A stretch of 43,975 nucleotides of DNA from Rhodospirillales bacterium (GTDB taxonomy: Bacteria; Pseudomonadota; Alphaproteobacteria; Acetobacterales; Acetobacteraceae). The notes below the pieces were generated by a model. It ran no database searches and was not told the origin of the DNA. It saw only the letters and a list, made by a program, of their open reading frames with translations. This document shows positions 1-43,975 of this stretch, in pieces. The translations under genes and the position numbers were made by a program. Every line of letters begins with the position of its first letter. Positions within the stretch are counted from its first letter, which is position 1. The stretch is from contig JANXVC010000125.1 of assembly GCA_025351925.1 (NCBI GenBank), positions 1 to 43,975 on the forward strand. Reading direction: 5' to 3'.

Positions 1-395
1 CCGTAGCCGGTGTCGCCGGGCTCGCCGTTTGGCAGCACATTATTGTGCATGGAGCCGACCCAGAAGTTGCCGAGCGGGTCGGCGCGGCCGTCGTTCAGCC
101 GGACCTGCGGCCAGCCCGGCAGGGCAAAGCCGTGCTCTAGCCGCGTATCCGTCTCCGGCCGCCACAGCAGCAGGCGGGAGCCGAGCGCCACCAGCATCGT
201 GCCCGGGCGGTTGGTGAGCGCCAGCGCCACGACCGGCTCATGGAACAACCAGGTATGGACGGCGCCGCCGACCGTGTCGAGCCGGTGGATCAGGAAGCGG
301 TTGATGTCGGTCCAATAGACTGCCGCCTCGTCTGCGTTCCAGACTACCCCCTCGCCGCAGCGGTCGCCGGTTGGAGCAATGCATTCTATAAGCAT
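1..395 (-). CDS. SMP-30/gluconolactonase/LRE family protein (C-terminus cut by window edge)
   Basis: Minus-strand frame from ATG at 395 is open to the window edge: MLIECIAPTGDRCGEGVVWNADEAAVYWTDINRFLIHRLDT...LNDGRADPLGNFWVGSMHNN, typical of SMP-30. Absent from the ORF track because it has no stop inside the window. Confidence 0.88.
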   Translation of the reverse strand, partial: MLIECIAPTGDRCGEGVVWNADEAAVYWTDINRFLIHRLDTVGGAVHTWLFHEPVVALALTNRPGTMLVALGSRLLLWRPETDTRLEHGFALPGWPQVRLNDGRADPLGNFWVGSMHNNVLPNGEPGDTGY

Positions 396-590
396 GGCGC
401 AGCTTCCGGCTGTCTGCTGGGAGTCGTCAAGCCCAGCCGCCGGTTGCTATGACGCGAGCTGACAGGGTCAGATATGTCAGGGCGCGCGAGAATGTAAGCT
501 TTTGTTAGGCTCCGGATTGGAAGCCTGTTATGGCTGTCGGGTCCCTCCTGAGATAGGACTGCACGCTGGATCTTTTGGAGTATAGCGCAA

Positions 591-824
591 GTGACGCAGC
601 ACGCTGGCGAAAGCAACGGGCCGGGCCGGGCCACGCAAACATCCGACGCCGCAACGCAGGCTTCGGCAAACGGCTACAGCATAGCCGTGCGCCGGAACGG
701 CCCGGCGGTGGAGATCACGCTGACGGCCAGCAATGACTATGCGAGCATGGAACTGTATGACAGCCTGATCCGATCGATCAAGGCAGGCCACCTGCGGTTC
801 GAGATAGACGTCGCCCGTCCCTAA
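591..824 (+). CDS. small hypothetical protein (77 aa)
   Basis: GTG start with upstream GGAG; high-GC third positions; ordered C-terminal half (YSIAVRRNGPAVEITLTASNDYASMELYDSLIRSIKAGHLRFEIDV). Confidence 0.5.
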   Translation: MTQHAGESNGPGRATQTSDAATQASANGYSIAVRRNGPAVEITLTASNDYASMELYDSLIRSIKAGHLRFEIDVARP

Positions 825-1013
825 GCCGGCCAGGCGTTGAGATTTCGGACAGGGAATGCATCGGCGCGTGGCCGCTTGTGCCATGCCCTCAACGGCCTGG
901 GGGTACCCTAACCAGTAGTCTCAACAAATAGTTGCATATTACGACTAATTACAAGATGTATCAGCTGTGGTGGGCAGTTAGTCCCCTGGCCATGAACTGC
1001 GATGGTGGATGTT

Positions 1014-1032
1014 CCCTATCGATAGGGTTTTT
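1014..1032 (+). terminator. perfect palindrome CCCTATCGATAGGG followed by TTTTT (terminator-like, or operator)
   Basis: Exact 14-bp dyad plus T5 tract in the AT-rich gap between the 591 ORF and the GGDEF/EAL gene. Confidence 0.35.
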
Positions 1033-1074
1033 GACTGAATACCCGGGAAATGTCCTAAAATTGCTAGTTTCGGC

Positions 1075-1105
1075 CTTAAGTTATGTGTTCTTAAGATACG
1101 GTTAG
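1075..1105. promoter_or_regulatory. CTTAAG-N9-CTTAAG dyad overlapping a CtrA-like TTAA-N7-TTAG
   Basis: CTTAAGttatgtgttCTTAAGatacggTTAG, about 105-135 bp upstream of the probable ATG (1209) of the GGDEF/EAL gene. Confidence 0.3.
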
Positions 1106-1208
1106 CCATAAATTATTGACCTCTGGACAATGTTGTTTCAGCAGATCATTCTATATACCTCGAAGATGCATTGCATATTTTCGTCAATCTAAGGTTGCAT
1201 TGTTCCAT

Positions 1209-3200
1209 ATGCTCAATGGAAAGAGTTCAGTATCGGCGGCGGTTGGCAAAGCCGAAAACGGTGACCTACCAGCGTCGCTGCTGCAAACAACCTCTGCTTT
1301 CGCAGTGGCGGAGGAGGAACGCCAGCGGTTGCGCACGCTGGCCGCCTACGGTTTGACCGACACGGCGTCCGAAGCCGACTTCGACAATTTTGCCAGCATG
1401 GCCGCCGACCTGTTCCGCACGCCGATCGGCCTCATCAACCTCGTTGGCCTGCAGCACCTCACCGTCAAGGGCCGCTCAGGAACCGCCATCGAGAGCATCC
1501 CGCGCGACGGTGCGTTCTGCACCTACGCGATCCTCGCCGACGAGGTGCTCGTCGTGTCCGATCTGTCTGTGGACGCGCGGTTCACCGACAATCCGATGGT
1601 GACCGGGAAGGCGGGCTTCCGCTTCTATGCCGGGGCGCCGCTCATCAGCCCGCTCGATGGCCGCCGCATCGGCACGCTATGCATCGCCGACCACGTGCCG
1701 CGCCCATCGCTGGATGAGCGCGAGCTCCGGCTGCTGACCGGCCTTGCCGCCCTAGTCATGGACCGGATGGAGCTGCGCCGGGCTGAAAACCGGCTGCGTT
1801 ACCTTGCGCATAACGATGCGCTGACCGGGTGCGCCAACCGGGCGAAGCTTGGGGAGCTGACCGAGGCGGCGAAGGCCGGCGCCGAGCCGACCGCGATGAT
1901 CCTGCTCGACCTCGACAGCTTCAAGCACGTCAACGACACGCTGGGCCATGCAGCGGGCGATGCTCTGCTGGTCGAAGTGGGCCAGCGCCTGACTGCAGCC
2001 CTGGCCGGCCGGGGGACGCTCGGACGGCTGGGCGGCGATGAGTTCGCGGCCCTGTTGCCCGGCCTTGGCGATGCGGCGCTGGCCGGCGATCTGGCCCGCG
2101 CGCTGCAAGGCAGCCTCGATCCCCCGTTCCTGATCGCCGGACGCGAGTTCCGCATCGGCGCCAGCGCCGGCGTCGCGGTGGCCGCCTCATCCGGCGCTGG
2201 GCACCTGCTGGCCAGCGCCGACCTCGCGCTGTATCGGGCCAAGGCGGAGGGCCGCCGGCAGTGCCGCGTGTTCGACGTGGCGATGCGCGAGAAGTATATC
2301 GCCCGACGTGCCTTGGAGGAGGAGGTCGGCCGGGCAGCCCGCAACGGCGAGTTCGAGCTGTATTTTCAGCCGCAGATCTGCCTCACGCGCGGCGCACTGA
2401 TCGGGGCCGAGGCCCTGCTGCGCTGGCGCCATCCCGAGCGCGGCCTGCTGCTGCCGGCCGTGTTCCTGGACGCGCTCGAAGCCGGGTCCATGGCGGGGTC
2501 GGTCGGCGACTGGGTAATCGCGGAGGGCTGCCGGCAGGCCGCTTTATGGCACGCGCAGGGATTGCACCTGCGCGTCGGCGTCAACCTGTTTGACGAGCAG
2601 ATTCGTGCGGGCAAGCTGGAGGACACCGTCCAGGCCGCGCTTGAGCGCTGGGCGCTGCCCGCATCGGCGCTGGAGCTTGAGCTGACGGAGACCATCGCGC
2701 TGCGCCATGACGACGCGCTGCTTGCGCCGCTGCATGCGCTGCACGCTCTCGGCGTGGGCGTGGCCCTGGACGACTTCGGTACCGGCTTTGCCTCGCTCTC
2801 GATGCTGCGGCGCTGCCCGTTGAGCCGATTGAAGATCGACCGCGGCTTCGTCTCCGAGCTTGGCGCCGGGGGCGTGCCGGGCAGCGGCAGCGACCGGAGC
2901 GATGTAGTCATCGTGGAGGCTGTGCTGGCGCTGGGCCGCGGGCTCGGGCTGGGGGTGGTGGCCGAGGGCGTCGAGACCGAGACGCAGGCGGCATTCCTTG
3001 CGGCGCGCGGCTGCAATGAGGCGCAGGGTTTTCTCTATGGGCGCCCCACGCCGGCGTCGCACCTGCTCGCGCCAGCACCCGGCCAGCGCCTGCGTTTCCA
3101 GACCGGTCCGGCCGCCGCGTCGGAGGCTGCGCCCGTCCGGGCGGCCAGCCAGCTCGCGCCGCCCATCAGCCGATACGTGCGGCGGCAGCACCGAGGCTAG
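1209..3200 (+). CDS. GAF-GGDEF-EAL domain protein (putative bifunctional diguanylate cyclase/phosphodiesterase)
   Basis: GAF region (CTYAILADEVLVVSDLSVDARFTDNPMV), RLGGDEFAALLPG, GAEALLRWRHPE, ALDDFGTGFASL, LKIDRGFV, VAEGVET. ORF opens at TTG 1116 but ATG 1209 (MLNGKSS) is more plausible. Confidence 0.93.
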   Translation: MLNGKSSVSAAVGKAENGDLPASLLQTTSAFAVAEEERQRLRTLAAYGLTDTASEADFDNFASMAADLFRTPIGLINLVGLQHLTVKGRSGTAIESIPRDGAFCTYAILADEVLVVSDLSVDARFTDNPMVTGKAGFRFYAGAPLISPLDGRRIGTLCIADHVPRPSLDERELRLLTGLAALVMDRMELRRAENRLRYLAHNDALTGCANRAKLGELTEAAKAGAEPTAMILLDLDSFKHVNDTLGHAAGDALLVEVGQRLTAALAGRGTLGRLGGDEFAALLPGLGDAALAGDLARALQGSLDPPFLIAGREFRIGASAGVAVAASSGAGHLLASADLALYRAKAEGRRQCRVFDVAMREKYIARRALEEEVGRAARNGEFELYFQPQICLTRGALIGAEALLRWRHPERGLLLPAVFLDALEAGSMAGSVGDWVIAEGCRQAALWHAQGLHLRVGVNLFDEQIRAGKLEDTVQAALERWALPASALELELTETIALRHDDALLAPLHALHALGVGVALDDFGTGFASLSMLRRCPLSRLKIDRGFVSELGAGGVPGSGSDRSDVVIVEAVLALGRGLGLGVVAEGVETETQAAFLAARGCNEAQGFLYGRPTPASHLLAPAPGQRLRFQTGPAAASEAAPVRAASQLAPPISRYVRRQHRG

Positions 3201-3302
3201 CCGCATAGCCTCGCACACACCCTTAATATCTCGGGACCGCCCTCGACGGGGATGGGCTGCGCCGCTATGGCATCTGCAGCGATCCGCAACCCAACGAGGA
3301 CC

Positions 3303-3947
3303 ATGCCGCCCTTCCTACGCAACGTCGTTATCATCGGTGCGGCGGCCGTGGCACTTGGCACGGCAATCATTGCGGAATGGATAGCACTGGCGCCCTTGGG
3401 CACGCTGCCTCTCACTCCGGCCCGCGTTTTCGATTGGATGGAGCAGCGCCCGCCGGCTAAGCCGAACCCAGTGCAGATGCAGGCCCAGGTCGCTGCTCTC
3501 CTCGCGCGCCCGCTGTTTACCCCGGGTCGCCGGCCCACCACGCTGGACGCAGCGCCCGCATCGGCCAGCGTCGAGCTGCCGCGCCTGGCTGGGGTAATGG
3601 TCAGCGCACAGGGCAGCAGCGCAGTCTTTGCCGGCGCCGAAGGCGGCAAAGCCATCGTGATCGGCACAGGCGCCAGCATCGGCGATTTTAAGGTTCAAAA
3701 GATTGAGGCGGGACAAGTCACGCTGATCGGAGCCGACGGCGGCACGCGCCTGCTCCGACCAAGCTTTGACCCCGGCCGGCTTCCAGCGCGCGCCGATATA
3801 CCAGGACCGAGGAACGCAGCCGTGAACACCATAACCGCGCCAAGGCCCAGGCCTGCCGTCGTCACGCGAAGCGCGCCGCCCGGCCTGGGCAGCACGCGGC
3901 AGCTACGGCCTAGCCCGGCGCCGTCCCGCCAAGGCGCGCCACCCTAA
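3303..3947 (+). CDS. GspC/GspN-like type II secretion-associated protein (orphan)
   Basis: N-terminal TM (MPPFLRNVVIIGAAAVALGTAIIAEW) followed by an HR-like segment (ALLARPLFTPGRRP...LPRLAGVMVSAQGSSAVFAGAEGGKAIVIGTGASIGDFKVQKIEAGQVTLIGADG). GAGGA upstream of ATG 3303. Confidence 0.6.
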   Translation: MPPFLRNVVIIGAAAVALGTAIIAEWIALAPLGTLPLTPARVFDWMEQRPPAKPNPVQMQAQVAALLARPLFTPGRRPTTLDAAPASASVELPRLAGVMVSAQGSSAVFAGAEGGKAIVIGTGASIGDFKVQKIEAGQVTLIGADGGTRLLRPSFDPGRLPARADIPGPRNAAVNTITAPRPRPAVVTRSAPPGLGSTRQLRPSPAPSRQGAPP

Positions 3948-3954
3948 GCAGCAT

Positions 3955-5673
3955 CTAGTTGCTGCGTGCCGCAACCGGGCTCAGATCCGGCAAGATGATG
4001 CGGCGGGCGATCAGGTTGGTGCGGTTGGGTGCGGTCGCCACGCCGAATACCGACGTGACCACCTGTTTGTTCACGGCCAGGCCCATGTAGTCGCCAACAA
4101 AATGACCGCGCGCGACTGGTGCGTTGAGGAGGTCGAACGAGGCATCGGTGAGGCGCAGCTCCGAACCCCATCCGCTTCGCGACGCACAGCCATAGACGCT
4201 GGCAGGACTGCAGAACACCGCCCAGTAGTCGGTCAGCTCGGCGTTGCTCTCAGCACTGCCATAGCGGAAGTCGTAGTGGGTCACCACGACCGTCCCGTCG
4301 CCCGCCACCTTGACCTGCGGAACGAAAGCTTGCTGCTGCAGCGCGTTGGCCCGTTCCGGCGTCTGGTTGACCTGCACCGGCGCCGACCAGGTGCTGCCGC
4401 CGTCCAGCGACTGCGAGAACGCTATCGCATCCACGCTGGTGAACCGGATGTCCTGCCACACGACATAAAGCGCGCCGCTCGCACGGTCCACCGCGACGTC
4501 AAAGAGGATAGCGGCGTCGCGGACCGGCTGCTGCTGGTTGGGAGTGATCACGGAATTGCCGAAGTTCAGGCTGACGTAGCTCGGCGTCGCCTCGAAGGTG
4601 TCGCCCTTGTCGGAGGAACGGACGAGGCCGATGCGGATCGCGCCGTTGGGGTCGATCTTGGTGAAGAAATCCGCCAGGCGCCCATCCGGCAGGACGACGA
4701 GCTGGTTGCCGATGGTCTGCGAGTTCGGGCCGGGATCGTAGATCGGTCGCGCCGGCTCCCAGGTCACGCCGCCGTCGGTCGTGCGGGCGAGGTAGGTCGG
4801 GCCTTTGAACTGGACCGGTGCGGTCGCGACCGCGGGTGTGGTTGGACCCTGATCGGGATCGCGCGTCTGCGCCCGCAGCCGCATCATGCGGTCTTGGGCG
4901 TTCATGACGCCGTCGGGGTAATGCACCGTCTGCGCCGGGGCCGCCGCCGCGCCGCCGTCACCCTCGCCGCCGGCGCCGATGGTGAAGTCCTGCAGGCGGT
5001 CCCATACGGCGTAGGCGCGGGTGCTGTCGGTCGGGTCGGCGGTGATCGAGTTTTTGTCGTTGAGGATCTGCGGGTCGGTGTCCTCGATCAGGGTGACCGG
5101 CGCCTCCCAAGTCCAGGCGCCGTCGGTCGAGCGGTTGACCAGCATGGCGTTCCGCCCTTCGCCGCCGGACGGCAGGGTGGGGAACAGCGAGAGCGACATG
5201 AAATAGGCGGTGCCGGTCGGCCCGAAGCTGACCCAAGGGTCCGAGGCGCGCGGATAGATGCCGCCGCTGCAGTTCGACACGCCGCTGGGCAGGGTGACGA
5301 ACCAGCTCTGGCCGCCATCGTCGCTGAGCGCGCCGCGCAGCCCGCGCGAGCCGCCATTCGACCAGCGATCCTGCTGCACGCCGACCAGCAGGCGCGTGGG
5401 TTCGGACGGGTCGATGGCGAGCCAGGGCTCGATGGCGGTGTTGGGAAACAGGTTGCCAGTCTGGTTTTTGGCATCATCCAGTACGCAGCCCGCGAACGCG
5501 CTTTGGTCGGTGACGAGGACCGACGGTTCCAGCGTCTGTGCCGCTGCAGGAGGAGCGATGCCACAGCCGAGCGCCGCGGCACCGACACTGGCCAGCGCCC
5601 AACGGCGCCGGGAGCCTGCCGCTGCCCCGCGCGGCGGCGTTTCGGTTGGACGTTGCGAAGATTTTGGGATCAT
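3955..5673 (-). CDS. secreted BNR/sialidase-like (Asp-box) protein
   Basis: Hydrophobic N-terminus ending PPAAAQ; Asp-box-like motifs SDDGGQSW, TTDGGVTW, SSDKGDTF, SLDGGSTW. Probable start 5673 (MIPKSSQ) rather than 5736. Confidence 0.8.
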   Translation of the reverse strand: MIPKSSQRPTETPPRGAAAGSRRRWALASVGAAALGCGIAPPAAAQTLEPSVLVTDQSAFAGCVLDDAKNQTGNLFPNTAIEPWLAIDPSEPTRLLVGVQQDRWSNGGSRGLRGALSDDGGQSWFVTLPSGVSNCSGGIYPRASDPWVSFGPTGTAYFMSLSLFPTLPSGGEGRNAMLVNRSTDGAWTWEAPVTLIEDTDPQILNDKNSITADPTDSTRAYAVWDRLQDFTIGAGGEGDGGAAAAPAQTVHYPDGVMNAQDRMMRLRAQTRDPDQGPTTPAVATAPVQFKGPTYLARTTDGGVTWEPARPIYDPGPNSQTIGNQLVVLPDGRLADFFTKIDPNGAIRIGLVRSSDKGDTFEATPSYVSLNFGNSVITPNQQQPVRDAAILFDVAVDRASGALYVVWQDIRFTSVDAIAFSQSLDGGSTWSAPVQVNQTPERANALQQQAFVPQVKVAGDGTVVVTHYDFRYGSAESNAELTDYWAVFCSPASVYGCASRSGWGSELRLTDASFDLLNAPVARGHFVGDYMGLAVNKQVVTSVFGVATAPNRTNLIARRIILPDLSPVAARSN

Positions 5674-5835
5674 GAGGCTGAACTTCCGTATTTGGGTGAG
5701 CCTTCGAGCGTATCGACCTAGCTTCCGATCATTCAAGCAGAATAGATCATGGGAATGGGGGGTTCGACGGGTGGCAACTTAGGCGTTAGTAGATGTTTTG
5801 CTACGTGCAGCAAGCACGCAAGGAACATCTTCACT

Positions 5836-5886
5836 ATGATTCCAACAACATTCTTGCAAATGTTCTTTGTAGCAACGTTTTTTTAG
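5836..5886 (+). CDS. putative leader peptide MIPTTFLQMFFVATFF (16 aa)
   Basis: Short ORF ATG ATT CCA ACA ACA TTC TTG CAA ATG TTC TTT GTA GCA ACG TTT TTT TAG preceded by AGGA; 5 Phe and 3 Thr; lies upstream of hairpins and the threonine-dehydratase-like gene. Confidence 0.3.
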   Translation: MIPTTFLQMFFVATFF

Positions 5887-5926
5887 ACGCAAAGTTATTG
5901 CATCTTCTCGCAAAAGCGTGAAGGTA

Positions 5927-5975
5927 TCGGCATAGCCGAATTTGGCCGGGCGGCAACATCTCCCGCCTGGCCAAA
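5927..5975 (+). promoter_or_regulatory. tandem hairpins in the 5' leader of the threonine-dehydratase-like gene
   Basis: TCGGC-ATA-GCCGA (5927-5939), then TTTGGCCGGGCGG (5941-5953) / CCGCCTGGCCAAA (5963-5975): 13 bp with one G-U pair and a 9-nt loop, ending 23 nt before ATG 5999. Confidence 0.45.
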
Positions 5976-5998
5976 GCGCTTGGCTTGGTGGCTTCATC

Positions 5999-6997
5999 AT
6001 GCCAGTAGCAGAGTACGCACCGCGCCCTGCATGGAAGGCTTCGCTCGTGTTCGACCTGCCCGCCCTTGAAGGCACCACCCGCCTCGTCCACGCGGCCATG
6101 CCGCCAACGCCGCAGTATGCCTGGCCGCTGCTGGCGGAACGCACCGGCTGCGAGGTTTGGGTCAAGCACGAGAACCACACGCCCACTGGCGCCTTCAAGG
6201 TGCGCGGCGGCATCGTGTATCTCGACGCCCTGCGCCGCGAGCGGCCGCAGGTTCGCGGCATCGTCACCGCCACGCGCGGCAACCACGGCCAGAGCCTGCC
6301 CTACGCCGCACGCGGCACCGGGGTGGGCGTCACCGTCGTGGTGCCGCATGGCAATTCGGCGGAGAAGAACGCCGCTATGCGCGGCTTCGGGGCGGAACTG
6401 CTGGAGTTCGGCCGCGACTTCGACGAGGCGCGCGGGCACGCAGCACGGCTCGCGGCCGAGCGTCAGCTGGAGCTCGTGCCGTCGTTCCATCCGGACCTGG
6501 TCCGCGGCGTCGCGACCTACACGCTCGAGCTGTTCCGCGCCGTATCCGGCCTCGATACCGTGTATGTGCCGATCGGCATGGGGTCCGGCATCTGCGGCCT
6601 GATCCGCACGCGCGACCTGCTCGGGCTGCAGACCCGCATCGTCGGCGTGGTCTCGGCGGCGGCGCCGGCGATGGCGCTGTCGGTCGAGGCTCAGCGCATC
6701 GTCACGACCGAGACGGCCGACACCTTCGCGGACGGCATGGCCTGCCGGGTGCCCGACCCGGAAGCTTTCGCGATCATCCGGGCCGGCGCCGACCGCATCG
6801 TGCGGGTGACCGACGCCGAGGTGGCGGCTGCAATCCGCGCCTACTGGACGGACACCCACAACCTCGCCGAGGGCGCCGGCGCAGCGCCGCTTGCCGCCCT
6901 GCTGCAGGAGCGCGAGCGAATGCGGGGCCAGCGGGTGGGCGTCATCCTGTGCGGCGGCAACATCGACCTGGAGGTCGCCCGGCGCGTGCTGTTCTAA
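5999..6997 (+). CDS. threonine dehydratase-like PLP-dependent enzyme
   Basis: Fold-type II PLP motifs: HENHTPTGAFKVRGG, TATRGNHGQSLPYAA, GMGSGICGLI, CGGNIDLE. ATG 5999 preferred over TTG 5942. Confidence 0.9.
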   Translation: MPVAEYAPRPAWKASLVFDLPALEGTTRLVHAAMPPTPQYAWPLLAERTGCEVWVKHENHTPTGAFKVRGGIVYLDALRRERPQVRGIVTATRGNHGQSLPYAARGTGVGVTVVVPHGNSAEKNAAMRGFGAELLEFGRDFDEARGHAARLAAERQLELVPSFHPDLVRGVATYTLELFRAVSGLDTVYVPIGMGSGICGLIRTRDLLGLQTRIVGVVSAAAPAMALSVEAQRIVTTETADTFADGMACRVPDPEAFAIIRAGADRIVRVTDAEVAAAIRAYWTDTHNLAEGAGAAPLAALLQERERMRGQRVGVILCGGNIDLEVARRVLF

Positions 6998-7004
6998 GCC
7001 GCGC

Positions 7005-8378
7005 TCAAGCCATCCACGCCGCCGCTGCTGATCCCAGCGCCGTGGCGGGCCGCTCCCAGTGCATCGATGCACCCTCGACGCCGCACGGCGGGCGCACCCG
7101 GCGCGCCGGACCCCACGCCGTCGCCTCGGCCGCGAATGCCAGATCATCGGGCGTCTCCGGCGCGAGCGCGACCTGATCGCCCACCGGCAGGCTACTCAGC
7201 AGCGCGGCGGTGCCGGCCAACGAGGCGCGCACCGTGCAGCCCGCCCCCGTCGCCAGGCGTCCCGTCAGGCCGCGCACAACGGCAGCGGCCATCAGGTAGC
7301 CGGTCGCATGATCCAGCGCCTGTACCGGCAAGGGCGTCGGGCGGTCGCGGCCCATGCGGCGCATGCCGGCCTCGGCGATGCCGCTACTCATCTGCACCAG
7401 GCTGTCGAAGCCGCGGCGCCCCTGCCACGGGCCGGACCAGCCATAGGCGTCGAGCGATACATCGACGAGCCCGGGGCACAAGTCACGGCGGCGCGCCGTA
7501 TCCAGGCCAAGCCCGGCCAGCGCGCCGGGACGGTAGCCGTGCACCAGCACGTCCGCCTGGCTCAGCAGGTCTTCCCAGATGATGCGATCGGTTTGCTGGC
7601 GGAGGTCGAGACGCGCGCAGCTTTTGCCCAGCACGACATCCGGCACGACGCCAGGTTCGTCCCAGCCGGGTGGATCGATGCGCAGCACCTCGGCGCCGAA
7701 ACCGGCCAGGAAGCGGGTGGCGACCGGGCCGGCCAGCACGCGCGTCAGGTCCAGCACGCGCACGCCCTGCAATGGAGCGGCGGCCGGGATGGTCCAGCGG
7801 GGCGCCGGGCCAGGAGCGCTGTGCTCGGTCAGCAGCAGGGGCGTCTCGGCGACGGCCTGGCCCTGGGGGTGCGCCGCCCAGGCCGCCGTGCTGCGCATCG
7901 CCGCCGCACAGCCGCCGTGCTGGACAATAGCGTCCTCCAGCGCGTTTGCTGTCCAGCCGGCGACCGCCTGGGCAACCCGCTCGCGTTCCGCTGGGACGCC
8001 CAGCACCGCAAGCGCCGCCGCCCGGTGATGCGGCGCGTTGGTATGCAGCCGTATCCAGCCATCGGCGGCCGGGTAGTCGCCGGCGACCGGGTCCCAAGCT
8101 GGCGGCAGCTTCCAGCCCTGCGGACGGATCGAGCTGCCGAACCAGAACGACGCGAGCCGCCGATCGACGCTTGCTTGCGGGTGTCCGCCCCGGCGCGTAT
8201 CGATGAGCTCGGCCACGGCGAGGCAGGCGGCGCCGACCGACGCCCCGGCCAGGTCGCTGACCGCAAAAACCGAGGGCAGGTCGCCCTCGCCGGTGATGGT
8301 GAGGCGGCCCAGCCACTCCGGCGCGCCGCCAAGGGTTTGCCAGATGCCGGCGAGCGCGCTTCTGGTGCCTTCGAACAT
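7005..8378 (-). CDS. CaiB/BaiF CoA-transferase family protein with permuted-looking domain order
   Basis: C-terminal half: LQGVRVLDLTRVLAGPVATRFLAGFGAEVLRIDPP...LDLRQQTDR...ADVLVHGYRPGALAGLGLD (canonical CaiB N-terminus). N-terminal half resembles the canonical C-terminal part. Confidence 0.85.
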   Translation of the reverse strand: MFEGTRSALAGIWQTLGGAPEWLGRLTITGEGDLPSVFAVSDLAGASVGAACLAVAELIDTRRGGHPQASVDRRLASFWFGSSIRPQGWKLPPAWDPVAGDYPAADGWIRLHTNAPHHRAAALAVLGVPAERERVAQAVAGWTANALEDAIVQHGGCAAAMRSTAAWAAHPQGQAVAETPLLLTEHSAPGPAPRWTIPAAAPLQGVRVLDLTRVLAGPVATRFLAGFGAEVLRIDPPGWDEPGVVPDVVLGKSCARLDLRQQTDRIIWEDLLSQADVLVHGYRPGALAGLGLDTARRRDLCPGLVDVSLDAYGWSGPWQGRRGFDSLVQMSSGIAEAGMRRMGRDRPTPLPVQALDHATGYLMAAAVVRGLTGRLATGAGCTVRASLAGTAALLSSLPVGDQVALAPETPDDLAFAAEATAWGPARRVRPPCGVEGASMHWERPATALGSAAAAWMA

Positions 8379-8435
8379 GCGGCGGCTCCGGATGGATTAA
8401 CGAGCGACCTCTATCATCGTGCAACGCGAGCCCGA

Positions 8436-10421
8436 CTACGCTGCGAACGTTGTCCGCCCCTCGGCCTGGCCATACTGCACGTAGTGCAGCAGCGGGTCGA
8501 TCCGGGCCGCCTTCACATCCGAGTAGGCCGCTAAGTATTTGTTGGTGCTGAACTTTGCCGAGGGGTCCCGGCCCTCGCGCCAGCCAAACTGCTCGTAGTG
8601 CCGCAATGGGTTGATGGACGCCGCAGCGACGTCCGGGTTGTGCGCACGGTAGTATTTCGTATCGAACAGCGCGCTGGGATTGAGCCCCGCCTGCCATCCA
8701 GCGACGTCGTAGCTCGCCGCCGCCTGCTGCTGCCCCGCCGCCCCGGCCGGGATCAGCGTCGCGCCGAACTGCTTGTCGTAGAATCCAGCATCCACCAGCG
8801 GGTCTGCCGCCGCCAGGCTGCCGGGCAGAAACGTCATGCGGCCCTCGGATTTGCCGAATCCCATGTAGTGCAGCAGCGGGTTGACCTTGGCCGCCGCCAC
8901 GTCCGGGTTCTGCGCCAGGTAATATCGGGTGTCGAAGAAGGCGTCAGGATTGCGGCCCTCCTTCCAGCCGAAGCTGAAATAGTGCTGGCGGGGATCGACG
9001 CCCGCAGCCCTCACGTCGGAGTTGGCTGCCAGGTAATAGGCGGCATCGAACAGCGGATCGGTGGCGGGCGTCGCGCCGCCTCCTGAGACGACGGTGACGC
9101 TGGCGCCTGCCGTGCCCGGCGCGACCATAAAGCTGTCGCCGGCGTAGTTGCCGGTCAGGGTTACCGCGCCGACGCTGGTGCTGCCGCTGCTGAAGGTCAG
9201 GGTGCCGCGGTCGCTGCCGGTCGCCTGGTAGGTCGCGCGGGTCACGACGGCGGCGCTGTTGACGATGATCGTGTCGGTCGTGCCAAAGCCGGAGATGGTC
9301 CCGGCGAAGGCGGCGGGATCGTCGAGGATCAGCGTGTCGCCGCCGAGCATCGCGACGGTCTGGCCGGCGCCGACGCTGCCGACCTCCAGCGTTCCCGCGA
9401 CCGCCGGGTCAACCGGGGTGTCGAAGCCGGGCAGGGCGGCGATGCGGTTGAAGCTGATTGTCCCGGTGCCGATGATCGCGTCGTGGAACAGGATGCCCGG
9501 CCCTTCCGCGACGATTAGGCCGTTATTGGCCACCGCCCCATTCACGACCACCCGGCTGGCGCTCGGCCCGGCCCCGGTGGATGCGGCGCTGCTTGCGAAC
9601 AAGGCGCCGTTCAACAGGCTCAGGCCGCCGGTGCTGATAGTGCCGCCGGCTGCCTCGAACACGCCGTCCTTGCCGATCGTCAGCGCATTCGCCGTCGTGT
9701 AGCCGCGGCCGTTCTTCACGGTGACGAAGCCAGCGTTCTCGATCAGCTTCAGGGTGGACTCGACCGGCACGTAGCCGGTGCCGTTCCACTCGTTGATCTG
9801 CGATCCCGGGTCGTCGTAGATCAACTGCGTCCAGTAGCTATGGGTCGGCGTGGGCTTCGGACCCGTCAGCGTCTCGATCGCGAGCTTGAAGCCGCCGAGC
9901 TTGCCGCCGAGGTTGACCGTCGTGGTGCCGCCAAGCGCCTCGAAGGCGCCATCGAACAGTATGTGCCGGGCCGTATCGTACTGGGCGATGCTCGCGGTAT
10001 CGACCGTCGCGGTGCCCTCGACGACCTGCAGCTCCCAAGCGAGATAGATCGGGTTGCTGCCGGCGAACAGGACGTTGCCCCGCGTCTGGATGAAGGTGAA
10101 CATCAGCCCGGCGTTCAGGATCGTGCCGTTATTGATGGCGAGCGGGCTGCTCTCGAACTCCCGCCCGAGCGCGCCCGCCGAGCCCGGCGCGAAGGCCAGC
10201 GTGCCGTTGACGGTGAGGCCGATGCTGGAATCGCGCAGGTCGAGCGAGTTTACCGTCTCGGTTACACCAACGGGGATCGTGACGCTGTAAGAACCAAGGC
10301 TGCCGAGCGGCGCCGCGTCGATCACCACGTCTGCGGCCGTGCCATTCGGGATAGCGGCGCCCAGCCAATTGGCGGCAACATTCCAATCGCCCGGACTGCC
10401 CTTGTTCCATTTATAGATCAT
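8436..10421 (-). CDS. large repeat-bearing extracellular/surface protein (probable type I secretion-style substrate)
   Basis: Starts MIYKWNKGSPGDWNVAANWLGAAIPN with no signal peptide; Gly/Thr/Val-rich passenger with LILDDPAAFAGTISGFGTTDTIIV; C-terminal YYLAxNxDVxAAxxxPLxHYxxFGxxEGR repeats. Confidence 0.75.
   Translation of the reverse strand: MIYKWNKGSPGDWNVAANWLGAAIPNGTAADVVIDAAPLGSLGSYSVTIPVGVTETVNSLDLRDSSIGLTVNGTLAFAPGSAGALGREFESSPLAINNGTILNAGLMFTFIQTRGNVLFAGSNPIYLAWELQVVEGTATVDTASIAQYDTARHILFDGAFEALGGTTTVNLGGKLGGFKLAIETLTGPKPTPTHSYWTQLIYDDPGSQINEWNGTGYVPVESTLKLIENAGFVTVKNGRGYTTANALTIGKDGVFEAAGGTISTGGLSLLNGALFASSAASTGAGPSASRVVVNGAVANNGLIVAEGPGILFHDAIIGTGTISFNRIAALPGFDTPVDPAVAGTLEVGSVGAGQTVAMLGGDTLILDDPAAFAGTISGFGTTDTIIVNSAAVVTRATYQATGSDRGTLTFSSGSTSVGAVTLTGNYAGDSFMVAPGTAGASVTVVSGGGATPATDPLFDAAYYLAANSDVRAAGVDPRQHYFSFGWKEGRNPDAFFDTRYYLAQNPDVAAAKVNPLLHYMGFGKSEGRMTFLPGSLAAADPLVDAGFYDKQFGATLIPAGAAGQQQAAASYDVAGWQAGLNPSALFDTKYYRAHNPDVAAASINPLRHYEQFGWREGRDPSAKFSTNKYLAAYSDVKAARIDPLLHYVQYGQAEGRTTFAA
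8439..9059 (-). repeat. C-terminal protein repeats (four clear plus one degenerate, about 38-47 aa each)
   Basis: DPLFDAAYYLAANSDVRAAGVDPRQHYFSFGWKEGRNP / DAFFDTRYYLAQNPDVAAAKVNPLLHYMGFGKSEGR / DPLVDAGFYDKQFGATL... (degenerate) / SALFDTKYYRAHNPDVAAASINPLRHYEQFGWREGRDP / SAKFSTNKYLAAYSDVKAARIDPLLHYVQYGQAEGR. Confidence 0.88.
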
Positions 10422-10606
10422 CGGCCGCGTTTTCTCTTCGATTGACCACAACAAGCTGCAAAGTCGCTGAATTTCGCAACTAAAAAACCGCCGCTCCACG
10501 GGCAGATGGCTGGCGCTGGGCATAATCGTGCGGGGGTGTGGCAAGACGGTCTCGGTAAACAATCCGGCGAGATCCGCTTTTCAGGGTCCAATCCCAGCGG
10601 TGTAGC

Positions 10607-10647
10607 TTGCATGATGCAATGGACTCGGATAGGCTTGCATCATGCAA
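10607..10647. promoter_or_regulatory. tandem palindromic operators TTGCATGATGCAA and TTGCATCATGCAA
   Basis: 10607-10619 and 10635-10647 are 13-mers that are exact reverse complements of each other, centres 28 bp apart, immediately upstream of and overlapping the start of the HxlR gene. Confidence 0.75.
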
Positions 10648-11091
10648 CGCACCTCATTCGGCGCCATGCCTTGCCCAATCGCCCGCAGCCTCGAGCACGT
10701 GGGCGAATGGTGGAGCATTCTCATCCTGCGCGACGCGTTCCGCGGCCATACCCGGTTCGAGCAGTTCCGCGACAGCTTGGGCATCGCGCCCAACATCTTG
10801 ACCCGGCGGCTCAAGGCGCTGGCCGAGGCCGGCCTGCTCGAACGCCGGCGCTACTGCGAACGGCCGCCGCGCGACGAATATGTGCTGACCGAGCGTGGGC
10901 GGGACTTCCGCCCGGTGCTGCTCAGCCTGTTCGCCTGGGGCGACCGGCACTTTGCACCCGAGGGGCCGCGCGTCGAGCTGGTTGACTCCGAAACCGGGCT
11001 TAAGGCCGACCCAATGCTGGTTGACCGCGTCAGCGGCGCCGTGATCACCGAACCGCGCTTCCACGTCCAGCGCCGTGAAGGTGGGCCGTGA
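10642..11091 (+). CDS. HxlR family winged-HTH transcriptional regulator
   Basis: CPIARSLEHVGEWWSILILRDAFRGHTRFEQFRDSLGIAPNILTRRLKALAEAGLLERRRY...DEYVLTERG; start may instead be ATG 10666. Confidence 0.92.
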   Translation: MQRTSFGAMPCPIARSLEHVGEWWSILILRDAFRGHTRFEQFRDSLGIAPNILTRRLKALAEAGLLERRRYCERPPRDEYVLTERGRDFRPVLLSLFAWGDRHFAPEGPRVELVDSETGLKADPMLVDRVSGAVITEPRFHVQRREGGP

Positions 11092-12458
11092 GCGCCGTTC
11101 TCAATCAGCCCGCGCTGCGGCCCCGCACCCGGGCGCTGCTGCACGACCCGATCCTGCCGACGCTGCTGCGGCTGGCCTGGCCCAACGTGCTGGTGATGCT
11201 GGCGCAGGCGTCCACTGGGCTGATCGAGACCTGGTGGGTGTCGCGGCTAGGCATGGACGCCCTGGCCGGGATGGCACTGGTGTTCCCGGGCGTCATGCTG
11301 ATGCAGATGATCTCGGCTGGCGCTGTGGGCGGCGGGATCTCGTCCGCGATCGCCCGTGCGCTTGGGGCACGCCGCACCGACGATGCGGATGCGCTGGTGC
11401 TGCACGCGCTCATCATCAACGGTGTGCTGGGCGTGCTGTTCTCCGTCCTGGTGCTGGCTTTTGGGCCGTCGCTGTACCGGCTGCTGGGCGGGTCCGGCGC
11501 GTCGCTCGATGCGGCACTGCGCTACTCCAACGTGGTGTTCGCCGGCACGGTTCTGCTGTGGCTGATGAACGCGCTCGCCAGCGCGGTGCGCGGCACCGGC
11601 AACATGCTGGTGCCGGCCGTGGTGATCTGCGTCGGCGTGGTGGCGCTGGTGCCGCTGTCGCCGTGCCTGATCTTCGGCATCGGGCCATTTCCGGCACTGG
11701 GCGTGGCCGGCGGCGGCTGGGCGCTGCTGCTGTTCTATCTCGGCGGCGTGGTCGCCCTGGGCTGGTACGTGCTGGCCGGCCGGGCTACGGTGCGGCTGCA
11801 GATAGTGCGTCTGCGCTGGGCGCTGTTCCGCGACATCCTGGTGGTCGGGGCCGTCGCCTCCATCAGCTCGGTGCAGACCAACCTCGTGGTCGCGGCAGCG
11901 ACGGCGCTGGTCGGCGCGGCGGCTGGGCCGGACGCGGTGGCGGGCTACGGCACGGGGGCACGGCTCGAGTACCTGATAGTGGCGCTGGTGTTCGGGTTGG
12001 GCGCGCCCCTGGTGACGATGGTTGGCACCAACATCGGTGCCGGGCAGCGGGCACGGGCGCTGCGCATCGCCTGGATCGGCGGCGCTCTGGCTTTCGGAAT
12101 GACGGAGGTGATCGGGCTCACCGCCGCGGTCTGGCCGGAGGCGTGGCTGCGCCTGTTCGGCGATGACCCGGCGATGCTCGCGACCGGCACGGCCTACCTG
12201 CGCGCCGTCGGGCCGGCCTACGGGTTCTTCGGGCTGGGATTGGCCTTGTATTTCAGCTCGCAAGGCGCGGGCCGGCTGGCCTGGCCGCTGCTGGCCGGTC
12301 TGCTGCGCGTGGTGGTGGCGGTGGGCGGCGGCTGGCTGGCTCTGCGCCTGACCGGCTCACAAAGCGGACTGTTCCTGGCGCTGGCGCTCGGCTTGGCGCT
12401 GTATGGCGGCACGCTGGCGGCGGCGATCCGCGGCGGCGCCTGGTTTGGGAGGGAATGA
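11088..12458 (+). CDS. MATE family efflux transporter
   Basis: 456-aa polytopic protein; LRLAWPNVLVMLAQASTGLIETWWVSRLGMDALAGMALVFP; GTG start overlaps the HxlR stop (GTGA). Confidence 0.92.
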   Translation: MSAVLNQPALRPRTRALLHDPILPTLLRLAWPNVLVMLAQASTGLIETWWVSRLGMDALAGMALVFPGVMLMQMISAGAVGGGISSAIARALGARRTDDADALVLHALIINGVLGVLFSVLVLAFGPSLYRLLGGSGASLDAALRYSNVVFAGTVLLWLMNALASAVRGTGNMLVPAVVICVGVVALVPLSPCLIFGIGPFPALGVAGGGWALLLFYLGGVVALGWYVLAGRATVRLQIVRLRWALFRDILVVGAVASISSVQTNLVVAAATALVGAAAGPDAVAGYGTGARLEYLIVALVFGLGAPLVTMVGTNIGAGQRARALRIAWIGGALAFGMTEVIGLTAAVWPEAWLRLFGDDPAMLATGTAYLRAVGPAYGFFGLGLALYFSSQGAGRLAWPLLAGLLRVVVAVGGGWLALRLTGSQSGLFLALALGLALYGGTLAAAIRGGAWFGRE

Positions 12459-13372
12459 TGCGCATACTCATGGTCGGCGCCGGGGCGATCGGCGGCTATT
12501 TCGGCGGCCGGATAATCGAGGCGGGTCAGGACGTGACCTTCCTGGTCCGGCCGCGCCGGGCCGCGCAGATCGCGGCGGACGGCTTGGTGATCCGCAGCCC
12601 GCGGGGCGACGTGACGCGCCCGGTGCAGACCGTCCAGGCAGCCGCGCTCGGCGGCCCGTATGACGCCGTGGTGCTGAGCTGCAAGGCGTTCGACCTCGAC
12701 GACGCGATCGCCTCTTTCGCGCCTGCGGTAGGGCCGGACACTGCCATCCTGCCGCTGCTGAACGGCATGCGGCATCTGGACGTGCTGGACACCAGCTTCG
12801 GCGCCGGCGCGGTACTGGGCGGCCAGTGCCAGATCGCCGCCACATTGGAGCCGGACGGCACCATTCGGCACTTGAACGACCTGCAGGCACTTTCACTTGG
12901 CGAACGCGGCGGCGCCATCACGCCGCGAGTGGAGGCTTTGGGTGCGGCCTTCGCCGGCTGCGGCGGGCGGACCAGCGAGACGATCGTGCAGGACATGTGG
13001 GAGAAGTGGGTGTTCCTGGCCTCGCTGGCCTGCCTCACCTCGCTGATGCGCGCCTCGGTCGGCGACGTTGTGACGGCGGGCGGGACGGAGATCGCCCAGG
13101 GCCTGTTCGATGAGGCCGCCGGCATCGCCACCGCGCACGGCCATGCGCCGCGCCCGGCCTTCGTCGAGCGGATGCGCGGCATGCTGGGGCAGGCGGGCTC
13201 GACCTTTACCGCGTCCATGCTGCGCGACATCGAGCGCGGCAACCCGATCGAGGCCGATCACATCGTGGGCGACCTTATTGCCCGCGGCATGACGGCGGGC
13301 ACGCGGCTGCTGCGGATTGCGTTTATTCACCTTAAGGCCTACGAGGCGCGCCGGGCCCGCGAGACAAGCTGA
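12455..13372 (+). CDS. 2-dehydropantoate 2-reductase family protein (ApbA/PanE-like)
   Basis: MMRILMVGAGAIGGYFGGRIIEAGQDVTFLVRPRRA...LSCKAFDLDDAI...LLNGM; start overlaps the MATE stop (ATGA). Confidence 0.88.
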   Translation: MMRILMVGAGAIGGYFGGRIIEAGQDVTFLVRPRRAAQIAADGLVIRSPRGDVTRPVQTVQAAALGGPYDAVVLSCKAFDLDDAIASFAPAVGPDTAILPLLNGMRHLDVLDTSFGAGAVLGGQCQIAATLEPDGTIRHLNDLQALSLGERGGAITPRVEALGAAFAGCGGRTSETIVQDMWEKWVFLASLACLTSLMRASVGDVVTAGGTEIAQGLFDEAAGIATAHGHAPRPAFVERMRGMLGQAGSTFTASMLRDIERGNPIEADHIVGDLIARGMTAGTRLLRIAFIHLKAYEARRARETS

Positions 13373-13605
13373 GAACAATCGCGCCCGGGTGCATGCCGGA
13401 CAATCTGCCACTCAAGGTAAGAAGAAGCTGAGTACTGAACAATAACCTACAACACAGCGTAGAGAAAAATACCATTTGCACGCTGTCGTTATCTGTATGA
13501 CTTGAAATGCCGCTTGGGTTAAAGCGTATTGCTCTTGTTTGACGTGGCTGTGCCGAGTTAGCTGCAAATCAGCCTGTATCCAACTGACGGTGTTGCAGCT
13601 TCGAT

Positions 13606-15006
13606 ATGAATGTGCCGCTTCTCCCTGTTCGTCCCGGTCAGACTTCTGCCGTCGCCGGGCTAGCGAAGGCAGTGGCCGATCATGCGTGCGTGTGCGTGAC
13701 GGGCAGGGTGGATGCCGGCACGATGGCCTTGCTGAACCAGGCGGAACTCGAGCTGTCCAGCCGCAGTATCCGTTGCGTCCGGATCTATGGCCCCGCGTCC
13801 GGCGGCCTGGCGGTGCGGGACCTCATAGCGCAGGTCGTGGGCCGACCTGATACCGCCAACCTGACGGATGGTGACCTGAAAGCCGGGTTCATCGCGCTGA
13901 CCGAGCCCGGCGAGCACTACGAATTGGTGGCCTTGCTGGTCGCCGAGGCGCATACCCTGCTGCCGTCGGCCATGCGCTACATCCAGCTCGCGTGCCGGTC
14001 CAGCCCAAAGCTGCGCGTCGTGCTGGCTGGTCAGGCGAGCCTGACTGCAACACTTGCACAAAACGAGTTCGCCGATCTCTGGCGCGTGACGCACGTGCTG
14101 GAACTGCACGACGTGGTGGGAGAGAGGCCGCCGGGCAGCGGCTTGGCCGTGCCGCCTGTACCGCACCGGAGTGGGTCGTCGGCGCTGGTCAGGCTGGGCT
14201 TGGCTGCCCTGCTAGTACCGATGGTGGGGTTAATCTGGTGGCGCCATCTGCCGGCCTCGCCCGTGGTCGATAGCCCCGTCGTCAATACGCACGTTTTTAG
14301 TGCACCCGTCCCTGATGCGCCGACTGGCACGCCCGGTTCAAACGCGCTGGTTGCCCAGCCCGCCGAGACGCCTGCTGCAAAGGAGCAGGAGCCTGCCGAT
14401 GAGATCTTTCCGCCAGAATTGGAGGCGGAGGCAGCGCCAAACCCAGCGCCGGCGGCTGCGGCCGTGGACGTTCCGCCTCTCTTGACCGCCGACACACCGG
14501 TCGAGCCGGTTCCGGCTGTGCCGAGCACGCCCTTGGAGGCCTTCGTGCCCGAGCCGGCCATGCCAGCCGAAAGCGGCGCAATCGCCAATGACACGCCGCC
14601 TGCCATAGCAATGCCGGAGCGTCCCGCGGAGCCGACACAGGCGTCTGTGGAGCCGGCAAAGACCCCGCAGCCGCCGCGGGAGGCGAGCCCAGTCGCGACC
14701 CAGGCGCCGGAGCCGGCGGTTCAGGCGCTAAGCGCTGCCCCGCCGCCCGAAGCCGTCAGCCCGACGGTCAGCGCCATCCCGCCAATTCCGTCACTGCCAA
14801 GGCCCAGTCGGCCGGCAGCCCCAGCAATGCCGCCAATCCAACACGCACGCACGGAACTGCCGCGTCCCGTCGTAACCGCGGCTGTCCCACCCGCCCGCCT
14901 CGCGGACGAACGGCGCTGCCGCGACATCGTGCTCAAAGTCCAACTGGGAAAGGACCTCTCCAATGCCGACAAACTATTCCTGCGCAGCGGCTGCAGTGCC
15001 GAGTAG
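13606..15006 (+). CDS. degenerate ExeA/GspA-like AAA domain + TM + Pro-rich region + small C-terminal Cys-containing domain
   Basis: VCVTGRVDAGTMALLNQ in the Walker A position, LLVAEAHTLLPSAMRYIQLACRSSPKLRVVLAGQASLTATLAQNEFADLWR, TM (LGLAALLVPMVGLIWW), long Ala/Pro linker, C-term RRCRDIVLKVQLGKDLSNADKLFLRSGC. Confidence 0.7.
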   Translation: MNVPLLPVRPGQTSAVAGLAKAVADHACVCVTGRVDAGTMALLNQAELELSSRSIRCVRIYGPASGGLAVRDLIAQVVGRPDTANLTDGDLKAGFIALTEPGEHYELVALLVAEAHTLLPSAMRYIQLACRSSPKLRVVLAGQASLTATLAQNEFADLWRVTHVLELHDVVGERPPGSGLAVPPVPHRSGSSALVRLGLAALLVPMVGLIWWRHLPASPVVDSPVVNTHVFSAPVPDAPTGTPGSNALVAQPAETPAAKEQEPADEIFPPELEAEAAPNPAPAAAAVDVPPLLTADTPVEPVPAVPSTPLEAFVPEPAMPAESGAIANDTPPAIAMPERPAEPTQASVEPAKTPQPPREASPVATQAPEPAVQALSAAPPPEAVSPTVSAIPPIPSLPRPSRPAAPAMPPIQHARTELPRPVVTAAVPPARLADERRCRDIVLKVQLGKDLSNADKLFLRSGCSAE

Positions 15007-15218
15007 GCCGGGTCGGCACTCTGCTGGACCGCCGCGTAGAGTCCGAGCCGCACGCCTGCGGCGGGCTTGAGGACCATTCAGCGCCGGGCCGCACCTGAAA
15101 AGCCGCCCGGTCATTTGGCTGTCCCGCTCACGCAACCGCGTTCGTCCGTCCCTCGACTTTAGGGTTGCCGGCTGGCCGCGTGCCGCCAAGTCGCAATCCA
15201 CTGTATAGGAGCCGACGC

Positions 15219-16241
15219 ATGGCACAGGTAGTGGTAATCACGGGAGGCAGCGCCGGCATCGGTCGTGCAGCAGCCCAGGCTTTTGCTGCCAAGGGCTACT
15301 CAGTCGGCCTGATCGCCCGTGGCGCCGAGCGGCTCGACCGGGCCCGGGCCGAGCTGGAGCAACTGGGCGCCAGCGTCCACACCGTCGTAGCGGACGTGGC
15401 GGACGCCGAGGCGGTGTCGCAGGCGGCCGACGCGATCGAGGCAGCATTGGGACCGATCACCGTCTGGGTCAACAACGCTATGGCCACGGTCTATAGCACG
15501 ATCGCTGACCTAGAGCCCGACGAGGTGCGCCGGGTGACCGAGGTGACCTACCTTGGCGCGGTCAACGGCACGCTGGCGGCGCTGAAGCGCATGCAGAGCG
15601 GCACGATCGTCCAGGTGAGCTCGGTGCTGGCTTGGCGGGCGATGCCGATCCAGGGCGCGTATTGCGGCGCCAAGTTCGCCCTGCGCGGCTTTACCGAGGC
15701 GCTGCGGTCCGAGCTGCTGCATGACCGAAGCCCGCTGCATTTGACAATGGTGCATCTGCCGGCGGTCAACACGCCGCAGTTCGATTGGGCGCGCAACAAG
15801 ACCGGGCAGGAGACCAAGGCGCCCAGTCCGTATCAGCCGGAGGTCGCGGCCGACGCGATCGTGTTCGCGGCGACGCATAAGCGGCGGGACGTGTTCGTTG
15901 GTTCCTCGACGCCGCCCACCATCCTTGCCTCGCGCCTAGCGCCGAGCGTGATGGATCGGGTGCTGGCAAAGCAGGCCTACCGCGCGCAGCTTGGGAAAGC
16001 CGCCGCACCGCAAACCGAGGGCAACTTATTCCAGCCGGCGCCGGGCGGCGACCAGGGGTCGCATGGGCGGTTCGACACGGGTGCCAAAACCCGGCGCGAC
16101 ATTTACACCAGCCGCCAGGGCGACGCGGTCGCCGCAGGGTTGGTGCTGGTCGGCGCGATTGGGCTGAAGATGCTGGCTACGTCGCCGTTCTTCGTGGCGC
16201 CGGGGCTGCTGGCCCGGGCGGTCATCCGGCGGGTGGGTTAG
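15219..16241 (+). CDS. short-chain dehydrogenase/reductase (SDR) with hydrophobic C-terminal extension
   Basis: VVVITGGSAGIGRAAAQAFA, VNNAMA, YCGAKFALRGF; ATG 15219 preceded by AGGAG. Confidence 0.92.
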   Translation: MAQVVVITGGSAGIGRAAAQAFAAKGYSVGLIARGAERLDRARAELEQLGASVHTVVADVADAEAVSQAADAIEAALGPITVWVNNAMATVYSTIADLEPDEVRRVTEVTYLGAVNGTLAALKRMQSGTIVQVSSVLAWRAMPIQGAYCGAKFALRGFTEALRSELLHDRSPLHLTMVHLPAVNTPQFDWARNKTGQETKAPSPYQPEVAADAIVFAATHKRRDVFVGSSTPPTILASRLAPSVMDRVLAKQAYRAQLGKAAAPQTEGNLFQPAPGGDQGSHGRFDTGAKTRRDIYTSRQGDAVAAGLVLVGAIGLKMLATSPFFVAPGLLARAVIRRVG

Positions 16242-17430
16242 CGAGGCTGCGACTCGGCGAGGCCTGCCAACCCCGCTGCGCAATCCAGTCGTCTTCCAGC
16301 CCGTCGAACCGCGATAGCCGCAGCGTACTCAGGTCGGCGAAGCGGCAAACGCCGTCGGTCACCAACTCCTGCACGGCGTGGCCGGAGGCGGGTGATAGGC
16401 CGAAGCCGATGCTGGACAGCGTGGCAACCACGACGTTTGCGGGATCATCAAGCCGGTCGATCACCGGACGGCCATCTGGCGTGTTCTCGATCACGCCCGC
16501 CCAGCTACGCAGGATTCGCGCGTGCCGGGCGCGCGGGAACATCTCAACCAGATGCGCAGCGATGTTGCCCATCAATGGCGTGCTGCTGCGCGGCGGCACA
16601 CCCATGCCCTCGTTATCAGCGCAATCGTCAAGCCACTCATGCGGCCCGCCGCCATAGGCGAGGTTGCCGCGCATCGTCTGCCGCCCATACAGCCCATTGC
16701 CGTCCGCACCGCCCACCGGCATCAGCGGCAGCGGCTCGGTCACGATCATCTCGGCGCGGGCCGCCACCACCGGCACCCGCACCCCGAGCATCGCCGCGAG
16801 CTTACCGGTCTGCGGCCCGGCGGCGAGCACCAGATGGTCGCAGCCCAGCCGGCCCCGGTCGGTCTCGACGCCAGTCACACGACCGCCGCTGACCTCGAAC
16901 CCGAGCACGGTGGTGTGCTGCAGCACGCGCCCGCCATGATCCTGCATCGCCCAGGCGTAGCCCTGCACGGTGCGGTGCGGATTGGCGTGGCCGCCGAAAT
17001 GGTGCCAATACGCGCCGTGCGCCTCGCCGGCCAGCGGTACCAGCTCACGCAGTTGCGCCGGGTCCAATGTCTCGGTGCGGAAGCCGTAGCGCTCGCCGTT
17101 CTGCACCATGCGGTGCGCGTCGGCCCACTGCACAGGGTCCATCGCGATGCGGATGCGCCCGGCGGAGAACTCGGTGGGATAGCCCAGCAGCTCGTCCATC
17201 TGCGGCCATAGCCGCTGCTCCTCGGCAAATAGCGGGCTGAAGCCATGGGTGCAGCCGCCGCCGTTGCGCCCCGACGCCTCCCAGGCGACGATGCCCTTGT
17301 CGATCACCAGCACGTCCACTCCGGCGCGCGCCAGCCACCAGCCGGCGCTGAGCCCGGTCGCCCCGCCGCCGACGATGACGACGCTGGCGCCGGTCGGCAT
17401 TGCCGTGTCGTCGGTCGCAATGCCGGTCAT
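16222..17430 (-). CDS. FAD-dependent oxidoreductase, DadA/HcnC-like
   Basis: ASVVIVGGGATGLSAGWWLARAGVDVLVIDKGIVAWEASGRNGGGCTHGFSP; start ATG 17430 overlaps the stop of the upstream gene (ATGA). Confidence 0.88.
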   Translation of the reverse strand: MTGIATDDTAMPTGASVVIVGGGATGLSAGWWLARAGVDVLVIDKGIVAWEASGRNGGGCTHGFSPLFAEEQRLWPQMDELLGYPTEFSAGRIRIAMDPVQWADAHRMVQNGERYGFRTETLDPAQLRELVPLAGEAHGAYWHHFGGHANPHRTVQGYAWAMQDHGGRVLQHTTVLGFEVSGGRVTGVETDRGRLGCDHLVLAAGPQTGKLAAMLGVRVPVVAARAEMIVTEPLPLMPVGGADGNGLYGRQTMRGNLAYGGGPHEWLDDCADNEGMGVPPRSSTPLMGNIAAHLVEMFPRARHARILRSWAGVIENTPDGRPVIDRLDDPANVVVATLSSIGFGLSPASGHAVQELVTDGVCRFADLSTLRLSRFDGLEDDWIAQRGWQASPSRSLANPPAG

Positions 17431-19028
17431 GGCTGTTGCGCCGCCTTGAGCTCCCAGGGGGTCGCGACCTGGCCGGGGATGCCGAACCAGACGTCCCAGT
17501 GCTCGGCCATTTCCGGCGATTCCGGCAGCGACCCGGCCAGGCCGAGCGCCAGCGGCCGCACCGGCGCGCGGAAGGTGGCGAGCGGCACCTCGCCCAGCCC
17601 GACGCCGGCGCCGAGCGCCAGCAACGCCGCCACCTGCTCGCGGCAGCGGCGGCCCTGGCAAAGCCCCATGCCGGCGCGCGTTAGGCGCTTGACCTGATCG
17701 GCGTTCGGCGGGCCGTTGCCGAGCAAGGCGGACAGGTCGGCGCTGTTGCGCAACGGCTGCGGCCAGCCGAGGTAGCGGGGCGGCCGGACCTCCAGGATCT
17801 CGCGCGCGGTGACCTCCTCGCACTGGCAGACATGCGCCTCTGCCCCGCCGGGCGCCGGCATTGCATCGACCACGGCGCTGCGGACCCAGGCCAGACGGTA
17901 GGCGGACAGGTCCACCAAGGGCTCAGCCGGCGCCTCATCGAGGCCGTGCGCAGGTTGCGCCGCTTGGGCCACATGGGCGGCGGCACGGCGGCCCTCGGCC
18001 TCGGCGACTGCACGCCCGGTCGATTTCACCGCCCAAACGCCGGCGCAATCGCCGACCGCGTAGATGCCTGGCAGCGAGGTCATCTGCGACGCATCGGTCA
18101 CCGGCACATGACCGCCCCGTGCCGGCGAGAACACCGAGCGGCAGCCGATGGCGTCCAACAGTTCGATCACCGGAACTGCGCCAATCCCGAGCACGATCGT
18201 ATCGCATTCCATGGTTGTGGCACTTGCGGCGATGCGCCCGCCGTCTTCGTCCAGCCGCATCAGCGCGGCGCCGGTCACGCCGTCCGTCCCGCCCTCTGCC
18301 GACACGATCACATGCCGGGTGAGGATTGGGACACCGGCCGCTGCGAGTTCATCCAGCAGCGCCGCGGGGCCGATCGGTGCCGCCGCCTGCTCCACGACCG
18401 CGGTCACCTGCACGCCCGCGCGGCACACCGCGACGGCGGCCAGCAACGCCTCGGCGGAGCTGCCAAGGATCACCGCCCGACGCGCATCGAGCGCCCCATA
18501 GCGCGTGGCGAGCCGCTCGGCCGCGGTCGCTCCCATGACCCCCGGAAGCTCCCACCCGGGAAACGCCAGCCCCATGTCGCGCCGGCCGGTCGCGACGATC
18601 GCCGCCGTGAACCCGAGCATCCACGAGGTCTCGCCGTCCGACAGCCCCGCCACCTTGCCCGGCAGCCAGCCGACGCTCGGCCCGTTCGCATACAGTCCCC
18701 ACACGATCGTCCCCAGCCGGATATCGACGCCGGCCTCCATCGCGTCGGCCAGCGCCGGCTCACTGGCCAGCATCGCCTCGGTCATAGCGGTGCGGTTGCG
18801 CACGGCGCCGCTCATGCGCTGGCCAAAATGCAGCGGCACGTCGTCGCCCATCGTCTCCGGCGGGATCGGGTTCTCATCGACCAGCACGACTGACATGCCA
18901 TGTGCAGCGGCGGCGATGGCGGCGGCCAGCCCGGCCGGACCGGCGCCGACGACCAGCACGTCGGTATGCTCAGTCACCGTGAGCTTGGCGTTGGCGGTGG
19001 AACGCGGATCGATCACGCGCGGCGTCAT
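17427..19028 (-). CDS. NAD(P)/FAD oxidoreductase with C-terminal BFD-like [2Fe-2S] domain (HcnB/opine oxidase subunit A-like)
   Basis: DVLVVGAGPAGLAAAIAAAAHGMSVVLVDEN; second GxGxxG-like segment; HVCQCEEVTAREIL...LCQGRRC cysteines. Start 19028 with upstream GGAG. Confidence 0.87.
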   Translation of the reverse strand: MTPRVIDPRSTANAKLTVTEHTDVLVVGAGPAGLAAAIAAAAHGMSVVLVDENPIPPETMGDDVPLHFGQRMSGAVRNRTAMTEAMLASEPALADAMEAGVDIRLGTIVWGLYANGPSVGWLPGKVAGLSDGETSWMLGFTAAIVATGRRDMGLAFPGWELPGVMGATAAERLATRYGALDARRAVILGSSAEALLAAVAVCRAGVQVTAVVEQAAAPIGPAALLDELAAAGVPILTRHVIVSAEGGTDGVTGAALMRLDEDGGRIAASATTMECDTIVLGIGAVPVIELLDAIGCRSVFSPARGGHVPVTDASQMTSLPGIYAVGDCAGVWAVKSTGRAVAEAEGRRAAAHVAQAAQPAHGLDEAPAEPLVDLSAYRLAWVRSAVVDAMPAPGGAEAHVCQCEEVTAREILEVRPPRYLGWPQPLRNSADLSALLGNGPPNADQVKRLTRAGMGLCQGRRCREQVAALLALGAGVGLGEVPLATFRAPVRPLALGLAGSLPESPEMAEHWDVWFGIPGQVATPWELKAAQQP

Positions 19029-19056
19029 GGGTGCAGGCTCCAGGATGATGAGACGC

Positions 19057-21120
19057 CTAGGCGGAAACCGGGGCGTAGCGTTGGTCCGCGGCAACCGGCG
19101 GCGCTCCGCCACGCCGGCCCAGTGCCTCGCGCGACAGGTGACAGCGGATCGCGTGGTCGGCGTCGGCGGGCAGCGTGGGTTCGGTGGTCTCGCAGATCGC
19201 CCCGATCTTGCGCGGGCAGCGGCTGTTGAACACGCAGCCCGGCGGCGGCGCCAGCGGGCTCGGCATCTCGCCGCTGAGTCGGATGCGGGCGGTGCGCTCG
19301 CCGTTATGCAGTTCTGCGAGATCGGGGACCGCCGATAGCAGCGCCTCGGTGTAGGGATGGTGCGGGCCGTTGAACACGTCCTCCGCCGGGCCGATCTCCA
19401 TGATGCGCCCGAGATAGAGCACCGCGATGCGATCGGACAGATAGCGGACCACGCCGAGGTCGTGGCTGATGAACACGTAGCTGACCCCGGCGGTGCTCTG
19501 CAGATCCGCCAGCAGGTTCAGGATCGCCGCCTGCACGGAGACATCGAGCGCCGAGGTCGGCTCGTCGCAGATCACCACGCGCGGGTCGCCGGCGAAGGCG
19601 CGGGCGATGGCGACGCGCTGTTTCAATCCGCCGGAGAGCTGGCGCGGGCGCATCGACAAGTGCCGCTCGGTGAGCCGCACCGCCGAGACCAGCGCCATCA
19701 GGCGCTCCGAGCGCTGCCGTCCGAACAGGCCGCCGAGCCGGGATAGCGAGCGCTCGATCAGGTGGCGGACGGTGTGCGACCGGTTCAACGCGGAGTCCGG
19801 GTTCTGGAAGACGATCTGCAGCGCCTTCTGGTCGGCGCGGGAGCGGCGCTTGGCCTGGCCCGCCACTGGCTGCCCGTCGAGTTCGATCCGCCCGCCGGGA
19901 TCGGGCGCGGTCAGGCCCAGCAGCAGCCGGGCCAGCGTCGTTTTGCCGCTGCCGGACTCACCGACGAGCCCGAGCGTCTCGCCGGTCCGCAGCGTCAGCG
20001 ACACGTCGGTCACTGCCCGCAGCGCGTGCGAACCGACATGGAACGTCTTTGACACGCCGCTAACCTGCAACGCTGGCCGTCCGAAGCTGGCCGCCGTTGG
20101 CGGGACCGGAACCGCCAGGTCCAGCGAGTTCCGGCCCGATGCAGTGGCCCGGTCAATATGGTGGCAGCACGCCATCTGGCTGCCGACCCGGGTCGGCCCC
20201 GGCGCGTCGGTGCGGCAGACCGCATCCGCAAAGTCGCAGCGCGGCGTGAACACGCAGCCGGTCCGGATGCTGCCCAGCGGCGGCAGGAAACCGGGGATGG
20301 TGTCGAGCCGCCCATCTGACTTGCGCCGCCCGGCTGCCGGCAGGCAGCGCAGCAGCCGCATGGTGTAGGGGTGCAGCGGCCGGGCCAGGAGGTCGGCGCC
20401 TACGCCCTCCTCGACCAGGCTGCCGGCATACAACACGCCGATGCGGTCGCACATGCGCTCGATGATCGCCAAATTGTGGCTGATGAACAGCACGGAGGTG
20501 GCGAACTCCTGCTTCAATGCCTCGATGAGGTCCAGCACCTCGGCCTCGACCGTCGCGTCGAGGCCGGTGGTGGGCTCGTCCAGCACCAGCAGCTTCGGGT
20601 TCTTCGCCAGCGCCATCGCGATAACCACGCGCTGCTGCATGCCGCCCGAGAGCTGATGCGGGAACGCCGTCATGACGCGGCCGGTGCCCGGGATACGCAC
20701 CTTCACCAGCATCGCCTCGGCGCGTTCGAGCGCGTCGGCACGGCGCACGCCGACCGCCTCATACACTTCGGCGATCTGCCGCGCGACAGTCATGGACGGG
20801 TTGAGCGCGCGGCCGGGGTCCTGATAGACCATCGAAACTTTGGTCAATCGGAGCTGCCGCAGCCCGGCGGGGTCGAGGTCGGTGACGTCCTGGCCGTCAA
20901 CCAGCACGCGGCCGCCGCTGATGAAGCCGTTGCGCGCCAGGGCACGTAATGCAGCAAAGGCGGCGGTCGATTTGCCGCAGCCGCTCTCGCCCACGAGGCC
21001 GTAGGTTTCGCCGGGTGCGATGGCGAACGACACGCCGCGCAGCACAAGCTGCTCGACGCCCAGGGTGCGGTAGCCGACGCTGAGGTCGCGCAGCTCGAGC
21101 GCCGGCGTCGTGCTGCTCAT
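19057..21120 (-). CDS. fused dual-ATPase of a dipeptide/oligopeptide-type ABC transporter (DppD-DppF-like)
   Basis: Two Walker A (GESGCGKST, GESGSGKTT) and two signature/Walker B sets (LSGGMQQRVVIAMALAKNPKLLVLDEPTTGLD; LSGGLKQRVAIARAFAGDPRVVICDEPTSALD), plus GCVFxxRC tails. Confidence 0.95.
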   Translation of the reverse strand: MSSTTPALELRDLSVGYRTLGVEQLVLRGVSFAIAPGETYGLVGESGCGKSTAAFAALRALARNGFISGGRVLVDGQDVTDLDPAGLRQLRLTKVSMVYQDPGRALNPSMTVARQIAEVYEAVGVRRADALERAEAMLVKVRIPGTGRVMTAFPHQLSGGMQQRVVIAMALAKNPKLLVLDEPTTGLDATVEAEVLDLIEALKQEFATSVLFISHNLAIIERMCDRIGVLYAGSLVEEGVGADLLARPLHPYTMRLLRCLPAAGRRKSDGRLDTIPGFLPPLGSIRTGCVFTPRCDFADAVCRTDAPGPTRVGSQMACCHHIDRATASGRNSLDLAVPVPPTAASFGRPALQVSGVSKTFHVGSHALRAVTDVSLTLRTGETLGLVGESGSGKTTLARLLLGLTAPDPGGRIELDGQPVAGQAKRRSRADQKALQIVFQNPDSALNRSHTVRHLIERSLSRLGGLFGRQRSERLMALVSAVRLTERHLSMRPRQLSGGLKQRVAIARAFAGDPRVVICDEPTSALDVSVQAAILNLLADLQSTAGVSYVFISHDLGVVRYLSDRIAVLYLGRIMEIGPAEDVFNGPHHPYTEALLSAVPDLAELHNGERTARIRLSGEMPSPLAPPPGCVFNSRCPRKIGAICETTEPTLPADADHAIRCHLSREALGRRGGAPPVAADQRYAPVSA

Positions 21121-22025
21121 TCGAGCGCCGCCTGGATGCCGTCCGCCACCAGGTTGACGCCGACCACCAGCGACGCCGTCGCCCCGGCGGCGAAGCTTAC
21201 GGTCCACCAGTAGCCGCCGGTCATCAGTCCGTAGTTCTCCGAGATGGCGAGGCCCCAATCCGCCGAAGGCGGCTGGATGCCGAAACCCAGGAAACTGAGC
21301 GACGCCACGGTGAAGATTGCGTAGCCGAGCCGCACGGTCGTCTCGACCAGGATCGGCGGCAGCACGTTCGGCAGGATTTCGACGAACATGATGTGCAGCG
21401 CGCCCTCGCCGCGCAGCTCGGCGGCGGCGACGTAGTCGAGCGAGCGCTCGGACAGCACCGCCGAGCGCACCGTGCGGGCGATCAGCGGGGTAAAAATGAT
21501 GCCGATCACCCCGATCACCGTCGTGGAGGACGGCCCGAGCGCCACCAGCACCAGCAGCGCCACGACGATTAGGGGTAAGGCCAGAAGTACCTCGATCAGC
21601 CGGCCGATCAGGCTATCGAGCCAGCCGCCGACATAGCCGGTCAGCAGGCCGAGCGTCGTGCCCGCCGCGGTCGCCAGCAGGGTCGCCAGCGGTGCGACCG
21701 ACAGGATGGGCCCGGCGCCGACGATGACGCGGGACAAGATGTCGCGGCCGATCTGATCGGTGCCGAACCAGTGCGCAGCGGACGGCATCGCCAGCGTGTT
21801 CAGCAGGTCGTCGCTATAGGGGTCGTAAGGGACCACGAACGGGCCGAACAGCGCGCAGAACACCCAGAATAGCACGATCGCCGCGCCGACCATGAATGAT
21901 CCGGATCGTAGCAGCCGGCCGATCCGGCTGGGTGCAGCGGCGAGCGGTTCGGTTGCCGGGTCGGTGTGCGCGGCCGTGGAGGGCAGGCCGGCGTCCGCCA
22001 CTGCCAGGGTCGTAGCGCCTGTCAT
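21117..22025 (-). CDS. ABC transporter permease (DppC-like)
   Basis: FGTDQIGRDILSRVIVGAGPILSVAPLATLLA...EILPNVLPPILVETTVRLGYAIFTVASLSFLGFGIQPPSADWG. Confidence 0.95.
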   Translation of the reverse strand: MTGATTLAVADAGLPSTAAHTDPATEPLAAAPSRIGRLLRSGSFMVGAAIVLFWVFCALFGPFVVPYDPYSDDLLNTLAMPSAAHWFGTDQIGRDILSRVIVGAGPILSVAPLATLLATAAGTTLGLLTGYVGGWLDSLIGRLIEVLLALPLIVVALLVLVALGPSSTTVIGVIGIIFTPLIARTVRSAVLSERSLDYVAAAELRGEGALHIMFVEILPNVLPPILVETTVRLGYAIFTVASLSFLGFGIQPPSADWGLAISENYGLMTGGYWWTVSFAAGATASLVVGVNLVADGIQAALE

Positions 22026-22987
22026 CGCCCGCCCGCCTCACGCAGCCGCGGGTTGAGCACGGTGTAGAGCGTGTCGGCCATGAGCGTGGTCGCGACGAAG
22101 ATGGCGCCGACCGTCAGGATGCCCGCCTCCAGCATCGGGAAATCCTTGCCGCGCGCTGCTGTGAGAATGAGGCTGCCGATGCCCTGGTAGCGGAACAGCG
22201 ACTCCACCACGACCAGGCCGCCGATCATGTAGCCAACCTGGGCCGCGACGACGGTAATGGTCGGCAACAAGGCGTTGCCCAGCACGTGGCGGAAGATGAC
22301 GGTGCGCTGAGGCAAGCCCTTGAGCACCGCGGTGCGGGTGTAGTCGGAATCGAGCGCCTCCAGCGTGCCGGCCCGCGCCATGCGCGCGATGTAGCCGAAC
22401 AGCACGATCACCAATGGCAACGCCGGCAGGATGAGGTGCCGAAGCTGTTCCAGCGCCGGCGTGCCCGGCCGGGTCGCCGCCGAGATCGGCAGCCAGCGCA
22501 GCCAAATTCCGAGCACAAGAATAAGCGCGATCGAGGAGACGAACTCCGGGATTACGGTCAAGGACAGGCTGACGACGCTGATGACCCGGTCCGGCCAGCG
22601 GCCGGCGCGCATCGCGGCGAACACGCCGGCGCCGATCGACAGCGGCACGACGATCACGAACACGACCGCCGCGAGCTTCAGCGAGTTCGCCAGGGCGCCG
22701 CCGATGAACGGCGCCACCGGCGAACGGAAGGTATAGGACCGGCCCATGTCGCCGGTCAGGAAATTGCCGATCCAGGCGAAATAGGTCTCGATCGCCGGCC
22801 GGTCGGCGCCGACCTCGTGGTTGATGGCCGCGACCGCTTCGGGATCGGCGAGCGGGCCCAGGATTGCCCGCCCGACGTCGCCCGGCAGCAGCTGCGCGCC
22901 GGCGAACACCACGACGCTCAGCAATGCGAGGGTCAGCAGGCTGAGGCTCAGCCGCCGCCCCGCCTGCCGCGCGAACCGGCTCAGCAC
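22022..22987 (-). CDS. ABC transporter permease (DppB-like)
   Basis: LLPGDVGRAILGPLADPEAV..., RMARAGTLEALDSDYTRTAVLKGLPQRTVIFRHVLGNALLPTITVVA; ATGA overlap with DppC-like gene. Confidence 0.95.
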   Translation of the reverse strand: MLSRFARQAGRRLSLSLLTLALLSVVVFAGAQLLPGDVGRAILGPLADPEAVAAINHEVGADRPAIETYFAWIGNFLTGDMGRSYTFRSPVAPFIGGALANSLKLAAVVFVIVVPLSIGAGVFAAMRAGRWPDRVISVVSLSLTVIPEFVSSIALILVLGIWLRWLPISAATRPGTPALEQLRHLILPALPLVIVLFGYIARMARAGTLEALDSDYTRTAVLKGLPQRTVIFRHVLGNALLPTITVVAAQVGYMIGGLVVVESLFRYQGIGSLILTAARGKDFPMLEAGILTVGAIFVATTLMADTLYTVLNPRLREAGGR

Positions 22988-23016
22988 ACGGCCCGCATCG
23001 GTTTAGGATGCCCCCA

Positions 23017-24681
23017 TCAGGTGATCGTCGCATTGGCAAGGAAGACTTGGGAGATCGCGGTGTTCACGGCGCCGCTGACACCCGGCGACGTCGCCATCAG
23101 GTAGTCGTAGAAGTAGGCGAAGATGACTGGCGTCTCGTCGAGCAACAGGGTCTGGATCTTGCCCGCGAGCTCGCGCTGCGTGCCAAGATCGGTCGTGGCG
23201 GTGTATTGCGCCACCAACCCGTCATAGGTCGGGTTCTTGAAATGCGCCGCGTTCCATGCGCCGGTGCTGAGCAGCGGCGCGCCCAGCAGCACGTTCGGCA
23301 CCCCGCGATGGCCGTAATCCGTGATGCCCATCTCGGAGTCGAGCCAGTCGGACTGTCCCGGCTGCGCCTTGCCGTAATAGGCGCTGTCGGTTTCGATCTT
23401 GAGGTTCAGCTTCACGCCGATCTCGCGGCAGGCGTTCTGCACCAGCACGGCGTAGTCGGGGATCTCCTGCACCCGCTCGGTCGTGAGCGTCGCCTCGAAA
23501 CCGTTCGGGACGCCGGCCGCCGCCATCAGCGCACGCGCCGCCGTGATGTCCTTCTTGCGCTGCGGCACCTCCTTGTTGGTCGAGGGATACACCGGCGCGA
23601 AGGGCGAATCATTGCCAGGCTCGGCCAGGCCACGGAACAGCCCAGCGGCCAGCGCCGGCCGGTCGAGCGACAAGGCGATCGCCTGCCGCACCCGCTTATC
23701 GGCGAACTTCGGTATGTCGGTGCGCATATGCAGCTGCCGGTGCGTGGCGGCGCGTGTCTTGATGATCTTGACGTCGGGATCGTTCAACATTCCCTGCGCG
23801 CCCTGCACGACCAAATGCAGGATGATATCGACTTGGCCGCCCTGCAGCGCCAGGATTTGCGGCTGCTGGTCGGCGAAGAAGGTGAACTCGGTGCGGGCCG
23901 GCAGCGCCTTGCTGCCCCAGTAGTCGGGATTGCGGACAAAGCTCGCGCCGACTTTCGCCGTGTATTTGTCCAATTTGAACGGCCCGGTGCCGATGAAAGT
24001 CTTTTCGAAGTCGCCGGCGTAATCGGCGGGCAGAATAATCGCGTTGTAGTTGTCCGAGGAGACGATGTACGGGAAGTTGCCATTCGGCGCGTCAAGATGG
24101 AACTCGACCGTGAGGTCATCGACCTTGCGCGTGCCGCCGACCGACAGCACGCCGCGGAACGCCGACAGCGCGTTGGAGCCGTTCTTCGGGTTGGCCAGCC
24201 GGTCCATCGTCGCGACCACGTCGTCGGCATTCAGCACCCGGCCGTTATGGAACTTCACGTTGGGACGCAGGGTGAAGGTCCAGACCGTGCCGTCGTCGTT
24301 GGCCTTCCACGACAGCGCCAGCATCGGGCGCAGCACGAGGTCCGGCTGGTCGAAGATCAGGAACTCGCCGGTCTGCATCAGCATGACCAAGCCGCCCTCG
24401 TTCGCGACGGTGACCGGCTCGACCGCGCCCGCCGGGGTTGGCGAGGCAACGCGGATGGTGGCGTCTTTCTGCCCAGTCTGCGCCAGGGCACGGCTGGCGC
24501 CGAACGGGTCGAGGGTGCCGAGCAGGCCGCCGATCAGCGGCAGCGCCAGGCCGAACCGGCTGCCCTCGCGCAGCAGGCCGCGCCGGTCCAGGCGCCCGGC
24601 GAGGAACTCGTCCACCACGTGGTTCTCGAGGTCGCTTGCATTTTGGCGGAGGCGGTCCAGAAATCTCGGCGATTGACGCAT
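23017..24681 (-). CDS. ABC transporter substrate-binding protein (SBP_bac_5 family), Tat-like signal
   Basis: RLDRRGLLREGSRFGLALPLIGGLLG...ALAQ leader; DGTVWTFTLRPNVKFHNGRVLNADDVVATMDR; WLDSEMGITDYGHRG. Confidence 0.93.
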   Translation of the reverse strand: MRQSPRFLDRLRQNASDLENHVVDEFLAGRLDRRGLLREGSRFGLALPLIGGLLGTLDPFGASRALAQTGQKDATIRVASPTPAGAVEPVTVANEGGLVMLMQTGEFLIFDQPDLVLRPMLALSWKANDDGTVWTFTLRPNVKFHNGRVLNADDVVATMDRLANPKNGSNALSAFRGVLSVGGTRKVDDLTVEFHLDAPNGNFPYIVSSDNYNAIILPADYAGDFEKTFIGTGPFKLDKYTAKVGASFVRNPDYWGSKALPARTEFTFFADQQPQILALQGGQVDIILHLVVQGAQGMLNDPDVKIIKTRAATHRQLHMRTDIPKFADKRVRQAIALSLDRPALAAGLFRGLAEPGNDSPFAPVYPSTNKEVPQRKKDITAARALMAAAGVPNGFEATLTTERVQEIPDYAVLVQNACREIGVKLNLKIETDSAYYGKAQPGQSDWLDSEMGITDYGHRGVPNVLLGAPLLSTGAWNAAHFKNPTYDGLVAQYTATTDLGTQRELAGKIQTLLLDETPVIFAYFYDYLMATSPGVSGAVNTAISQVFLANATIT

Positions 24682-24961
24682 TGGCTTTCCCCTGAGCTGA
24701 CCCGGCAAGCGTCTTTTAACCATCATACTGCTAAAGCGTGCAAAAGTGTGCTGCCATGCTCACCAGTTCGCAAGGGCTAAATCCGCCTCGTCCAGCATGG
24801 TCGGCCACGTAACCGCCTTATATTGATGCAGTGCGCCCGGCCGAGAATGAGTGCGAGCCGCTATAGCGAGTGGTCCGATCCTAACTCTTGGCTTCCAAGC
24901 GCTGGATGAAGCGGCCCACCAAACAGAGGCTAGTGCTACAGCCGCAGCAGGAGTTTGCGAC

Positions 24962-25963
24962 ATGAGCGGAATGAAACTTGAGATCGCCTGCTGGAATTAT
25001 GACCGGACGCGCGCACTGGCCGACGGCACCGTCGCGATCGAGGGCGTCGACGCTACCTTCAACAGCGCCCGCATCGTCACCGAAATCTTCGAGCGCATGA
25101 TCCGCAAGCGCGAGTTCGACGTGTCGGAGCTCGGCATGACTTACTTTCTGCGCACCATAGACCGCGACGATCCACCGTTCGTTGCGATCCCAGTGTTCCC
25201 AAACCGCTGCTTCCGGCACTCGGCAATCTACATCAACAAGGCGAGCGGGATCGAGCGCCCAGAGGATCTCGCCGGCAAGACCATCGGCGAGCTTGCGGTC
25301 TATGGCCATGATGCCGGGGTGATGCCGAAGGGCATCCTGTCGGACGACTACGGCGTGAGGCCGGAACAATGCCGCTGGATCGTCGGCGCCATCGATTTCC
25401 CGCTACAGCCGGTCGATTTCATCCCACAGCCGCATCCCGCCGATGTCGACGTGACATGGGCAGCCGAGGACGCCGATCTGGGCAAGATGCTGGAGGCCGG
25501 TGAAATCGACGCCTTGATCTCGGCCGATGTGCCGAAGTGCGTGCTGGAGAAATCCCCCAAGGTCGGCCGGCTGTTCGAGGACTATGCGGGCGCCGAGCGC
25601 GCCTATTTCCAGCGCACGGGCGTTTTCCCGATCATGCACACGGTCGTGGTCCGCAAGGAGCTTGCTGCCGCGCGGCCGGACATCGTAAAGGCCGTTTACA
25701 AGGGCTTCTGCGACGCGAAGCAGGTCATGACGGAGCAGTATGTGAAGGGCATGACCTTCAACAACATGGCCACCATGCTGCCGTGGTTCAGCAAGCTCAT
25801 CGACGAGGACCGCAGCCTATTGGGCGAGGACTGGTGGCCCTACGGCATGGAAGCCAACCGCAACGCCGTCGATACGATTCTGCGCTACCACTACGAACAG
25901 GGCCTCACGAAACGGCGTCTGACCTGCGAGGACATATTTGCGAAGCAACTGCTCGACACCTGA
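24962..25963 (+). CDS. 4,5-dihydroxyphthalate decarboxylase (Pht5)-like / SBP-fold protein
   Basis: MKLEIACWNYDRTRALADGTVAIEGVDATF...FDVSELGMTYFLRTID...FVAIPVFPNRCFRHSAIYINKASGIERPEDLAGKTIGE; no signal peptide; AGGAG upstream of ATG 24962. Confidence 0.75.
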   Translation: MSGMKLEIACWNYDRTRALADGTVAIEGVDATFNSARIVTEIFERMIRKREFDVSELGMTYFLRTIDRDDPPFVAIPVFPNRCFRHSAIYINKASGIERPEDLAGKTIGELAVYGHDAGVMPKGILSDDYGVRPEQCRWIVGAIDFPLQPVDFIPQPHPADVDVTWAAEDADLGKMLEAGEIDALISADVPKCVLEKSPKVGRLFEDYAGAERAYFQRTGVFPIMHTVVVRKELAAARPDIVKAVYKGFCDAKQVMTEQYVKGMTFNNMATMLPWFSKLIDEDRSLLGEDWWPYGMEANRNAVDTILRYHYEQGLTKRRLTCEDIFAKQLLDT

Positions 25964-26047
25964 GGCGGGCAATGCGGCACGCAATACGGGCAGCGCCGGG
26001 CGATCCTGACCGGGGGGTCGCAGCGGTTCTGAGTTGGGCCAGCGGGC

Positions 26048-27268
26048 TCAATCGCTGGCGGGCCTGCGTTCCGCCAGGTATTCGCGCGCTTTCCCGCAAT
26101 ACCAATCGACAAACCGCAACACCAGCGACTCGGCCTCCGGCGAATACGGTCCCGGGATGAACCCCGCCGAGCGCACGCCGCGTTGATTGTTCTCCGCCAG
26201 CACGCGGTCCTGCAAATTGGTCTTGTCCCACAGCTCGGTCAGCTGCGGGATGGTGTAGTCCACGCCTTCGACCGCATCGGCGCTCACCAGCCATTTCGCC
26301 GTCACCACCGTCTCCTCTGGCGCCGTCGGCATGGCGCTGAACATGAACACGTAGTCGCCGAGCGCGTGGGCAAAGCTGTGCGGCTCCAGCGCCCAGCGCA
26401 GCGAGCCGACGTCGCCGTTGCCGACGTGGCCGATGGTGCGCGCCACGCAGGGCCGGCCGTCCATCGTCAGCGACTGCGTGCCCTCGTTCAACGGGAACCG
26501 CCCGGCCTGCCACCACGCGCCCTCGACCGGGCCGGTCGGCAAGCCCTGCTCGGCCATGCGCGCCTCGAACGTCTCGGTCACATGCTGCTGCTCGGCCATG
26601 CCCAGCGAACGGCGGCCGACCGGGAAGGTGACGGACAGCTCGGGATGGTTGGTGGCGCAGTGGTAGCACTCGCGCGCGTTCTCCATCACGAGCTTCCAGT
26701 TGGCCTTCTCGACCAGCGTCGCCTCGAAGGCGACTTTTCCCAGATGCAGCTGGTGCGGCGCCAGCATCGGCTCGAATTGATCGTGGAAGTCGTCGAACGC
26801 CGGCGGGGTGTCCGACAGGCACAGATAGATCGTGCCGGCGATGGTGCGCAGCGCGACCGGGCGCAGGTTGTGCTCGGCCGGGTTGAAGTCGGGCGCCATG
26901 CGGGTCGCGTTGACCAGCTTGCCCTGCAAATCGTAGGCCCATTGATGGTAAGGGCACACGAGCCGCGGTCGCTTCGACAGCCCGTCCGCGCAGATCTGCG
27001 CGCCGCGGTGCCGGCAGGAGTTGAAGAACGCCCGCAGCGCATTGTCGCGGCCACGCACCACGACGACCGGCGAGCGCCCGATGGTCAGCGCCAGGGTGCA
27101 GCCCGGCGACGGCAGCTCCGCCTCGAAGCCGACCAGGGTCCAGGACTGGCCATAGATCGCATCGATGTCGAAGGCGAAGATCTCGGGGTCGGTGTAGAAC
27201 TCCTGCGGCAGCGCATGGCCGGGCCGACGCTGGTCTAGCAGGGCACGGATTCGGGCGAGATCGGTCAT
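26048..27268 (-). CDS. Rieske non-heme iron oxygenase alpha-subunit-like protein
   Basis: Rieske C-x-H...C-x2-H (CRHRGAQICADGLSKRPRLVCPYHQWAYD) and catalytic-domain ENARECYHCATNHPEL. Confidence 0.92.
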   Translation of the reverse strand: MTDLARIRALLDQRRPGHALPQEFYTDPEIFAFDIDAIYGQSWTLVGFEAELPSPGCTLALTIGRSPVVVVRGRDNALRAFFNSCRHRGAQICADGLSKRPRLVCPYHQWAYDLQGKLVNATRMAPDFNPAEHNLRPVALRTIAGTIYLCLSDTPPAFDDFHDQFEPMLAPHQLHLGKVAFEATLVEKANWKLVMENARECYHCATNHPELSVTFPVGRRSLGMAEQQHVTETFEARMAEQGLPTGPVEGAWWQAGRFPLNEGTQSLTMDGRPCVARTIGHVGNGDVGSLRWALEPHSFAHALGDYVFMFSAMPTAPEETVVTAKWLVSADAVEGVDYTIPQLTELWDKTNLQDRVLAENNQRGVRSAGFIPGPYSPEAESLVLRFVDWYCGKAREYLAERRPASD

Positions 27269-27446
27269 GCGATTCCTAGATCGTTTTTGTTTCGGAATAT
27301 GCAAAGATAATGCCGGATTCGCCGCCGCGTGGCTCATCGCTTTTTAGGATGGCGCGATCTGTTTTTGTGCGTTGCGGTGCCAGGGGATTGCCGGGATGAT
27401 CGACACGAGAGCAGCTTGACTATCGACAAGCCGTGAGGGTCGCTGA

Positions 27447-28418
27447 TTGAAGTCGCAACGTCCGCCGATCGACCGGCGCTGGCTGCCGCTGAATGCCCTG
27501 CGTGCGTTCGAGGCGGTCGGGCAGCGCCTCAACTTCACCGGCGCTGCCCAGTCGCTCGGCGTATCGCAAAGCGCCATCAGCCGCCACGTCATCAGCCTTG
27601 AGGCCCTGCTGGGCGTGCAGCTGTTTGAGCGGCGGCCGCAAGGCCTCATCCTGACCGCGGCCGGGGCGGCGCTGCTGCCCGTCGTCGCCAAGTCGTTCGA
27701 CCGCATGGAACAGTCGCTGAACGGCATCACCCGCGACGGCTCCGGCCAGCGCACCCTGCGCCTGCATCTGCCGCCAAGTTTCGCGCAGATGCTGGCGGTG
27801 CCCATGCTGCAAGACCTGCGGCGCGAGTATCCCGGCATCGCGCTCGATATCTCCAGCCCCGGCACGGTCGGCGCGCCGCCGCAGGACGTGGACGCCGCCA
27901 TCGTCTATGCCCGGCCGGAGGGCGGGACGCACGTGTCGAACCTGCTGTGGATGATCCAGGTCACGCCGCTATGCCATCCCGAGGTCGCCGCGCGCGCCCG
28001 CGCCGCCGGGCCGGCCGCGTTCCTGGCGACGGCCGAGCTGCTGCACGTCAAGCTCGAACGCGAGCCGCGCCACATGCTGTGGGAGAGCTTTGCCCGGCAG
28101 ACCGGCCTGCACGTCGATGTCGGCCGCGGCCTCGCCTTCGACACCGCCTGTCTCGCGGCGCAGTACGCGATGGCGGGCGAGGGGGTCGCGCTGCTCGACA
28201 TCCGGCTGTTCGCCCGCGAGCTGGCGGAGGGCAGGCTGGTGGCGCCGTTCGAGACCGTGGTCGAGGACGGCTATGGCTATTTTCTCAATGTTCACCCTGA
28301 GGACCTCGCCGACCCCGCCGTCGCCTCGTTCCGCTCCTGGGTCATCCAGCGGTTTGCCGGCTTGGATGAGGCCCGTTCCATTCCCCGGGTGCCCGGCGCA
28401 CGTCTGCGGTCGGTTTGA
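27447..28418 (+). CDS. LysR family transcriptional regulator (GcvA-like)
   Basis: RWLPLNALRAFEAVGQRLNFTGAAQSLGVSQSAISRHVISLEALLGVQLFERRPQGLILTAAG. Confidence 0.93.
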   Translation: MKSQRPPIDRRWLPLNALRAFEAVGQRLNFTGAAQSLGVSQSAISRHVISLEALLGVQLFERRPQGLILTAAGAALLPVVAKSFDRMEQSLNGITRDGSGQRTLRLHLPPSFAQMLAVPMLQDLRREYPGIALDISSPGTVGAPPQDVDAAIVYARPEGGTHVSNLLWMIQVTPLCHPEVAARARAAGPAAFLATAELLHVKLEREPRHMLWESFARQTGLHVDVGRGLAFDTACLAAQYAMAGEGVALLDIRLFARELAEGRLVAPFETVVEDGYGYFLNVHPEDLADPAVASFRSWVIQRFAGLDEARSIPRVPGARLRSV

Positions 28419-28440
28419 TGACATTTTCCAGGAGACGCTC

Positions 28441-29577
28441 GTGACCAAGGCCCTGATCGTCGGCGGCGGCATCGCCGGCCTGTCCACCGCCTGGGCGCTG
28501 GCCCGGCGCGGCGTGCAAGTCGAGTTGTTTGAGCAAGGCTCGCTGCCAAACCCGCGCGCGTCCTCCTATGACGAACACCGCATCACCCGGCACGCCTACG
28601 GCGCTATGGAGGGCTACGCGCACCTCATGCCCGAGGCGTTCCGAGTCTGGGAGAGCCTGTGGCAGGCAATCGGCACCTCGCATTACGAACCGTGCGGCGC
28701 CGTCTATTTCCTGCGTCATGACGACGGCTGGTACGCCGGCATGTCGCGCTCGCTCACCGCCATGGGCATCGGCTTCCGCGATATCCCGCTGGACGACGTC
28801 GAGCGGCGCTTCCCCATGGTGCGCGCCGATGGCCTGCAGCGCGTCGTCAGCACGGACGGCGCCGGCATGCTGTTCCCGGTCCGCATCCTGACCGACCTCG
28901 TGGTGCTGCTGGGCCGGCTCGGGGTCACGCTGCGCACCGGCACCCGGGTCAGCGAGGTCGATCCGGAGCGCGGCCGGGTAGTGGCCGACGGCGTTGCGCA
29001 TCAGGGAGATGTCGTGATCGTCGCCGCCGGGGCCTGGGCGGACCGGCTGGTGCCCGGCCTGCGCGGCGTCGGGGTGCCGTCGCGCCAGGCCGTCCTCTAT
29101 CTCTCGCCGCCGCCTGATCTCGCCGAAGCCTGGGCGTCGGCGCCGGTGATGCTCGAACTCGGGGCCGAGAGCGGGCTCTACACCCTGCCGCCGCGGCGCG
29201 GCACGCGGCTCAAGATCGGCGACCACGTGTTCTCCCGCACCGGCGACCCCGACGGCGACCGGGTTGCCAACGCGCACGACCTGGAGCGGCTGTGGCCGGC
29301 CGCGCGCGCCGCCTATCGCGACTTCGACCGCTACAGCGTGCTCGAGCCGAAGGCGTGCTTTTACACCGTCACCGAGCACGAGGAGTTCCTGGTGCATCCG
29401 ACGGGCGCCGCCGGCTGGCTGATCAGCGCCTGCTCCGGCCACGGCTTCAAGCTCGGCTCGCTGATGGGCGATCTGGTGGCCCGCGCCATTACCGGCGAGA
29501 TGGCCGCAGCCGACGTGACGGAGCTCGCCGCCGGGCGGGTGCTGCATCCGAGCTGGCGCGAGGCCGTCGCGGCATGA
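28441..29577 (+). CDS. FAD-dependent amine oxidoreductase (monomeric sarcosine oxidase/MTOX-like)
   Basis: GTG start after AGGAGA; TKALIVGGGIAGLSTAWALARRGVQVELFEQGSLPNPRASSYDEHRITRHAYG; CSGHGFKLGSLMGDL. Confidence 0.88.
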   Translation: MTKALIVGGGIAGLSTAWALARRGVQVELFEQGSLPNPRASSYDEHRITRHAYGAMEGYAHLMPEAFRVWESLWQAIGTSHYEPCGAVYFLRHDDGWYAGMSRSLTAMGIGFRDIPLDDVERRFPMVRADGLQRVVSTDGAGMLFPVRILTDLVVLLGRLGVTLRTGTRVSEVDPERGRVVADGVAHQGDVVIVAAGAWADRLVPGLRGVGVPSRQAVLYLSPPPDLAEAWASAPVMLELGAESGLYTLPPRRGTRLKIGDHVFSRTGDPDGDRVANAHDLERLWPAARAAYRDFDRYSVLEPKACFYTVTEHEEFLVHPTGAAGWLISACSGHGFKLGSLMGDLVARAITGEMAAADVTELAAGRVLHPSWREAVAA

Positions 29578-30794
29578 TCGAGCATCCCCGGCGCAACCGC
29601 GCGCCCGGCTTCATGACCCGCGCGATCCATCACGGCTTTGACCGCACGACGGCCGAGGGCGCGCTGATTCCGCCGATCTACATGACCTCGACCTACGCCT
29701 TAGAGACCAGCGCCGAGAGCGAGGCGATCGCCGCCGGCGAGTCGCTGCGTCCATTGTATGGCCGCGAGGAGAACCCCACCCAGTCGGTACTAGAGGCCCG
29801 GCTCGCCAACCTCGAAGGCGCCGAGGCCTGCGTCGTGTTCGCGTCCGGCATGGGGGCGGTCGGCTCGCTGATGCTGTCGCTGCTGTCGCAGGGCGACGAG
29901 CTGGTCGTGCATCGCACGGTGTATTCGAACACCTTCGCGCTGACCCAGGACGCGCTGCCGCGGTTCGGCATCAACGTCGTGCCGGTCGATATGTCGGAGC
30001 CCGCCAACCTCGACGCCGTGCTGTCGCGCGCTACCCGGATGGTCTATTTCGAGACGCCGGTGAACCCGACGGCCGAGGTGCTCGATATCGCTGCCATCGC
30101 CGCTCGGGCTCGCGCGGTGGGCGCGATGGTGGTCGTGGACAGCACTTACGCCTCTCCGGCCCTGCAGCGCCCGCTGGAGCACGGCGCGCATCTCGTGCTG
30201 CACGCGCTCACCAAGTACATCAACGGCCACGGCGACCTGCTGGGCGGCGCGATCCTCGGCGACTTCGCAACGACAGAACAGATCCGCCGGCATGGCCTCC
30301 GCTACATCACCGGCGCTACGATGTCGCCGATGTCGGCCTTCCTGGTGCTGCGCGGCATGAAGACGCTGGCGCTGCGCATGGAGCGGCACGGCCAGACGGC
30401 GCAGCGCATCGCCGAGATGCTGGCCGGACACGAGGCGGTGGCGCAAATCCGCTACCCCTTCCTGCCCTCCGACCCCGGCTATGCGGCGGCCCGGCGGCAG
30501 ATGGCGAACGGTTCGGGGATGCTGTCGTTCAGCCTCGTTTCCGGCAATGCCGGCGCGGACCGCTTCATGGACCGGCTCAGGCTCGTGCTGCGCGCGGTCA
30601 GCCTTGGGGATGCTGAGTCGCTCATCATGCGCCCGGGCGCGCTGCTGCGCGGCGCACTCCGCGCCGATCCCACTGCCCGCATGGCCGGCGGCGTAGATGA
30701 GCCGATGATGCGGCTTTCGGTGGGGCTGGAGGACGCCGACGACCTGCTCGACGACCTGTCGCAGGCGCTGGAGGCGATTTCAGCGACGGGCTGA
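29574..30794 (+). CDS. Cys/Met metabolism PLP-dependent enzyme (cystathionine gamma-synthase/lyase family)
   Basis: YGREENPTQSVLEARLANLEGAEACVVFASGMGAV; VVDSTYASP; LHALTKYINGHGDLLGGA. ATG overlaps the preceding TGA. Confidence 0.93.
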   Translation: MIEHPRRNRAPGFMTRAIHHGFDRTTAEGALIPPIYMTSTYALETSAESEAIAAGESLRPLYGREENPTQSVLEARLANLEGAEACVVFASGMGAVGSLMLSLLSQGDELVVHRTVYSNTFALTQDALPRFGINVVPVDMSEPANLDAVLSRATRMVYFETPVNPTAEVLDIAAIAARARAVGAMVVVDSTYASPALQRPLEHGAHLVLHALTKYINGHGDLLGGAILGDFATTEQIRRHGLRYITGATMSPMSAFLVLRGMKTLALRMERHGQTAQRIAEMLAGHEAVAQIRYPFLPSDPGYAAARRQMANGSGMLSFSLVSGNAGADRFMDRLRLVLRAVSLGDAESLIMRPGALLRGALRADPTARMAGGVDEPMMRLSVGLEDADDLLDDLSQALEAISATG

Positions 30795-30904
30795 CAGATC
30801 GGCCCGGCCGATGACGCCTTGGACGCCGCCTGGCATGACGTACACTTGGTTTACGGTGTCGTAACATTGAGCTTAATGTCACCGGGAAGATCCGAGGGTT
30901 CGCC

Positions 30905-32374
30905 ATGGCCGCCACGTTCAACGTCCAGTTCACCGACGCGCCCGATCCCACCCTGGTCAGCCCCGAGCCGATCCGGGGATTGCTGACCCAGGCCCTGAAC
31001 GACTGGACCCGGCATTTCGACTATACGACCGGCACCTACACGGTGACTGTCGCGTTCCGCATCCTGTTCTCCTCGCCGGACGTCAGCCTCTCGATACCAT
31101 CCTTCACCGTCGTCGGGGGCGGCCAGTTTCCCGTGCCGGTGGAGCCCTCGTTCGGTTTGGCCGTCGCCGGCCGGGCAGCGGACGCAGTGGCGCCGTTGGA
31201 GCTGTCCGTCAACACCGCTTACCGCTTCGGCGCCCTGCCGCTCGCCGGGCTGCTGGGACCGATCGAGCGGGAACTCGGCCATGCGCTGGGCATCAAGGCG
31301 TTCTCGATCGGGATTGTGCATGGCCCGCTGCTGCGGTCGCAGTTCACAGTCTATGACAACGGGGTGCGCGAGGTCTCGTTCGGCCCGCCTGCAGCGGCCT
31401 ATGTTGGACCTTATGCGCAAGCCGCGTTCGGCGGCCCGGTGCCGCTGGTCGAAGCGAATCCGGACACCACGACGGCGCGCGGCCGCGTCACCGTGGACAG
31501 CATCAACGAGCCCGCGAGTACGCTGCAGCCGCTGGACGTCGCACTGCTGCGGGACGCCGGGCTGCCGGCCCTGAGCGACCAGGAAATAGGCGAGCACCAG
31601 ATCGCCCGGCTGTATGTCGCAGCCTTTGGCCGCAACGCCGACAGCGCTGGGCTGATCGGCAATTATGGCGTGCTGCGCAATGGCGGAGTGCTGCAGCAGA
31701 TCGCCGGCCGCCTGGTTGCCTCAGCCGAGTTCGCCAACCGCAACGGCGCGCTGTCCGACGCCGATTTCGTCAGGCTGCTGTATCAGAACGCGCTGGGCCG
31801 GGTCGCCGGCCCTGCGGACCTGCAGTTTTATCAGGGCCTGCTGCAGCGCGGATTCGACCGCGGCACAATGCTGGCGGCGTTTTCGGAGGGCGAGGAGGCG
31901 CGGAGCCGGCTGCAGGCCAATCCCAACGTGACCTACGCCGCTGCGGCCGAGGCTCAGGTGGCCCGCATCTACGACACCGCGTTCGGGCGGGATGCCGACC
32001 CGCGCGGCTTCACCGGATACGTCCAGGCCGTCATCACCGGCGCCACGCTGCAGCAGGTGGCGCTGTCGTTCATCGGATCCGCCGAGTTCGCCAACCGCTA
32101 CGGTGCGGCACCTTCGGATGGGGCGCTGGTGGATGCGCTCTATGCCAACACCTTGCATCGCGGTGCGGACGCCGCGGGCCGGGACCTGTATGTCCGCGCA
32201 TTGGGCTCTGGGCAGCTTAGTCGGGCGGGCGCGTTCATCGCGTTCTCCGAGAGCACGGAGCACGTGAACCTGATCGCCCAGCGAGCGGGCGCACGGGACG
32301 CGGCGGGCTACAACATCGACCTCGCGCCGCATCTGGGCGTGATCCCGATGATCAGCGGCCCCATTGCAGGATAA
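30905..32374 (+). CDS. DUF4214-containing secreted-type protein with degenerate metalloprotease-like N-terminal domain
   Basis: Two tandem DUF4214-like units (QIARLYVAAFGRNADSAGL...; QVARIYDTAFGRDADPRGF...); N-terminal IERELGHALG in the place of a zinc HELGHALG motif. Confidence 0.82.
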   Translation: MAATFNVQFTDAPDPTLVSPEPIRGLLTQALNDWTRHFDYTTGTYTVTVAFRILFSSPDVSLSIPSFTVVGGGQFPVPVEPSFGLAVAGRAADAVAPLELSVNTAYRFGALPLAGLLGPIERELGHALGIKAFSIGIVHGPLLRSQFTVYDNGVREVSFGPPAAAYVGPYAQAAFGGPVPLVEANPDTTTARGRVTVDSINEPASTLQPLDVALLRDAGLPALSDQEIGEHQIARLYVAAFGRNADSAGLIGNYGVLRNGGVLQQIAGRLVASAEFANRNGALSDADFVRLLYQNALGRVAGPADLQFYQGLLQRGFDRGTMLAAFSEGEEARSRLQANPNVTYAAAAEAQVARIYDTAFGRDADPRGFTGYVQAVITGATLQQVALSFIGSAEFANRYGAAPSDGALVDALYANTLHRGADAAGRDLYVRALGSGQLSRAGAFIAFSESTEHVNLIAQRAGARDAAGYNIDLAPHLGVIPMISGPIAG

Positions 32375-32401
32375 AAAAAGGCGGCACCCGAAGATGCCGC
32401 C
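32373..32401 (-). terminator. intrinsic terminator of the candidate sRNA
   Basis: GGCGGCATC-UUCG-GGUGCCGCC followed by U7 on the minus strand; the A7 tract abuts the stop codon of the plus-strand DUF4214 gene. Confidence 0.85.
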
Positions 32402-32446
32402 AAGTTTAGGGAGGAAACGTCCGCAGCATGACAAAGCCATGCTGCA
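32373..32446 (-). ncRNA. candidate trans-acting sRNA with UUUCCUCCCU anti-SD motif (MmgR/alpha-r8-like architecture)
   Basis: Minus strand: TGCAGCATG-GCTTTGT-CATGCTGC (8-bp stem) - GGACGTTTCCTCCCTAAACTT - GGCGGCATC-TTCG-GGTGCCGCC (9-bp stem with one U-G) - TTTTTTT; promoter-like elements directly upstream. Confidence 0.8.
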
Positions 32447-32452
32447 CCGCAC

Positions 32453-32481
32453 AAGATAGACCGTTCGCGCTCCAATGCAAG
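32453..32481 (-). promoter_or_regulatory. sigma70-type promoter for the sRNA
   Basis: Minus strand: CTTGCA (32481-32476) - 17 bp - TATCTT (32458-32453); predicted +1 near 32446. Confidence 0.6.
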
Positions 32482-32626
32482 AAGGAAATCTGCGGCTGTG
32501 CGATTTTTACCGTCGCGCTGCGCGATACGGGTTTTGCCGCGCGAAATTCTCCGTCTGAGTCAAAGCAGTAGCGAATTGTTATAAAAGTTGCGCTAGGCTC
32601 GCGTCACCATAACACACGGCGAAAAC

Positions 32627-33418
32627 GTGTCCCCAGACAACGTCGTTGCAGCGCTGACCATCCGCAATGAGCATGTCCTGTTGCCGGCCGACGTGCCGCG
32701 TGCCGTGCTGGACGACGTGGCGGCACAGCTCATTGCGCAACGATGCCGGGTGCTTCGGCCGTCAGCCCTCGATGCCCTGACCTTGCCGGGCCTCCTCGCG
32801 GAGCTTGTCGCGCAGGCGCCCGCTTCGGCTCTTGAGGCGCCGGACCTGGAGCGAGGCTTTGAGCTGCTGACCGACCCTGGGCCCGACCTCCAGCAAGTTG
32901 TATTGATGCTCGACCGTGCCGACGCGCTCGACCCGGCGGCGTTGCGCTATGTGCAGTTCGCCGCCCACGGCGCCCCGTTGCGGCTGTTGTTCGCAGGTGG
33001 GCGTGAACTGCATGGGCTGCTGGAGCGGGAGGAGTTTGGCCTGCTGCGCCACAGCTTCGCTGGGTATGCGCCGGAGGCAACGCCCGACCCAGCGCTGAAG
33101 CATGCCGTTTCCGTGCCGTCGTTCACCGCCGGGCCGATGCCCAGCTTGGCGGCCGACGGCTCGCCCCCGGAGGCCTTCCCGGGAGGTGCTGAGGCAGCGC
33201 TGCAGTTCGCGGCTTTTGAGAAAGGCTTGGCTGAGGGCGGCCGGGACCGTCCGATCGAGTGGCACGCTCCCATCAGCGAGCCCAACCAGCGTTCAGCCCA
33301 TTGGCTGCTGGCTGGGGCAAGCATGGCCATATTCGCCGCCGGCGCCGTGTGGCTGATCAACTCTGGCCTCTTGATGGGCTATGTTGCCATGGCATTGCGG
33401 ACGGCCGCGCCGCCATAG
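32627..33418 (+). CDS. second degenerate ExeA/GspA-like protein (pseudo-AAA, C-terminal TM)
   Basis: DLERGFELLTDPGPDLQQVVLMLDRADALDPAALRYVQFAAHGAPLRLLFAGGRELHGLLEREEFGLLR aligns with the 13606 protein; C-terminal TM WLLAGASMAIFAAGAVWLI. GTG start. Confidence 0.65.
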   Translation: MSPDNVVAALTIRNEHVLLPADVPRAVLDDVAAQLIAQRCRVLRPSALDALTLPGLLAELVAQAPASALEAPDLERGFELLTDPGPDLQQVVLMLDRADALDPAALRYVQFAAHGAPLRLLFAGGRELHGLLEREEFGLLRHSFAGYAPEATPDPALKHAVSVPSFTAGPMPSLAADGSPPEAFPGGAEAALQFAAFEKGLAEGGRDRPIEWHAPISEPNQRSAHWLLAGASMAIFAAGAVWLINSGLLMGYVAMALRTAAPP

Positions 33419-33482
33419 TCCACCCCAGGGCGCAACCAGGCTGTATCCCCGGCGTTTTCGAGGCAGATAGGGGATTGCGGCC

Positions 33483-35798
33483 ATGACCGATGCACCGAGC
33501 GTTAAACCTTATAAGGGACCGGCAGGAGGCTGGGGCTCCGTGCGCTCGCTGGGCGCGATCCTCTCCAAAGAGGGCGTCCCGGTCAGCGGCGCCCTGGTGC
33601 TGACGCAGCAGAACAAGCCGAAGGGGTTCATGTGCGTAAGCTGCGCCTGGATGAAGCCGGCCGAGCCGCACGTGTTCGAGTATTGCGAGAATGGCGCCAA
33701 GGCGACCGCGTGGGAGATCACCACGAAGCGCGTCGGACCAGACTTCTTCGCCAAGCACACCGTAACCGAGCTGGAGTCCTGGTCCGACCATGACCTGGAG
33801 GCGATCGGCCGGCTGACGCATCCCATGCGTTACGACGCGGCGAGCGATACCTATGTCGAGGTCGGCTGGCACGAGGCGTTCTGGGACATCGGCCAGCAAC
33901 TCCGCGCCATGGATCCCAAAAAGGTCGTGCTCTACGCCTCCGGCCGCGCTTCGCTCGAGACATCCTACATGTATGCCCTATTCGGCCGCATGCTGGGCAC
34001 CAACAACATGCCCGACAGCTCGAACATGTGCCACGAGCCGACCTCGGTGGCGCTGCCGCAGAGCATCGGCGCGCCGAAGGGCACGGTGACGCTTGAAGAC
34101 TTCGACAACGCCGACCTGATGATTTTCTGCGGCCAGAACCCCGGCACCAACAGCCCGCGCATGCTGAACGAGCTGCAGAAGGCGCATAAGCGCGGCGTGC
34201 CGATCATCACCTTCAACCCGCTGCGCGAGCGGGCGCTGGAACGGTTCCGCAGCCCGCAGCACGTGAAGGAGATGCTGGCATCGATCGATACGCCGATCAG
34301 CAGCCAGTATCACCAGGTGCGTATCGGCGGCGACGTCGCGGCGCTCACCGGGGTGTGCAAGCACGTGTTGGCGCTGGACGATGCGGCGCAGGCGGCGGCC
34401 GGGCCGCGTGTGCTCGATACGGGCTTCATCGCCGAGCATACCCATGGCTTCGATGCGTTTGCCGAGGCGGTGCGCGCCCATCCCTGGGAGGCGCTGGAGC
34501 ACCAATCCGGCCTGAGCCGGGGCGCCATGGAGGCGGTGGCGACCGTCTATGCCCGCAGCAACGCGGTGATCGGCATCTACGGCATGGGCCTGACGCAGCA
34601 TCGCACAGGCGTCGAAAACGTGCAGATGTTCGTGAACCTGCTGTTGATGCGTGGCAACATCGGCAAGCTCGGCGCCGGCATCTGCCCAGTGCGCGGCCAT
34701 AGCAACGTGCAGGGCCAGCGCACGGTCGGCATCACCGAAAAGCCGGAGTTGGCACCGCTCGACAAGCTGCGCGAGCTGTACGGCTTCGAGCCGCCGCGCG
34801 ACAAGGGCCTGGATACGGTGGGCGCCTGCAAGCAGGTCCTGGCGGACGAGGTCACCGCGTTCGTCGAGCTGGGCGGCAACTTCATCCGTGCCGTGCCGGA
34901 GACCGTTGCGATGGAGCAGCATTGGCGCGACATCCCGCTCACGGTGATGATCTCGACCAAGCTGAACCGCAACCACGTCATCCATGGCAAGGCGGCCTAC
35001 ATCCTGCCCTGCCGTGGCCGCATCGAAATCGACGTGCAGGCGACGGGGCCGCAGGTCGTGACCATGGAGGACACCAGCGCCTGCATTCAGGGCTCGCACG
35101 GCATCCGGGAGCCGGCGAGCGAGCACCTGATGAGCGAACCGGCCATCGTCGCCGGCATTGCCCAGGCGACACTTTCTCCGAATCCGGCCATACCTTGGAC
35201 GCAGTGGGTCGGCGACTACAGCCTGGTGCGCGATGCGATCGAGCGGACCTATCCCGAGTTGTTCCACGATTTCAACCAGCGCGTCGATGAGCCCGGCGGC
35301 TTCCATCTGCCGATTACCGCGCGGAAGCGGGACTGGCACACTCCCACCGGGCGCGCCAATTTCATCGTGCCGCGCAGCCTGAACGAGGATATCGTAGTCC
35401 CGGAGGCCGACCGGGACGTGCTGCAGCTAATGACGATCCGCAGCAACGACCAGTTCAATACGACCATCTACGGGTACCACGACCGGTTCCGCGGCGTGCG
35501 CGGCACCCGTATGACGCTGTTCATGCATCTGAATGACATCGATCGGCTGTCGCTGGCCGAGGGCGACATCGTGGCATTGACGACCAAGGTCGATGACGGC
35601 GTCATACGCCGGGTTGGCGGGTTCATCGTGACGCCGTACGACATCCCGGAGGGCTGCATGAGCGCTTACTATCCCGAGGCCAATCCGCTGATCCCGATCT
35701 GGCATCATGCGGAGGGAGCGGACACGCCGGCGGCAAAGTCGATCCCGGTTACCCTGCAGAAGATGGACGTGCCGGCCCAGCACTTGGCGGCAGACTAG
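33483..35798 (+). CDS. FdhF/YdeP-family molybdopterin oxidoreductase (formate dehydrogenase alpha-like)
   Basis: YKGPAGGWGSVRSLG...GFMCVSCAWMKPAEPHVFEYCENGAKATAWE...GTNNMPDSSNMCHEPTSVAL...FCGQNPGTNSPRM...IYGMGLTQHRTGVENVQMFVNLLLMRGNIGKLGAGICPVRGHSNVQGQRTVGI. Confidence 0.93.
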   Translation: MTDAPSVKPYKGPAGGWGSVRSLGAILSKEGVPVSGALVLTQQNKPKGFMCVSCAWMKPAEPHVFEYCENGAKATAWEITTKRVGPDFFAKHTVTELESWSDHDLEAIGRLTHPMRYDAASDTYVEVGWHEAFWDIGQQLRAMDPKKVVLYASGRASLETSYMYALFGRMLGTNNMPDSSNMCHEPTSVALPQSIGAPKGTVTLEDFDNADLMIFCGQNPGTNSPRMLNELQKAHKRGVPIITFNPLRERALERFRSPQHVKEMLASIDTPISSQYHQVRIGGDVAALTGVCKHVLALDDAAQAAAGPRVLDTGFIAEHTHGFDAFAEAVRAHPWEALEHQSGLSRGAMEAVATVYARSNAVIGIYGMGLTQHRTGVENVQMFVNLLLMRGNIGKLGAGICPVRGHSNVQGQRTVGITEKPELAPLDKLRELYGFEPPRDKGLDTVGACKQVLADEVTAFVELGGNFIRAVPETVAMEQHWRDIPLTVMISTKLNRNHVIHGKAAYILPCRGRIEIDVQATGPQVVTMEDTSACIQGSHGIREPASEHLMSEPAIVAGIAQATLSPNPAIPWTQWVGDYSLVRDAIERTYPELFHDFNQRVDEPGGFHLPITARKRDWHTPTGRANFIVPRSLNEDIVVPEADRDVLQLMTIRSNDQFNTTIYGYHDRFRGVRGTRMTLFMHLNDIDRLSLAEGDIVALTTKVDDGVIRRVGGFIVTPYDIPEGCMSAYYPEANPLIPIWHHAEGADTPAAKSIPVTLQKMDVPAQHLAAD

Positions 35799-35811
35799 CC
35801 GCGACCGCCGT

Positions 35812-35840
35812 TCCCGCCCTGATGATGCGTCAGGGCGGGA
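35812..35840. terminator. bidirectional-looking stem-loop between convergent genes
   Basis: TCCCGCCCTGA - tgatgcg - TCAGGGCGGGA (perfect 11-bp stem), followed by GCTTTCT on the plus strand. Confidence 0.7.
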
Positions 35841-35846
35841 CGCTTT

Positions 35847-36197
35847 CTAGTCCCGCGTGCTGGCCACTATGCGGAACAGCAGATCTTCGCCGTCAGGCCG
35901 CCTCAGCCGCACCAAATCGCCAGGGCGGAACACGTGCCCCTCGAAAGTCCAAAGCGGGTCGTCCTCGCTGACCATGCTTTGCAGGGCCCAGCCGTCATCC
36001 AGCCGGATCAACTCAGAGTGTTTGTCCTGCATGCCTGGCCGCTCACGCATAGCGAGCCAGGGGATCGGATCGTTATCGTAGGCATACGGATCAATCTGAC
36101 CCTGCTGGTTAAGCGCGAGCCGGACGGTCAGCCGGTCGTCAATGTCGCCGTCGGGGCGCCCGGGCCCCTTGGCCAGCAACATGATCAACTTCGCCAT
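35847..36197 (-). CDS. hypothetical protein (about 116 aa)
   Basis: MAKLIMLLAKGPGRPDGDIDDRLTVRLALNQQGQIDPYAYDNDPIPWLAMRERPGM...DPLWTFEGHVFRPGDLVRLRRPDGEDLLFRIVASTRD; coherent composition. Confidence 0.65.
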   Translation of the reverse strand: MAKLIMLLAKGPGRPDGDIDDRLTVRLALNQQGQIDPYAYDNDPIPWLAMRERPGMQDKHSELIRLDDGWALQSMVSEDDPLWTFEGHVFRPGDLVRLRRPDGEDLLFRIVASTRD

Positions 36198-36337
36198 CAC
36201 CTCGCCCTAAACGCGCCCGGCGGTGATCAGCGTGCGTGACCACCCTTTCTGCCATTGCTCTCCGTAGCTTGGTAACGCAGTACGGGCCGGCTGGGTTCTA
36301 CCGCCGAAGCCCATCATAGTATGGCGGGAGCCTCAAG

Positions 36338-38287
36338 TCAGATCGCTACTCGAACGCCAAGCTCAACCACACGGTCGCTTGGAATGCGGAAGAACTCGGT
36401 CGCGGGCACGGCATTCCGCGCCATGAACAGAAACAGGAACAGCCGCCAGGCGGGCAGTTTGGGCACCATGGCGCGCACCAAGACCTCCCGGCCAAGAAAG
36501 AAGCTTGCTTGCATCGCATTATATCCCACGCCATGCGCACTGAGTTCTTCGAGTGCACGGGGAATATTGGGGCTCTCCATGAAGCCGTAGCGCAGCACGA
36601 CGCGATGGACGTTGGGTGCAAGCTCGGACACCTCGATCCGCTCATCGGCCGGAGCCTGCGGCATGTCCATGTTCTGCACCGTCACGAACAGGACACGCTC
36701 GTGCAGAACCTTGTTATGCTTGAGATTGTGGAGCAGCGCAGCGGGCACGTAGTCCGGGTTGCCGGTCAGGAACACCGCCATGCCGGGCACTCGGACAGTC
36801 CGGGACTGCGGCAGCCGCGCCAGGAACGAGGCGAGCGGCAGGCTGTCCTGCTTCCAGCGCGCCAGCATGAGCTCACGGCCGCGGTTCCACGACGTCATCA
36901 TCGCCATCAGCCCAAACCCGAGCAGCAGCGGCACCCAGCCACCCTCCGGGATCTTCAATGCATTGGCGGCAAAGAACACGAGATCGACCGCGAAGAAAAA
37001 GCCGAACACCCCAAATGCGAGGCTGCGCGGCCAGCCGAACTGACGGCGGAATGCCACCATCGCGAGCACGCATGTGCATAGGAAGGTGCCCGTGACGGCG
37101 ATCCCATAGGCGGAGGCCAGGGCGTCGCTGCTGCGGAAGGCAAGAACCAGGATCAGCACGCCGACCAGCAGCGCCATGTTGACCTGCGGCACATAGATCT
37201 GCCCCTCCTCGGAATGGCTGGTGTGCAGGACCGCCATGCGCGGCAGGAAGGACATCTGCATGCACTGCCGGGCGATCGAGAACGCGCCGGAGATCAGCGC
37301 CTGGCTGGCGATGACCGTGGCAGCGGTGGCGAGGACCACCAGCGGCAGGCGCAGGCTCTCCGGCGCCATAAGATAGAACGGGTTCTCCAAGGCGGCCGGG
37401 TCGGCCATCACCAGGGCCCCTTGGCCGAAATAGTTCAGCACCAGGCACGGCAGCACAAAGAACACCCAGGCGAACCGGATCGGCGGCGCGCCGAAATGGC
37501 CCATGTCGGCATACAGCGCCTCGGCGCCCGTCACGGCCAGCACGACGGAGCCGAGGCTGACGAAGGCCAGCCAGCCATGATTGAGGCAGACGACGACCGC
37601 ATAGTGCGGCGACACCGCCATGAGGACGCCGGGATGCCGGGCAATCTGAAACAGGCCCATCGTGGCCAGGGCGACGAACCAGACCGCCATCACGGGACCG
37701 AATGCCCGGCCGATGCTGTTGGTGCCGCGTATCTGCACAGCGAACAGCGCGACGATCACCACGATGGACAGCGGCAGGACGAGGCTCTTGAAGGTGGGGG
37801 ACACGACTTCCAGTCCCTCGATCGCCGACAGGACCGAGATGGCGGGGGTGATCACGCCGTCGCCGAAGAACAGGCAGGCACCGCCGACACCGATCAAGCC
37901 TAGCGCTGTCCGCATGGCGACGCCGACTGTCCCGCGTTGGGCAAGTGCCATCAACGCCAGGATGCCGCCCTCGCCGTTGTTGTCGGCGCGCATGACCAGC
38001 AGGACGTATTTCACTGTCACGATAAGGATGAGCGCCCAGAAGATCAGCGAGAGGACACCCAGGATCTCGACCTGGCCGACGCCGACGCCGGTGAAATGGA
38101 TCAGACTGGCTTTGAGCGCATAGAGCGGGCTGGTGCCGATGTCGCCATAGACGATGCCCAGCACGGCCAGCAACGCCGTCGCACGCAACGGCCGGCTGGC
38201 GACGGCGGGGAGGGTGTTTACGGCTAGGCTCACAGGCCCGGTCCGGAGGGCGTGGCTGCGGGGCAGCGCTGTAAGATCATTCGACAT
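36338..38287 (-). CDS. kup: KUP family potassium uptake transporter
   Basis: [65 protein letters not shown]. Confidence 0.96.
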
Positions 38288-38472
38288 CCATCAATCGCGG
38301 GATCGCCGCTGGGCTGGTGCGGCAGCTCTCCCTTCTAAGGAGGATGCCATAGGCTGGTTGAACTCCAAAGCGCAAGCCGAGACGGAGTTTCCACAGCGTC
38401 AACAAACCGGAGACGGCCGGAATACCGAGTGCAAACGGCGATCTGGCATTGCGACGCCAGAGCTGCTCCCGT

Positions 38473-39201
38473 TCATGCGCCATCCATCCCTGGCGCCGCC
38501 GGCCGTGTGCCGAAGATGGCACTGCCGACCCGGACATGGGTGGCGCCGTGGGCAATGGCGCTCTCATAGTCGCCGGACATGCCCATCGAGACCGTTGACA
38601 GCCCGTGCTGTGCGGCGCAAGCGGCCAGCCAGGCGAAATGCGGCGCCGGGTCGCCTTCGGCCGGCGGGATGCACATCAGTCCCACCAACGCGGCGCCGAA
38701 GCGGCTGCGGCAGTTCCGGATGAAGGCGTCTGCCTCGGTCCGGGGCACGCCAGCCTTTTGCGGCTCGTCGCCGACGTTCACCTGGACCAGCAGATCGGGC
38801 AGGCGGCCCTGCTTATCGGCGGCATCGGCCAAGGCGTCGGCCAGGCGCGGACGGTCCAGGCTCTCGATCACATTGGCCACACGAATCGCGTCGCGCGCCT
38901 TGTTGGTCTGCAGGCCGCCGATCAGATGCACCCGGAGCGTCGGGAGCAGGGCGCGCAGCTCGGGAAACTTGGCGTCGGCCTCCTGCACGCGGTTCTCGCC
39001 GAACACGGTCTGCCCGGCGTCCATCGCCTGACGGACGATGTCGGCGGAGTGCGTCTTGGACACCGCGACCAGGGTGACGGAGCCGACAGGGCGCCCGGCC
39101 CTCGCGGTTGCGGCGGCGATGCGGGCCTGGACCCGATGCAGGCGGTCGGACACGCTATGATCGAGAGGGACGTGATCAACGGGGGGCTCGGAGGGATGCA
39201 T
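38473..39201 (-). CDS. yggS: YggS family pyridoxal phosphate homeostasis protein
   Basis: VTLVAVSKTHSADIVRQAMDAGQTVFGENRVQEADAKFPEL, HLIGGLQTNKARDA, VNVGDEPQKAG, LSTVSMGMSGDYESAIAHGATHVRVGSAIFG. Confidence 0.95.
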   Translation of the reverse strand: MHPSEPPVDHVPLDHSVSDRLHRVQARIAAATARAGRPVGSVTLVAVSKTHSADIVRQAMDAGQTVFGENRVQEADAKFPELRALLPTLRVHLIGGLQTNKARDAIRVANVIESLDRPRLADALADAADKQGRLPDLLVQVNVGDEPQKAGVPRTEADAFIRNCRSRFGAALVGLMCIPPAEGDPAPHFAWLAACAAQHGLSTVSMGMSGDYESAIAHGATHVRVGSAIFGTRPAAPGMDGA

Positions 39202-39931
39202 GGACCATAGGCTCGTAGCGTGGGCGCGCGGGGTCAAGGCGCGGCGGGGTGGAACGGCAAAGCGTCACGTGCCGGTGCTCTGGCTGTTCACCGATGCTGT
39301 GCGCCTGCCCGATCCCCTCAAGGCGGTGGCCGCCCTGCCGCCGCGGCTGTGCGGCGTGGTGTTCCGCCATGACGGCGTGGCCGGCCGCGCCGCACTGGCC
39401 CGGATGGTGGCGCAGCGATGCCGCGGGCTGCGCGTGCCGCTGGTGATCGCCGGGGACGCCCGGCTTGCGACGGCGGTCGGCGCCGGCGTGCATCTGCGGG
39501 GCGGCCGCGCGGCAACGGGACCCCGTATGCGGGCAATGAGAAGCTGGCTCCGGGCGAAGGCGCTTGTCACCAGCTCCGCCCACTCCAGGGCCGAGCTGCG
39601 CCGAGCCTGGGCGGCTGGAGCGGACGCAGTGTTCCTGTCGCCGGTGCTGTCCACGCAGAGCCATCCCGGTGCCCCTGGGCTGGGCATCATACGCTGGGCC
39701 GCGTTGGCCCGAGGAATGCCGCATGGCCGTCATGGCGCAGTTCTGGCTTTGGGCGGCATTGATGGCAAAGCGGTGTATCGGCTGCCGCGCTGGTGCGGCG
39801 GCGTGGGGGCGATTGGAGCTTTGATGGCGGGCGGCGGCACCGACGAATGTGGCGTGTCAGCAACAGTGTTTCGCAATTGCCATAAGTCTCACATTCCAGC
39901 GATTGCAGAGAAGTCATTTGCCCGGCAATAG
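39200..39931 (+). CDS. thiamine phosphate synthase/TenI-like protein
   Basis: GVVFRHDGVAGRAALARMVAQRCRGLRVPLVIAGDARLATAVGAGVHLRGG...TSSAHSRAELRRAWAAGADAVFLSPVLSTQSHPGAPGLG...LALGGIDGK. Confidence 0.8.
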   Translation: MDHRLVAWARGVKARRGGTAKRHVPVLWLFTDAVRLPDPLKAVAALPPRLCGVVFRHDGVAGRAALARMVAQRCRGLRVPLVIAGDARLATAVGAGVHLRGGRAATGPRMRAMRSWLRAKALVTSSAHSRAELRRAWAAGADAVFLSPVLSTQSHPGAPGLGIIRWAALARGMPHGRHGAVLALGGIDGKAVYRLPRWCGGVGAIGALMAGGGTDECGVSATVFRNCHKSHIPAIAEKSFARQ

Positions 39932-40038
39932 TATGAACAGGCTTGGCTGCCTTCGCCCTTGACCCAAGTGGTCATTCGGTGGATTTCGGGCGGGGCCCTA
40001 AATGTTCGCCGGTGATCGGCGTTTTGAGGAGAAGTTTA

Positions 40039-41505
40039 ATGCGTAAGCTCCTGCTGGCCACCGTAGCCGCACTGGGCGCCTCGATGGGGGTCGCTGCTGT
40101 GGCGGATGCCCAGACGTTCCCAACCCCGGGTACTGTGACCATACGGCTGAATGGTCGTTTCCGGTTCTATGCCGGGGTAGTTTCCGACCGCGTTGCGAAC
40201 AACAATGCCGCCGGCAGCCCGACGGGCAATGTGAATGCTGCTGGCCAGGGCACGCTGACGGGGCAGAACAAGCAGACCAACTACGGGTTCGGCGACTATG
40301 CCCGTCTGTATCCGGGCTTCGACGGTGTCGCCGCGAACGGCTTGAAGTACGGCGCCAGCCTTGAAATCCGGCAGGACCAAGGCTCCGGTGCCGGCGGCGG
40401 CATCTATCCCGGCGGGTCCACGCAGAACCGGGCGCGCGCTGCGCTGTACTTCCGCCGCGAGTGGGGCTATATCGGCACCGACCAGCTCGGCACCATCCGC
40501 CTCGGCTCTACCGATCAGCCGAGCAGCCTGTACATGACCGGCAACTTCGAAAACTTCAACGATGGCGGCCTGGACGGCGACGTTGGTGGTCTTGCATCGG
40601 GCAACACCCAATTGCCGTGGCCGTTCGCCGACGGCCAGGGCGGCTACTACACGACGACCAAGGCGATCTACCTGTCGCCGCAGCTCTATGGCTTCGATTT
40701 CGGCGTGTCGTTTGAGCCGGGCACCGGCAACACGGCCAACGGCGGCTCGTGCAACGGCGCCAGCCCGGTTGGCACCAACTTCGTCAACTCGAGCGGCACC
40801 TTCACCGCTGCAACCGGTGCAAACGGCCAGGGCGTGTCTGGCCCAGGCTGCGACCGTCTCTCGTCGTCGCCCGTCAACGGCGAAAGCGCCCGCCGCACCA
40901 ACACCGTGGACGCGTTGCTGCGCTACCGCGGCACGTTCGGCAGCTTCGGCATCGCGGCGACCGGCGGCTACATCGGCGGCGGCCATGTGCTTGACAACTC
41001 CGGTCTCGCCTTCACCAACAACCCGCTGGCCGCCGGTGGCGCCCGTCCGAACTTTGACGGCGTGAGCGTCGGCGACTTCGGCGTCGCGTTGACCTACGGC
41101 GGCTTCAGCGTTGGCGGCAAGTACATGTATGGTCGCTTTAACGGCGGGCTCGGCACGCTCGTTGCCAAGGGTCTGCCGGACGGCGAGGCGATCCTTGGCG
41201 GCTTCTCCTATACGACCGGGCCGATCGTCGTTGGCGCGCACTACCTGAACCTCAAGACCGCGGGCGATACCGGCAACGCGTTCTTTGGCCGTCAGCGTCG
41301 CGAGCAGGGCGTCGCAGCGGGCGGCACCTACTCCCTGGCGCCTGGCCTGTCGCTGTTCGTGTCTTACCTCTACAGCGAGCGCAAGCAGAACGGCTTCAAC
41401 TTCATCACCGGCCAGGGCGTGAATGCCGCGGCTCCGGGCGGCAACGCCTTCAACAACAAGGTCTCGGCACAGGTCTTCGCGGTCGGCACCGGCTTTAGCT
41501 GGTAA
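40039..41505 (+). CDS. outer-membrane porin
   Basis: Signal peptide MRKLLLATVAALGASMGVAAVADAQ; FRFYAGVV, GLKYGASLEIRQDQG, RREWGYIGTDQLGTIRLGSTDQPSSLYMTG; C-terminal aromatic (GTGFSW). GAGGAGA RBS before ATG 40039. Confidence 0.9.
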   Translation: MRKLLLATVAALGASMGVAAVADAQTFPTPGTVTIRLNGRFRFYAGVVSDRVANNNAAGSPTGNVNAAGQGTLTGQNKQTNYGFGDYARLYPGFDGVAANGLKYGASLEIRQDQGSGAGGGIYPGGSTQNRARAALYFRREWGYIGTDQLGTIRLGSTDQPSSLYMTGNFENFNDGGLDGDVGGLASGNTQLPWPFADGQGGYYTTTKAIYLSPQLYGFDFGVSFEPGTGNTANGGSCNGASPVGTNFVNSSGTFTAATGANGQGVSGPGCDRLSSSPVNGESARRTNTVDALLRYRGTFGSFGIAATGGYIGGGHVLDNSGLAFTNNPLAAGGARPNFDGVSVGDFGVALTYGGFSVGGKYMYGRFNGGLGTLVAKGLPDGEAILGGFSYTTGPIVVGAHYLNLKTAGDTGNAFFGRQRREQGVAAGGTYSLAPGLSLFVSYLYSERKQNGFNFITGQGVNAAAPGGNAFNNKVSAQVFAVGTGFSW

Positions 41506-41527
41506 CAGACTAAACCAGACGGCCGGG

Positions 41528-41553
41528 AGGGGCGGTGGGCAACCACTGCCCCT
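41528..41553 (+). terminator. intrinsic terminator after the porin gene
   Basis: AGGGGCGGTGG - GCAA - CCACTGCCCCT (11 bp with one G-U), followed by TCTGCTTGT. Confidence 0.65.
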
Positions 41554-41663
41554 TCTGCTTGTCCGGGGTATGCCAGCTTCAGCGGTCCAGCTTGGCGCGG
41601 CGGTGCAGCCGGAGTATGACAGCGCGCGGCGCCGGCGGCGCCCTCATCCGTATAGGTTCCCCC

Positions 41664-42212
41664 ATGCTGCACCGAATCGCGTCGCATCGCATCGCTACAA
41701 TGGCAGTCATCCTGATCGCCGTTCTAGGCCTGACCGCTTGCGGCCCGGCGAAACTTCGCGGCGTGGCCGAGGACGAGTACCAGGACTACCGCACCAAGGG
41801 CGGCGAGCAGGGCAAGCTGTTCGGCGACCAGGGCCTGGCGATCGGCATCGGCAAAGGCACGGGAACCGCCCAGTCGCAGGAGGGCGGCGCGCTGGGCGTG
41901 AACGCCTATCTCTGGCGGGGCGCGCTCGATACCTTGGCGTTCATGCCGCTGTCTTCGGCCGACCCGTTTGGCGGAGTGATCATCACCGATTGGTTTCAGC
42001 CGCCCGCTGGAGGCGGCGAACGCTTCAAGGCGACGGCCTACATCCTCGGACGGCAGCTCCGCGCCGACGGCATCAGGGTCTCGATCTTCCGTCAGGTGGC
42101 GCAGGGCGGTCAGTGGGTCGATGCGCCGGTCAATGCCACCACGACGAGCGAGATCGAGAACAAGGTGCTTGCGCGGGCACGGGAACTGCGTTCGCAGGTA
42201 GCGGGCTCGTAA
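41664..42212 (+). CDS. DUF3576 domain lipoprotein
   Basis: Lipobox-like MAVILIAVLGLTACGPAKLRG; LGVNAYLWRGALDTLAFMPLSSADPFGGVIITDWF; sits directly upstream of leuS. Confidence 0.88.
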   Translation: MLHRIASHRIATMAVILIAVLGLTACGPAKLRGVAEDEYQDYRTKGGEQGKLFGDQGLAIGIGKGTGTAQSQEGGALGVNAYLWRGALDTLAFMPLSSADPFGGVIITDWFQPPAGGGERFKATAYILGRQLRADGIRVSIFRQVAQGGQWVDAPVNATTTSEIENKVLARARELRSQVAGS

Positions 42213-42285
42213 CCAGCCGCTGCTTGCCGCACCGGCGAGGCTGGAGGATAGAATAGGCGATCTTCGAGGATAGGCTGCGCCCACG

Positions 42286-43975
42286 ATGAACGACATCTCC
42301 GCTCCCGCCGCGCCGGATACCGCGCCCGGCTATGACTTCCAGAATGCCGAGCCGCGTTGGCAACAGGCATGGGACGCCGCTGGCTGTTTCCAGGTGGCCG
42401 ACATCCCGACGGACGGCAAACCGAAATACTACGTGCTTGAGATGTTCCCCTATCCAAGTGGGAAGATCCACATGGGCCACGTGCGCAACTACACGCTGGG
42501 CGACGTTGTCGCGCGCTACAAGCGCGCCCGCGGCCATTCGGTGCTGCACCCCATGGGCTGGGACGCGTTCGGCCTGCCGGCAGAGAATGCGGCGCGGGAG
42601 CGCGGCGTCCACCCCGCCGAATGGACGTACGCCAACATCGCGGCGATGCGCATCGAATTGCAGCGGATGGGCCTGTCGATTGACTGGTCGCGTGAGATCG
42701 CCACTTGCGAGCCCGAGTACTACGGCCAAGAGCAAAAGCTGTTTTTGGATATGTTGCGGGCTGGGCTGGTCGAGCGGAAGGAGAGCTGGGTTAACTGGGA
42801 CCCGGTGGATGGCACCGTGCTGGCGAACGAACAGGTCATCGACGGCCGGGGCTGGCGGTCGGGCGCCATGGTTGAGAAGCGGCAGCTCTCCCAATGGTTC
42901 ATGCGTATTACCCAATATGCCCCGGACCTGCTGGCCTCTCTCGGTGAATTGGACCGCTGGCCCGAACGGGTGCGAACCATGCAGGCCCATTGGATTGGGC
43001 GGAGCGAGGGCGCCAGGGTCCGCTTTCCTTTGACGGCTCCGGTCGGGGGCGCACACACGATCGAGGTGGCCGGTGCAATCGAGGTGGTCGAGGTGTTCAC
43101 CACCCGGCCAGATACGCTGTTCGGCATGTCGTTTTTGGCTTTGGCGCCCGAGCATCCGGTATCGGCAGCCGTGGCGACGAGCAACCCGGCTGCAGCGGCA
43201 TTCGTAGCGCAGTGCCGCAGCATGGGAACCAGCGAGGCCGCGGTCGAGACGGCGGAGAAGCGGGGTTTCGACACTGGCCTGCGGGTCGCGCACCCGCTGA
43301 TGCCGGGCGAGACCTTCCCGGTCTGGATCGCGAACTTCGTGCTGATGGAATACGGTACGGGCGCGATCTTCGGCTGCCCGGCCGGCGACCAGCGCGACCT
43401 GGACTTTGCCCGCAAATATGGCCTGGCGACCCCGGCCGTCGTGCTACCGCTGGGCGAGCCGGCGGCCGGCTTCGTTGTGGGCGCCAATGCCTATGACGGA
43501 CCTGGCCAGATGATCAACTCGGGTTTCCTGGACGGGCTGGACACCGTCAGCGCCAAGCGTGCGGCGACCGAGGCGCTGGAGCGTATCGGCAAGGGAAAAA
43601 GCGTCGTGAACTGGCGCATACGGGATTGGGGCGTGAGTCGGCAACGTTATTGGGGATGCCCGATTCCGATCATCCACTGTAATGTCTGCGGCATAGTTCC
43701 GGTGCCGGACGCTGACCTGCCGGTGCGGCTGCCGGAGGATGTGACATTCGACCGGCCGGGCAATCCGTTGGATCATCATCCGACCTGGAAACATGTCGCC
43801 TGCCCGCGTTGTGGCGCAGCGGCGGAACGGGAAACCGACACGTTCGATGTCTTTGTGGACAGCTCCTGGTACTTTGCCCGGTTCTGCAGTCCGAAGGCGG
43901 ACGTGCCGGTGGTGCGCGCTGCATCGGACCACTGGCTGCCGGTGGACCAATATATCGGCGGCGTCGAGCACGCGA
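42286..43975 (+). CDS. leuS: leucyl-tRNA synthetase (3' end cut by window edge)
   Basis: [92 protein letters not shown]. Confidence 0.98.

Follow-up and report, generated by a model that had tools for sequence, protein, structure and literature searches.

We show that positions 32446-32373 on the minus strand of the window, i.e. the whole stretch of 43,975 nt that was analysed, are a genuine alpha-r8 sRNA gene. It adds one more member to an sRNA family that is already known and widespread; the new point of our analysis is the predicted control of alpha-r8 by PhaR, both for this gene and for most of its family relatives. It is highly probable in our judgement that the product acts in trans as an alpha-r8 RNA, blocking Shine-Dalgarno sequences with the aid of Hfq and being repressed by PhaR, which would link carbon stores to mRNA silencing. 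The host genome is an Acetobacteraceae MAG of 5.92 Mb in 547 contigs, and the gene comprises the following features:

32373-32446, minus strand: alpha-r8 (RF00519 suhB/mmgR) sRNA, about 74 nt, 5' end predicted; cmscan 48.0 bits
32476-32481, minus strand: -35 element CTTGCA, read from the sequence; kept in both orthologues and in most class-A relatives
32453-32458, minus strand: -10 element TATCTT, read from the sequence at 17-bp spacing; TATCTT or TACCTT in the orthologues
32446, minus strand: predicted +1 T, preceded by GTGCGG in the sequence
32423-32445, minus strand: 5' hairpin GCAGCATG...CATGCTGC, as RNA GCAGCAUGGC-UUU-GUCAUGCUGC; 10 bp in the MFE fold
32408-32417, minus strand: seed UUUCCUCCCU (anti-Shine-Dalgarno), the same in 59 relatives and the family-defining motif (PMC12559287)
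32373-32401, minus strand: Rho-independent terminator with C(UUCG)G loop and U7, from pattern scan and covariation
32401-32393/32388-32380, minus strand: terminator stem, UUCG loop between the arms
32379-32373, minus strand: U7, read from the sequence
32437-32457, minus strand: predicted PhaR/AniA operator ATCTTGTGCGGTGCAGCATGG, spanning -10 to +10; 17.2 bits

The family, listed in Rfam as suhB, 'Makes More Granules Regulator RNA', is the only one to exceed its Rfam threshold in the 44-kb window: cmscan gives 48.0 bits, the gathering score being 41 (E 5.8e-7 for the whole window), and the match at 32365-32439 covers model positions 1-77. The initial annotation had placed a minus-strand promoter, a hairpin, a linker motif, a UUCG terminator and U7 here, all of which we found at their positions on re-reading the sequence, and its likening of the RNA to alpha-r8/MmgR is borne out by the score above the curated cut-off. 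No match to alpha-r14, alpha-r15 (AbcR) or CcsR was listed in the Rfam scan at E up to 10, for which Rfam 15 may lack models. A simple sigma-70 scan makes no promoter call at CTTGCA/TATCTT; CTTG[CA] stands at the -35 place in 129 of 165 class-A relatives compared to 342 of 7628 control windows (4.5%), and CTTGCAT together with GTCTAYCTTGTGC is kept in both same-genus orthologues (G001, G002). The sRNA folds with an MFE of -36.4 kcal/mol, whereas dinucleotide-shuffled sequences reach -19.7 +/- 2.6 (z -6.4). The seed, proposed earlier as exposed, is left mostly unpaired by MFE prediction, though not entirely, because of a weak 3-bp GGA/UCC pairing.

A comparative alignment had been proposed as a check on the RNA. 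Among 59 aligned class-A relatives the seed UUUCCUCCCU is invariant, and 7 of 10 consensus pairs, namely all seven of the terminator, stay paired in some sequences although both bases have changed, i.e. the terminator stem covaries; the 5' region is stably folded in these 59 despite its varying sequence (median z -2.3). The RF00519 cut-off is passed in 120 of 150 Acetobacteraceae genomes, with a match at E <= 1e-4 in 123 of 150. Class A has the sequence ...GGACGTTTCCTCCC... and class B the sequence hairpin-TGCCGTGTGACTGGCGTTTCCTCCC...; the window copy is of class A, yet the usual CTTTCTT spacer has been lost in its genus, resulting in a hairpin that abuts GGACG directly. Three copies in the own genome lie above the cut-off (C7, which is the window, C354 and C339), weaker ones exist too, and the diverged class-B sibling C162 holds the exact core.

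Several further observations concern the copies. In the class-B copies of the genus (L004; L212) the terminator stem is followed by CACTCCTTTCTTG or CACTCCTTCTTTG and not by a clean U-run, and tandem alpha-r8 copies 200-1100 bp apart occur in several Acetobacteraceae (L110, L129, L194, L313, L363). Two paralogous stretches of the own genome, G000:C135 and G000:C289 (L005, L006), have a partial alpha-r8-like core and a strong hairpin, no clean U-run, and adjoin similar downstream ORFs. A neighbouring N-formylglutamate amidohydrolase (FGase) gene is usual for one alpha-r8 copy and is not required for membership; the linkage is retained by many Acetobacteraceae relatives and was not found in this genus, the own FGase gene lying on C103 with no core nearby.

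The operator prediction uses a motif built from 23 S. meliloti PhaR sites whose promoters showed binding in vitro (PMC12542648 Table 3), with mmgR left out. The held-out mmgR site scores 21.4, and the threshold of 14 is the lowest training score (14.0); the scan covered 100 bp before the core. At 17.2, the operator of the window copy is predicted from this motif as the single site of at least 14 in the window. A site of at least 14 is present at 154 of 190 alpha-r8 loci (81%) compared to 0.16% of 3070 random windows from the same loci. In the set of loci found without a sequence pattern, 54 of 59 class-A loci have such a site; for class-B loci, of the GTGTGAC/GTGTGATC/GCGTGAC type, the figure is about 2 of 18, tallied by eye. 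The sites cluster at about -100 and about -50 from the core, corresponding to positions upstream of the -35 element and at the transcript start.

An alpha-r8 sRNA that is not controlled by PhaR, the dyad representing no more than promoter sequence together with the hairpin's 5' arm, is the alternative that survives best, and we consider it unlikely. It draws on the right half of the window operator overlapping the 5' hairpin, by which the conservation of the operator is partly explained through RNA structure, and on the own copies C339 and class-B C162, for which the motif scan finds no scoring operator. Against it, a motif taken from S. meliloti still finds 81% of the loci, the class-B siblings are mostly devoid of it, and many relatives have a second PhaR site, which lies upstream of -35 and thus beyond the transcribed part, so that it is not a by-product of RNA structure; in the window copy this second upstream operator is not recognisable. 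PhaR control of class-A copies, as the preferred reading, is also consistent with PhaR binding the mmgR promoter in vitro in S. meliloti (PMC12542648).

The own genome holds five exact copies of TTGTGCRNYGCASMA, at this promoter, at two phasin promoters, beside C162 and on C36, the same operator thus lying upstream of two own phasin genes; no PHB gene was found alongside the C36 operator. The motif scan found no PhaR site at the own phaR locus, and the motifs of S. meliloti phaR/phbAB are also below threshold (PMC12542648). As a separate observation, a perfect palindromic PhaR-like site TTGTGCGACGCACAA at L334:1501-1515 (G000:C162:13552-13566) has the class-B sRNA copy on one side and the gene of a class II aminoacyl-tRNA synthetase on the other. 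The own genome has a phaR gene (C247) beside thiolase and short-chain dehydrogenase (SDR) genes, as read from ORF sequences, and also hfq and phasin genes. Across the 150 genomes, PhaR (PF07879) and RF00519 are both present in 118 and both absent in 26, with five having the sRNA only and one PhaR only (Fisher p 4.7e-23, the genomes being related and kinship being ignored); a small number of losses may account for this co-occurrence. Among the five sRNA-only genomes, three are less than 90% complete. In one of the five, G012, which has no PhaR match, the sRNA gene is without operator, and the other four have one.

The locus was also compared with the two same-genus orthologues. Around the sRNA, similarity to them is confined to 32373-32503, about 130 bp comprising promoter and sRNA, the upstream sequences being different. 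Downstream of the sRNA, homology to G001 and G002 returns only at about 30787 of the window, so the DUF4214 gene is missing at both loci. This gene (window 30788-32374), which here separates the sRNA from the gene that follows, looks like an insertion at the sRNA gene's 3' end; the homology break coincides with the last U of the sRNA terminator.

A plus-strand element, in which AGGGAGGAAACGTCCGCAGCATG would provide a small gene with its ribosome-binding site and start, the hairpin lying in the leader, is extremely improbable. The complement of an anti-Shine-Dalgarno seed is always Shine-Dalgarno-like and an ATG does follow at 32428, but it is the minus strand that carries the U-run, the promoter and the match to the RNA model, the hairpin with the ATG varies freely among copies, and Corbino et al. 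gave up a cis-acting suhB reading for an opposite-strand ncRNA; we rejected the small ORF on this variation and on the orthologue comparison. That the structure is a mere 3' terminator of the convergent DUF4214 gene and no separate sRNA, as the contact of its stop codon (32372-32374) with the hairpin might suggest, is scarcely credible, given that the plus strand has no U-run after the stem and that the same-genus orthologues retain promoter and sRNA without the DUF4214 gene.

The minus-strand alpha-r8 RNA very probably blocks ribosome-binding sites of mRNAs, and the trans-acting anti-Shine-Dalgarno masking put forward in the initial annotation is supported, this mechanism being published for the Caulobacter homologues (PMC12559287). 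Pairing gives no support to phasin targets. Ranking the pairing over 122 own gene starts, taken from rough gene calls, the three own phasin leaders pair with the seed no better than the median gene (ranks 61, 75 and 91 of 122), and phasin mRNAs were rejected as direct targets, their pairing being ordinary. This suggests that PHB may enter the circuit via the promoter, phasin mRNAs not being needed as direct targets.

The best target candidate from sequence complementarity is the mRNA of a horizontally acquired Rieske oxygenase gene that stands behind a GntR gene (G000:C52:13002). An exact 21-mer complement of GACGUUUCCUCCCUAAACUUG lies over its ribosome-binding site (L227:4982-5005, i.e. G000:C52 at about 12982-13004), and the duplex with this leader reaches -35.5 kcal/mol compared to a median of -11.6. 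The gene was not found in the 40 relatives searched; Caballeronia plasmid homologues are about 80% identical with ordinary leaders, and the extended complementary match was not found upstream of them. The match is a single case and may have originated by chance recombination with an sRNA copy. Exact AGGGAGGAAA occurs at nine places in the own genome, comprising four sRNA genes, the C52 leader and four elsewhere; in this search by exact AGGGAGGAAA only, none of the nine is an obvious sponge.

We propose a model according to which about 74 nt would be transcribed from the minus strand, and together with Hfq the exposed UUUCCUCCCU seed would pair to purine-rich Shine-Dalgarno regions of several mRNAs, blocking their translation. 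PhaR, a PHB-responsive repressor, would sit across -10/+1 and hold transcription down until PHB granules titrate it away, upon which sRNA transcription would rise. The masking step is carried over from Caulobacter SisA, for which it has been shown, and we infer the PhaR step from the operator found here, repression and binding being published for S. meliloti mmgR. PhaR control combined with Shine-Dalgarno masking would thereby couple carbon-store status to the silencing of a set of mRNAs. With somewhat less assurance, we favour a wider picture for Acetobacteraceae, in which PhaR, as sensor of PHB granules, would control class-A alpha-r8, in many cases from operators flanking the promoter, but not class B. 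PhaR-to-alpha-r8 would then form a PHB-sensing circuit conserved across Rhizobiales and Acetobacteraceae, into which, in this genome, the Rieske mRNA would have been drawn by its 21-nt match. Through the operator result, the circuit known from S. meliloti is extended to Acetobacteraceae in the form of a prediction testable family-wide, namely that PHB status controls alpha-r8 transcription, with the distinction of class A and class B giving a rule for which siblings should respond to PHB; as far as we found, the link of PHB and alpha-r8 has so far been experimental only in S. meliloti.

Alpha-r8 RNAs are known as MmgR in Sinorhizobium and as SisA-D in Caulobacter. The founding description of the suhB element (RF00519) by Corbino et al. 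2005 gives an opposite-strand ncRNA with promoter and terminator, often in several copies; the same applies here, the window copy differing just in its own sequence and its neighbours. In Caulobacter crescentus, SisA-SisD are likewise siblings in several copies, which have this 10-mer seed in common and differ in their promoters. For them, anti-Shine-Dalgarno repression by the 10-mer has been shown, as have dependence on Hfq and titration by CrfA, a sponge; PhaR control is not among the features described in the available text (PMC12559287). The sponge search here was by exact AGGGAGGAAA only. MmgR of Sinorhizobium meliloti resembles the window sRNA in layout and seed, with a length of 77 nt compared to about 74 nt here and a PhaR/AniA operator at both promoters, i.e. 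CAATTGTGCACCGCAGCATTA in mmgR and, as predicted here, ATCTTGTGCGGTGCAGCATGG in the window. S. meliloti has no copy besides MmgR (PMC12559287), compared to several copies in this genome, and, unlike MmgR, the window sRNA has a 10-bp 5' hairpin leading straight into GGACG and an operator placed over -10/+1.
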